From NCBI GenBank assembly GCA_964036195.1, contig OZ038450.1, forward strand, positions 808,701 through 872,700: a stretch of 64,000 nucleotides of DNA, in the 5' to 3' direction. Below the pieces are notes generated by a model, which worked only from the letters and a program-made list of their open reading frames with translations, did not search any database and was not told where the DNA came from. The stretch comes from Sphaerolaimus hirsutus (lineage: Eukaryota > Nematoda > Chromadorea > Monhysterida > Sphaerolaimidae). The position numbers and the translations under genes are program-made. Below, piece by piece: positions 1-64,000 of this stretch; position 1 is the first letter of the stretch, and each line of letters opens with the position of its first letter.

Positions 1-640
1 TTTAGGCTGTCAGTGTCGCTGCTGGACATCTGACCTGTTTGCCTCTGTACCTGGTGTCGCTGCTTGACGGCCAGGGTGTTTGGGCTGTCGGTGTCATTGC
101 TTGGTTGCTGAGCTGCCTGACCGCTGCTGTGTTGCCCAGCTGCGTGACCGCTGCTGGGTCGCCGGGCTGTGTGACCGCTGCTGGGTCACCATTTGCTGTG
201 TTGAGCATCATTGTGCCCCTGCTAACGCTCAATTGGCGTCATCTGCTTGTCGCTTGCTCTGGACGGCAGAAGGTGTGGGGACTGCTGTCCCTAGCGGCGC
301 TACCACGGGGTTGGGAGTCGTGGGGACCGCTGTCGCTGGCGGCGCTACAACAGGGTTGGAAGGCGTGGGGACCGCTGTTGCTAGCGGCGCTACCACGGGG
401 CCAGAAGGTGTGGGGACCACTGTTGCTGGCGGCGCTACCACGGGGCCAGAAGGTGTGGGGACCGCTGTTGCTAGCGGCGCTACCACGGGGCTGGAAGATG
501 TGGGGACCGCTGCTGCTAGCGGCGCTACCACGGGGCCGGAAGGCCGGGAGGGTGCTGCTGATGTCACCGGGGGACGATCGGTGGCGGGTTCGTATGGCTT
601 GAGATGTTTCAAGCCAGTGTGGGGACCACTGTTGCTGTAG
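1..640. repeat. Minisatellites (about 27-bp and 45-bp units), open on both strands
   Basis: From about 110 to 200, a unit of about 27 bp containing GTGACCGCTGCTGGGTC repeats. From about 262 to 560, a 45-bp unit (GGGGACCGCTGTTGCTAGCG then GCGCTACCACGGGG) repeats six to seven times. 45 is a multiple of three, so reading frames stay open: minus strand repeats PVVAPLATAVPTPSG, ending in a stop at 229; + strand repeats GATTGPEGVGTAVAS. A minus-strand acceptor-like CTCTACAG at 638-631 could start a last exon, but nothing else supports a gene. Confidence 0.8.
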
Positions 641-1293
641 AGTGTTGCAAGTGTAAAGTTACAATTATAATTAACAATAATTTGCATTTTCAGTAGAGGG
701 ACTACTGGACTGGAGTGTGCTGGGTGCATTTGTAAAATGTTATGCAAAGTGTCAATTGTCATGACAAATGTAAAGCAAAGTGTCAATTGTCATGACAAAT
801 GTCGTGCAATATGTAAATTGTGTATCCAAATCTTATTTTTTTATTATCCAAAGCTTATGTTTTGTATCCAAATCATATGTTTTTGTATCCAAATGTTCAC
901 ATATGATTTTGATACAAAACATTAGATTTAAAAACAAAACATACAATTGGTTACAATTTGCTTGACAATTGGCATTTTACTTTACATTTGTCAGGGCAAT
1001 TGAAACTTTGCAAGACATTTCACATGACATTTGACACTACAGGGCTGATGACTGCCGCCATTTATGTGAATAAACAGGTAAAAACTGAAGCAACAAGATA
1101 AAAAGGTTGACAAAAAATGTGAATTTTTATACAATTTTGCAAAATTTTGATTTTTTATACAATTTTACAAAAATTCAAATTTTATAGAATTTTTATTTTG
1201 TAATTTTCCATTTTATTGTATTTTATTTTATTCTTAAATGTTCCATTTAATTGTAATTTTATTTTTATTCTTTTCTGGTATTTGCCAACCCTG
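640..1293. mobile_element. Truncated palindromic element with AACCCTG end
   Basis: The centre is built of TGTCAATTGTCATGACAAAT repeats (about 740-1040), followed by an AT-rich arm of TTTTATTTTATT-type sequence and the right end GCCAACCCTG. It matches the more complete copy at 48485-49512, in inverse order for the part before 720. The left arm is missing. Confidence 0.6.
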
Positions 1294-2656
1294 TTCACGA
1301 CTCTGGTCTGGTGCATCACATAGATAATGCATTTGTGTGAATGTACCTGTATTTTTCAGTATTTGTGTCGTGACATCTCACTCCAAATGGTTTCGATTGT
1401 TTTTGTAGGTAAGTCCACTATCGAGTGTAATTGGTAAGATAACAACAGGTTTTTTTTACAAATATCATCAGCTACTTTTGCTATGGGATCGATAAAATGG
1501 TTAAAGGACATCTATACTAAGGATGGATAAAAAGCGCTTTTTTCAATGGCGCCGTTTTTTATCATAAAAAGTCCTCTTTTTATATAATATATATAAAAAT
1601 ACACATATACTATAGTTTTTATATATATATACTTTTTTCTTCAAAATAAATAAAAAATTACTTAAATATCTCATACCGTTCCCGAGATACAGAGACACCG
1701 ATTTTTGAAAAATAATGTAAATTTTCATCCAAAACTCGATATCTCCACCATCAAAATGGTTAATTTTCACTCAAAACTCGATAACTCCATTAATATCTAT
1801 CATATTTTTCATTCGAAACTCGATATCTCCACTGACAAAACTAATCATCCGAAACTCGTTATAAATTTATAGGGAAATGGCTAAATCCCAATACAAAACT
1901 GAAGTTTGCATCCGAAACTCGATATAAAATTTAGCTAGTTAAATTTTTTGCCATAATGACAGTAAAATGGACCTAACTCTAGCCATATTTGCCGGCCAGA
2001 AGATTGTAAATATGGAAAATGTAGAGAAATTCGTTGGCTTTTCAAAAAGTATTGGGCAAGGGTTGTCACTCAAAGCGTAAGCTCAAATTCAATTTTCGCA
2101 AAACTGAAAAACATGGAGTTATCGAGTTTCGGAAGCAAACTCCTCAATTGTCTGGTCAGTTGCTTTTCTCGGCTAATTGGTGCAGGGATCAAAATTGTGC
2201 ATATGATAACGTTAATTACATTTTGTTTCGATGCAAATTTTCGGGTCGATATCTTGTACAAAACTGAAAGTATGGTAAAAAATGTCAGAGCACTTTCGTA
2301 GTTAAACATTCATGGTGTTACTGTTTGGGGAAATTCACAGCGAATGATGAAATCCAACAGTCTGATCATAGAAAGGCTATTTGCCACGTTAATCTTCCGG
2401 TCCCCCCCGCCCAGGGACCTGAGATTTAGATCACAAGGATGATTGATGCATAAGTTCTCTGCCTTTTTTGTTTCCTGTCGATTTTGACTGCATGTTTCCA
2501 TGAAAAATACTTTGAGGTAGTATAGGAATTGTGGAGGAGGACTACAAAAGTGCATGCCAGCTCATTGGTACTCAAACGAGCCAGGACTCAAGTTCGATTA
2601 GCTCGGCACGTTTCTGTGTTTACGTGTGTTTCTGATTGGCTAAAGTGAATGTGTTT
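1294..2656. other. AT-rich region, no gene seen
   Basis: Contains repeated CGAAACTCGATATCTCC-like motifs (1690-1930), which recur as CGAAACCCGTTATC at 24080-24210 and 39490-39510, so it is probably repeat-derived. No reading frame has coding character. Confidence 0.5.
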
Positions 2657-3642
2657 ACCGTATTTCCTCGAAGTACCCCCAGAGGGTTTTTTACGAGTGG
2701 AAATTTTGAGGGTGGGGCTTATCCGAGGGGGGTATGATTTCACCAGAAATTTTTGTGAATTTAGTAGTAAACAATACGTTTAAGAATGCCCAATACGGGA
2801 AATAAATGTGACGGATAGGATATACCATATTTCCTCGAAATACCCCCGGGGGGTGATTGTTTCAGAGATAATTTTGAGGGGGGGGGGTTAAAGGTGGGGG
2901 GGGGGGGGGGTATTTCGCGGGGTGGGGCTTATTATACGTACGCAGACGTAGAAAAATGCAACAATATCTGCTATATATAAGAGTCTATTGACTTATATAA
3001 GTATGTAACACTGTTCTAACATAACAATTCATTGTTTTTAATGTGTGTTTTACATTACTGTTGTAGTTAGAGTCCACTACATTATATACACTTGCATTCC
3101 TATGGTTGGATAGGTTTGGAGTGATTGGTCTGAACCGTTAACTTTTATGTTTCAACCAATCTTGAGTAGTGACCACTTGGGTGTTTAGGTCAGTTGATGT
3201 TCATTAACTCATTTTCCCTTATCATTCATGTCCCCTTCAGGGGTTGACCATGTATGAATATGAGATGTTAACATTTGAGACCCATGTCGCCGAGCAACGT
3301 TCCACCCAAACACACAACCACACCACATCACAAACACAAATATCCTCTGGTCATTGGCTTAGTGGACTTGGCTTCGCCTCTTGCCCAAGGTCCACATGCC
3401 AATCTGGCTGAACTTATCTCAACTATGTTTCTCATCTGTGCATCACGGACTCAGTTCGCTGGAGCCCTGTTTCCTGTGTGCACAACATGGTGACCACACT
3501 CGCTTGAAACTTCTCAAGCCTGAATTTCGTGAAAATTTCCAACGAAATAATAAACCCCCCTCGAATAAGCCCCCTCGAAATACCCCCCACTCAAAATTTC
3601 CACTCTGAAAAAAACCCTGGGGGTGTTGCGAGGAAATACGGT
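2657..3642. mobile_element. Family A MITE (ACCGTATTTCCTCGAAGTACC)
   Basis: Starts ACCGTATTTCCTCGAAGTAC and ends with the inverse, AGGAAATACGGT, flanked by TA. A second terminus (2824, ACCATATTTCCTCGAAATAC) indicates an internal nested or tandem copy. Inner arms are G-rich or C-rich runs, typical of the family. Confidence 0.7.
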
Positions 3643-3747
3643 AAACGTACATTCTCTATTTACTTACACTTCGTATAAGTATAAGTGTAGCGTGGTGCAA
3701 ACCGGCAGCTAAATACACAATGTACATTGCATACATGGTGTACATCA

Positions 3748-3862
3748 TTTCAGCTGGGGGGGGGCATTTCGAGGGGGGTTTGTTTTTTCCTCAGCGCGAA
3801 AAGACCTGGGGTATTCCGAGGGGGTTAATTCAAGGGGGGAGGGTATTTCGAGGAAATACGGT
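3748..3862. mobile_element. Family A MITE, right end only
   Basis: G-rich arm followed by GGTATTTCGAGGAAATACGG and T. No matching left end directly upstream. The rest of the interval to 4331 (3863-4331) holds no recognised gene. Confidence 0.5.
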
Positions 3863-4331
3863 TTGTACTATTGTATTATTATTATATTTTTTTACTATTT
3901 CTAACAGTTTTTGTAAAACGACTTTCCGAATTTCGAATGTTTTCTGAAAATGTTTTTCGAATTTTCACCGACATAAGGATTCACCGGCTACCCACAAAAA
4001 CATGTCGGATCAATTCACTGCGCTGTCAGGTCAGGGTAGCGTTTAGACTAGCACAATGGTCACACGTAAATGAATTCCTGGTCGATTGGTGTACCAGGCG
4101 CAGCAGCTATCGCTTGCAAAGCTGGAACAAAGCGGTTCGCTGCGAGTTTTTCACGTGTATTATGCCCAGCCCCAAATATCGACACAACGAGCTCCAGTTA
4201 AGTGCGTTGCTACAGAGTGGGCGAGCGTCGAGAGTAAACACATTGTATCGGCATGCGTAAGAAATAGAATTGATAGTTTTGATGACATAGCTAGTTGTTA
4301 AAACGTATTTACGTTTACTCGAAAAATACAT

Positions 4332-4761
4332 ACCGTTTTTCCTCGAATTACCCCCGGCGGTTTATTTTTTCAGAGTAAAAATTTTGAGAGAAAAACGTAA
4401 AAAATGCAACAATAACCACCATTTATAAGTTTTTACAGCCCTATATAAGGATGTAGATGGTATAAACGATGTTCTAACGTAACACAGTAAGTGTTTTGAA
4501 CGTCTGTTATGCATTTCCCGGACCACAAATTCATAGTGCCCATTTTAAGGGGGTATACTGCAAGTCCTGAGTAAATAAGTTTACATTTCCTGCAAAAAAT
4601 TATAGGTACCGTGTTTCCTCGATATACCCCCCCCCCTTGAAATATCCCCCTCAAAATGGGCACTATGAATTAATACCCCCCCCCCCCCCTTCGAAATACC
4701 TCCCTAAAAATTCTCACTCTGAAACTATAAACCCCCGGGAGGTATTTCGAGGAAATACGGT
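4332..4761. mobile_element. Family A MITE upstream of the peptide precursor
   Basis: ACCGTTTTTCCTCGAATTAC at the left and TTTCGAGGAAATACGGT at the right, TA-flanked, 430 bp. It ends 225 bp before the precursor ATG, within the likely promoter or 5' UTR. A near copy of its left part recurs at 35718-35982. Confidence 0.7.
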
Positions 4762-4986
4762 ACTGATCTTTACGCGAAAGTACTTACGCTAGTAAACAAA
4801 ACGTACTTCGCATTCGCATTCTGCGTTCTGCGGGCAACAACACGCTTTTCCAAGAGACTCAATAGGTTCACATTGAAACCCGCAACGTAACTCCAAGCGC
4901 ATCTGCCTACTTTTTGCTTACCAAATTGAAAACGACCAGGCAGGTGAGATTGATCGACCATTCAAATATTAACAGCAGCAGCAGCG

Positions 4987-5102
4987 ATGGCAACTTGGCA
5001 AGGCGGCAGTGCGACAGGCGCGTCGCTGTGCCTCGCGTGGCTGGCGTGCGTCGCTCTGGGTGCCCTCGCCGCCACCGCCCACGGCAGCGCCGCCGCCACC
5101 AG
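4987..5102 (+). CDS. Peptide precursor exon 1 (signal peptide)
   Basis: 38 codons plus two bases (AG). The exon is GC-rich in AT-rich surroundings and starts about 225 bp after a family A MITE that ends at 4761. The donor AG|GTGCCG is the terminus of an introner-like element. A CAG at 4974-4976, just before CAGCAGCAGCG-ATG, could be the acceptor of an upstream 5' UTR exon, but that is not proven. Confidence 0.78.
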
Positions 5103-7384
5103 GTGCCGCTCCCGCACCCTGTCAAATGCCTGTAGAATGTCAAATGGCATGCAAAGTGTCTAAAGTCATGCGAAATGCCCTGCAAAACGTCCTGCAATCA
5201 TGGCAAAAAATTGGTGTGTGATGTGTCGGGAAGTGGCTTTCATGGCGACACTTCCCGACGCTGTGACTAGCTGGCTGGCGCTTCCCGGTGCTTCACGAAA
5301 TATTTTGTGAAGACACTTCACATCACAGACGTGCATCACAACACAGCACAAAGGTTTTGTAAAATGTCTTTACTTCGTCAGCGTCCGGAAGCGCGCTTCA
5401 CGAAATTTTGGACCTCGTGATGATAGGTGAAGTGTGTGGAAGTGCTTCACGGTGTCTTCCAGCCCGCTTCCAGACACTTCACGGACCTATTTTTTTGCTG
5501 TGAAAGTGACAAAAATCATATAGATTGACTGTAAAATGGCAAACCTACGTACATACTGCTAATCTTCGAATAAGTCCCCCCTCTCGAATAACTCCCCCTC
5601 GAATAACTCCGTATGCAATGAAAAACACAAAAAGAATGTTTTACCGAACGCATCGACGTACATACTTAAATGTACAGAATACTCTGACGAAAAAACTCTC
5701 TCCTCGGATAACTCCCACTCTATTACCCCCTAACCCCCCTCAAAAAATAACTCTCCCGGGGATTTATTCGAGGATTTACGGTAGGTATGTCTTTGTTGTT
5801 TAGACACTTTGTATTACATTTTAATTGGTCATGGCACTTTGCATGGTGCGGGAGTGGGCGCAGGGTGAAGCGCTTCTACTCGTGGGAGGGCGTGGGCGAC
5901 GGGCAGGACAAACGGGAGGACACCGAGCGCCATCTGTATGCCCTACTGCGCACGGGCAAGCGGGCTGCCCGCCCCAGCGCCGCCCAGCAGATGCGGAGGC
6001 TGTTCGGTGCGTCAAGGGCTTGCTTCGCAGCAAAATGGGTGTATGTGTGTGTGTGTGTGTGTGTACTTGCAAACACGCCATGAAGATGTGGCGGTGCTGG
6101 TGGATGTGTGGAAGCACACGTGCAGGCGGCGCGCACACATCACTCCGGGTGGTCGGGCGCCGCGATCGACCTAATGTGGATTGGAACGCGTGTTTGCTCG
6201 ACGCAGGCAAGCGGCAGGTGCGCGGGCGGCCGGCCAAGTTATACAGCTGGGCGGGCAAGCGGCGCGAGCCTCACCAACCCCTGTCCTGGATACACAAAGG
6301 TGCACCCGGTCGCCTGCAAGCCAACAATCCACCTTTCTATATACTCTATATGTTACCTCGAATTATCCCCCCACTCGAATACACCCCTCTCGAAATACCC
6401 CCACGTCTGAACGAGCTAAAGAGATAACCCCAACCCGAAATATCCTACCCAAATAGAGTGTAAAGAGCATGTACACTACAAATCAGAGTTGTTAAAAGTA
6501 CTGAACTTTTTTCAAAGTAAACATAAACGTAAAGTATTTTTTTTACTCAACCCTGAGTACAGAAAACGTAAAGTATTCTTTAAATACTTTTACACTGCGT
6601 AAAACGTGAGTAAAATACTTTAAATCATCAAATATTATCGAATACATCAAATATTTTTTGTATCTCCCGATAACTATTTCTTAGGAAAATGTCCAATTTT
6701 TGTCACTTTCTGTCTGTCAAAATGTCACCTTCTGTGTCTCGCTTAAATACGTTTTTGGTACTCGCGTACTTTCGAAAAGTATGCGAGTAAGTTGGGGAGA
6801 CATTAAATTTTTGAATTTTCCCACAAATTTTTGAATTTTTTTGAATACCAGCTGGGGAGACATTGAATTTTTTTTGTTCCCGATCAGGAAGCTAAACACA
6901 TTTTTCCAGGAGTGTACACTGAAAAAAAGTTATTTATTTTAACAACTCTGCTTTTGTCCTCTATTAAACTTTGCGAATATACAGCAAATGGTTGAATCAC
7001 TGCGCCCCTCAGCTGCGCGCGAAGATTTTGATTCCTCCCACTTTCTATTCAAAAACTTACGTGAAGCAGATGTGAACTAATTAATTGATCACTCACGCAG
7101 ACAAAAGGGTGCAAGACTACAGCGGCGACCTGGTTGGGGATAGGGATGCGAGGCGGTTCGAGTCGATCGGTTATGGCAAACGTTTTGAACCTGTGGGCTA
7201 TGGCAAACGTTTGGAAACTGTCGAGGCTGGCAAACGTTTCGAGCCAATGGGGTACGGCAAACGTTTCGAGCCAATGGGGTACGGCAAACGTTTCGAGCCA
7301 ATGGGGTACGGCAAACGTTTCTATGCTTGGTCGGGTGCCAGCCCCAGCAAGCGTCCCTTTCATGAGTGGGTAGGCAAAAAGTGA
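4987..7384 (+). CDS. Multi-peptide neuropeptide/prohormone precursor, four exons, 211 aa
   Basis: Exons 4987-5102, 5864-6006, 6207-6299 and 7101-7384 join in phases 2, 1, 1 with GT-AG introns and give 211 residues plus TGA. Residues 1 to about 33 are a signal peptide (hydrophobic run LCLAWLACVALGALAA). The rest is cut by KR or RR into: FYSWEGVGDGQD (43-54); EDTERHLYALLRT-G (57-70); a peptide ending MRRLF-G (73-87); a peptide ending KLYSWA-G (90-103); EPHQPLSWIHKD (107-118); VQDYSGDLVGDRDA; FESIGY-G; FEPVGY-G; LETVEA-G; FEPMGY-G three times; FYAWSGASPS; and PFHEWV-G at the C-terminus. Gly before KR or KK implies C-terminal amidation. The product would be secreted from neurons or endocrine cells. 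The start is the first ATG, in the context CAGCGATGG, and it opens the signal peptide. No AATAAA was seen within 500 bp downstream. I do not recognise the family. The FxxxxY-amide core has the spacing of RYamides but lacks their Arg, and HLYALLRT faintly recalls NPLP1 peptides; neither assignment is secure. Confidence 0.82.
5103..5863 (+). mobile_element. Introner-like element forming intron 1 of the peptide precursor
   Basis: The intron opens with the left terminus GTGCCGCTCCCGCACCCTGT and closes with its inverted copy, GGTGCGGGAGTGGGCGC, then AG. Sub-repeats such as GGCATGCAAAGTGTCTA are mirrored near the right end. AG flanks the element on both sides, so splicing from GT to AG removes the element plus one AG. 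The centre holds later insertions: an element rich in CTTCACG and GGAAGTG (about 5225-5490) and part of a family A MITE (5563-5782). Confidence 0.7.
5864..6006 (+). CDS. Peptide precursor exon 2
   Basis: Acceptor GGGCGCAG|G and donor TTCG|GTGCGT. It encodes VKR-FYSWEGVGDGQD-KR, the HLYALLRT peptide with G-KR, and the peptide ending MRRLF. The amidation Gly codon is split G|GC across intron 2. Confidence 0.78.
6207..6299 (+). CDS. Peptide precursor exon 3
   Basis: Acceptor CGACGCAG|GC and donor CACAAAG|GTGCAC. It completes the Gly and KR of the MRRLF peptide, then encodes the KLYSWA-GKR peptide and EPHQPLSWIHK. A (TG)n microsatellite at about 6039-6064 lies in the intron before it. Confidence 0.75.
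6353..6455. mobile_element. Family A MITE fragment in intron 3 of the peptide precursor
   Basis: TACCTCGAATTATCCCCCCA and related C-rich blocks, without a matching right terminus. Intron 3 (6300-7100) also contains the family B element at 6484-6954. Confidence 0.5.
6484..6954. mobile_element. Family B palindromic MITE (CAGAGTTGTTAAAA)
   Basis: Starts CAGAGTTGTTAAAAGTACTG and ends AACAACTCTG; the arms carry GTAAACATAAACGTAAAGTA and inverted equivalents. It lies wholly in intron 3 of the peptide precursor. Confidence 0.65.
7101..7384 (+). CDS. Peptide precursor exon 4 with FExxGY-amide repeats
   Basis: Acceptor ACTCACGCAG|AC. It starts with D-KR, then a linker, then FESIGY, FEPVGY, LETVEA and three FEPMGY copies, each followed by G-KR. 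FYAWSGASPS-KR and PFHEWV-G-KK come before TGA at 7382. The three FEPMGYGKR units (7238-7264, 7265-7291, 7292-7318) are 27-bp repeats with the same codons throughout. Confidence 0.85.
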
Positions 7385-7581
7385 CTTTTGTGTAATAGTT
7401 TCAACCTTCATCTTGTCACAGCAAACAACCGTTGATCTACCTATCTATTCAAATATTTCCCAACCAGTATTATACAATGTTGTCCTTATTCGATACAAAA
7501 AGTGCCTCGATAGATGTGCATCGACTAATGCTTACTTAGCTTGCGAGCGTCAATGCATGGGATATTTATACACATGAATCC
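7385..7581 (+). other. 3' flank of the peptide precursor
   Basis: AT-rich, no further exon and no AATAAA. Bounded downstream by a family B element from 7582. Confidence 0.4.
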
Positions 7582-8160
7582 CAGAGTTGCGAAAGTGTAT
7601 TTACGCTTACCCGAAATACCCGGGTAAATGCGTATTTATATTTACACTTATGCTTACGCTTTCATACACTACCTGTAAACTTTTTTACGCTTTCCCGGCC
7701 TAATTACTCGGTTACTAAAGGCGTGAAAGAAAATTCACACAACTCAACAAAAAGCGTAAAACTAAAAAAGAAGCAATTGAATGAGAAGTATAAAAAAGAG
7801 ATTGAATGAGAAAAACAAGAAAAACAACACCTGTGCATGTGCAATAACAGACTGAAAATAGCGACATATGTACAAATTATGTCAGAATATGAGTGTGTGG
7901 TAAAAAAATTGTGTCACCGAATGAAATAAATTCGATGGAAATGATCAATAAATTCATTTTAAAGTGTAAGCAATGGTGTTGTGTTATTCTCAACAGCAAG
8001 AGCACTCTCATAAAATTTTTTTACGCTTTCGGTTTTTTTAACGCTTTCCTTGGTATTTTAAAAATACCTTACGCTTTTAGTATCCATACTAAAAATTTGG
8101 AAAGTGTATTTATGCTTACGCTTATGCTTTCCAAAAATACAGGTATTCTAACAACTCTGG
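7582..8160. mobile_element. Family B MITE
   Basis: Left end AGAGTTGCGAAAGTGTATTT, right end AGGTATTCTAACAACTCTGG; internal TTACGCTTTC and GGTATTTTAAAAATACC motifs. Its halves recur at 9190-9300 and 11160-11405, where about 1.9 kb of other palindromes separates them. Confidence 0.6.
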
Positions 8161-8228
8161 TGAATCCACCCACCTCCAATCCCGCATCAGTTTACAAACT
8201 GTCAAGTAAAATATGAAATGTCCGGTTA

Positions 8229-8722
8229 TGCTACGATTACAGCTCGGGCGTAAAATTCCAGCGTAAAATTCCATCGCAAAATTGATTACATAAAAGTGTA
8301 TGATGATACAGGTCTGCAATTTTTCATGGAGAATATGTTTATCAATACCTTCATTGTGTCCGAGAGTCATCATCCACAGTCACTGCAATTTGATTGTGGA
8401 AATTCAAAAATTTCTATTTTACGCTGGAATTTTACGCCAGCTGAAGAAAAGTCAATTCTACGCCAGGTGATTGCATGCAATGACATAGCGTAGAATCGAT
8501 TTTTCTTCAGCTGGCGTAAAATTCCAGCGTAAAATAGGAATTTTTGAATTTCCACAATCAAATTGCAGTGACTGTGGATGATGACTCTCGGACACAATGA
8601 AGGTATTGATAAACATATTCTCCATGAAAAATTGCAGACCTGTATCATCATCCACTTTTATGTAATCAATTTTGCGATGGAATTTTACGCTGGAATTTTA
8701 CGCCCGAGCTGTAATCGCTCCA
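8229..8722. mobile_element. Family D palindromic MITE, copy 1
   Basis: TIR ATGCTACGATTACAGCTCGG at the left and CCCGAGCTGTAATCGCTCCA at the right, with CGTAAAATTCCAGCGTAAAA repeats. The two halves are near-perfect inverted copies, so the DNA can fold into one long hairpin. Almost identical to 44252-44742. Confidence 0.75.
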
Positions 8723-8751
8723 TAAAAGACATCAAAAAATTTTGTATACAT

Positions 8752-9165
8752 ACCGTATTACCTCGAAATACCCCCAGGGGGTTTATTATTTCGCCAGCAA
8801 AATTTGAGGAGGGATAATTCGAGTGGGGGGGGGTATTCGAGCGGGGTCTATTATTTCGCCAGAAATTTTTTGGAAATTCCCCATACTCAGGCATAGAAAA
8901 ATCAAAGAATTACATAGATGTATATGTGTTTATAGGCATCTATAACTGTATACACACATAAACCCTTCCCTAACGTCATTCAATCATCGGTTTTAATGTG
9001 TGTTTTGTATTTTACAGATCACAAACTGCGGTATTTCTCATGTACATTCTCTTTACACTCAATTTTAGGGGGGGGGGGTCGAGGGTGGGTTCATTATTTC
9101 CTCAGCCAAATTTTAGGAGGGTGAGGGGGGTTAATTCAAGGGGGGTTAATTCGAGGTAATACGGT
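8752..9165. mobile_element. Family A MITE (TATTACCTCGAAATACC type)
   Basis: ACCGTATTACCTCGAAATAC at the left and AATTCGAGGTAATACGGT at the right, flanked by TA. It inserted 30 bp from family D copy 1. Confidence 0.75.
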
Positions 9166-9189
9166 ATTCACATTACGATTGTCGAATTT

Positions 9190-11405
9190 CCAGAGTTGCG
9201 AAAGTGTATTTATGCTTACCCAAATACCCGAGTAAATGGGTATTTATATTTACACTTACGCTCACGCTTTTATAAAATACCTACTCAAATCAATCACTGC
9301 AATCACTCACTGAAAATAGCGACAGAAGTATAAATTGTGTCGAAATATGAGAGTGTCGTAAAAAATTGTCTCTTGATTATTATTCTTGAGAATCAATAGA
9401 GCTAAAAGTATTTGGGGATAAATAGCTGAGACATTTTCTGGGGGTTGGGGGTCAATAGAAAGCCAAGCCTCAGGATCGATGCACAGCAACCTCTGGGATA
9501 GATTTACCCAGAGCTGGAGCATTTTGGATGGCAACCACAGGGGATTTTGGGGTTAGCATTTTAGGGGGTGTACGCCACTTTTCACGTGTTTATATATCGG
9601 GAACCGCTTGGTGAAAAATGTTGAAATTTGGATATATTATGGTTTCATGTTGGGGCTCTCTCAGATAACGACGAAATTTTTCTAGAGCCCTCAGACCGGA
9701 GTTACGGTGGGTCTATAAAAAGATGGTCATTTGCGAAAATTTTGGTGTTGCTCAGAAAAAACAAACTTGCACATCAATAACTAGGCTAGTTCTGGCATGA
9801 TTTTGATCCTCACAGTTTGCACGTATGCATTTTCATCATGTTGATGTCAGTCAAGAGTTCGCGTTATTATCTTCTATGGCAAATCTGATAAAATATAGGG
9901 ATGATCTGGGTACAAAAGGGAACAAAAATGTAATCTCCATGTCATTCTGATGATTTTAAGTGTTCATTGGTGAAAATCGGCTGAGAAATGGTTGAGATAT
10001 GGAGTTTTGAAGTTGCATGCATCATCTCCTTGTGGTTATTTATGTGGATGAGAGGAAAAGTTTGAAGTGCTGTAACTTTTGATTGGAAAGAGATATTGAA
10101 CTCATTTTTGTTTTATATGCATTATTGTAGTCTAAAGTATTTGATAGCATGTTTAGAAAAAGTTTTTTTCGTGTTGACAAACCAGGTCACATCGATATAA
10201 AGAATATAGGCATCACTAATGCGACCACACAAACGGAATCTAAAGGTTGTACCAATTATTTTAAGTGTTGAACAATCAAAATCGGGCCAGAAATAGCCAA
10301 GTTATTGATGTGCAAAGTTTGCTTTTTCTGAGCAACACCAAAATTTTCACAAATGACTATCTTGTCCTATAATCTTTTTATAGACCCACCCAGAAAAATT
10401 TCGTCGAAATCTGTGAAGGCCCCGACCTGAAGCCACAATATATTCAAATTTCAAATTTTTCACCAAGCAGTTCCTGATATATAAACACGTGAAAAGTGGT
10501 GAACCCCATCCCCCCAAAATGCTAACTGCAAAATCCCCTATGGTGGCAACTGGGAACCCCCAATTCCCCAGCTATTTAAAGAGGACCCAGGACCTGTCCC
10601 CGGCAAAAAATAATTTTTTCAAAAGTCAATAATTGGTGTGTATGATTTGTATGCATGTTAATTAGGTGAAGTATCACCAAATTTGCATGCACAAAATTTC
10701 TGCAAGATGGTTACACATGCCAATGCATATTTTTTGGGGTGTGTATAAATGTTTTTTGATTTGTCTCAAATTTGGCATGCATGAACTCCTTCGTTTAGTG
10801 AATGACAAAAATAAGAGTGTAACAAAAATACAAACCACTAACCCCTCTGAGCTGAAATTTGGCATGCGTACTCACTAAATGACGGAGTACACGCATGCCA
10901 AAATTGAGACAAATCAAAAAAAAATTATACACCCACCCAAAGAATATCCTTCAGCATCAGGGTGTGTAACCAGTGTGCAAATTTGCTTGTAATAAAACTA
11001 ATTAACATGCAAACAAACCATACACACCAATTATTGACTTTTGAAAATTTTTATTTTTTGCCAGGGACCAGTCCCCGACCCGGGCCTCTGAAACAGCCCA
11101 ATTCCCCTACTAGAGCTCTGGTGTTAAACAATATGTATTTGTCATGTTATGTGATGATTGTTTTAAATGAGAATAATGCGAAATAATGAATGGAAATGAT
11201 CAATAAATTCATTTTAAAGTGAAAGCAACGGTGTTGTCCTATTCTCAACAGCAAGATCCCTCTCACAAAAAATTTAGGCTTACGCTTTTTTATGCTTTTC
11301 TAGGTATTTTAAAAATACCTTACGCTTACAGTATTCATACTCAAATTTTGGAAAGTGTATTTACGCTTACGCTTTCCAAAAATACCGGTATTTTAACAAC
11401 TCTGC
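9190..11405. mobile_element. Family B element split by nested palindromes
   Basis: Family B ends lie at about 9190 and 11405. Inside are one inverted repeat with arms near 9565 (CGCCACTTTTCACGTGTTTA) and 10490, centre near 10000, and a second from 10575 to 11090 with GTCCCCGGCAAAAAATAA at one end and its inverse at the other. No coding sequence seen. Confidence 0.55.
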
Positions 11406-12375
11406 AAATTTCTCTGTATTTTCATATTTACAGGAGAATTTACGCTAGACTGTCCCCAGCAGGATGACATCTCGCCACAATGTATTTTTGAAAGTCGACG
11501 GACATTTCACTGTACAATTTTGTCCTACTTACATAAGTACAATTACTTATGTCTTAAATTCGAATTTGAATGGACGGATTTCATTTAGTCTACAGCTGAT
11601 TTTATTCAGTCCAAGCTGTCCAAGTCCAACCTTAATTTGATTTAATTTCAGGGTAGATGGGATCAGCAGCGTACAAGCAATTGAAAAAAATTTACTCACA
11701 CATAAGGGACAGCCAAGATAAGGTCTTTGAATGGAGGAACAATCTACATACGTTTATTGGCTCAGTGCCAATATTTCATGCGTGTTTTATTGGACTGCGT
11801 TTCATTACTTAAAAATGTATAGTGGAAATAAAGTCGGTCGACTTGTATGTACAATGAATTACCCATTCGTTTGTTCTTACTCGCTTGTTCTCGCAACAAA
11901 GCGTACTCGCGTGGTATTGAGCCCATGGCCATTTGCACAGCTTACGTAAGATTTGTGCAGCAATGAACGACAATAAGCCCAGATTCATGTTGCTAAAGCT
12001 CGGCACTAAAAAATGAAAGCACATTGTGAGTTTGACAAAAGATGATGCAAAATGAATAATGACAAGGGAGGCGCCAATTCTGCAGGTGGAGAAATATACA
12101 AGAGAACAAATTATAAGTGGGAAGTAGAAAGTTAAGGGAAAAGTGGCAAGCGACAAGAAAACGCTAAAAACATTATTGTCGTTTTATTTGCCATTTGTTT
12201 TTTTAACTTTTTAATTCTCACTTTAAATTTACTTTAAAAATTTTACTTTCATTTTGCGGAATCGACTCCAAATTAACATTTGCAGTAGAAAAAAGGCAGC
12301 GATCCAGGATGAATATTGCTCGTTGCGATGAAAGTAGTAAAAAATGAGTGAACCCAATGAGTAAAAAATGAGTGT
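11406..12375. other. No gene recognised
   Basis: AT-rich sequence without coding character. Open frames here are short and lack splice-site context or family motifs. Confidence 0.4.
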
Positions 12376-12834
12376 ACCGTATTACCTCGAAATGTCCCAA
12401 TGGGGGTTTATTATTTCGCCAGCAAATTTTGAGGGGGGTTAATTGGAGGGGGGCTTTTTCGAGGTCTATTATTTCACCAGAATTTTTTTTTTGAAATCCT
12501 TTTTAGAATTTTTTGAAATTCCTCATACACAGACTTTGGAAAATCCAATAATAACAGAGATGTATACCTAAGTGTTTATAGGCATGTATAAGCGTATATA
12601 TTTACCTTAATGTAACGCGGCCACTGTGGGCCCTGCCATAATGTAACTCAGTCATTTGATTTAACGTGTGTTCTGCACTACACAGATCACAAACTGTTGT
12701 ATTTCTCATGTACTTTCTCTTCACACTCATATTGGGTGGGGTATTTCGAGGGGGGTTTATTATTTCCCAAGCTCGTGCAGACCTGGGGGTATTTCGAGGG
12801 GGTAATTCAAGGGGGATATTTTGAGGTAATACGG
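12376..12834. mobile_element. Family A MITE
   Basis: ACCGTATTACCTCGAAATGT at the left and TTTTGAGGTAATACGG at the right, with the standard G-rich inner arms. Confidence 0.7.
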
Positions 12835-13077
12835 CACTTAATTATGCTAAAAATAAATTTAGAAAACTATGTAATGTTCTTTTGTAAACTTGACTGACAT
12901 ATTGCTATACAATTTTCAAACAGCTGTAAATTAAAACTGACTAAAATCTAAAATTAAATATTTCACTGATAGATCCATTTATTTCAAAGTGGATTTACTT
13001 GTCCAACCCTTATGTGCAAAATAAAACAATTATGTTTGTTTGGGACACTGGCAGTTTCCCATTCTGCATTTGATGCA

Positions 13078-14025
13078 ATGCACATCAAGGGTGATTTACA
13101 GCATAACGACAAATAGAAACTGAAGCGACAAATTCAGTGGTGACAAATTACAAATAAATACTCAAGAACACTTAGTTATATCCTTCCCCAAACTGACATG
13201 TTGAAAGCACTCACCGATATCTACATCGTGTCCACAAATTATCCAAAAAGCCACAGTGGTTCTCGAAATATAAATTCAACTTTTTTTCGCTATTTGTTGG
13301 CAATTCAAACTAGAAATGTTTCCAACAAATAGCGACATTTTAAATTTAGATTTATATCTGAAGAACCACTGGAGCTTTTGCGATAATTTTTGGACATGGT
13401 ATAGATTGGTACCATGTCCAAAAATTCAATACATTTCAATACATTGCTTTCAATACATTTAAGCGTTTTTGAGTATTTGTAATTTGTAATTTGTCGACAG
13501 GGACGTAGGTATCCAGGATTTTTCAGCGGGGGGGGGGGGTGAAGGCTGCTTGTTTACCGAGGCCGGTGAAGGGAGGCTCAGCCCTCCCCTAACATTTTGA
13601 CCTATACAGTGAAAAAATGGCTCCATGGCGCTGGTGCCATTCCTTGACGCCACGCCATGGCGCCATTGGCGTTAGCGCCAGCGCCAGAACCGCTGTATAT
13701 GTATGTAAATATACATATTTATATATATATACAGTGAAAGGCTTTGAATTGTGCACATTTTCAGAGATTTAGGTCTACAGGGCTGACCTGCTGACAATAC
13801 GTGTGAACAGGAGATTGCGCGCTTGCGAGCAAAATTTTTAGCATCACAATTGAAAAATATGTAATAAAAGTTGCATTTTCCGGTAATTTTTAGGTCTCAC
13901 CCACACAACGGAGGGGAAGGCTGCAGCCGCCCTCCGCCCCCTCCTGGATACGTCCTTGTTTGTCGACACTGAATTTGTTGCCTCAGCACCTGTTTATCAT
14001 CATGCTGTAAATCACCCTTATGGAT
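13078..14025. repeat. Large inverted repeat enclosing a hAT-like MITE
   Basis: AAGGGTGATTTACAGCATAA near 13087 pairs with CATGCTGTAAATCACCCTTA near 14005, and CGACAAATTCAGTGG pairs with CGACACTGAATTTGTTG. The hAT-like element at 13498-13958 inserted into its centre. Confidence 0.6.
13498..13958. mobile_element. Non-autonomous hAT-like element with 8-bp target duplication
   Basis: Termini CAGGGACGTAGGTATCCAGG and its inverse CCTGGATACGTCCTTG. TTTGTCGA occurs at 13490-13497 and again at 13959-13966, the 8-bp duplication expected of hAT transposition. The 461-bp inside has C- and G-rich arms, a GGCGCTGGTGCCATT-type stretch and a TA microsatellite (about 13720-13732); no transposase. Confidence 0.78.
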
Positions 14026-14194
14026 GTTGTCCATGCTCATTACAATGTTTCATTCTGGAGAATTGTATAGCAATGCAAAGTGTATGCAAACTAATTATAC
14101 AATGACCATTGCACAATAGTAATGAAATGACACAATCATAGCGACCAACAGCCACAAAAACAATCTGTGACAAAACCAACACAGCAGCACTCAC

Positions 14195-16110
14195 TCACTC
14201 AAAATCACTCAATGGCATAACAGCACTGTTTTGCCTCTGTCTCCTGACCAATTCATCAAAAAATGGCACCTTCCTGCTTCTAGCCAGTGGATTTTTGAAA
14301 GACAACATGTTGCCTCTTTCCAACTGTGCCAAGTTGCCTCTGTGCACTATGGCATCATCCATGGGCGTCACTTCGTAGCCCGATGAACTGTCCTCACTCG
14401 TGTCAATTTGCTCATCGCTAGTGCTCGATTGCATGCCGTCTTGGATGGGTTCCAGACTTGTGTCAATGTCGCGTGTTTGTGTATCGGCCACTAGTGATGG
14501 TGGCGGTGGCTGTGGAGAGGAGAGTCATATTTTATTGTCTCACAAATTCCTGACAATTTTAAAGGTTATATTATGGTGACTTGATACTGTGCCAACCATA
14601 ATAGATGAATGCAAATGCTGTAAAAACATCCACAAGTTGCTGTTGCTGAAGTGGTGCACTTCACACTCATGTAAACTGCTTCCAACTCAAGTTTGCCACC
14701 AAATTTTGTTTGCACAGTGCAAGATCTCTAGCTACGGGAGTGCAGGAACACAAAATTTTGGGCGATGTAGTCCAGCAAAACAAAAACACACACAAAAATT
14801 CGCATTTTCGGCAACCCACAGACTCCACAATGTATTATAAATAGTTAGTGGGTCACCGCATAGACTACATCCCTAAAATTTTGTTTTTCGACGCGCCCTA
14901 TAGTCACCCACCAAAACAATTTTTCTGCTACATAACTTGAGTCAGAACCAGTTTAGATACCCATTGCAGCATTTAGACGCCTTTGCACATTTTACAGCGA
15001 CAGCTCATTGTTATTTTGCAAGAGAAACATATATCAATAATTCTTGGCATGCTGCCAATGTGAGACATAAATAACATTTTGTGCAACGTATCAAGTGCAC
15101 TCAAACAGACTGCAGTGATGCTATTGAGCACGTGTGCCAAGTTGGTGTTGGTCACGTTGCCGAATGTCTGCAGGTGCACCTGCGGCTGGTCGTTGCGGCC
15201 CAACATAGATGAGCGCCCGCCCACAAGAAGCCCATCCACATTACTACTGTCCTCTGAGAAGAGTTGCTGCGCCGCTGATGCTCCAGACTGCAAATCGTTC
15301 AGTGAAACTGCACGCGCTCCGCCTGCAATATTGTGGCCACACAAGCTAGTCTTCAACCGAAATTTTGAAAACTCGTAAAACAGCATTGAACGCATTTGAG
15401 TTTTCTAGAATTAGGTGCCCGTCATCTACAGTTGACGGAGAATAAAAATGACTCATTCTAGAAAACTCAAATGCCTTCAATGCTGATCTACGAGTTTTCA
15501 AAATTTCGGTTGAAAACTAGCTTGTGTGGCCACATTGATTTCAAATGATTGTCAAATTTGAAATGAGTGGATTGAGTGGCTCAGTTTTTAACCTAAATCT
15601 TCAAAACTCAGAAATCAGTTTGGATGCATTCGAGTTTAGCTGAATAAGGTCAACTGCAGTTGGAGGGGATTTAAAGCAGAGATATTAAAAGTACTGAACT
15701 TTCTAAAAAGTAAATGTAAACGTAAAGCTTTTTTACTCATACATGAGTACAGAAAACGTGTAAAGTTTAGAGTAAACTTAAATACGTTTGAACAACTATT
15801 ATGATTTAAAGAAACAACTCATTCTGGTAAACAAAATGCATTCAAAGCCATGCATGAGTTATCATGGGCAATTGGTGTGAGAAGGTAGTTACCGTTGACA
15901 CTTATTGGCACAGTTTCCACAGCCGTAGATATCACGGGGAATACTGGAGTCGGCTGGCATGTCTGGAATGGCGAAATATCATGTACGTATAGTTCAAAAT
16001 TGTGAAAAATTGCAAATGTGGAGTAGTTCGATGCACGCACCTGTGCGGTGCGTCTGGGCGGCGGTGGGAAGTTCTGCCCATAGTAATACTCCGTACTGTC
16101 GCTATCCGCC
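14195..16110 (-). CDS. Patched-related exons 23-26: distal tail and stop
   Basis: Exon 23 (16041-16110) encodes [20 protein letters not shown]. Exon 24 (15893-15962) encodes [20 protein letters not shown]. Exon 25 (15180-15322) has [20 protein letters not shown] and ends GRNDQPQ. Exon 26 (14195-14509) begins [20 protein letters not shown], is acidic in its middle ([16 protein letters not shown]), has [20 protein letters not shown] and ends MPLSDFE-stop. Phases 2-0-1-0 match and consensus splice sites are present. The PPPPRR and PPPP runs could bind SH3 or WW domains. A normal stop at the end argues that this is the true C-terminus. No TTTATT (AATAAA on this strand) was seen just beyond it. 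Confidence 0.72.
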
Positions 16111-19100
16111 CTGAGAGTAGCAGAGTTGTTGAAAGTACCGAACTTTTTCAAAGTATGCATATGCGTAAAGTACCGTATTACCTCGAAATACCCCCATGGG
16201 GGTTTATTATTTCGCCAGCAAAATTTGAGGGGGGGGTTAATTCGAGGGGGGGGTGGTTATTCGAGGGTTTTTTTTTATTTCCTCAGAAATTTTCGTAAGG
16301 ACCGTAGTAAATAGTAGGCATTTTCATACCCAAAACAGGTAAAAAATGTGTCCAAACAGGATATACCGTATTTCCTCGAAATACCCCCCGGGGGGTGATT
16401 GTTTCATAGTGGTCCCGAGGGGGGGGTTAAACGAGGGGGGGGTATTTCGAGGGGGGGGTTATTATTTCACGTGAAAATTTTTGAAAACCAAGTACGAAAT
16501 TGTCGTCTGAAACGTACGCAGACGTCGAAAAATGCAACAAAAACCGCCATTTATAAGGTTCTGTAGACGAATATTAGTATGTAGATGGTATGTACACTGT
16601 TCTAACGTGACACCGACACTGTTTTAACGTGTGTTCTGCAGTAGACTGAACACAAACTACAGTTATTGTCATGTACGTTCCCTTTACACTCAATTTGGGG
16701 GGGGGGTATTTCGAGGGGGGGGTGATTGTTTCATAGTGGTCTCGAGAGGGGGGGGGGGGTCAAACGAGGGGGGGGGTATTTCAAGGGGGGGGGGTATTTC
16801 GAGGAAATACGGTATTTGGACATAAAAACGTAGATAGCTACACAAACTAGTCTGTGTGTAGCTGCAATGTAAATTAACATCATGTACATTGCATACATGA
16901 CGTATTTATTATGTACGTGACGTACATCATTCCGGAGGGGGGGGGTATTTCGAGGGGGGGGGGGGTTTATTATTTCCCCAGCCCATTTTGAGGGGGGTTT
17001 ATTCGAGGGGGGTCAATTCAAGGGGGGATAATTCGAGGTAATACGGTATTTTGTTTTTACTGACCCCCCGGCCCCGGGCCCCCGAGTATAGAAAGCGTAA
17101 AGTAACATTTATTTACTTTTACTCGCGAGTAAACGTGAGTAAAATACTTTTTTTTAAATAGTCTCGAATGGCAAAAATACTCTTTCTGTACTTGCAAAAA
17201 TTACTCTACTGTACTCGAGTACTTTCAAAAAGTAAGCATACAGGCGAGTACAGATACTATATTTCCTCGAAATACCCCTAGGGGGTTTATTTTTTCAGAG
17301 TGATATTTTTGAAGGGGGGGGGGGTTAAACGAGGGGGGTATTTCGAGGGGGGTATTTCGAGGGTGGGTTTTATTATTTCGCCAGAAATTTTTTTTAAATC
17401 CCAGTACTAAATTGTTGTATGTAACGTAGACAGACGTTGAAAAATGCAACAAAAACCGCCATGTATAAGACTCTATAGACTTATATATTTATGTGCATAC
17501 GTAGACGGTATAAACCCTGTTCTAACATAACACAGTCATTGTTTTTAACGTGTGTTCTACGTTTCCGGCATCACAAAGTGTCAAAAGTCGTGTCAACTCC
17601 CCTGGAAAATAGCAAACGTATGTCTGTCATTTTGCAGACATTTTCCACAACTTTTGACAATTTACAAGTGTGTGAGTACTGAGTAGCACCTGGACTGACC
17701 TGTTCCTCCTGCGGCAGTTGTGTCTGGGGGGAGCCCTTTCCGATTGGTACAGCTTCGAGTGCCTGGCCCACTTTCCTTTGGAGGACGTCGACTGGCACTG
17801 GTGCCGCGAGGAGCACTGCGAGATGGCGCAAACTCTCGCACATGTAAACTCTCAGCGCACCCGAGTTCCCGTCCCGGCGCATCTGACTCGCTCCCAGAGC
17901 ATTTTAACTCTCAGCAAATTTATGACCCTATGCGCGGCGGTAAATACAATCAAAGATACCGTATATCCTCGAATAAGACCCCAGGGGAGTTTTTTTTCGT
18001 CAGAGTTTTTGAGGGGGGACTTATTCAAGGGGGAGGAGTTATTCAAGGGAGGGACTTATTTTTTCCTCAGAAACTTGGACTGAATTCATTGTATGTATGC
18101 ATTCTGTCAACTCATGTAATCCATGTATTTAACAGTTCAACAACAACAAAAAAGTGTTTATACACTGGGTACATGTCATGTATCTGCTATCGCTGCCATA
18201 CGTTAACATTCTTCTGTATTTTCATCGATCATTTTTGTAAATTTTAAAGCATATTTTTCACCCAGAGGGGGGACTTATTCAAGAGGGGGGAGTTATTCGA
18301 GGGGGGAGTTATTTTTTCGTCAGTGTTTTTGAGGGGGGAGTTATTCAAGGGGGAGGAGTTATTCGAGGGGGGGGGGTCTTATTCGAGGATATACGGTAGG
18401 TAAAGTCAATGTTTGAAAATAGTTTAGGTATATATAAATATTTACAGACACAATTCTAAAATTCGATTTTCAAATAAATATACAAATATAAATGAAATAA
18501 AAATTGAAATTCCTAATTTCAGATTCAGACCATAGTTGTTCAAACGTATTTACTTTTACTAGATAAATAGGTATACTTCAGTACAGAGTACCAAAATACG
18601 TTTACATTCCTACATTTTTATGTATACTTTTTGAAACTACTCTAGTACAGAAAACTTATATCGAACAATAGTGGAAATTAGTTGAAAATGGTTATATGAG
18701 CACATATATAGCCAAAAATTGCTTACATCAGGCAGAAAGTTATGAAAATTAGTGATTTTGAGTGAAAATTTGGGTGACAGTTCTCAAAATACTCACTTTT
18801 ACATTTTCTTTAGAAAAGTACGTTTACTCTATGGTGTCAAATTTCCGTTTTCCGTTTTTCCGCTGAAATTTTTTCCCCATTTATATTTCCGTTTTCAATA
18901 AAAACAATTTTTTGACACCCTAGTTTACTCACGTTTACTCATGAGTAAAAGTTAAAAAAATAAGTTTACCATTTGCTGTACATTGAAAAATAAATACTTT
19001 ATGTTTACGTATACTTTGAAAAATGTTTGGAATTTATGACAACTCTGTTTCAAACACTATTTGTCGCTTTTTTCTCATTTCATATAAAGACCAATGTTGT

Positions 19101-22100
19101 CTATTGTTCACTTTAGTAAGTTACAATTGTTCAACAAAATATTTAAGGCAACAGCAAAGAGCATTATTTTGTGTAAAACAGAACTAAACACTAAACGATA
19201 AAAACACAGAACCCCCCCCCCCCCCGACAATTTCTACGTTTTAATAGCATTTGGTTAAGATGACCCGTGCACACAAGCGATTGTAGCAAGAACACGAAAG
19301 AAAAAGCACCGACGCGGTGGTCCAAGGGGCAGGCGGGTCTGCGGCCGCACTTGTGGTGGTGGTGTGCGCGCGTGCGCTCCCCCCGCCGCTGGCCGCACTG
19401 GCGGTGCCGCCCCTGGCCGCCGCTGCTACCCGCGCACTGCGTCCGGCCGCGGGCCGCCCTGCGCTCGGCTGCGCACTCGCTGCCGTCGCTCTCGCCGCCG
19501 CCTCCAGTCGATGTGCGCCAACGGCAGCTGCGCGTGCTCATCGTCTTCATACGCCTTTTATACACACATTTTTAGCATAAAAAGAATGTTTCGGAATTTT
19601 TATTTTTAATGTTTTGTTAAGCGGCGTTTACACTGCGAGCTGTGCCAGCAAACTTTTTTCTGTCGGCAATGGACATTTTGTCACGACAACGCACAAATTT
19701 TACAGAAATTTTGCATGTGCCGACAAAAAAGCCTCGTTAAAAAGAAACCGAACCGACAACGAAAATATGATGAAAAAGCCTCGTTGAACTCCAAGCGAAC
19801 CGACAACGAAGATTTGGACAGATGGGCAAGTGCAAAGTTATTGAAAGGTGCATACGTTTACTCAAAAAATATGCGTACGCGAGTACGCGGTAAATACATT
19901 TACATATACTTTAAAAAAAGTACTGTACACACTTGTACGCGTACATTTTCAAAGCCTACGCATATGGAAAATGTATTTAAGATATTTCAATGTGGGACAT
20001 TTACTGCTCAAACCACAAGCTTTAAACAAAATAGCACCATAATGTGATGAAAAAACCCAGGTAAAATGGTCTGTTGTATGTTCCACGTAAAAATTACCCA
20101 TATTACCAACGTTATTTCTATTGTGGCATAAATTTTACCAATTTTTCGTTCATTAGTCAGTTTGCACATGGTAGAATTCCATGCAAAGTGTGTTGTCGAT
20201 AAGCTATATTTATAAAGTCATCATATTTATCTATCATTTTCTTACAGAAAAACGTACATTGTGCTGTAGACATATGAAAACGTGCCCAATTTTACATATT
20301 CTTTTAAGGAAAGTACTTGTTTCATCACTCACAAGAAAAGTGAAAATTTACGCGTAAGTACAAGTAAAAAAAGTATTTTACATTTTCTATACTTTGTGGT
20401 GAGTAGAAAAAAATACTTTACGTTTACATATACTTTTGAAAAAGTTCAGTAATTCTAACAACTCTGGCAAGTGTGATCATTTTTGGAATGAGGTATGAAT
20501 CATAGTTGTTAAAATGTATTTACTTTTACTCAATAAATATGTAAACTCGAGTACAGAGTAAATACATTTACGTTTGATCGGAAAAAAGTTTCTTGTACTC
20601 GCGTTTACATATACTTTTTGAAAGTACTCAAGTACAGAAAACGTATTCCTGATATTCCATTATACAGGTGTTTTGAAGGCATGGAATGGAGAAAAGGGTG
20701 AAATAGGCAAAAAATAGAGAAAAATGCCCAAAAATGTGAATTTAATATGATTTATAGCCATAAAGACTAAAAATAGGCTTATTTGATGTTGAAATCGGTA
20801 AAAAATATGAAAATTAGTGATTGTGATTTTGAAAATTGGGGCAAAATTTTCAAAAATACTCACCTTTACGTTTTTTCAGCAGAAAAAGTATGTTAACTCA
20901 CGTTTACTCATGAGTAAAAGTAAAAAAATTACTTAACGTTTTCTGTACTCAGGGGGTGAGTAAAAAATAAATACTTTATGTTTACATATAATTGAAAAAA
21001 GTTCAGGATTACAGCTCAGCGGCGTTTGACGTGAAATGATGATGTAAAATTTTGTTGTAAAATTGATTACATCAAAATAGACAGAGGTACAGTATTAAAA
21101 TTTTAGAATTAGATAGTTCTAGTAATTGTGTGTAATGTCCTAAAAAATAAAGAAAATAATTATTATTTAATAATTTATTTATTTTACATCAAAATTTACA
21201 CATTTTACATCAACATTTTACATCAAACATTTTAGGCTATTTACACAGGTCCCGGCCGGGGACCGGGACCCGGCAAAAAATATTTTTTAGTCAAAAGTGA
21301 ATAATTGGCGTGTATGGGTTATTTGCATGTTAATAAGGTGAATTATCACCAAATTAGCATGCACAAAATTTTTGCAAGATGGTTACACCCGCCGATGCAT
21401 ATTCATTGGGCGGGTGTGTAAAATTATTCCAATTAGTCTCTGTTTAGTGAGTACGCATGCCAACTTTTAGCTCCGGGCGGTTACCAGTTTTTATTTTATT
21501 TATACTTTAATTTTTTTGATCACTATTTTTGTACAGTGATCGAAATCCTGCCGGGGCCCGAAAATGTTGAAATGGCCCCAACCGGGATCAAATGTCCCCA
21601 GTGAGAAAAATTTTTTTTCAGTAAAGAAAGAATTTCGGTCCCCGACCGGGGACGTTCGTCCCCAGTAGGGGACAAATTTTTAGTCCCCTGCTGGGGACGA
21701 ACGTCCCCGGTCGGGGACAAAAATTCTTTGTTTACTGAAAAAAAATTTTTCTCACCGGGGACGTTTGACCCTGGTTGGAGCCATTTCGGCATTGCCGGGG
21801 ACTGGGCCCCGGCAGGATTTTGATCACTATACAAAGATACAGTGATCAAAAAAAATTAAAGTATAAATAAAATAAAAACCGGTAACTGCCCGGAGCTAAA
21901 CGAAGGAGTACACGCATGCCAAATTTGAGACTAATTGGAATAATTTTACACACCCACCCAAAGAATATGCATCGGCGGGTGTAACTGTCTTGCAAAAATT
22001 TTGTGCATGCTAATTTGGTAATAATTCACCTTATTAACATGCAAATAACCCATACAAGCCAATTATTCACTTTTGACTAAAACATATTTTTTGCCGGGTC

Positions 22101-25100
22101 CCGATCCCCGGCCGGGACTTACCTCCTCAAATTATATCCCCCTCCTATCAATGAATTGCTCACCTCCTCAAATTATCCCTCCCTCGTGAATTACCTACCC
22201 ACTTGAATTATCACCCCGCATGAATTACCTACCCAATCAAATTATCCCCTTCACGTAAATGAATTACCCTTCCCCTCAAAGTATCCCTCTGCATGAATTA
22301 ATTATTTACCCACTTGAACTATCCCCCCACATGAGTTAACCACTCTCTTGATTTTGAGGGGGTATTTTGAGGGGGGGCTTATTCAAGTGGGTTATTTTTT
22401 CGTAAGAAATTTTCACAAAATTCAGTTTAAAGAGTACGCTTTCATATACACAAAACAGGTAATCAACACGCCAAGTAGGGTATATTTGGACATATCAACG
22501 TCTATTGCTACACAAACTAGTACATGGTAGCTGCGATGCAAACTGCGACCAAAATATACATAATGTACACTGCATACATCATATACATCATTCCAGACGG
22601 GGGTATTTCGAGGGGGGGGGGGTTTATTTTTTCCCCAACCCAAAAACACCTGGGGGTTTTTTGAGGGGGGGACAATTCAAGGGGGGTAAATTGAGGGAAT
22701 ACGGTAGTTCCCCCAGTGAATTATTTTTTCCTCACACTTTTATGAGGGGGGAACTATTCAAGGGGGGACAATTATTTTTCAAAATTTTAAAGCACAGTTC
22801 TTTCAATTTATTTCACAATATATGCACGTTTAATTAAACAACATGCTATTCTTGTTGAAATCAACTACACAACATACATGTGTCCCAATAGGTATAGCTA
22901 TGCCCTTTCCCATCGCTAGTGCACATGTATTTTTGCACACCAGATGCATTTGCATTTGATGACGCATTCAATGACCAGACGCAGCAGCTCTTTTGCTTAT
23001 GGTTGCTTCATCGATTTTTTTAAGTATGTGTAGTATTTTTTGAGTGTCAGTGGGGGGAACTATTCGAGGGGGGAATTGTTTTTTCCTCGCTCACCTAACA
23101 AGGAGGGAACTATTCAAGAGGGGGAAACTATTGAAGAGGGGGAACTATTCAAGAAAATACGGTATTTATGTTCTACCGTATTTCCTCGAGATACCCCCAG
23201 GGTGTTTTGTTCCTTCAGAGTGAGAATTTTGAGGGGGGTTAAACGAGGGGGGATTTTGAGGAGGGTTTATTATTTAGGCAGGAAATTTTTGAAATCCCAG
23301 TACTAAATTGTTGTCTGAAACGTACGCAGACGTCGAAAAATGCAACAAAAATTGTCATTTATACAGCTATAAAAACTTGTAAAAATGTGTAGACGTTTAA
23401 GCACTTTTCTCACATAACAGAGTCATCGTTTTTAACGTGTGTTCTGCATTGCCCATATGAGAAAGCCTTTGTCATTTACATTCTTTATACACTAAATTTG
23501 GGGGGGGGTATTTCGAGGGAGGGGTTTATAAGTTCATAGTGTCCACTTTGAGGGGGGTATTTCGAAGGAATACGGTATTTACACTCAATTGGGGAGGGGG
23601 TATTTCGAGGGGGGGGCTAATAAATTTATAGTGGCCATTTTGAGGGGGGTGTTTCGAGCCGGGGAGGGGGTATTTCGAGGAAATACTGTGTATAAATACA
23701 CACCAGGGTAAAAACGGTTTTTTTCCTACTTCATTGGGTCAATTTTCGTCATTTTTTATTTTTGTCGGTTTGGGTCTCGTTAACGAGACCCGAACCGACA
23801 AATCGAGCAAAAACAAGGACAGTCGCGTGTGTCTTGTGTCAGTTTGTTGGCACATTGTCGTCACAAGCTGTGAACGTGTTTTTTTATATTTTTTTGTGCC
23901 AACATTTGAGGCGTTTGGTTCCGTAACCCGTTAAGTGCAAAAGTGAAAAAAAATGAGTTAAGTGTGGATCTGATATATATTTTCATTTTTCTTCATGATA
24001 AAAAAAAATTACCTCAATATCTCATACCGTTCCCGAGATACAGAGATACCAATTTTTGAAAAAAATGCAACTTTGCATCCGAAACACGTTATCTACAGCC
24101 CAAAATAGGTGAGTTTGCACGCGAAACCCGTTATCTACAAAAAAAACCTATCATTTTTTGCACCCGAAACCCGTTATCGGCAGATAAAAAAGTTTGCATC
24201 CGAAACCCATTAAGGATTTGTCCAAGAGGTGTCAAAATCACCATACAAAAATGGAGTTTGCACTCGAAACCCTCAAACCATGCTGGCTCGGGCCAATGTC
24301 AAAATTTTAAGTGCAATATTCAAAAATCCCAAAAATGTGCAGATAACAGGTTTTGGAATCAAACTCCTCTCCTCATTTATCATTACCATGGAATGGCAGG
24401 TTTTGCACATTTTCGCACTCATGAAAGCAATAGTACGGTAGGTAGATATTATTGGGGGGTAAACTAAGTTTCTTATTTTTTTGCCATCTCATACAAATAT
24501 TTACACATTCCTGCGTTCCATTCTGTTGTACATTCACCGGTTTTGATGCCCTTCAAGTATGTTTGGGTTTGGGGTCTGGGCTTTGACAAAAAAATTTCCT
24601 TGAATATTCCCCCAGTCCTGAGATAAGGGGGGTCTATAAAAACATGGTCATTTAGCATGGCCGATCTGGCCAATCAATTTTGGAGCTTAATAACTCATCC
24701 ATTTCTGGGCCGATTCTGACCGTTCAACATTTAAAATGATCGGCACAACCTGTAGAGTACATTTTTGAGGTCAACGCTTAGTGATGTCAACATCCCTTAT
24801 GCCGATTTGACCCAGTTTTTCAACGCAAAAAAATGTTTCTGAACATGCAATCATATAGTTTAGATGACGAGAATTCATACCGGAAAAATTATTTCAATAT
24901 CTCTTTCCAATAAAACATTGTAACACTTCAAACTTCCACTTCAGAACTTCAAAAATCACTAATCCGACCTCAAAAATGGAATCTACAGGTCGTGCCGATC
25001 ATTCTGCCAAGTGTTGAACTATCAAAATCAGCCCAGAAATGGCCGAGTTATTAGCCTTCAAATTCTATCAACCGGATCGGCCATGTAAAATGACTATCCT

Positions 25101-28100
25101 TTATTAGACCCCTTTTATCTCAGGACTGGGGGATTATTCGAGGAAACAAAAGTTTTTGTCATAGCCCAGACCCCAAACCCCAACATACTTGAAGGGCATC
25201 AAAATCGGCCAACGTACAACAGAATGGGAATATTCATTTCTGAGATTGCAAAACATAGGTAGTTTACACCCTAATACATTGGAAGAGTGACAAAAAAACT
25301 AAAATATAAAAAATGAATGGTGAGAATTTTCAAGTAGATATTTAATTCCAGCATTCAAACAGATATTTATTGTTGACAATGAAAAATGTTGACAAAAAAT
25401 AGAAGAGCACTCTTCTATTAGAAGAAATACAGAAACCATAAAAGTGATTTAGCATCACAAAGAAATTGTTGTGACTGATACTTTGATAAAGTACTGTATT
25501 TCCTCAAATTACCCCGCAAGGTGTTCGTTTTTCAGAGTGGAAATTTGAGGGGGGATGGGTTAAGGGGGGAGGGGTTAAGGGTTAAGGGGGTTGAGGGGGT
25601 ATTTCCACAGAGGTATTATTTTGACAGAAATTTCTTGAACTCCCTGTACTAATTCATTGTTTTGAATCTACTCAGACATACAAAAATACACAAAACTGCC
25701 ATGTAAAAGACCCTATAGACTTATATACCGTATTACCTTGAATTAATCCCCCCTTGAATTACCCCCCCCCTTGAATCAACCCCCCCTCAAAATGGGATGG
25801 GGAAATAATAACCCCCCCCTCGAAATACCCCCCCCCCCTCCAGAATGATTTACATCATGTGTACTATGTACATGATGTATTTATTACTGCTTATTTATAT
25901 TGCAGCTGCACATAGACTTGTTTGTGTAGCAATCTACGTTTTTATGTCCAAATACATCCTGTTTGGACACATTTATTACCTGTTTTGGGTATGAAAATGC
26001 CAAATTTTTACTACTATCCTTACAAAAATTTCTGACAAAATAAAAAAAACCTAGAATAGACCCCCCCTCGAATTAACCCCCCCTCAAATTTTTCCAATAA
26101 TAAATTTTTCTCAAATAATAAACCCCCATGGGGGTATTTCGAGGTAATACGGTAAGTATGTAGCTAGTATAAACCCTGACATTTTACAGGGTCTTTTACG
26201 TGACACATGACATTTTACACTTTACAGGGTCTTTTACATGGTCTTGAATTGCCCCCTGGGGGTATTTCAAGGAAGATAAGTTCAAGGGGGGATAATTCGA
26301 GGTAATACAGCATATGCATTCCCCCTATCACTCACTACACTACTCCCTCATACACTTTTATAAGCAACTGTGGTAAAGTCGGTGTCGCCACAAAAAAATG
26401 GAAAAAACACGTTCGCAGCTCGTGGCGACAATCGACAACAAAAATAAGGCTCACATGAAAACATTTTTTTTCTTGTGACGACAAGCGCTCATCGCCGCAT
26501 TGTCGCCAATCAAAAGCTTGTGCCGACAACAAGATTTTTTCGATCAAAAAAAGCGAACCGACAACGTGAAATTATTAAAAGGCTTGTAACTCTGGAACAA
26601 AAAAGCCGATTTATCTGAAATTTGGCATGTGAGTGCACCTAACTAGTGAGTATACTGACCTGTTTTTTCTCGCAGATATGGAACTTGATTCTGGATTTAT
26701 GGAACTTTTTCACTTTTTGATTTGTCGGCACATTTTGCAGTGTAAACGCCGCTTAATGTAAATACTCCGTTTTTCGTCGTTTTCGGGTCGTTTTCTATTA
26801 CTACTGTGATGTAATTTTCTTTACACCCTTGTATCTCTTCGAATTGAATCTCTTCGAATTCTTGTATCTCCCCTATGCAGGTAGGAATATAATTTGAGTA
26901 CCGTATTTGCTTGAATAATCCCCCTGGGGGATTATTATTTCGTCACACATTTTTGAGGGGGAACTATTCGAGGGGTAATTATTCAAAGGGGGAATTATTA
27001 TTCCGTCAAAATTTTCAAGCATGTTTCTATCAACTCGTTTCACAAAATATGCTTTATAAACACAACAATGTGTCATTATTGTTAAATTTAGGTACAACAA
27101 ATTTATCAAATCTTTAAAGGGGGCTGGGGGATTATTCAAGGGAGGAATTATTATTTCCCCACTCGTCTGACGGGGGGGGGGGATTATTCGAGGGGGGGAA
27201 TTATTCAAGGAGGGAACATTTCAAGCAAATACGGTATCTTCAAGAAGAATAAAAATAAAAGTCAATTTTGTGGTGGTTGCACTGTCCAAACAGCACTACA
27301 CTACCGTGCAGAATAGTTGAGACTTTTTGCGCTGCATGATTAATGTTGCCAGAATTTCAAAATGGTTGATATGCAAAACATTTGGATACTATGCATGGGT
27401 ACCCTGGGGGGTTGACTACACATGCCCAGGATGACCGCCCGTCAAGTTCAAATCTGCGTATATTCCTAGTGTACAAACATATTAACTCAGTTTGTTCATG
27501 TTTCAGAATAGTTGAGACTTTTCTTGTTTTGGGCAGTAGCCACCCAGTATCTCACTTTAAAGTCTAAATCCACCTCCTATGTTCATTTTTAACAAAATTT
27601 TCACCATGGCAACTGCTTGCCTGCATCGCTGAGCTCTGTGTGCAGCAAGAAACATTCTAAGCATGAACAGCATATGGCAATGCATATATGGAAATGTGGC
27701 ATTTATTAATTTTTGCTGCAGTTTTGCATCCATTGCCAGCAACTCTGAAACGGGGGTAGGCATACTACTTGGTGGGGCTATTTGGTGTGTAAATTTGAGG
27801 TTTTGGCCTTGCTCTATTAGGGAGAAAAGTTGGCCCAACTGTGAATGAGTAATGTGCAATTATTTTGGATGGAATGAAGATGGAAGTTTGTAAGTGCTAT
27901 AACTTTTGATTGGAAAGAGATACTGAAAAAAACGTTTTTGTCATATTAATTCTCTCTGTCTAAAGTATGTTATAGATTGTTCAATAACAAAATTTTCATG
28001 CTGCAAACCCCAGTAAAATAAGCATAAAAACTTTAGACACCATTGAAAAGTTTTGAAGTGCCATAACTTTTGATTGGAGAGAGATATTGTACTCATTTCT

Positions 28101-31100
28101 GTTTTAAATGAATCCTCGTTGTCTAAAGTATATGATAACATGTTCAAAAAATTATTTTTTCACGTTCAAAAACTGGGTCAAATTGACATATGGAATTTAG
28201 ACATCATTAAACCGACCACAAAAATAGAATCTGCAGGTTGTCCCGATCATTTGAAGTGTTGAATGATTCAAATCAGCCCAGAAATGGTTGAGTTTTTAAG
28301 CTTCAAAGACACTCATCCAGATTGCCCATTTTTTGATTATTTCTTGACCATCTTTTTATAGACCCCCCTTATCTCCGGCCTGGGGGTTTATTTGAGCAAA
28401 CAAAAAATTTTCGTTGTAGCCCCAGCATCAAACCCCAACATACTCAAACGGCATCACAATTGGGCAAGGGACTAGAAATTGGGAAGCAAAAAAGTGCAGT
28501 GGACCCCCAGCCTACTGTTTCTCTACGTGTGAAAAGTCTCAACTATTCTGCACGGTAGTGTATAACGAACCTCGAGCTAGTAGTGTGCGTCTCGGCGCGT
28601 CTGTCATCGCTGCGTCCAGCGGAGGCGCCCCTGTGTTTGTGGTGCACCGGGGGTGGGCTGGCGCGTCCATTGCGGGGGGTGCGGGGGGTGCGTCTGCTGC
28701 GCGACGTGGACAAGTCGTTGGAACGTCTGCTGCACCCGTGCTGCTGCGCTGGAGGGGTGCCCATGCGTCTGCTGGAGCGGCGTCGAGATGAAGTGCGCAC
28801 CTGGCGCGTCGGCGACCGGCCAGAGCACCGAGACACGTCTGCGGGCACGTGTTTGGATTTATCATGTAAATGCTAACGCCAGGGGTCAGATTTAATTCTC
28901 GAGTAATGCGGCCTACACACCGGACGAATCAAAATGTACCTGGGTATAAATAAAATGACCTTGAGGCACATTTTACCGATGTTGAACCGTAAAATTTAAA
29001 GACGATGTCGCAATGTTATGAAAAACATTGCGATTAAAAGTTTTCTTAATTTTACCGATCGAAATCCATATCTTTTGTCTCAAAATTGCTTTATTTAGAC
29101 CGCGTTTACATGGTTTTTTTTGTGACGACTCGGCAACACTGAAAGGTTCAATATGTTGAGAAAAAGGTTCCATATTCATGAGAAAAAGTGGTCATTCATA
29201 CATTCTACCTAGTCGAATGTGCATGCCAAATTGCAAAAATGTACTTATACTAGCAGGATTCTCTCCGACCTTCGGTCGGGTTTTGTGGTTCTCTACAATT
29301 AATACCATTGGAGAAAATATGATACTTTAGTTAAGTTTGCCCACATGCTAGGCATGTGTTTTGAAATGCGGTATGTAATCTACCAACAATAACAAGACCA
29401 ATACCAAAGATGCAATGTTTTGGAATGGATTTTTGTAAACTTCTGTAAAATGGTTGGGCATGAAACTCGGTAGTAAAATGTAGACAGTTTGCGATTTGGT
29501 ATGATGGTGTGCAGTGTGCAATCTGTGTGGTATAGGTTTTGTGATATGATAGTGTGGTTTTTGCAAGGTGTCAAACTTTGTTGTAATCTTCAATTGGTTA
29601 CATTTGTGCTTTGCTGTTCTTTTTGTGTTTGTAAATCCTTGTGGTATAAATTGTAGAGAACCACAAAACCCAACTGAAGGTTGGAGAGAATCCTGCTATA
29701 GGTACCCACTACTCAGAGGCTTGCAAAAACTGACACCCCAATGGGGACCCCCCTCCAAATGGCACCCCCTGGGGAACCTCCCAAAAGTGGCAACCCCTGG
29801 GAACCGCCCAAAAATGGGACCCCCTAGGGCCCCACAAATATGGCACCCCCTGAGGACCAGCAAAAAATGGCACCCCTTAGGGACCCCCCAAAAATGGCAC
29901 CCCTTAGGGACCCCCCAAAAATAGCACCCCTGGGGACCCCCCAAACATGGCACCCCCTAGGAACCCCCACAAAAATGGCACCCCCTGGGGACCCACCCAA
30001 AGTTGGCTCCCCCTGGTGACTCTACAAAACCCAACTGAAGGTTGGAGAGAATCCTGCTTTAGGTACCCACTTCTCAGAGGCTTGCAAAAACTGACACCCC
30101 AATGGGGACCCCCCTCCAAATGGCACCCCCTGGGGAACCCCCCAAAAGTGGCACCCCCTGGGAACCGCCCAAAAATGGGACCCCCTAGGGCCCCACAAAT
30201 ATGGCACCCCCTGAGGACCACCAGAAAATGGCACCCCTTAGGGACCCCCTAAAAATGGCACCCCCTTGGGACCCCCCAAAAATAGCACCCCCTGGGGACC
30301 CCCCAAACATGGCACCCCCTAGGAACCCCCACAAAAATGGCACCCCCTGGGGACCCACCCAAAGTTGGCTCCCCCTGGGGACTCTCCAAAAATGGCACCC
30401 CCCTGGGGACCCCCCCTCAAAATGGCACCCCATATGGACCCCCCCCCCCCCCCCCCGCAAAAAAAAATATAGCACCCCCCTGAGGACCACCAAAAAATGG
30501 CACCCCTGGGGACCACCCAAAAAATGGCATCCCATGTGGACCCCCTTGAAATGGCACCCCCATATGTACCTCCAGAAAATGGCACCCCCTGGAGACCCCC
30601 CAAAAATGGCACCCCATGGGGACCCCCTCTAAATCCTGTAAACACAGCCCCTAGTTTGGAAACTCCTGTAAACTCAGCCCCTAATTTGGAAAATGGTATG
30701 AATATTTCAAAAAATCACTATCATCAATCCACAAATGCATCAATTCACAATTTTCAATTTTTTAGCCCCAGGGGTTAGACTTAAAAAGTTATGGTAATGT
30801 AGAGTAGAAATGGAGTGCACATCTCAAATCAGTGCAATAAAAAACCCACAAATGCATCATTTCACAAATTGAAAGTTTTTGTGCCCAGGGGTTCATTATC
30901 AGGGTTTTAGTAATGTGGTGTCAAAATGGAGTGCATATTTGAAATCGCTACAATCAGAAACCCACAAACACATCATTTTATGATTTGAAAATTTTTGGCC
31001 CTGGGGGTTCATTTTCAGGGTTATGGTAATGTAGTGTCAAAATGAAGTGCATATTTCAAATCAAGGCAATCAAAAAGCCACAAATGCATCATTTCACAAT

Positions 31101-34100
31101 TTCTAATTTATTAGCCCCATGGGTTCAATTAAAGGCTTACAGTAATGTAGAGTTGAAATTGAGTCATTTCAAATCAGTGCAATTAGAAACCTGCAAAATG
31201 CATCATTTCACAATAAGAAATTTTTGGGTCTAGGGGTTCAATTTCAGGGTTTTAGTAATGTAGTGTCAAAATGGAGTGCATATTTGAAATCGCTACAATC
31301 AGAAACCCACAAATGCATCATTTTATGATTTGAAAGTTTTTGGCTTAGGGGGTTCATTTTTATGGTTATGGTAATGTAGTGTGAAAATGAAGTGCATATT
31401 TCAAATGAGTGAAATCAGAAACCTGAAAATTTATGATTTCACAAATTGAAAGTTTTTGGCTCCAGAGGTTCATTTTCAGGGTTATGGTTATGTAGTTTTC
31501 AGGGTTTTGTAGTGTCAAAATGGATTGCATATTTCAAATCAGTGCAATTAGAAACCCACATCAAATCATTTCACAATTTCTAATTTTTTAAGCCCTGGGC
31601 ATATTTGAAATTGCTACACTCAGAAACCCACAAATCCATCATTTTATGGTTTGAAAGTTTTTGGCCCAGGGGGTTCATTTTTAGGGTTATGGTAATGTAG
31701 TGTCAAAATGAAGTGCATATTTCAAATGAGTGCTTTCAGAAACCCGAAAATGCATCATTTCTCAAATTGAAAGTATTTGGGCCCATGGGTTCATTTTTAG
31801 GGTTATGGTAATGTAGTGTCAAAATGGAGTGCATATATCAAATTGGTGCAATCAGAGACCCAAATTTGAAATCAGTGCAATCAGAAACCCAAAAATGAAT
31901 GATTTCACAAATTGAAAGTTTTTGGCTCCAGAGGTTCATTTTCAGGGTTATGGTTATGTAGTTTTCAGGGTTATGTAGTGTCAAAACAGAGTGCATATTT
32001 CAAATCAGTGCAATTAGAAACCCACATTGAATCATTTCACAATTTCTAATTTTTTAAGCCCTGGGCATATTTGAAATCGCTACACTCAGAAACCCACAAA
32101 TCCATCATTTTAGGGTTTGAAAGTTTTTGGCCCAGGGGGTTCATTTTAGGGTTATGGTAATGTAGTGTCAAAATGAAGTGCATATTTCAAATGAGTGCTA
32201 TCAGAAACCCAAAAATGCATCATTTCTCAAATTGAAAGTATTTGGCCCCATGGGTTCATTTTTAGGGTTATGGTAATGTAGTGTCAAAATGGAGTGCATA
32301 TATCAAATTGGTGCAATCAGAGACCCAAATTTGAAATCAGTGCAATCAGAAACCCAAAAATGAATGATTTCACAAATTGAAAGTTTTTGGCTCCAGAGGT
32401 TCATTTTCAGGGTTATGGTTATGTAGTTTTCAGGGTTATGTAGTGTCAAAACAGAGTGCATATTTCAAATCAGTGCAATTAGAAACCCACATTGAATCAT
32501 TTCACAATTTCTAATTTTTTAAGCCCTGGGCATATTTGAAATCGCTACACTCAGAAACCCACAAATCCATCATTTTATGGTTTGAAAGTTTTTGGCCCAG
32601 GGGGTTCATTTTAGGGTTATGGTTATGTAGTGTCAAAATGAAGTGCATATTTCAAATGAGTGCAATCAGAAACCCGAAAGTGCATCATTTCTCAAATTGA
32701 AAGTATTTAACCCCATGGGTCCATTTTGAGGGTTATGGTAATGTAGTGTCAAAATGGAGTGCATGTATCAAATCAGTGCAATCAGAAACCCAAATTTGAA
32801 ATCAGTGCAATCAGAAACCCAAAAATGCATCATTTCACAAATTGAAAGTTTTTGGCCCCAGTGGTTCATTTTCAGGGTTATGGTAATGTAGTGTCAAAAT
32901 GAAGTGCATATTTCAAATGAGTGCAATCAGAAACCCAAAAATGCATCATTTCTCAAATTGAAAGTATTTGGCCCCATGGGTTCATTAACGGGTTATGGTA
33001 ATGTAGTGTCAATGGAGTGCATATATCAAATCAGTGCAATCAGAAACCTAAATTTGAAATCAGTGCAATCAGAAACCCAAAAATGCATCATTTCTCAAAT
33101 TGAAAGTATTTGGCCCCATGGGTTCATTAACGGGTTATGGTAATGTAGTGTCAATGGAGTGCATATATCAAATCAGTGCAATCAGAAACCTAAATTTGAA
33201 ATCAGTGCAATCAGAAACCCAAAATTGCATCATTTCACAAATTGAAAGTTTTTGGCCCCAGTGGTTCATTTTCAGGGTTATGGTAATGTAGTGTCAAAAT
33301 GGAGTGCATTATATATCAAATCAGTGCAATTAGAAACCCACAATGCATCATTTCACAATTTGAAAGTTTTGGCCCCATTTTGGGTTCAATTTCAGGGTTA
33401 TTGTAATGTACTGTCAGAATGGAGTGCATATTTCAAATCATTGTAATCAGTAACCCACAAATGCATTATATCACAATTTATATTTTTTAGCCCCGGGGGC
33501 CTCACTTAAGGATTATGGTAATGTTATTGTTAACTCCCATAAACTCAGCCCCTAATTTGGCAAACACCCATCAACTCAACTCCCATAAACTCGGCCTCTA
33601 ATTTGTGAACTTGTGTCAACAGCCCCTTATTTTTAAACTTCTGTCAACTCAACCCTAATTTATAAACACCCATCAACTCAACCCTGAATTGTAAACTCAG
33701 CCCCTAAAAACTCAAGTCAACCCCCTATACATGTGCAATTGCATTCTTGGGAAGCAACTTTGCCATCTACTAACCCTGTTTGTCAAGATTGTGGATCGTG
33801 TTTGTAAAGGGCATTTGTACTAATAAATAGTGACTGCATTGTGTGCAAAAACACACACGAATTGGGCACAATGAGGCCTGTGATTGTGCGTCCTATCTTT
33901 TACATTAGGCATACCTAGCACGCAATTCTTTCACAATTGTATATGTTTTGATTATAGATGTTAAAAAAATGCTGCCTTTGTCGCCGGTTGTCGGAAGTTA
34001 CCCAACAGCCGGTGACAACAGCAAAATTTTGTCAGACGTTATAACTCTTGAGCTACAAGCATGATTCTGTAAATTGACATAAATGTTCGCCTAGGTAGAA

Positions 34101-37100
34101 TGTATGGATGACCACTTTTTTCATGCATATGGAACATGCTTTTTAATCAACTTATTGAACTTTTTAGTTTTGTCGAGTCGTCACAAATAAACCGTGTAAA
34201 CGCGGCCTTTTACATTTTGATTATCTGGCGTGTAGGGTCAGGGTGCATTAATGCTGCTATTACAGCTCGGGCGTAAAATTAACCGGGCATAAATTGATTT
34301 TTGGGCATAAAATTAATTACAGGTGAATGGATAACGATATGGCGTTGTAATTTCAGTCAAAGAAAGTGCACATGCAGATGTTGCTTGTGTCCAACGCTCA
34401 TTAGTTTATTCGAATTGTACTAGAAGTTATGAATTTTGGCGCAAATTTTTTTCATTTTACACCCTTATTTTATGCAACTGACAGCGCACAATTGAAAAAA
34501 TTGTGCTAAAATTCATCACTCCCAGTACGATTAAAATAAACTCAGGAGCTTTGGACACAAGAAACGTCTGCATCTAAGCTTTCTTTGACTGAAATAACAA
34601 TGTCGTATACCCTAGTTACTTTACACCCTGCACGCGTGGTTCCCGCTGGGAGTGTGCCAACGATGGTTAGCGCGTGCGAGTTTCATAAAAAGATGACAAA
34701 ATTGATTGTTGTTATAATGTTATTCATTTACATATTCACATCGATGAATTTTTTCATCTTTTTACGGAAATCGCGTGACTTAGCAATCATTGGCACGCTT
34801 CCAACACGAGACATAAATCAGTGCGACGGCAGAGTATCATGTACGCCGAGTATAACTTTATCCATTCATCTGTAATTAATTTTATGCCCAAAATCAATTT
34901 TACGCCCAGTCAATTTTACGCCCGAGCGGTAATCGCAGCATACGCGAGATTAAATCTGGCGACAGGAAATGTCACTTCTGGGTAGGAAATGACAAACAAT
35001 TGGATTGCGATTTCCCACCCCCTCCACGTATAGGTGTGGAAAAACGTATTTACGTTTACCCGAAATACCCGGTTATTTGGGTATTTATACTTACGTTTAC
35101 GTTTACGTTTTCCAAAAATACCATTACGTTTTGTTACGTTTTCCTGACCAAAATACCCGGGTACTAGGGAAAACGTAAAAAACTTGTGATCGTTCACATG
35201 ATACATAAATACATACAAAACATATTTACATACAAAAATGTAGTGTATGAAAAAAGTGACTGCACGCTTGCACTTACACATGGAATACTGGGTACATATT
35301 CATAAATGTGTTCAAAAGCTGAACACAAAAACCTTTGATTCTGGAGCGTTGCGTTTATAATTTTTTTGTGATGAATTGTGACCACTTGCACAACTGTGAG
35401 TAGTACATGTTTCGAAACTGGCAGGGCGAGTGCAAGCTCTGGTGCCAATCCCAGACTCTGTAGGATGTCCTGTAAAATGTAAAATTTCATGCAAATGTCA
35501 AACTCATGTAAAATGCCCAGCAAAATGGCAAAGATTTGCCACCTTCCAGGGCACTTTGCAAGACTTTAGACACTGCATGCCATTTGACATTTTACAAAGC
35601 ATTTTACAGGGTCTGGGACTCCCCCAGAATCACCAGCGTTAGTTGGATTTAGCCACACTTACTACAGAAAGTGGTGCAGATGGAATGATTGACCCACCTG
35701 AAGGTGAAAATAATGGTACCGTATTTCCTTGAATTACCCCCTGGGGGTTTATTTTTTCAGAGTGAAAATTTTGGGAGAAAAACGTGAAAAATGCAACAAT
35801 AACCACCATTTATAAGTTTTTACAGCCTTATATAAGGATGTAGATGGTATAAACGATGTTCTAACGTAACACAGTAAGTGTTTTGAACGTCTGCTATGCA
35901 TTTCCCGGATTACAAATTCATAGTGCCCATTTTGAGGGGGGGTATTTCGAGGGGGGGGGAGGGTATTTCGAGGAAATACGGTATTTATATTCCAAAGCAC
36001 AATGGCAAATATGGTGTGTAAAATTTTTTACGTTTACGTTTTTTTTTACGTATTCCTTGGTATTTTAAAAATACCTTACATTTTAGTATTTATACTTTTT
36101 ATTTGGAAAAGGTATTTACGTTTACGTTTACGTTTTCCAAAAATACCAGTATTTGCACAACTCTGGTGTGGAGTAGCGATGGCAAACCCTCTCCAAGTGT
36201 TTAAATTGTTCAAGGATGAGTTCCAAAATGAAATTCAGATTTGAAATTTTCAGTTTAAAATAGTTTTAGAATCGTAGAATTTTCCTTGAAAGTGATTTTT
36301 CACAAGGTCCAATTTTTTTTGAAAACTCTGAAAAACTCTCAAAAATTTGGAAACGTTGTCGAATTTCTGTCCATCGAATTTTTGTTTGCCATCGTCAGTG
36401 GTCACATAAATTTTATGTGTGCTAATGCGTGATGTAAACCACTAATTTTAGTGGTTTACATCACGCATTAGCATAAAATAATTACAATCAAGCTTTGTCT
36501 TACCTCTGGCGTATCTGTGGAACCTGGCCATATTAGCCTCGTGTCTGCTGAGTAGTTTAGCACCAGGGTCAAGTCTCTGGGGCCGGGCCAGCGCCACCGG
36601 CATGTCCCTGGAGGCACTCCCAGGGCCTGTAAAGTGCCCTGGAAAATAGAAATGCCATGCTAAGGGTTTCTGAAATCATGCAAAATCCCTGCCAATAGCA
36701 AACGTTTGCCATTTTGCGTGACATTTTTCATGACTTTAAACACTTTGCATGACATTTAACATTAACAGGGCATTTTACAGTGTCTGGGAGTGGCACCTGG
36801 CGTCGGTGAGACACGTTGGCTCGGTGTAGATGTCGGTGGTGCTCGGGGTCCGTCTGCGTCTGGGGCTGCGGCTGCGCAGCTCGTCCGACGTGTCCGACCG
36901 CGTCAGGTTCGAGTAGCCGCTCGACGCAGCCTCCTGGCGAGCGACATTCAACGGCGCGGCGCGCGGAGCCACGCCGCCGCTGCCTGCGCCCCAAGCGCGC
37001 CAACTTTGCATCACATTTCACATTGTACACGGCACTTGACTTGGCTTTTCACACTGTAGCAGTGTACAAGAGCATTTTGAATTACAACTGGAGTTTTCCT

Positions 37101-40100
37101 CGAAATACCCCCCTTGAATAAACCCCCCTCGAAATTCCCCCAGGTGTTTTTGAGCTGAGGAGAAAATACCCCCCTCGAAATACCCCCCGTCTGGAATGAT
37201 GTACATAATTTATGCAATTTTATGCATGTACATGTACATGTATTTATTGATGCCAATTTGCATCGCAGATATGCATATTTATACGCTAATTTGTGTACAG
37301 ATGTACCTCTATATCCCCGATATGTCTCACATTTATATCGGTTTTGGGTATGAAAAAGCATACTCTTTACTATGAATTTCATGAAAATTTCTGACGGAAT
37401 AATAACCCCCCACTCCTCGAATAAGCCCCCGCCTTCCCTCGAAATAACCATCCTCAAAATTTCCACTTTGAAAAACTAAACCCCCTAAGCGTATTTCGAG
37501 GAAATGCGGTAATATAGGTATGTTCCAAGAACTTAACTTAACTGTCCTAGCTTTGTGGACATATTCCGGACATTGAGGGCGTAGTAGACTACGGTAAATG
37601 TCCGGTATATGTTTACAAAGCTGCGACATAAGTCTTTGGGACATATCTATCCATTTGGAATGCAAAAGCATGCAACTTTGTCTAGGGTCTAGGATTTTTT
37701 TACGGGAAACGGAAAGGTTGAAAGTTTCCGTGTGAAAAACGTCGACAACCTATGAGAGAACCGACCATCTCCGTAGTCGTAGCTGGAGCAGCTGAAATAT
37801 TCGCTGGCGGTGGCCTGGCTGCTGTCGGCGCTGCTGGGCGGCGCGTCGACTTTGTGCTGCTGCTGCTGCCGCTTGTACTTGAGGAAGTCGTACAGCCCCG
37901 ACGACGGTCTGAATGGAGCCGCGTTGGCGCTGTCCCCGGCCCCGTCGCCTTCGGGCTTGGACGCGTCGCCGCACGGCTTGTATCTGCGGCGCCACAAGTA
38001 AAAACATGTCTACCTATATCCTGACATGACACTGCACAGTGAATGTTACCATCTTTTCAAGAATAAAATCACGTGGAAGATGTTGCATCTAGTTCACTGA
38101 CGGGAAGAGCAACGTAATGCGATGCGAAAATGAAACTACTTGGTTTTTATCCCAATCGGATATGGTAGATTGCATGATGTGCGTGGGCGGGATGGGACGT
38201 AGCACGTACCTTTTGCTGTTGTGCAGCCCCTTGCCGTTGGAGGCCCAGTCGAAGCCGCGCTGCTCGTCCTTGAGCATCATGCGTGCCACCGCCCGCTCGT
38301 CCACGGCCGCCTGCCTGTAGCTGCGCATGCGGCCCGTCGCCGGCGCCACCGCCGCGCCCCCGCCGCCATCTGCGACCGGGGCCCGTGCGTTAAGGGATTA
38401 TTCAGGGGGGGGGATTATTTTTTCCTCATGCGTCTCACGGGGTGAGATTATTCGAGGGGGGATTATTCAAGGGGGGTTATTCAAGCAAATACGGTATATA
38501 CATGAAAATAGCGATTATAAATGTGAAAATTTGCAAAATGGGTCAAATTTTAGTGAGTTTCTGCAAATTTTGAGCTTTCACTCACGTTTGTACAATACAC
38601 GCTTGTGAATGTCACAATGTGACAGTGAAATTTCTGCTTATGACACCAAAAATTTCACTTGCGACATACACAAGCGCCCAAGCACTTACGCCGCCTATGT
38701 TCGGCGGAGAATAAAGAGTTTGCCAGAGCCAAGAAGTGGGTGAGTAGGCTGGCTGACTGGACTGGACGTGTTGCGAATAGGAGCTTTTCAAGTGGACGCG
38801 CGTTCGACCTGGGTGCGCGTGCCGGGGCAGCGGCAGCCTGGCCACGAGGTAAGCGCCGATCTCCCTGTAGATGTCGGCCGACTGCAGAAAGTGGCTGGCG
38901 GGCACGAGCAGCGACAGGAACACGGGCAGGAAGAGCAGCGCGTGCAGGGCGCCCACGCCCACCACCAGCAGAACGGTCTTCACGAACGTGCGCACCATGT
39001 ACGAGTCTGCGATTGCAAACGTCTGCCACATTCATATTCGACAATATCACAATGTATAAAATATAAGCTTATTATGCTCAAACGAATAGAATTAGAATAG
39101 CATAACAGTGTCGATAGATAACAATGACAGTGCCGCACTCGCAGAGCAGCTCACCGATGGGCGCGAGGGCCATCACGCCCAGCACAGTGGACAGGGCCGC
39201 CTGTATGATGGGCGTGCCCACCGAGCGCAGCGCCGCGTGCGACCGCTTGCCGTCGTCGGCGCGAGACACCTGCAAAAGTGTACTCATAAGATTGCTTTAA
39301 GAAAGCTAAGATTAAAAGGCACAAAAATTTATTATTTTCATCCAAGTTGTTGTTTTTTAAAAATTTAGAACTCAATTTTATTGAAATTTATCACGTGATA
39401 GATGTTATTTTTCAATTTGAATCAAAAACGTATGGTGGAAAATAGGCTGACGTAAAATCAACTTTACGTTGACACAGTTGAGGAGTTTGTTTCCGAAACC
39501 CGTTATCTCCACGTTTTTCAATGTTGTCAAAATTGCATTTGAAACTTTGACATAAAACAAAAATAGTACTAATAATAACCCCCCCCCCCTCAAATAACCC
39601 CCCTAAAAATTTCCACTCTGAAAAAATTAACCCCCTGGGGAAATTCGGGGAAATACGGTAAATTAGAACGAAAGACTGAGAATGTAAAACGGACCAGAAA
39701 ATGATAGGTCATGTGCGCGGCGAAGTCGACGGAAAAACCAATAGACATTATGATGGTGATCATGGAGACGATGTCCAGGCGGACGTCCCACAGCGCCAGC
39801 CCCCCAGCCACGCCCGCGTTGATGCTGCGCCAACAGCACATCTTACCAGTGCCACATTTACACAAAGCGTTATAGCTTACGTTAGCGTGAGCAAAATTCG
39901 GACACTATTTTTGAAAAATTCGAAATTCAAGACGTCATTTGAAAACAAAAAAATGAAAAAATATTATAAATATTAGGTTGGAAAGAAAGTTCTGTCACTT
40001 CCTGCTGCTTTTATGCTCCGCTCCGCCTCGTTGCTAGAAACTGACAGAACTTTCTTTCCAGCCTAATAACACCGTTTATGCTGCGATTAGAGCTCAGGCG

Positions 40101-43100
40101 TAAAATTTACTGGCGTAAATTTAATTACAGGTGAATGGATAAAGATATGGCATTGTAATTTCAGTCAAAGAAAGCGCACATGTATATGTTGCTTGTGTCT
40201 AAAGCTCATCAGTTTATTTTAATTGTACTAGAAGTAATGAATTTTGGCGCAAATTTTTTTAATTTTACGCGCGAGCTGTAAGTTGTATAAAATTAAGGCG
40301 TAAATTAAAAAAATTTGCGCCAAAATTCATTACTTCTAGTACAATTAAAATTTAGATTTTACACTGGAATTTTACGCGCGAGCTGTAATCGCAGCAGTAC
40401 AGCAAAAAAAATGTGAATATCGGCGGTATGTTTGAGTGTTCAAAATGATCGCAAGAATGTGCACGCGCGGCGCACGTACCTGAGTATAGTCGCGCCAATC
40501 CACAGCGCAACGAGTATTTTGGGTATAAAGAGCAGAGTGATAGCTACCATCATGACCACGGCGATGATCACGTTGATGGCGGTCGAGCGCACCGTGCTGT
40601 CCTGTTGGTCGACCAGCAGGAAGTTGGTGTCGTACACGAAGCCGGGCAGACCTGCGGTCGCAGTGCTTCGTACGAGCCGCACAAACACTGCTTGGCCACT
40701 GGTTCCTATCCCAATTCGAAGCTCGCTGACCAGCCCACCAAGCAAAAGTGTTCAAGCAGGCAGTGCTGACAAAAATATTGCAGGATGAGCAATGTACATG
40801 TACAAAGCTGAAACGAAGTATATGTGTATACGTACGATAATGCGTCGCGTTACTTGTCAGCAATCTTTGAATTGGGATCTGAACCAGTTGACATTTGATG
40901 ACCCATTTGATTTGATGACCGAGTTTATCAACAAACAGATGTGGAGAGGGTAAAGCTACCTGAAAGAGCGAATGTACTCCTGAGAACGTTGGCTATCGCG
41001 GTGTGGTTCACCAGTCCAACGTGTCTCATCCTGATGAGCATTTTCGACGCCCGAATTTGTCCCAACGTTTCGGGATCGTCGGAAAATAACACATCGGTGG
41101 CCAAGTTCTGACTGCTCGGCTCCCGCAAGAAGGCCCGCAGCGTGATCAGGAACTGCTGCTCGCTTTGGAAAAGTCGACCGTTCGTGTGCCTGCGCGTTTT
41201 CGCGCACAAAAGTAAAACAATTTGCCGTTCACAACTTCATAAGGCAGGAAACGTTTACATGTTTGTTTAAGGATGACAGAAATTTTCAGTTTTCAAGCAT
41301 CTTTTCGTCATGAAAATTGAAAATTTGACTTGTGTAACCTCGTGATCTTGATCAGCCCAGGCTAGATCACATGAAATATCATAGATAATGTAATCACGCG
41401 CACTGGATTAAATACATTTTTCTACTATCGAGTGTTGCCGGGAGTATTTGTTCTTGCATCATCGTAATCAAGGCTGCATAGAACAAATACACTTAAAAAG
41501 CAAAAATCCCGACAAAAAGAGAACATTTAATATGCATAATTACTGTATATCCTTGAATAAGACCCCCTTGACTGACCCCCGCACTGAATAACTCTCCCTC
41601 TGTGATGGGTGGAAGAGATGTTGCAAAAAATTGAGAAAAGTGAACAATGAAGTCAGACAGACCAAATATAAACTGCCAGTCAATATAAACCGGCTTTCGC
41701 TCAAAATTTTTTCAAAAGTTTGTAGTTCGATCCAGGAAGGGAGTTCAGCCAAGGTGTTTGTATTTTTGGATAGCCCTAACATTTGTCTACTCGCACCCCC
41801 GGGGGGACCCCTGTGGCAATGGGGGTGCAGCCACAGGGGTCCCCCCGGGGGTGCGAGTAGACAAATGTTAGGGCTATCCAAAAATACAAACATATTGGCT
41901 GAACTCCCTTCCTGGATCGAACTACAAACTTTTGAAAAAAATTTGAGCGAAAGCCAGTTTATATTGACCGGCAGTTTAGCTATGCATGGGCTGATTCATC
42001 GAATGCAAATGCTATACAGTGTGTGAAATTGAAAATACAAAAGAATTTCCGTCTACAGCTGCAACAGCAGATGACATAGTGTTATTCTGAGGAAAAATAG
42101 CTCTCCCTCAAAAACTCTAATGAAAAATAACTCCCCTGGAGCTTTATTCAAGGATATACGGTACATGATCTATGAAATTTGAGGTTTGGCCTAGGCAGTG
42201 AGGGTGATGAAATAATGATCAATTGGGGCGTCATACATACAAAAAAATTATTTCCATTCCAAAATATGGTTGATAAGAAACATAAAGACTCGCCGCAAAA
42301 CGAAACGTGTGAACGCGGTAAAAATCAATCAGAAAGACTCTATTCGACCTACCTATCGAACTCGCTCAGCCAAAACTCTCCGTCGCTAGTGTAAACTGTA
42401 TTCGTGAGGTTACGGTATAGCTGCAGGACGTGCGCCTTGGTGTGCGGCTGGTGGTACTTGATTTGCGTGCCCTTGAGCACGCAGAAGGAGTAGCCCCCGT
42501 AGCTGGTGAAGTGCTCGGTCTGGCCGCTGAGCTCGTCGTTCAGGTAGGAGTCGCTGGGCACGAGCAGACGCAGGTCCAGCCCGATGGGCAGCTGCAGCAG
42601 GCCGTACACCGCGCCGCCTGGGGCATTCGTGGTGGGTGCGGTCTATACACTAGTGCACTGGCTCATTCGATGCATACTGGTGGGTCCACTCACATTGTAT
42701 TAGGTTGGAAAGAAAGTTCTGTCCGTTTCTGCTTTTATGCTCCGCTCCGCTTCGTTTCTAGAAGCGGACAAAACTTTCTTTCCAACCACATAGTTCGTGC
42801 CGCACAGCCATCTCAAAATGTAAATAGGTACCTGCTGCAATGTCGGACAATTTGAGCCACATGTGCATTCAAAGATCGTCGAACGAAATTTTTGTCGTCG
42901 CAGAAAAAGCGTGTCAAGGCGCGGTTTACATTACTCTTTCAAAACCACATCGCATGACAGAGGGCATTTCCAATATAAGGCCACCGACCGATATAAACGC
43001 AATAGCATATGAGGACGAAAGCCCTGACGGCCCACACGTGCAGCAGGTCGGCGTAGGTGGTCGACAGGAAGTCGGTCACCAGCTGGGTGTCGCGCCGCCG

Positions 43101-46100
43101 CGCCGCCCCGCCGCCCGACTGCGGCCGCTCGCCCTGCCCGCCCGCGCACAGGACGCGCCACGTGGACGACTCGTCTGGGGGGGGGCATTGGCACTGCGTA
43201 CACAGATAGTACCCGACTGCAAGTTGGGCAACTCATAAATGTAAAATGTATTCTATACGCCTTTGGATTTGCCGGAATGAAAAGTTTGTCAACTAATATT
43301 GGCGGCGATCTGATGCACGTAGGCGCAACCACAATGAGTTAACAATTTGAATCAACTCAAATGGGTTCGAAGTCGATTTATGAGTTCCCAAATTTCGTGT
43401 ATGCATGTGGGCACAATGCACCAACCTTGGCACTGATGCTTGGGCTTGGTCTTCTGGAAAGTGATGCAATGTCTATTGGCAGCTTCCCTGCGCCCGCTGA
43501 GCGCCATGCACGCGGTGAAAAACGTCATTTGGAACAAGAACGCGTACAGGATGGCCAGCGCGCAGTACGTGCAGAAAATACCTGCGGTTCAGTTGACGGC
43601 GTGTTTCCTGAGGGTTTTCCTGTGTCGTGATTTTTTGTGACATTTGGCGGTGGTGTCGATGTCCACTATGTAGTGTGTGTAGGGCCAATCCTGAAAACCA
43701 GTCTTCCCAAAACAAATGCATCTAATTTTCAAATTAGTCGATAAAAACGTGTCGTGTCCATGAGCTGCTAGAATTGACAATTTATTTGAAGTATTGAGCG
43801 TCATCACAATCTTTTTATCGCCCATGTCCAAAAAGAACACAAAAATAATCATGTGAGTGTATACCACAGAAAAACTGGAGCAAAGGCATGCACAAGGTAA
43901 GGGAACATACGGACGGCGGCGAAACTGCTGACTGCGCCGACGCTGAAGCTGAGTCCGTCGGTGAGCGCGGTGATCATGATGCTGACGGCCGTGTCGGCCG
44001 AGGCGAGGCTCAGGCGCCGCTCCACCGACAGCAGCGGGTGCGTGGCGCGCCACCCCGCCAGCATCAGGAACATGTTGTCCACCGAGATCGCTGCGGGGAG
44101 GGGCAAGCGGGGCAGTGGTGGTGGACACACGTGAAAACTTGGTCCCATTTTTCATGTTTTTTTTTGCATCTTTTACCTCGTTCTTATATTAAGCAATGGC
44201 ATGTTCATGCGTCCTTTTTTGGAGGAATTTGTCGGGACTGCGATGATAATGGAGCGATTACAGCTCGGGCGTAAAATTCCAGCGTAAAATTCCATCGCAA
44301 AATTGATTACATAAAAGTGGATGATGATACAGGTCTGCAATTTTTCATGGAGAATATGTTTATCAATACCTTCATTGTGTCCGAGAGTCATCATCCACAG
44401 TCACTGCAATTTGATTGTGGAAATTCAAAAATTTCTATTTTACGCTGGAATTTTACGCCAGCTGAAGAAAAATCAATTCTACGCTATGTAATTGCATGCA
44501 ATCACCTGGCGTAGAATTGACTTTTCTTCAGCTGGCGTAAAATTCCAGCGTAAAATAGAAATTTTTGAATTTCAACAATCAAAATGCAGTGACTGTGGAT
44601 GATGACTCTCGGACACAATGAAGGTATTGATAAACATATTCTCCATGAAAAATTGCAGACCTGTATCATCATCCACTTTTATGTAATCAATTTTGCGATG
44701 GAATTTTACGCTGGAATTTTACGCCCGAGCTGTAATCGTAGCATAAGATCCGACCTAAGACCTTGCAATTCGACTTTTTATATCGATTTGTCTATCAAAT
44801 GCATACCGATCTCACATAAAAAGTCGGATTGAATCAAATGTATCATGAACTGAATGGAATCCGTCCATTCAAGTTTGAGTTAAAAAAGATACGTCATTGG
44901 TAACGAAGGGCCGAATCACTGAGTCGTTTCATGTCCGCCGAGTTTTAGTATAAAAACTTCGACAATACAAAAACTGTTCCACTTGAGACAGTTTGCCCGT
45001 CATCAAAACAGCAACCCGGTGCAAATTCCAAACCCTGTAAAATGCCCTGTAAAATGTCAAATATCATGCAAAGTGCAAGTGTAAAATGCCCTGGAAAATG
45101 GCAAACGTACGTTTGCCTTGTTCCAGGGCATTTCCCATGACTTTTGCCACTTTGCATGACATTTGTTATTTTTCAGGGGATTTTAGGGTCTGGGACCCCC
45201 CCCCCCACCTACACATGATCAGGAAGGGCATGATGAGCACCATGTGCATGAAGGGGTAGCCGGCGCCGGTGAGCGTGCCCAGCGTGGCTGTTATAGCGAA
45301 CACTGCGTTGGCGATGCCGCACACGCCCACCAGTGGCTTGCTCAGCACCCAGTCAGACGTGAAGCACGAGCACACGGAGAACACCTGTGGTGGCGCTCGG
45401 TAGTTTGATGGCGATTCTAGTCAACGTAAAATGACATGTAAAATGACGTAAAATGACAGGCAATGTGAGTGTTTGGATTATGCCTAATTTTTGTTTGGAT
45501 TTTGCCTAATTACATTTGGATTATGCTGCAGTTTGGGGCAGAAAAAGTGTTTGGATTATGTCTCATTTTCGTTTGGATTATGCCCCATTTTTGTTTGAAT
45601 TATGCTGTTTGGATTATGCGCTGTTTGAATTTTGAGCTTTCCCCCCTTTTAACAACTTTGCTTTACATGACAATTGGCAAATTTGTATGACATTTGACAC
45701 TTGACTTTACACTTTGCAGGGTCTGGGACTGGAAGCAGTTCTGGCCCACCATGTAACCCCCACCGTAGCAACCAGCCCAACCCACCACGAGCACGATGAA
45801 CAGCAGGGGCATGTAGGGCAGGATGAGCTGTCCGTTGCGCTCGATCTCGGCGCCCCAGCTGATTGCGGACGTGTAGTACAGCTTGATGCGGTCGTAGCGC
45901 AGAGAAGACACTAGGTCGATGAAGGCCCGCTGCCACGCGGACGCCAGTGTCGCCGACTGCGCGGGGTGGTGCGTGGGTGGGCTTGGGCTAGGGTAACCAT
46001 GGGCAAAGTTTCAAAAAAACTGTTATAATTTTTGGTGTTTTTTTCTAAAATGACTTTTCAGATTTCGATATGTTTCCACAAATATTTTCCAACGCTGGTC

Positions 46101-47748
46101 ACAGACAAACAGATTGCAAACCGACCAGATCGTCAGTGGGCTGTCTAAGGAAGTAGGGCATTCTGAAGGCGCCGGCCTTCTGTATCACTTGGCTGCCCTG
46201 CTCGCCCGACAGAGTCACGCTGCCGAACAGCATCGTGTTGTCCACCGATTGGTTGGCGAAGCGCTGCGAGTGCACCCACGTGAGGCTTGTGCAACGTTTG
46301 ACCGCGCCTTTCGCGTGCTCATAGCTCCGCATTGGATGTGCAAGCAATGGCGCCACGGCGTCGCTGGCTTTTTGATAGCGTCACTGGCCCTACACACACC
46401 AGTTACAATCACATCGGGTGTCAACTGAGCCGACTGGTTTCCATTCAAGTTAATGTTGATGCATTGCGAAACCATGTTATTTGCAGGTAAGTAGGTTCCA
46501 ATATTTATTCGTTTTCAATATTTTTATGTGCGCTTGACAATTGTCCCGCGACCAGCAACTAAAATCTGAATTGACATGTAAAGCAGTTGACAGACACCCA
46601 ACGTGCGCAGCGCCAATGTGCTATTTTTGTTCCGCTTTTCCATCACAAGGCTGCAATCACTGCTCTGCCCCCCCCCCCCCCCCGCTGACCTGCACCGGGT
46701 AGTGCAGGAAGTAGCGCACTGCGTTGATTGGCTCGGAGGAGTTGAGCAGGAAGAGGATGGGGTGCTGGGCGCACGTGCCCGTGGCCGGCTCCACGTGGCA
46801 CAGCTCGCTGAAGCCCAGCGGCCGGCCCGGCGTCTGTTCTGGCTCGGGGCTGGCCGCATCCGCTCGCACCTGCGCGGGGTATTCAAGTTGTTTGCTTGCA
46901 TGCGCGAGATGTTGGTCGGTTTTTGGGTTCTCGTTGGGTGAAGCTACGCAAATTAGTACACCATCGAGATTTGGGAAACTCACAAATGTGTTTTGAACAC
47001 TTTCGAGTTTACCATAAATTTTATTCCATGTTCCACTCGCTAAATTCTTTACAACTCCGTTTTCCGTAAGATAATTTTCGACTCCCTAATGTGCATTTCA
47101 GTCTGCACATGTACAGATTTCAATGGGAACACTGGGCACCAGCGTCCCCAGTTAGCCGACCTTGATGTTCATGATCCTGTTGTGCAGGTCGCCGGCCACG
47201 AGCAGCGGGTAGTTGCGCAGCACGTTCGCCTGCTCGCTCAGGTCCTCGATGACCACGTAGGCGAACGTGGCGCCGAACATGTCGTAGTTGTCGCGGAAGG
47301 CCGACTTGGGCGGGAACAGCGCCGCCAGCTCCTTCAGGTCGCCCACCGCCTGCGCGTCGCCCGCTTTGCCACACTCGCGACGCAAACGAACACCACCGTG
47401 AAGCGTGTGCAAGCGGCCTTTGTGAAGACACTTTCACGCGCTTCCACACGCTTCATGAGATTTGTGGTCAAATGTCTTCCGCACACTTCACCTCGCGTAG
47501 GGTTACTCGCCACTCGTCAGGGGGGTGTTTGAGTTTGGATGGGAACCAGTCCAGAAGAGCTCAATTCACCGAAGCGCAAGTGCAAACGGACCTGCATGTC
47601 GTCGGGCAGGAACAAGGTGAGCTTGTCGCCGTTCTGCACCGCCTGCTGGTGGATGTGGTCCAGGTTGGAGGCGAACACGAAGCCGAGCGCCAGGGCCACC
47701 AGCGCAGGCACCACGGCGAACGGCAGCGGGCACCGCGCAACCAGCCCG
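14195..47748 (-). CDS. Patched-related (PTR/PTCHD-like) RND transmembrane protein, 26 exons found, 5' end missing
   Basis: Exons in transcript order: 47748-47592, 47349-47161, 46869-46690, 46263-46126, 45956-45786, 45384-45213, 44090-43911, 43581-43426, 43174-42989, 42617-42353, 41189-40960, 40651-40480, 39824-39695, 39269-39155, 39006-38809, 38369-38210, 37983-37766, 36983-36797, 36607-36504, 28838-28571, 19527-19314, 17815-17700, 16110-16041, 15962-15893, 15322-15180, 14509-14195. All phases match and the joined 4504 nt stay open to a stop, about 1500 residues. Residues 1-880 have the Patched-related order: TM1, first extracellular loop, sterol-sensing-domain helices, second loop, second helix bundle. 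The last 620-630 residues are a hydrophilic, probably cytoplasmic tail. RND relatives of Patched move sterols or lipophilic molecules or act in Hedgehog-type signalling; the cargo here is unknown. The initiator Met and preceding exon(s) are missing because exon 1 begins in phase 2. The core is secure; exon 21 is the weakest. Confidence 0.85.
16172..17047. mobile_element. Family A MITE (TATTACC type) containing a nested copy
   Basis: Outer ends ACCGTATTACCTCGAAATAC and its inverse at 17047. Interrupted at 16364/16814 by the nested element 16365-16813. It sits just upstream (in transcript order) of Patched-related exon 23, inside a family B element whose left end is at about 16124. Confidence 0.75.
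16365..16813. mobile_element. Nested family A MITE (TATTTCC type)
   Basis: ACCGTATTTCCTCGAAATAC to TTTCGAGGAAATACGGT, 449 bp. The target is known from related unbroken sequence at 22478-22500 and, inverted, at about 25935-25975: the interruption falls exactly at a TA. Confidence 0.82.
17255..17560. mobile_element. Family A MITE, left part
   Basis: CTATATTTCCTCGAAATACC and internal CGTAGACAGACGTTGAAAAA-type sequence shared with other copies. The right end is missing before exon 22. Confidence 0.5.
17571..17699 (-). mobile_element. Diverged introner-like element after the exon 22 donor
   Basis: On the minus strand, beginning at the donor: GTCAGTCCAGGTGCTACTCA, then TTGTAAATTGTCAAAAG, the inverted pair around ACATACGTTTGCTATTTTCC, and GACACTTTGTGATGCC. 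The sub-repeats and the order match the intact copies. Confidence 0.5.
17700..17815 (-). CDS. Patched-related exon 22: tail segment
   Basis: Acceptor CATCTCGCAG|TGC (phase 0) and donor GGAACAG|GTCAGT (phase 2). It encodes [20 protein letters not shown] and ends [10 protein letters not shown]. All three frames are open over 116 bp. This frame was chosen because it enters exon 23 correctly. The donor is followed at once by half of an introner-like element. Confidence 0.55.
17958..18397. mobile_element. Family A MITE (TATATCCTCGAATAAGACC type)
   Basis: ACCGTATATCCTCGAATAAG at the left and TTATTCGAGGATATACGGT at the right: both ends carry the same changes from the TATTTCC type. Confidence 0.75.
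18533..19029. mobile_element. Family B MITE with a GGTGTCAA element nested in it
   Basis: Left CATAGTTGTTCAAACGTATT, right ATGACAACTCTG. At 18831-18923 a 93-bp element, GGTGTCAAATTTCCG to TTTTTGACACCC, interrupts it; a longer TTTCCG-rich relative starts at 53384. Confidence 0.6.
19314..19527 (-). CDS. Patched-related exon 21 (tentative): Arg/His/Cys-rich tail segment
   Basis: Acceptor CACGCGCAG|C (phase 2) and donor CGC|GTCGGT (phase 0); GTCGGT donors are also used by exons 4, 9 and 17 of this gene. It encodes [20 protein letters not shown] and later [11 protein letters not shown]. The GC-rich block is open in more than one frame on both strands, so strand and frame are inferred from phase continuity with exons 20 and 22. 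A second donor 4 bp downstream would break the frame. Confidence 0.42.
19619..19850. mobile_element. PIF/Harbinger-like half element
   Basis: TTAAGCGGCGTTTACACTGC then CCGACAACGAA-type repeats. A matching inverted end lies at 26370-26757 (GTGTAAACGCCGCTTAA). Family relatives are at 29095 and 57317. Confidence 0.5.
20405..21235. repeat. Family B ends and AT-rich repeats
   Basis: A family B right end at 20405-20465, a second copy from about 20510 to 21010 (TAGTTGTTAAAATGTATTTA at the left), then TTTTACATCAAAATTT repeats to 21235. No gene seen between 19851 and 21240. Confidence 0.5.
21240..22125. mobile_element. Palindromic element with GGTCCCGGCC ends and a nested palindrome
   Basis: GGGACCGGGACCCGGCAAAA at the left pairs with TTTTTTGCCGGGTCCCGATC at the right, and GCATGCACAAAATTTTTGCA pairs across the middle. 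A second palindrome, 21533-21846, with ends ACAGTGATCGAAATCCTG and AGGATTTTGATCACT, sits at the centre. A relative lies at 10575-11090. Confidence 0.6.
22343..23692. mobile_element. Cluster of three family A MITEs
   Basis: Copies about 22343-22705, 22710-23163 and 23175-23576 (ACCGTATTTCCTCGAGATAC at the left of the last), with a further G-rich end at 23692. The first contains the uninterrupted GTAGGGTATATTTGGACAT that serves as an empty site for the nested copy at 16365. Confidence 0.65.
24430..25270. repeat. Large inverted repeat
   Basis: CATTCACCGGTTTTGATGCC near 24530 pairs with GGGCATCAAAATCGGCC near 25195; arms of about 400 bp meet near 24890. Its internal text (CAAAATCAGCCCAGAAATGG) is shared with the Tc1-like palindrome at 27299-28560 and the one at 9565-10520, so all three are related. 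The flank 23693-24430 holds repeat motifs only. Confidence 0.6.
25494..26310. mobile_element. Family A MITE with another copy (25727-26153) nested in it
   Basis: Outer left end ACTGTATTTCCTCAAATTAC. Inner copy from ACCGTATTACCTTGAATTAA to TTTCGAGGTAATACGGT. The inner copy carries, inverted, an uninterrupted version of the site hit at 16364. Confidence 0.65.
26900..27235. mobile_element. Family A MITE (TATTTGCTTGAATAATCC type)
   Basis: ACCGTATTTGCTTGAATAAT at the left, TTTCAAGCAAATACGGT at the right. The same subtype occurs at 49837-50152 and in a fragment at 38393-38495. Confidence 0.75.
27299..28560. mobile_element. Tc1/mariner-like non-autonomous palindrome
   Basis: TIR CACTACCGTGCAGAATAGTT at 27299 and its exact inverse ending at 28560, each flanked by TA. 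The left TIR continues GAGACTTTT, as does the right. The end CACTACCGTG is typical of Tc1-like elements. No transposase frame; the arms are inverted repeats. It lies in intron 20 of the Patched-related gene, 11 bp from the exon 20 donor. Confidence 0.75.
28571..28838 (-). CDS. Patched-related exon 20: Arg/Ser-rich tail segment
   Basis: Acceptor GCCCGCAG|AC (phase 1) and donor TCGAG|GTTCGT (phase 2); 88 full codons, with repeated SRR and [12 protein letters not shown] motifs. The phase matches exon 19, 7.7 kb upstream in the transcript. The donor lies 11 bp from the end of a Tc1-like palindrome. The exon is GC-rich and isolated in AT-rich repeats. Other frames are also partly open, so this call rests on splice phase and on composition like that of exon 18. 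Confidence 0.6.
29251..29700. repeat. Inverted repeat at the start of the satellite block
   Basis: CTAGCAGGATTCTCTCCGAC at about 29252 pairs with GGAGAGAATCCTGCTATAG ending near 29700, and GGTTCTCTACAATT pairs with AATTGTAGAGAACC. A small hairpin, CGACCTTCGGTCG, is in the left arm. Confidence 0.65.
29700..30650. repeat. Satellite of about 30-bp units (GGACCCCCCAAAAATGGCAC)
   Basis: Around 28-33 bp per unit, GGACCCCCCAAAAATGGCAC then CCCCTGGG, about 30 units. A direct duplication of about 361 bp (29663 and 30024 onward) includes the flanking ACAAAACCCAACTGAAGG. Long open frames on both strands are only the repeat being read through. Confidence 0.85.
30750..33540. repeat. Satellite of about 117-bp units with higher-order structure
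   Basis: The unit contains AAATCAGTGCAATCAGAAAC, CATCATTTCACAAATTGAAA, and GGTTATGGTAATGTAGTGTC. Over 20 units are seen. A block of about 465 bp (four units) repeats at 31855 and 32320 with the same unit-specific changes, which shows a higher-order array. It ends in CCCATAAACTCAGCCCC-type decayed units near 33700. Confidence 0.85.
34251..34942. mobile_element. Family D palindromic MITE, copy 3
   Basis: ATGCTGCTATTACAGCTCGG at the left, GAGCGGTAATCGCAGCAT at the right. Contains an insertion-like stretch around 34600-34720 without coding support. Confidence 0.6.
35033..36166. mobile_element. Family B element halves enclosing an introner-like and a family A copy
   Basis: Left half AAAACGTATTTACGTTTACC at 35040, right half ending CAGTATTTGCACAACTCTGG. 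Between them: introner-like 35439-35640 and family A 35718-35982 (ACCGTATTTCCTTGAATTAC to GAGGAAATACGGT). Next to it, 36175-36402 is a TIR element with ATGGCAAACCCTC and GTTTGCCATCGT ends. Confidence 0.55.
35439..35640 (-). mobile_element. Introner-like palindrome in intron 19
   Basis: On the minus strand from CTGGTGATTCTGGGGGAG and TCCCAGACCCTGTAAAATG to ACAGAGTCTGGGATTGGCACC then AG. It has the same termini as the intronic copies. It lies between two halves of a family B element (about 35033-35180 and 36005-36166) and is not bordered by convincing exons. Confidence 0.6.
36504..38369 (-). CDS. Patched-related exons 16-19: proximal cytoplasmic tail
   Basis: Exon 16 (38210-38369) starts with a Gly/Ala run and has [20 protein letters not shown]. 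Exon 17 (37766-37983) has [14 protein letters not shown] and [14 protein letters not shown]. Exon 18 (36797-36983) has [20 protein letters not shown]. Exon 19 (36504-36607) has [20 protein letters not shown] and [14 protein letters not shown]. No known domain was recognised; the segment is polar, and rich in Arg, Ser and Gln. The intron between exons 18 and 19 is the introner-like element described separately. Confidence 0.75.
36608..36796 (-). mobile_element. Introner-like element forming intron 18 of the Patched-related gene
   Basis: Read on the minus strand, the 189-bp intron begins GTGCCACTCCCAGACACTGT and ends GGCCCTGGGAGTGCCTCC followed by AG. The two ends are inverted copies and the whole intron is a palindrome built from TGTCATGCAAAGTG-like sub-repeats around a centre near AAACGTTTG. 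AG lies directly before and after the element. Nothing of the intron is left over outside the element, so the intron and the insertion are the same object. Confidence 0.78.
37095..37510. mobile_element. Family A MITE in intron 17
   Basis: TTTTCCTCGAAATACCCCCC at the left and TATTTCGAGGAAATGCGGT at the right; internal sequence shared with 22343-22705 in inverse. Confidence 0.6.
38393..38495. mobile_element. Family A MITE fragment in intron 15
   Basis: G-rich arm and TTATTCAAGCAAATACGGT. It abuts the acceptor side of exon 16, leaving about 24 bp between them. Confidence 0.55.
38809..39824 (-). CDS. Patched-related exons 13-15: TM9-TM12 with GFSVD motif
   Basis: Exon 13 has [19 protein letters not shown], the GxxxD proton-relay motif of RND proteins in its typical Patched-related form, then MTYHFL. 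Exon 14 has [20 protein letters not shown]. Exon 15 has [20 protein letters not shown] then [13 protein letters not shown], the final helices. Exon 15 runs on into [19 protein letters not shown], where the tail begins. Confidence 0.85.
39575..39659. mobile_element. Family A MITE fragment in intron 13
   Basis: C-rich run, TTCCACTCTGAAAAAATTAA and right end GGGGAAATACGGT, 35 bp from the exon 13 donor. Confidence 0.5.
39973..40067. mobile_element. Mariner-like mini-MITE in intron 12
   Basis: 95 bp. TIR TTAGGTTGGAAAGAAAGTTC then TGTC at the left, GACAGAACTTTCTTTCCAGC then CTAA at the right, flanked by TA. TTAGGTTG is a common mariner start. A second copy is at 42700-42788. Confidence 0.75.
40079..40397. 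mobile_element. Family D palindromic MITE, copy 4
   Basis: CTGCGATTAGAGCTCAGGCG at the left, GAGCTGTAATCGCAGCAG at the right. It lies 11 bp from the mariner-like mini-MITE, in intron 12. Confidence 0.65.
40480..43174 (-). CDS. Patched-related exons 9-12: TM7, second extracellular loop, TM8
   Basis: Exon 9 runs from a Gly/Arg-rich linker into [20 protein letters not shown] and helix [11 protein letters not shown]. Exon 10 continues [20 protein letters not shown] with DSYL, the family's iGL...dSyl signature, then a long loop. Exon 11 has the loop segment with [16 protein letters not shown]. Exon 12 has [16 protein letters not shown] and helix [20 protein letters not shown]. Phases are 1, 2, 1, 2. 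Intron 10 (41190-42352) holds a family A MITE with a large hairpin; a mariner-like MITE lies in intron 9 (42618-42988). Confidence 0.83.
41542..42162. mobile_element. Family A MITE (TATATCC type) with a central hairpin insert, intron 10
   Basis: ACTGTATATCCTTGAATAAG at the left, TTCAAGGATATACGGT at the right. At its centre, 41671-41977 is a near-perfect inverted repeat. Confidence 0.7.
41671..41977. repeat. Near-perfect inverted repeat, about 150-bp arms
   Basis: AACTGCCAGTCAATATAAAC at the left pairs with GTTTATATTGACCGGCAGTT reading inward from the right (one or two mismatches). The arms include GGATAGCCCTAACATTTGTC and CGCACCCCCGGGGGGACCCC. The loop is about 10 bp near 41822. Confidence 0.85.
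42700..42788. mobile_element. Mariner-like mini-MITE, second copy, intron 9
   Basis: TTAGGTTGGAAAGAAAGTTC to AACTTTCTTTCCAACCA, about 89 bp, sharing GCTTTTATGCTCCGCTCCGC with the copy at 39973. Confidence 0.75.
43426..45956 (-). CDS. Patched-related exons 5-8: sterol-sensing-domain helices
   Basis: Exon 5 has [19 protein letters not shown] and a helix ending LLFIVLV. Exon 6 continues [20 protein letters not shown] and ends MPFLIM. Exon 7 opens [14 protein letters not shown], then [20 protein letters not shown]. Exon 8 has [20 protein letters not shown] and then a hydrophilic segment. This is the family's TM2-TM6 block. In the helix IV GxxxD motif, the Gly is read as Ser (S-I-S-V-D) from a codon split across intron 6, so that residue depends on the donor chosen (T|GTAGGT at 45212). 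Intron 6 (44091-45212) contains an introner-like element and a family D palindrome. Confidence 0.83.
44252..44742. mobile_element. Family D palindromic MITE, copy 2, intron 6
   Basis: GAGCGATTACAGCTCGGGCG at the left, GAGCTGTAATCGTAGCATA at the right. Nearly identical over its whole length to 8229-8722. Confidence 0.75.
45021..45212 (-). mobile_element. Introner-like palindrome beside the intron 6 donor
   Basis: On the minus strand it starts at the exon 6 donor with GTAGGTGGGGGGGGGG, then GTCCCAGACCCTAAAAT, and ends CAGGGTTTGGAATTTGCACC. The centre AACGTACGTT lies between inverted arms. The intron continues about 930 bp further, with a family D palindrome, so this copy makes only the first part of the intron. 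Confidence 0.65.
45650..45740. mobile_element. Half introner-like element in intron 5
   Basis: It reads TTTACACTTTGCAGGGTCTGGGACTGGAAG on the + strand in two blocks, the right terminus of the element, about 45 bp from the exon 5 donor. CATTTTACATGTCATTTTACG-type sequence at 45425-45460 may be its other end. The part between contains tandem TTTGGATTATGCC repeats (45470-45640). Confidence 0.5.
46126..47748 (-). CDS. Patched-related exons 1-4: TM1 and first extracellular loop
   Basis: Exon 1 encodes [19 protein letters not shown], the first helix after the usual R-x-P entry, then [10 protein letters not shown]. Exon 2 has the E-L-x-x-L-F-P element near its start and ends with IMNIK. Exon 3 carries loop cysteines and ends [11 protein letters not shown]. 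Exon 4 has [10 protein letters not shown] and the AFRMPYFLR segment that precedes TM2 in this family. All internal junctions are phase 0. Introns are 169-426 bp. Intron 1 (47350-47591) contains a GTGAAGTGTGCGGAAG repeat related to the insert at 5225-5490. Confidence 0.83.
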
Positions 47749-47802
47749 CTGCGGGGCAACACCAAACACTGACACGGGGTATTTTATGTGCTGTCGGTGT
47801 GG

Positions 47803-47935
47803 GGCGACACAAGACCCTGTAAAGTGCCTGCCACGTAATATGTACCACCTGTAAAAACCAATTTATGACCAATAAAAGTAAACAAAATTTTACATTTTAC
47901 AAGGCGTTTTATATCACTTTAAACACTTTACATAA
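47803..47935. mobile_element. Introner-like element upstream of Patched-related exon 1
   Basis: Carries AGACCCTGTAAAGTGCC and the inverted ACATTTTACAAGGCGTTTTA with CACTTTAAACACTTTACAT. It ends about 55 bp before the exon 1 acceptor at 47749. This suggests the missing upstream intron also contains such an element. Confidence 0.5.
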
Positions 47936-48484
47936 ACCAATATCAGTATTAGTATCCCAATTGAAAAACTCACGTATATATCGAGAAAAACTGTGCAACA
48001 ATCTTCTGGAACTGACAAATCTGCAGTCGTCGCTTCACCTCCACATCCGCTGCAGTGGAAACCATGGCCCAAATGGCAGCAAATATCAGCCCATCAAATT
48101 ATCAAATATTTCAGGTAAATTATTTTTGTTGTTTTTAGAATGGGAATGTGCACTGTCACGATTTTCGACTGTGACAAGCTGCCCATTGTTTGCCTGATCG
48201 GTTTTTCAAAACGCAAACCTTTTGTCGTTTTTTTCTGAAAACAGTTTCATGCAGAAGTATTTGTCGTGAATGGAAAATGTTACGGAATCACGATTTCAAT
48301 AGCTAATGTAACGGTCGTTCGAGGGTGTATTGTGACATGCAAAGTGTATAAATATTTATTTAATAATGGCTAATTGTCAAGTTCGACTTCCACTCAAAAA
48401 AGTCGGAAATAAACATTTGAAAAGTTTCACAACATGAAAATCTTCATGTATTTACCACATCCGATTTTTTAAAGTACTTCGCAA

Positions 48485-49512
48485 TCAGGGTTGGCAAAAT
48501 CTCAGAAAAGAATAAAAATAAAAATAAAAATAAAATGGAAAATTGAAGAATAAAATAAAATAAAATAAAATGGAAAATTTCAAAATAAAAATAAAAATTG
48601 TATAAAAATTCGAATTTTTGTAAAATTTTTGTAAAATTGTATACAAATTGATATTTTTGTAAAAATTGTATAAAAATTCATATTTTTTGTAAAAATTTTT
48701 TCTGTTGTTTATAGTTCAACCTGTTCATTTGTGGAGCTGGGGCAGTCCAAAGCCATGTAAGGTGTCAAAATGTCATGAAATGGAATGGAAAGTGTCAATT
48801 TTCATGAAAATGTTAAGTAAAGTGTCAATTGTCATGACAAATATAAATTAAATGGAAACTGTTAAGCAAATTGTATCCAAATCTTATCTTTTGTATCCAA
48901 ATCTTGTTGTTTTTGTAACCAAATCTTATGTGAACATTTGGATACAAGAACATAAGATTTGGATACCAAAATATAAGGTTTGTATACCAAAACATAAGAT
49001 TCATATACACAATTTACACTCTGCACAACATTTGTCATGACAATTATGCTTTTCTTGACATTTGAGATGCCAATTGACTCTTTACTACATTTGTCATGAC
49101 AATTGACACTTTGCATGATGTTTTACAAATGCGCCCAGCACACTCCAGTAATTCTTCTACTGAAAATGCAAACCATTCTTATCGATTATTGTAACTTAAC
49201 ACTTGCAACTAGCTAACAATACCTACTGCATGCAACTTTTGCAAAGTAATGGAAAAATTTGTCACACTTTTTTCATGTTTAGGTCTAATTATCACATTTT
49301 TCTGACCTTGCATGCAAGATTCTGATTTTTTGTAAAATTTCTGTAAAATTTTTGTAAAATTTTTGTAAAATGGTCCATTTTATTATTTTATTATTATTTT
49401 GGAATAAAATAAAATAAAATAAAATGAAACAAGAATAAAATTAAAATAAAATACATTTTTATACAATTTTTATACAATTTGTATACAAATGATTTTTATA
49501 AAACCAACCCTG
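48485..49512. mobile_element. Near-complete palindromic element with CAGGGTTGG ends
   Basis: Left CAGGGTTGGCAAAATCTCAG and right CCAACCCTG, with AATAAAATAAAATAAAATGG-type arms and a centre of GTCAATTGTCATGACAAAT repeats. Truncated relatives are at 640-1293 and 53885-54549. The centre shares TGTCAAATGTCATGCAAAGTG-like words with the introner-like family. Confidence 0.65.
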
Positions 49513-51346
49513 TTCGCAATGTATTATATTTAAATATGTTAAAAACCACTTCAGGATTCATTCACCTTCTTTTCCAGAAATCTCTTCCTTCCATTACTCA
49601 ATCTTTTCATTTACGTAAATATGTAAATATGTAGCTATTTCTGTACTACTAGACTGTGCGCGCGTTTGGTGAAAATAGACATTCTAAAAAATTGACAAAT
49701 TCCAATGATCTCATACACTTTTTGCTCGTCCAATTGTGGGTTCAGAAATCGTAAAGTAAAATGTTTTACTTGGACTAAAATGTAAAGAAGCGTTAAGGTA
49801 CTTTCCATCTAAAAAAAAATTTAAAGGAAGTAAATACCATATTTGCTTGAATAGTTGCCTAGGGAATTATTGTTTGACATACTTGTTTAAGGAGGGGGGC
49901 TATTCGAGGGGTAATTATTCACGTGGAGTATTATTTATTCGTCAAACTTTTTAAGCACGTTTCCATCCACTCATTTCATAAAATATGCTTCATTAACAAA
50001 ATAATTTACAATCTTTCTTTGTTCACATAGGATAGAAAAATATTTTCATATGGCTAAGGGCGATTTATTCGCGGTGTATTTTTCTATGCTCGTCTTACAG
50101 ATCATTCAAGAGGGACAAATATTCAAGGGGGAATTTTTCAAGCAGATATAGTTGTTCTCAATTTATATACTGAAGAAGATGCAGCAGAGGACATCGATGC
50201 AGGAGCAACTTCGCATTTTACAAAAAAAATCCAAAAAGCTATGAATAAAAGCAAGAAACTGAAACTGCTAAAAAATGTACATGTATTTAATTGTCGATTT
50301 TTTTGTTGGTATTTTGATATCGCTAGAGGCTGCTTGGAAGAACATATTTACACTCCAGGAAAAATGTCTTTAGCCCTTTGAGGAGGCCAAAGACATTTTT
50401 CAGGAGGCTAAAGATATTTTTCCTGGAGTGTACATACATACAGAAAAATGGGACATTTTCATAAAAGAATTGCGTATTGCATAAAAAATAGTGTGCGTTA
50501 AAAATGTAGTAGAAAAATTTAAGAGCGTATTATAGCAAAAAAAATGACGGAAGATAGAAATGCTCTCTTCACAAAAAGTAGGGTGTGTTGAAGTGGTTCG
50601 GACAACTTTTTACTGTTTTTCGTATACGAATTACAAATCAACAAGAATTCTATTCTACTGCGCGGATTATGGAATTACCCAGGTACATTTATCAAAATGG
50701 TGATACATTTCAGGGCAAAAACAAACAGTGACCTCGGGATCGGGAGCACTTGTGGTTTCGTGTATTTTCTGGATCAATTGTGATAGTGCATTGTAAATCC
50801 AGACAAGTACCACTCCCAGACCACAGTTGTTAAAATGTATTTACATTTAATCGAAAAATACATATACTCAAGTACTTTGTAAATACATGTACATATACAT
50901 TTAAAAAAGCACCCATACTCACCTGTATGTGTAATTTTTAAACGTACACGTGTACAGAATCTTTTTTTTATGTTTCTTAATTTTTTTGTCATTACAATAA
51001 GAAAATCTTGAAGAGAGCATACCATTGTCCAACAAAATACTAAATAATCACTTCAAATGACTCAATTATGTCTTCCAGCGCATTATGTAAGAAAGTAGTA
51101 GCTTTTACAATTCACATGATAATGGTACACACTATAGCATATTTCATGGAGAAGAGAATTTACTTGATTTTGCATTTTCCTAGGAAAAAAGTACTCGATT
51201 TTACATTTTCCTGGAAAAAAGTAATTTACTGTTATGTACTCATGAGTATGGATAAAAATTATTTTTCATTTTCTGTATTTTTGGGTGAGTTAAAAAAGTA
51301 TTATTTTACATATACATATATTTTGATAAAAGTTCAGATAACAAAT
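49513..51346. other. No gene; contains a family A and a family B copy
   Basis: Family A (TATTTGCTTGAATA type) at about 49837-50152, with degraded ends, and family B at 50820-51343 (ACAGTTGTTAAAATGTATTT at the left). A short palindrome around 50345-50435 has TTCCTGGAGTGTAC and its inverse. No coding sequence recognised. Confidence 0.5.
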
Positions 51347-51503
51347 CTCTCCCAGACCATGTAAAATTCCTTGTCAAGTGTAAAATGTCACGCAAATTGC
51401 ATAAAGTAATGTAAAATGCATTGTAAAATGTCAAATTATTTGAAACTGAATGTTTGACATTTGTTACGACATTTTTACATTTTACAGGATCCGGGATTAG
51501 GAA
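51347..51503. mobile_element. Introner-like palindrome, intergenic or in a 5' intron
   Basis: CTCCCAGACCATGTAAAATT at the left and TTTTACAGGATCCGGGATT at the right, with TGTCAAATT and GTTTGACATTTG between them. No exon was seen next to it. Confidence 0.55.
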
Positions 51504-51839
51504 TAGTTACCAGGATACATATCGATAGATGTTTTAAAATTTATCTTGTAAATAATACATGCATGTATATTTACTCTATCAGTAGCACCGTCAGTGTGTC
51601 AAGGGCACAAATCCTGACACGCAGTCTGGTATTTAAATAGATCCTATAAACCTATGGTACTTTAGAGCTCCGCGCATAGAAATATAGACAATAGAAGACA
51701 GTGCGCCCAGAGAAAAACGTTTGACCTTCAAATCCGGTGAACGTTTTCAGTGAAACGTTGCATGTATATTTGAAAATTCAATTTGTTGCTTATTTAGCAT
51801 ATTATCAACAGTTGACGACAAAACAGAGATATTTAGCAA

Positions 51840-52015
51840 GTGGCCGAATTTTTTTGTGCCGCGGCGTTCGAAGTTGCGTCGCACGAGGTGCGCGATGGCC
51901 GGCCGCGCGGCCGCGGCGGCAGCAAAATGAGTCATGGCCATTGACACTTCCTGAATTGTGGGCGGCCCAGGGCGGCTGCGCGGCACACGCCGCACTTGCA
52001 GCGCGGCCGAAATCA
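51840..52015 (-). other. CpG-rich island, possible first exon or promoter of the Patched-related gene
   Basis: A 175-bp GC-rich block stands alone in AT-rich DNA 4.1 kb upstream of Patched-related exon 1. On the minus strand it has an ATG followed by AMTHFAAAAAARPAIAHLV and then RRNFERRG, which resembles the R-x-F-E-x-x-G motif found just before TM1 in Patched-related proteins. No GT donor in the required phase 2 follows, so the exon cannot be completed. It may instead be a promoter or an unrelated exon. Confidence 0.3.
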
Positions 52016-52565
52016 CCACATATTCACATGCTATTTATTGACCAAAAGATGGCGGGAAGATTTATACACCTATGCATATATCTGAACATCGACTGAATAT
52101 GATGCACCTGCGCGGATTTGGATGGTGCAAAACGATTCGTGTCATGCAATTACATGAAGTTTCATCAAGAATATTTTCAGAATATTTTGTGTTAAAAACA
52201 TCCACATAATTTTTGAGAATGATTGCAGAACATCCATCGATTTCACGCCAGAACTGGCTTCGGGGCTGTGATTCTATGCAGACACCTACAGCAGGGGCTA
52301 AATTCAATTACTCCGGACACTTTTCAACGCCATAAGCATGAAATCTAGTAATTTCAAATGTCAATAAAAGAGGCCGACCGAAAAAATGACAGGTGCTGAT
52401 TAATGATTATGCAAACGGAGAAGTAAAAAGTATTGTAGAATTGTGAAGTAAAATTTAAAGTGAGAAGTAGAATAACAAGTGATAAGTGAAATGACAAGTG
52501 AGACGTAAAATAACAAGTGGGATATGTAATGACGAGTGAGAAGTGAAATCAAAAGTAAACTGTTT

Positions 52566-52745
52566 ACCGTATTTCCTCGAAATACCCCCCCCCTCGAAAT
52601 ACCCCCGTCTCGAAATACCCCGCATCAAAATGGCCACTATGAATTCATTAGCCCCCCCCCCTCGAAATACCTCCCTCGTTTAAGCCCCCCTCAAAATTCC
52701 CACTCCGAAACAAAAACCCCCGGGGTTATTTCGAGAAAATGCGGT
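52566..52745. mobile_element. Short family A MITE
   Basis: ACCGTATTTCCTCGAAATAC to TTTCGAGAAAATGCGGT, 180 bp, with internal GGCCACTATGAATTCATTAG shared with other copies. Flanks 52016-52565 and 52746-53383 show no gene. Confidence 0.65.
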
Positions 52746-53383
52746 ACCTCACTTTCGAGGTTTTACTTTAACACACTTATTTCACACTTATTTTTTTCAC
52801 TTCTTTTTTCCCATTTACTTCTCAATTTACGTCATATTTCTTACTTCTCATTTCATTTCTCACTTCGAAAATGGTTTTTTACTTCACCACTTTCGGAATT
52901 AGCACCTGGAGAATCAAATTTGGCACCTAAATTTGCGGTGCAAACGTGGCAAAACCTACATTCAGTTCACTTCACATTTTGTGTTTGCGCCGAGCGCAAC
53001 CAAACCGATCACAAGAACGCCATGCGTGAAATGTAAACAAACACGGGACAAAAAATCGGCAATCATTCCAATCCAAGTGTTGCAGCGTGATAACATCATT
53101 TGTGAAAAGTATGATAAAGCATGAGCAAGATATTTTTTGCGTATTATTCGGAAAGAACACAATAGAAATTTTTGTTCTCGATGCACATTATCTAACGTTA
53201 TGTTGTGCATGATATGATATGCATTTTCATGTGAAGCTGAATTATGACACTGATATGATTTGTATTGTTGCGTTGTGCACGAACGTTTTACGAGTCGCAA
53301 ATTGCTGAATTTCGTTGTTGAATGTGCATTGTGCACAATGGACGTAATGCCTTTAATCATAGCTCTCTCTCAATCAGGGTTAG

Positions 53384-54549
53384 GGTGTCAACAAAAACTT
53401 TTTGGCGGAAAACAGAAACATAAAAACGGAAAAAAATTTACTCTTGCCGGAAAACGGAAACGGAAAAAAATTTGCACCTGCTGGAAAACGGTAAAACGGA
53501 AAAGTGAAAGGCCGGAAAACGGAAACGGAAATGGAAAAATTTGCTGAAATAATGCCGGAAACGGAAAAAATTTGCTGAAATTTTGCCGGAAACGGAAAAA
53601 AAATTGCAGAAATTTATCCAGAAATCAAAAAATTTGCAGAAATCTTGCTAGAAATAGAAACAATTCACATAATTGAGAACCTGCATGCATGTTTACCAGT
53701 TTGGCTGAAACAGAGAATTGAGTCAGAAAATGGTAAGTTGGAAAGTTGGAAAAACAGACAATGGAGCTGGAAAACGGAAAAAAGGTGGAAAAACTGAAAT
53801 TTTAGCTGGAAAACGCAAAATGAGCCAGAAAAACAGAAACAGAAACAGAAAAAAATTAGCAGCCGGAAAACGGAAACAGACTAGTGTGCTAGGTGCATTT
53901 GTAAAATGTCATGCAAAGTGTCAATTGTCATGACAAATGTAAAGTCAAGTGTCAACTGTCATGCAAAATGTCAAGTGTCATATTGAATGTCGAGCAAAGT
54001 GGCAATTGTCATGCCAAATGTTATGTCAAATGTTATGTAAAGTTTAAATTGTGTATCTCAATCTTATAATTTTGTATCCAAAATGCTCACATAAGGTTTG
54101 GATCTAAAAACAACAAGATTTGGATACAAAACATAAGATTTGGATACACTTTGCTTGACAATTGATACTTCAATTTATATTTATCATGACAATTGACAAT
54201 TTACTTTACATTTGTCATGACAATTAACACTTTGCATGACATTTTACATGACATTTGACACTTTACAAAACTTGGGACTGCCCCTAGTTCCGCAAATGAA
54301 CAGGTAGAAACTCAGGCGGCAAGATAAAAAATTACAAAAAATACCTGTATGAATAAAATTTGTATTTGCATACCCATTTGTAAAATTTGATAAAAATTCT
54401 TATTTTTGTAAAGTTGTATAAAAATTCTAATGTTTATACAATGTTTATTTTTATTTTGAAATTTTTATTTTATCAAGTTTTATTTTATTCTATTTCATTC
54501 TTAAATTTCCATTTTTATTTTATTTTTTTCAGAGATTTTGCCAACCCTG
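53384..54549. repeat. GGAAAACGGAAA-rich repeat joined to a truncated palindromic element
   Basis: 53384-53880 starts GGGTGTCAACAAAAACTTTT and is tandem CCGGAAAACGGAAA. From 53885, TGTCAATTGTCATGACAAAT repeats and the right AT-rich arm of the element described at 48485, ending CCAACCCTG. Confidence 0.6.
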
Positions 54550-54749
54550 CTCTTGATTTTATTTTAATATTTAAATAACAATCGAGTATTGTCGCAAGCA
54601 TATTACCGACTATATTTTCGTAAATTCTTATCCTCTGCATTGTGAAGTTCGCGAAGTTTTTTATATTGTGCAAGAAAGTTCGTTATTTAGATAGCGTATC
54701 AAGTGTGCCAAAAAGACTCATGAGTAAATATCAATATCACTTGTGTGTG

Positions 54750-54970
54750 TGCACAAACGGCTTGCACGAGCGTCAAACGGGCGCGCGGCCACAAGCTCAC
54801 CATGGTTTCCATTCAATGACTGATTGTCGTTTGGACGGCGGCAGCACACTGAGACGTGCAGTGAGACCCGCCGGGCATGTGAGCCGACCCTTTCACGGGC
54901 AGACACAAATCGAAACACTACCTACATAGCATTTAGTGCAAGTTGAGCAAGTGAGACGGAGACCGGTGAC
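54750..54970 (+). promoter_or_regulatory. Probable 5' region of the PAN-like gene
   Basis: GC content rises from about 54760, as is usual near gene starts in this window, up to the ATG at 54971 (context GGTGACATGAA). No TATA box was found at a convincing distance, so no transcription start is proposed. Confidence 0.35.
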
Positions 54971-56061
54971 ATGAATCGCGTGTTGGCCGTGCTGTTGGTG
55001 TGGCTGATGAGTGCCGAGCGGCAGCTGGCCCACGCGCAGGGCACACAAGGTGGGCGCTCTGTCGGATGGCAAAGGCGCCGCGCACCAAAACCACCATGGC
55101 GCTCTTCCGACCACCCGCGCCAAGCGCCGCGGCGCTTTTTGCGTTGGTGCTGGCGCCAGACGCCAGCGCTGTAGCGCCTTGATAGGTGCAGCCGTGTCAA
55201 TTCATTGTGCAAAGCTGACCTGGCCACGAATACTCGTGATGGTTGTGACTGCAAAATCAAGAGAAGTGAAAAAATGCCTGTCAGAAAATGGTTTAATCTG
55301 TGGACCTGTGATCTAATCCTAGAATATAATTTCACAGTAAGTACGTAACCATAAACAGTGAAAGAAACATGTTTGCCAGCGCAGGATGTCTGCCTGACGC
55401 GGATCGCCTGACGTCGACCAGCCCGATCTACAGGTGCTTCCCGTCTGCGCGCGGCACCGACATTGGTGTCGCATACACCTATGACTCAGGTGCGAGTTCA
55501 GTTGGTTGTCGCATGTGGATGTAACGTTAGCACCGCGTACACACATTTTTTGTCATGAAAATTTAAGATTTGACTTATGTGATGCCTCGATTTTAATCAG
55601 CCTCGTTGCTCACGAGTCAGGACAACCATCAAATTTCATGGATTTCAGTATGTGTATATATGAAAACACTAATCATGCTCGAGTTTCTACGTTTATCGTG
55701 AGAAAAAAGTTTTAAATAAATGACAGGAAGCCTGAAACGCCGTAGTCACAGAAGAATAACGCAAAAACACGTTTCACAACCCTGAAAACACGTTTTCCCA
55801 CTCTCAAATGGCATGTCAGTACAGGGGCACAAGAGCCAGCACCTCCGCGCAGCTCTGTCGACTCTGGGCGGCAAGATGCAGCAGTGCGCCAAGACGTGCG
55901 CCAAGGCGTCCTGGTGCGCCGGCTTCACCTACGACCCGGCCCTGCCCGCGTGCGACATGCACAACGACCACGTGGAGGTGCCGCTCAATGCCACCCACCT
56001 GCCCAATAGGGACGTGTTCTTCTGCAAGCTCATGATTTGCAGCTTGGATGGATACTACTGA
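54971..56061 (+). CDS. Secreted Cys-rich PAN/apple-like protein, three exons, 141 aa
   Basis: Exons 54971-55049, 55385-55489 and 55820-56061 join in phase 1 at both junctions (CACAAG|GTGGGC, TCAG|GTGCGA; acceptors GCGCAG|GA and ATGTCAG|TA). Residues 1 to about 23 are a signal peptide (VLAVLLVWLMSA core, ending AHAQ). The mature chain has eight Cys at about 28, 44, 84, 88, 94, 106, 130 and 135. The stretch C-x3-C-x5-C-A-G-F-T-Y-D-x6-C resembles the core of PAN/apple modules, which bind protein or sugar ligands outside the cell; two N-terminal cysteines could close the module. One N-glycosylation site is seen, N118-A-T. The protein is little longer than one module, so it may be a single-domain secreted lectin-like or adhesive factor. 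The function is not established. Stop TGA at 56059. Confidence 0.75.
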
Positions 56062-56151
56062 GCTTGTAGTGCTGCTGCACGCTCGCTATACATGCTATAT
56101 ACTCTGGATTGTCAGAGTTTGTGTTGTGAGAGCCTAGAGTTTTTTTACCCG

Positions 56152-56315
56152 GGGCCATTCCCAGACCATTTCAAATGTGCTGTAAAATTTTAAATTTTTA
56201 TTTATGTATTTTTACTAAGTCTTTGACATTTTTCATGATATTTTACACTTTTTTCATACTTTGCATGCCATTTGACAGTTTATCACGCATTTAATAGGGT
56301 CTAGGGATCGGCACC
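56152..56315. mobile_element. Introner-like palindrome downstream of the PAN-like gene
   Basis: It runs from GGCCATTCCCAGACCATTTC to TAGGGTCTAGGGATCGGCACC in two blocks, about 90 bp after the stop codon of the secreted-protein gene. If that gene has a long 3' UTR, this copy would lie in it. Confidence 0.55.
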
Positions 56316-57316
56316 TGTACTCGTGTAAATACGATACGATAATTCTTATTTGAGTAGCAATTGTTCACGCTGGGAATATTTATGCGTTCCTTTTTTATAT
56401 TTCATAGCTAACCATTTATGTTCGACAAAACGTTATCGCTGATTTCAAATTGGGCCCTGTGAAATGTAAATATCGTAATGGCACTTTAATTATCCTACAA
56501 CCCAAATGCAGAAGAAAATCGGATTGAACAACATTGCTGTAAAAAATGTTTGTCCCTTTCCAATTCTCCGCGAAATAATTTGAATTTGAACCTGAACTGG
56601 CAGTGATGAGTCAGTGGCGCAAACGTATTTACATTTACTCAAACGTACATCAATATACTTGAGTACTGAGCAATTACCTAGAAATACGTTTCCTCCTAAA
56701 AATAGTATTTACCCGCCCTCACTTTTACTTGTATTTGTTGTGTAAAGGTATAAAGTAAAAATTTTTGTTAAATATTTAAACCTAGGGTAAAATTTTTAGA
56801 AAAAACCAACACTCCCTTTTACGTTTTCTTAGGTGAAGCATACTTTTACGTTTATTTTACTTTGAATGCATTAAAAAAAATGTACGTCACATTTTCTGCT
56901 CTGGGGGCTGTAAATTTAAAATAGGTACTTTGCATTTACCTTCGTATACGTCGGAAACGTGTGGTACTTTTAGCAACTCTGAGGACAGCACACGTGCACA
57001 CTCCACGCAAATTGCCCACTTATGGGAAAAGCATTTCCGCAGCGCGCACTCTGCGTGTAAATTGAATTGAAATCAATTTTGCTTCCAGACCAATAAAATT
57101 TGGGTGCATCAGCCCTCAAACTCGAGCGGATAACGAAAGTAAATTTTTATTAAAAATAAATACAACCGGTGAGGTGATGTGCTAGTCAAGTGGCCCAGTG
57201 CATGCCCTTAGCTAAATAAGTGAGGACGCAAACTCAACGTGCACACTGGGCTTTTGTGAAACCAAAGCGTTTTTGAGAAAAATAACATCTTAGTTACTAT
57301 TATGAAAGTTACTATT
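56316..57316. other. No gene; includes a family B MITE
   Basis: Family B copy about 56618-56985 (GCGCAAACGTATTTACATTT to ACTTTTAGCAACTCTGAGG). Otherwise AT-rich with nothing recognised. Confidence 0.45.
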
Positions 57317-57737
57317 AGACCCCGTTTACACGGATTTTTTGTGACGACTCGACAACACTAAAAAGTTCAATAAGTTGAGTAAAAATAGGTTCCATTTTCA
57401 TGATAAAAAGTGGTCAACTGTACATTCTACCTAGGCGAATATGCATGTCAAATTGCAGAATCGTACTTGTAGCTCAAGATTGTAAACGTTTGGAAAAAAT
57501 TATCATTGTCGCCGGCTGTCGGACAGTCTCCCGACAGCCGGCAACAATGGTAATTTTTTTCCAAACGTTTAGTATCTTGAGCTACAAGTACGATTCTGCA
57601 ATTTGACATGCATATTCGCCTAGGTAGAATGTACTGTTGACCACTTTTTATCATGAAAATGGAACCTATTTTTACTCAACTTATTGAACTTTTTAGTGTT
57701 GTCGAGTCGTCACAAAAAATCCGTGTAAACGGGGCCT
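57317..57737. mobile_element. Intact PIF/Harbinger-like palindromic MITE
   Basis: TIR GACCCCGTTTACACGGATTT at the left and its inverse ending ACGGGGCC, with TTA directly on each side, as in PIF/Harbinger insertions. About 421 bp, nearly perfect palindrome with centre TCGGACAGTCTCCCGA. Non-coding. Confidence 0.78.
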
Positions 57738-57756
57738 TATGAAAGTTTGCCACGCA

Positions 57757-57945
57757 CATGTTGAAACGGGCCAGGCCTCCTACGCACAAACGCCCGGCGC
57801 GCACAAATGCCCAGCACGCACAAAATGGAGCCTGCCATGCACAAATGTCCGGTACGCACAAATCTGATGCTCTGTGCGTACCGGGCATTTGTACGTACCG
57901 GTTATTTGTGCGTACCAGTCATTTGTGCGTACCGGGCAGGGGATT
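57757..57945. repeat. Short-repeat array that reverses orientation
   Basis: Units of about 20 bp, CGCACAAACGCCCGGCG and variants, run in one direction to about 57865 and in the opposite direction (GTGCGTACCGGGCATTTGT) afterwards. A second such array is at 59470-59650. Confidence 0.7.
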
Positions 57946-57986
57946 TTCACACGCCCCCCCCCCACTTTGTGTTTGCCCCCCCCCCA

Positions 57987-59165
57987 TTAACGATGGCCAA
58001 AAAAGATTCGAAAATTCGAAAACATTTTCGAATTTTCGAATTTTTTCGGAATTTTCGAATTTTTATTTCACACCTAGAAAAAACACTTAAAAATCGATTT
58101 ATTTTTCAAAAAATTCGAAAATTCGAAAATTCAAAAATTCGAAAATAGTTTTCGAATTTTTCAGGCAATTCAAGGCAACAAAACGCATTCTTAAGTTCAA
58201 CGTGCTAAATAAAGCGACAATTGATATGCGGCGCGTATGAAAAAGCGAAACGTAACAAAAAAAACATTGAAATGTCATGAGCGGCGGAAGAGGCGGACTT
58301 CAACACATCCGTTTTTATACCGTATATGCTTGAAATATCCTCCCCCCTCAAAATACCCCCCCCCCTCAAAATTTGCCCTATGAATTTATAACCCCCCCCC
58401 CCTCGAAATACCGCGCCCAAATTTGGTGTATAGAGAATGTTTGTGCGGTTTGTTATCTGGGAAACACGTTAAAAACAATGACTGTGTTGCGTTAGAACAG
58501 GGTTTGTACCGTCTACGTACTTATATAAGTCTATAGAGTCTTATAAATGGCGGTTTTTGTTGCATTTTTTACATCTGTGTTACTTACAAAAAAACAATTT
58601 AGCACAGGGATTTCAAAAAATTTCTGGCAAAGTAATAGACCCCCAGGGGGGGGGGGGTTAATTCAAGGAAATACGGTATTTGATGCCAATATTTTATTTG
58701 ATGCCAATATTCTATTTGATGCCAATATTTTATTTGACACCAATTTTTAAATTGTTGTCTTTATTGCCTTTGCTGCGTTGGTGAATTAAATGTGTCAATG
58801 TGTGCATAAAATGAAGAAGCAGGACACTGGTTTGTATAACTCCTTCCACCATTTTTAATGCTAAATTATGGTGAAAATAAGGTTTTAAAAACTGAGAAGA
58901 ATATGAGAACAGTCCAAATAATGTGTTTAAAGCTTCAGATTCAATATTTTTCCAAAAAAAATTTGAAAATTAATTGAAAAAATTCGAAAACTGGACAAAA
59001 AAAATCGAAAATTGCTAGAAAAGATTCGAAAATTCGAAAATTCGAAAATTAAATTCGAAATTCGAAAAGTAATTTGGGGAAAAATTCGAAAATTCGAAAA
59101 TTAGTTTTAGAAAAAACACTTAAAAATTTAAATACTTTTTTCTCGGGGGTTTGCCATCGTTACCC
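57987..59165. mobile_element. AACGATGGC-ended element rich in TTCGAAAATTCGAAAA, with a family A copy inside
   Basis: Left AACGATGGCCAAAAAAGATT, right GGGTTTGCCATCGTTA. Interior is ATTCGAAAATTCGAAAA repeats. Family A copy at 58319-58677 (ACCGTATATGCTTGAAATAT to TTCAAGGAAATACGGT), followed by four TATTTGATGCCAATATT repeats. A related element is at 59864-60340 (AACGATGGCAAACCATCTCG to TTTTTTGCCATTGTTA). Confidence 0.6.
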
Positions 59166-59469
59166 CCCATACATGAGCATCTGGATTACAAGAGTACACG
59201 TAAACTGGTGGAAAATATAAATGAGAAAATCACTTAATTGTATTTTACCAATCCCACATGCAAGCTGTTTGGCTTTCATCTTGTGTGAGGGTGCCCCCAA
59301 ATATTCACTATATATACCCTAGGGGGCACCCCCCTCAGACTACCCTTGGTGCAGAAAAATTTTTTTTCAACATTTTTTCTGGAAAATATAAATGAGAATT
59401 CCATACAAATTTTTGTTATACTCGGCGGATATGATACTCTGCCCTCACACTCATTTATGTCTCACGTTG

Positions 59470-59650
59470 GAAGCGTGCCAGGATACAAGCCCCGCCCGCA
59501 CATATGACCGGCGCGCACAAACAACTGGCACGCACATTGTGCGGCACGCACACAGCTACAGTTTTGTGCATACCGGGCGTTTGTGCGTACCAGACTTTCA
59601 TTTTGTGCATGCCAGGCGTTTGTGCGCGCCGGGCGTTTGTGCGTACAGGT
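59470..59650. repeat. Second orientation-reversing short-repeat array
   Basis: CGCACATATGACCGGCGCGC on one side and TTTGTGCGCGCCGGGCGTTT on the other, about 20-bp units that flip near 59560. The units are the same as at 57757-57945. Confidence 0.65.
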
Positions 59651-60380
59651 GCGGAGCCTGTTGAAACACTCCAAAAATGTTTTGACACACTTTCTGTTCT
59701 AATGAAGGATTTTGTGAATATTTTTCTTGATACACCAACGCAAATACCATCGATCGTACATCATCCCAGTAAGTTTGTTTCGTTCTCTACTTTTGATCTC
59801 ATGCAGCATGCTTACAAACACAGACGTTTTGATTTGGAACACCTACAAAATGTGTGTATTGGTTAACGATGGCAAACCATCTCGAAAAAGACTATTTAAA
59901 TGTTTAAGTGTTTTTCCAGAACGACTTGTCGAATTTGAATTTTTTCCAAAAATAGTTTACAAATTTTTTTAATCTTTTTTATTACTTTTCGAATTTTTGC
60001 ATGAAATTATAGCATTTTCGAATGTTTTGTCTGAATTTTGAATAGGTACATCTTAATGTTTTGCAGCCGCCTATACTGTTACCGCGGATACATTTGCACA
60101 TTAAAGTTCTGCCGCTACAAAATTGCAAAATTGGTGTTTTGAGTTTGATTTTCACATTTTTTGCCCATTTTCGTCCATAAAAACCCAAAAACAATTCGAA
60201 ATCTCGATAACGCTTTCGAATTTTTGAATTTTTTGGTAAAAAATCGGTTTTTAAATATTTTTTCACCGCATGCATGATCAAAAATTCTAAAAGTCCAAAA
60301 AACGTATTCGAATTTTCGAATTTTTTTGCCATTGTTAGTATTGCTATATATACTTAGGGTACCCAGTGAATATTATATTT

Positions 60381-63300
60381 ACCGTAAATGCTCTATTAGT
60401 ATGACCCCTTCCAATAAAGCGACCCGTCCAACAATGCGACCCCCTTTTGGCGCTTGGCGCTAATACTCTCTGGCGCCATTGGCGCTTGGCGCTGAGGTCC
60501 GAGAAAGCGCCATGGCACATTTGGCACTTGGCGCCATTTACTGCTGGCGCTATTGCCGCCTGGCTCCAACCTAAAAATGGCGCCAAAAAAGCGCCAATCA
60601 TGATAATAGAAAATAGTTACAATACAGCGAAATTTACACTCTAGTTGATCAATTTTGGTGAAAACTGAATAAATATTGATAAATATTAGGGTAGACTTTA
60701 ACGCCTCTGCATTTATTCGACATAAAATGTCTTTATTTTACTTAAGATGTCATCATATGTGGAACAAATGTTTTCATACGCTCTAAAACATACTCGTGTC
60801 GTACCAACCTTTTTCATTTTAAGCTTGAACCTGTTGATAACTTCACAAAGTTGATTTGATGAAAATGGCATTTTATGCTTTGCTTCCAATTCTTTCTTGC
60901 AGTGTAAATCAGGGGTTCAGTATGGCGGGGGATGGGAGTGAGGAGGGGTGTTACCCCCAAATGCTTCAGCTATCTATCTATCCTGAGGCAAAATTTTAGG
61001 CTAATATCCCTCAATTTTTGAGAAATTTTGCCTCTATTTTCACGAAAAATTGCTGATTTCATACTTCTATAATAGTTTTTCACTTTCAAATTTCGAAATC
61101 ATCATTGTTCATGTCAATTATCAACATTTATGGCTATATATGTCCCTTGAATGACTCCATTCTTTAGCAGGGTGAGGAACAAAGCACAATTGTTAAAATG
61201 TACGTACATTTACTCGAAAAATACGCGTACGCGAGTACGCGGTAAATACATTTACATATGAAGGGTGTGCTTCTAAAAGTACCGATCTACAAAAAATTGA
61301 TTTTGAGATAATCGCGATTGAAAGTTTGGAGCATGCAATACCCATACATGGGTATTGGGTATGGGAATTTTGGGTAAGGGTATTTCGGCCATATTGTTGG
61401 GTATCCACATGCATGGGTATAATCATTGATTATACACATAACACTAGCTATATAAAATTTAGGGAATTTTATTTTTGTAGTACAGTACGTTTTAAAGGAA
61501 CAAATTGGTAATAGCATGTAGATCGGTATTTTTTAAAGCACAAAATCAGAAAGCTGTAGATCGGTACTTTTACCCATAATAAAAAAGCACAAAATGAGTT
61601 TTTGCGCAACCGGACACCGATCTGACATAGGTACTTTTAGAAGCACAAAAAATAATGTGCAGATCGGTACATTTAAAAGAACAATTTTGAAAAAAGTGTG
61701 TAGATCAGTACTTTTAAAGACACAAAAGCTGAAAAAGCTTGTAGATCGGTACTTTTAAAATTTCAAAAACTGTATTTTGCGATTTTTTTGCTTTTTTTGA
61801 CCCCCCATATCTCAAAATTGAATTGCGCACCCCCCCCACATATTATATATATTTTATGGGGACCCCAAAAATGGTCCTAACTCAAATTTGAAAAATTTGT
61901 AGATCGGTACTTTTAGAAGCACACCCTTCATATACTTTTGAAAAAGTTAGGTAAAACTCGGCAGACATGAAAGGAGTCAGTGATTCGGCCTTTACACACC
62001 AATTTCAAATTTCGTTAAAATTGTTAAGTTTATTTCGAATTTGAATGAATGGATTCCATTCGATTCACAGTAAATCTTATTCAATCCAACATTTTATGCG
62101 AGAACAGAATAAACTGGACGCACATATTGTCATGTGAAAGCGGACAGCAAGGTATCTTGGTGTAACAGCCCGGACAAATTCCAACAACAAAGTACGTAAG
62201 TGGGCGTGTGAAAGAACAAGGGAAGAATGACCCTAATCACTGTACACCACTAGCGAAATCTGGATCATTTTGAAAATCTAAAAATTGCTCTGAATAACAT
62301 AAAATGCTCACTTTGTTTGTAACAATATGAAATTATCGTATATTTATCAAGTGTAGATCTTAAATTCAAATTTCATCGGTGGCTTTTCACTTATCTAATT
62401 GAAAAATTTGTTGATGGTCATCCCTAAGCATGAAATACGAGTGTCGATTACAATGAAATTGGGTTAGAATGGCACTTGTACAAAAATTCGTTAAACCATT
62501 GACTCGCATAATGTCTGCCGAGTTTACTTACTTTTACGCGTACAGTTTAAAAGTACACGCATACAGAGAAAATGTATTTTTGTTGCTAAAATCAACATTT
62601 TCTGTTGCTCAAATAAGAAAATTTTGAAGAAATCATATCACTTTTTCAAAAAATACTAAATAATCACTAAAAACAACATCTATTATGCCTTCCAGTGTAA
62701 AACTGCCACTCTCACATGTAAAAAGTAGTAGCTTTTACGTTTCCCAAGCTAAAAGTATTCAATTTTACATTTTCCTGTGGGAAAAAAATATTTTACTCAC
62801 ATTTACGCATGAGTACGAGTAAAAAAAAGTATTTTACATTTTATATACTTTTTGGTGAGTAAAAAATAAATACTTACATTTACATATACTTTTTAAAAAA
62901 GTTCAGTAATTCTAACAACTCTGGAACAAAGAACTCCCCATTGAAAGCTCCCCAGTCATGATGTTTGATTGAAAAATATCTCTGTGTACCCACAGATAAA
63001 ATAGAGGCAAAATTTCTAAAAAATTGAGGGATATTAGCCTAAAATTTAGCCTCAGGATAGATAGATAGCTGGAGCATTTGGCGGTAACACCCCTCCTCAC
63101 TCCCATCCCCCGCCATACTGAACCCTATAAATTTTAAGCAATTTATTTATAATCATTGTAGTGGTTGTGTGCACTGGCAACTACAACTTCAGCGGTTCAT
63201 CTCCCACAGTTATGCACTCATGTTTCTACCATAAAATTGCAGAAATTTTTTTGCTATTGGCGCTTGGCGCCATTACCCTCTGGAGCCATTGGCGCTTGGC

Positions 63301-63861
63301 GCTGGGGTTCAGAAAAGCGCCATGGCGCTTGGCGCTACTTTGCTCTGGCGTCTGGAATTCTGGAAATAACTTTTTCCGGTATACTCAAATGTACTCAAAG
63401 CTGATTCATGAGTTTTCGAAATTTCGGTTGAAAAGTACAGTCTGTAGGCCAATTTAGATACCGTATTTCTTCTAATTTTTAGAAGAGCGTTATTCTATTT
63501 TTTGTCAACTTTTTAGCTGCCGGTCCATTGGAGGTGGCCTTCTATTAAAGGCTACCGTGCTATTTTTTCACACATTTTTCGTTTGAACATTGTTTTGAAA
63601 AAGTAATCTGAAAAAATAGTATCACAGCATCCATTTTGATGTTTATATCTATTTTAATGCTTTGAATGTTCGTGTCATCCATTTACCTATTTACATTTTT
63701 GTGTTTTGGCACTCTTCCAACGTAATTGTATTGGATCCATTCTATTGGAGACTGCCAATTATATGATTTATGTGAGTCCAACAATATGCCAAGAGCTGCT
63801 GTTCTATTGAAAATTCCTTTTCTATTGGATGCATGCCGTTCTATTAGAAGAACTATGGTAG
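60381..63861. repeat. Deeply nested transposon block
   Basis: From the outside in: TTGGCGCTTGGCGC-type repeats at 60440-60600 and 63245-63350; an inverted repeat with arms 60911 (GGTTCAGTATGGCGGGGGAT) and 63124; a family B element about 61182-62925; inside it an element with ends GAAGGGTGTGCTTCTAAAAG (61259) and its inverse (61930), with repeated GTAGATCGGTACTTTTA; and a palindrome about 61958-62522 (TCGGCAGACATGAAAGGAG and its inverse). At 63460-63861 a family A relative with ends ACCGTATTTCTTCTAATTTT and ATTAGAAGAACTATGGT. No gene seen. Confidence 0.55.
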
Positions 63862-64000
63862 TTTCGCCACCAAACAGTGCAGAATGTAAATGGTCTAGGC
63901 CTGGCGGTCGCTCACAAGCTAAGGAGGGTCGCCCGGACGGCCCAAATCCAGCCGCCCGCTCAATTGCAGATAGAGCATGGCACCTGTTTTATGTCGCAGT
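63862..64000. other. GC-rich end of window, unassigned
   Basis: GC rises at 63895-63960 (GGAGGGTCGCCCGGACGGCC), as at the exons of this window, but no frame with recognisable protein or clear splice sites can be fixed from what remains. Confidence 0.25.

Follow-up and report, generated by a model that had tools for sequence, protein, structure and literature searches.

Candidate introners in the nematode Sphaerolaimus hirsutus: a palindromic element family with CWG target duplications and an asymmetric, donor-carrying end

Described introners and the family in Sphaerolaimus

The origin of new introns is an old question. In the available part of a survey of 3,325 genomes, introners were reported in 175, and among animals and land plants in two groups only, both of them animals, with copepods named (PMC9860276). 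An introner family of Chrysochromulina, as outlined in the accessible account of it, resembles the family described here in that many near-identical introns occupy new positions, the element bringing the GT and the duplicated target the acceptor, with mRNA length unchanged. That account, however, presents the family without terminal inverted repeats (TIRs) and with a target-site duplication (TSD) of 4 bp, whereas here we find clear TIRs and a 3-bp CWG duplication in an animal; moreover, unlike in the outlined Chrysochromulina introners, the duplicated target in many of our copies gives TG, not AG. In larvacean tunicates, the excerpted report on Fritillaria borealis (PMC13326754) describes transposon-derived, non-canonical introns and a U2AF that evolved for non-AG ends. 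Both cases involve an animal with transposon-linked introns and, here in one reading, a tolerance for 3' ends other than AG, but the same excerpt gives duplicated U2AF genes and a loss of GT/AG in 95% of introns, whereas most copies here start with GT. In human genes, TG 3' splice sites (GT-TG, U2 introns) are listed for 36 genes as alternative sites in the available text of PMC2374985; in our family, by contrast, TG would be the sole end for exact removal, and in a large class of introns. The CWG duplication, finally, is attributed in the portion of PMC4482050 at hand to the NuwaI group of the PHIS (PIF/Harbinger-ISL2EU-Spy) superfamily, found mainly in animals. As for literature combining introners with Harbinger, only a fungal study (PMC8476143) was found, whose available part mentions each term in passing.

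New here are the CWG duplication together with TIRs in an animal, the asymmetric donor-carrying ends, and the large class with a TG 3' end. Introner families have reportedly been surveyed on a large scale again since then. A large animal family whose ends can be read, with a TSD of 3 bp and empty sites in near-identical copies, and presenting three ordered stages (CAG/CAG, CTG/CTG and CTG/CAG), would let one measure the passage from fresh insertion to spliced intron and the early need for a 3' AG.

The intron of the Patched-related gene and its surroundings

The window, a stretch of 64,000 nucleotides (G000:C1:808701-872700), belongs to a genome whose 762 contigs total 348,482,957 bases. It holds a Patched-related gene, one intron of which had been predicted to consist entirely of a transposable element. 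The features around this intron are as follows.

36608..36796, minus strand: intron, GT...CAG, made up of the element and one TSD copy (from the sequence and the joined frame)
36611..36796, minus strand: MITE body, left end GTGCCACTCCCAG, right end GGGAGTGCCTC
36797..36799, minus strand: left TSD copy CAG, the end of the upstream exon (sequence; genome-wide triplet counts)
36608..36610, minus strand: right TSD copy CAG, giving the AG acceptor (sequence; genome-wide triplet counts)
36738..36800, unstranded: inverted-repeat arm 1, 63 nt, 75% complementary to arm 2
36607..36669, unstranded: inverted-repeat arm 2, 63 nt, 75% complementary to arm 1
36797..36975, minus strand, 5' border approximate: upstream exon of the Patched-related gene (open frame; joined frame)
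36504..36607, minus strand: downstream exon of the Patched-related gene, ending GAG/GTAAG (joined frame)

Read on the minus strand from 36796 to 36608, the intron starts with GTGCCACTCCCAG, its donor GT being that of the MITE body (36796-36795), and ends with GGGAGTGCCTCCAG; the exon bases are GACGCCAG before it and GGACATG after it. It comprises a palindromic MITE of ~186 bp, 87.0% identical to the family consensus, and a 3-bp TSD copy. When the exons are joined the frame stays open (19 residues, not shown), and the fold of the intron, its strand given as plus, has an energy of -76.5 kcal/mol (z -7.1), equalled by none of 200 shuffles. The sequence, the arms, the fold and the open joined frame confirm the structure described for the predicted intron. 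The palindromic nature assigned to the whole intron also holds, except that the inverted repeats fall short of the AG, at which they had been thought to stop. An 8-bp, hAT-like duplication at this copy (six of eight bases alike, by eye) was rejected, other copies showing 3 bp only.

Two of ten submitted open reading frames matched the Pfam family Patched (PF02460; 4.5e-16 and 3.2e-10), and the proposed identity of the gene is thereby upheld in two exons; the designation 'intron 18' agrees with an exon count that is a rough one. Ten other open reading frames of the window gave no Pfam match, and an Rfam scan of the window gave none either. Further elements in the window are listed below.

35442..35627, plus strand: second full-length element copy, about 1 kb from the intron
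45019..45207, minus strand: third full-length element copy, located right at the beginning (5') of the intron that follows the second Patched SSD exon
5103..5191, plus strand: left half of an element copy, GTGCC following an open frame that ends CCACCAG
44255-44738: foldback, arms 98% complementary
41669-41978: foldback, arms 97% complementary
40216-40351: foldback, arms 100% complementary
36420-36473: foldback, arms 100% complementary

The third copy probably lies within an older intron, the donor used being, by frame, the GTAGGT just before it. At 5103-5191, where the preceding open frame on the plus strand reads MATWQGG...SAAAT, a second element-derived donor is possible, the right half of the element having been lost or replaced. 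The foldbacks are further inverted repeats, long and near-perfect, in introns of the host gene and represent different elements. Two short elements (39971-40068 and 42698-42792) carry 33-nt inverted repeats starting TATTAGGTTGGAAAGAAAGTTCTGTC, which we take to resemble mariner ends, and both strands carry long, repetitive open frames (repeats of a 14-letter protein stretch, not shown) at about 29700-30630, which form a minisatellite-like block.

Copies, ends and target duplication of the family

With the intron as query, 3094 first-look candidates were obtained and 40 places were scored, one of them the window itself. In the alignment with genomic copies that the original prediction had proposed, the best of the 39 other scored places are ~81-83% identical to the intron. 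These 39 places, together with 20 further places best matching the consensus, share GTGCCA.TCCCAGACCCTGTAAAATGCCC...GGGTCTGGGA.TGCCCC and have C-N-G on both flanks. The family element is a near-perfect palindrome of about 188 bp with ends of the GGGGCACTCCC type next to a CWG TSD. Exact 26-mer left ends preceded by CAG number 1418 genome-wide and exact right ends with CAG 1126, with reversed-pattern controls at 0; the patterns tolerate no mismatch, so that these counts are lower bounds. An exact search for whole elements with strict ends (spacer 148-176) found 558 genome-wide. They are short, have TIRs and a TSD and lack a transposase gene of their own, as MITEs do, and, as in introners, many similar candidate introns are present at non-homologous positions.

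The triplets to the left and right of the 558 strict copies are CAG/CAG in 266, CTG/CTG in 169, CTG/CAG in 85 and CAG/CTG in 38, and are thus equal in 435 (p 3e-41, Fisher odds ratio 13.9). Since the two triplets agree in most copies, the duplicated target is CWG (CAG at the window intron) and replaces the AG first suggested. The TSD of the family has a length of 3 bp and reads CWG apart from rare cases, such as a single locus (L093) with CCG on both sides. The same left-right correlation rules out that CTG and CAG are the ends of longer TIRs whose TSD has been lost. The excess of CTG/CAG over CAG/CTG (85 versus 38; p 3e-5 before collapsing, with amplified copies in both classes and events not all independent) points to gain of an A at the right end, as would be expected if AG were selected after insertion.

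The ends of the element are unequal: the left is GTGCC and the right, read inwards, GGGGC, and GT comes from one end only. Symmetric GGGGGC..GCCCCC elements occur at five loci versus 558 asymmetric strict ones, and the T of the donor is accordingly a constant property of a single end. Judged by consensus, GTGCCA is a weak donor. In 88 of 112 copies the next AG upstream within the element is 19 nt away from the end; taking this internal AG as acceptor would put 101 of the 112 copies out of frame.

The CWG duplication is a likeness to the NuwaI group, here too in an animal, and points to a possible PIF/Harbinger affinity. A transposase with matching ends, as the NuwaI group would have it, was however not found among 30 of 163 DDE_Tnp_4 (PF13359) matches scanned: none is flanked by family TIRs on both sides, and a single one of the 30 has a TIR-like match, close to an edge, of the kind that a stray copy would give. 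On the 30 loci scanned, the PF13359 matches were rejected as the autonomous partner, since they form a large, different family. This family (L048-L077) is of Harbinger type, many of its 163 matches have nearly equal scores, and four TGA codons, perhaps introns, are read through in most members.

Coding context and the proposed making of splice sites

We propose that a non-autonomous palindromic DNA transposon (a MITE of about 188 bp), moved in trans by a putative PIF/Harbinger-type transposase, inserts at CWG, duplicates it, and then leaves the pre-mRNA as an intron. The left end of the element would bring the 5' splice site GT and the right TSD copy the 3' splice site, a CAG target giving an intron that ends in ...CCCCCAG; splicing from GT to CAG would remove the element and one TSD and restore the old exon exactly, in any codon phase. 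The split of roles in the original prediction, donor from the element and acceptor from the duplication, is supported, with CAG in place of AG. We infer splicing here from sequence, and hold it highly probable that the window intron is an introner.

Codon scores, trained on coding sequence of the same genome, were applied to 112 loci. Sample A comprised 52 of 60 loci (eight were dropped for want of a readable TSD or because of N), and sample B 60 loci, 20 each of CAG/CAG, CTG/CTG and CTG/CAG, taken from the starts of the lists. The model used 11 'verified' training loci, each left out when itself scored; two of them are weaker (L019, whose LRR match lies off the junction, and L122, a cadherin by eye only), and the upstream exon of the window is partly in the training set, so that the window copy is not independent in this scoring. 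Best frames picked separately for each flank agreed after excision at 47 of 112 loci (chance 1/6, p 2e-10); where both flanks had a confident frame, 28 of 42 agreed and 14 of 42 disagreed. In sample A, concordance was 22/52 with an earlier, smaller model and 17/52 with the later one. Forty-seven of the 112 loci scored as coding, with the element in sense in 44 of these; with a less strict cut-off, 28 of 34 were in sense in sample B on its own.

Pfam was given sense-frame peptides only, antisense frames being judged by codon score alone. In seven of 20 joined sense peptides a Pfam domain runs across the junction: VWA (L029), C2H2 (L043), PAS (L026), a WD40-type propeller (L093), adh_short (L096), the coatomer COPA/B propeller (L035) and DHC_N1 of dynein (L040). 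Two more had matches off the junction (L019, LRR; L014, below the cut-off), and 11 of the 20 had no Pfam match. Alignment with solved structures was free of gaps at the junction in all five loci tried, namely coatomer alpha (CAG/CAG), AP-2 beta (CTG/CAG), DCAF13/Sof1 (CCG/CCG), NPAS1/3 (CTG/CTG) and BCKDHA (CTG/CTG). By eye, other joined frames, L031 included, presumably resemble cadherin, SLC39A9, SLC5, GBF1 and PGAP2. As in introners, the element ends and TSD coincide with the predicted splice borders and the frame is restored; the exact restoration of the target foreseen for GT-to-AG excision thus holds for the family, although the duplicated target is CAG, not AG.

When 29 joined flanks were queried against the same genome (40 of 60 candidates scored), element-free sites were found for two loci. 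At L026, a PAS gene, an element-free copy 67 kb away is 96% identical over 110 nt and reads CAGC-CTG-GACGAC, with one CTG, versus CTG-element-CTG when filled. At L096, a short-chain dehydrogenase gene, 14 element-free tandem paralogues are 85-90% identical, and the one compared equals L096 in length after excision. The duplicates of L042 and L125 are also filled; the remaining queried loci matched only themselves, and 27 of the 29 yielded no element-free site. The joined flanks of the window intron gave no empty site in the same genome (40 of 60 candidates scored), and the intron-free versions expected of introners, present for two of 29 loci, do not include one for this intron. The introner reading had led us to expect other copies, coding junctions and empty sites, all three of which were found for the family. 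The array containing L096 (G000:C2:25.35-25.75 Mb) has at least 15 short-chain dehydrogenase copies in tandem; one of them, L096, carries the element, which starts with GG there, and may be a decaying paralogue.

An ordinary MITE could instead have landed in an old intron that then shrank until the element alone remained, and copies do occur within longer introns, such as that at 45019-45207. We consider this extremely improbable, because coding frames abut both element ends exactly at many unrelated loci, two loci have copies that lack the intron and keep just one target triplet, and it is not believable that introns shrank independently, time after time, to these same two bases. Alternatively, a stronger-looking donor at +18 might be used together with the terminal CAG, each insertion then adding six codons: GTAAA(A) stands there in 94 of 112 copies, the offset is a multiple of three and hence frame-neutral, and codon-adding introners are mentioned for Aureococcus in the available part of PMC9860276. 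Yet GTAAAA is present in both arms, and an antisense CTG/CTG copy, which reads CAG...CAG, would do equally well, whereas the coding-scored CTG/CTG copies are 11 in sense and two in antisense. The G-to-T asymmetry of the element termini would also be useless, and the structural alignments show no need for extra residues, which they cannot exclude. Use of the +18 donor seems to us very unlikely, and we retain excision from the terminal GT.

The canonical AG 3' end of U2 introns is present in the window intron and in the CAG-ended copies but absent from CTG-ended copies in coding exons (27 CTG/CTG copies examined among all 112 loci; 13 coding-scored, 11 in sense and two in antisense). The first AG downstream of these copies is in frame in four of 11, the chance level. 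In sample B, coding-scored sense copies make up 8/20 of the CTG/CTG, 10/20 of the CAG/CAG and 10/20 of the CTG/CAG class. CTG-ended copies thus lie in coding sense exons about as often as CAG-ended ones, implying either GT-TG introns, with TG serving as the 3' splice site, or insertions tolerated unspliced. Since CTG/CTG copies, apart from the two mentioned, were not found in antisense, where their end is CAG, the GT end seems to outweigh the AG end in this small sample.

It is quite possible, though we put it forward tentatively, that hundreds of transposon-made introns are spliced exactly despite a TG end (in single cases a CG end or a GG start), by virtue of the GT end and perhaps the hairpin, with AG acquired later by selection. 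If so, TG-ended introns would be intron birth caught before the 3' splice site matures. It is also quite possible, if short of probable, that the CTG-ended exon copies stay unspliced, being recent or heterozygous insertions by which the gene is broken on the assembled haplotype; the assembly cannot separate fixed from heterozygous insertions, and an intact element-free copy lies near L026, so that with this second copy of the gene the insertion there could be tolerated unspliced. Unspliced insertions, however, should be as frequent in antisense as in sense, but only two of the 13 coding-scored CTG/CTG copies are antisense (small sample; p 0.02, two-sided), and identity to the consensus is not markedly higher for CTG/CTG than for CAG/CAG copies (medians 92.75 versus 92.35%, 20 each). 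The copies at L030 and L032 begin with GG, as does that at L096, and belong to the five symmetric loci, with GGGGC at both ends and without GT. At L030 and L032 the element occupies the same place in sequences that are 96.7% identical, within an open sense frame.
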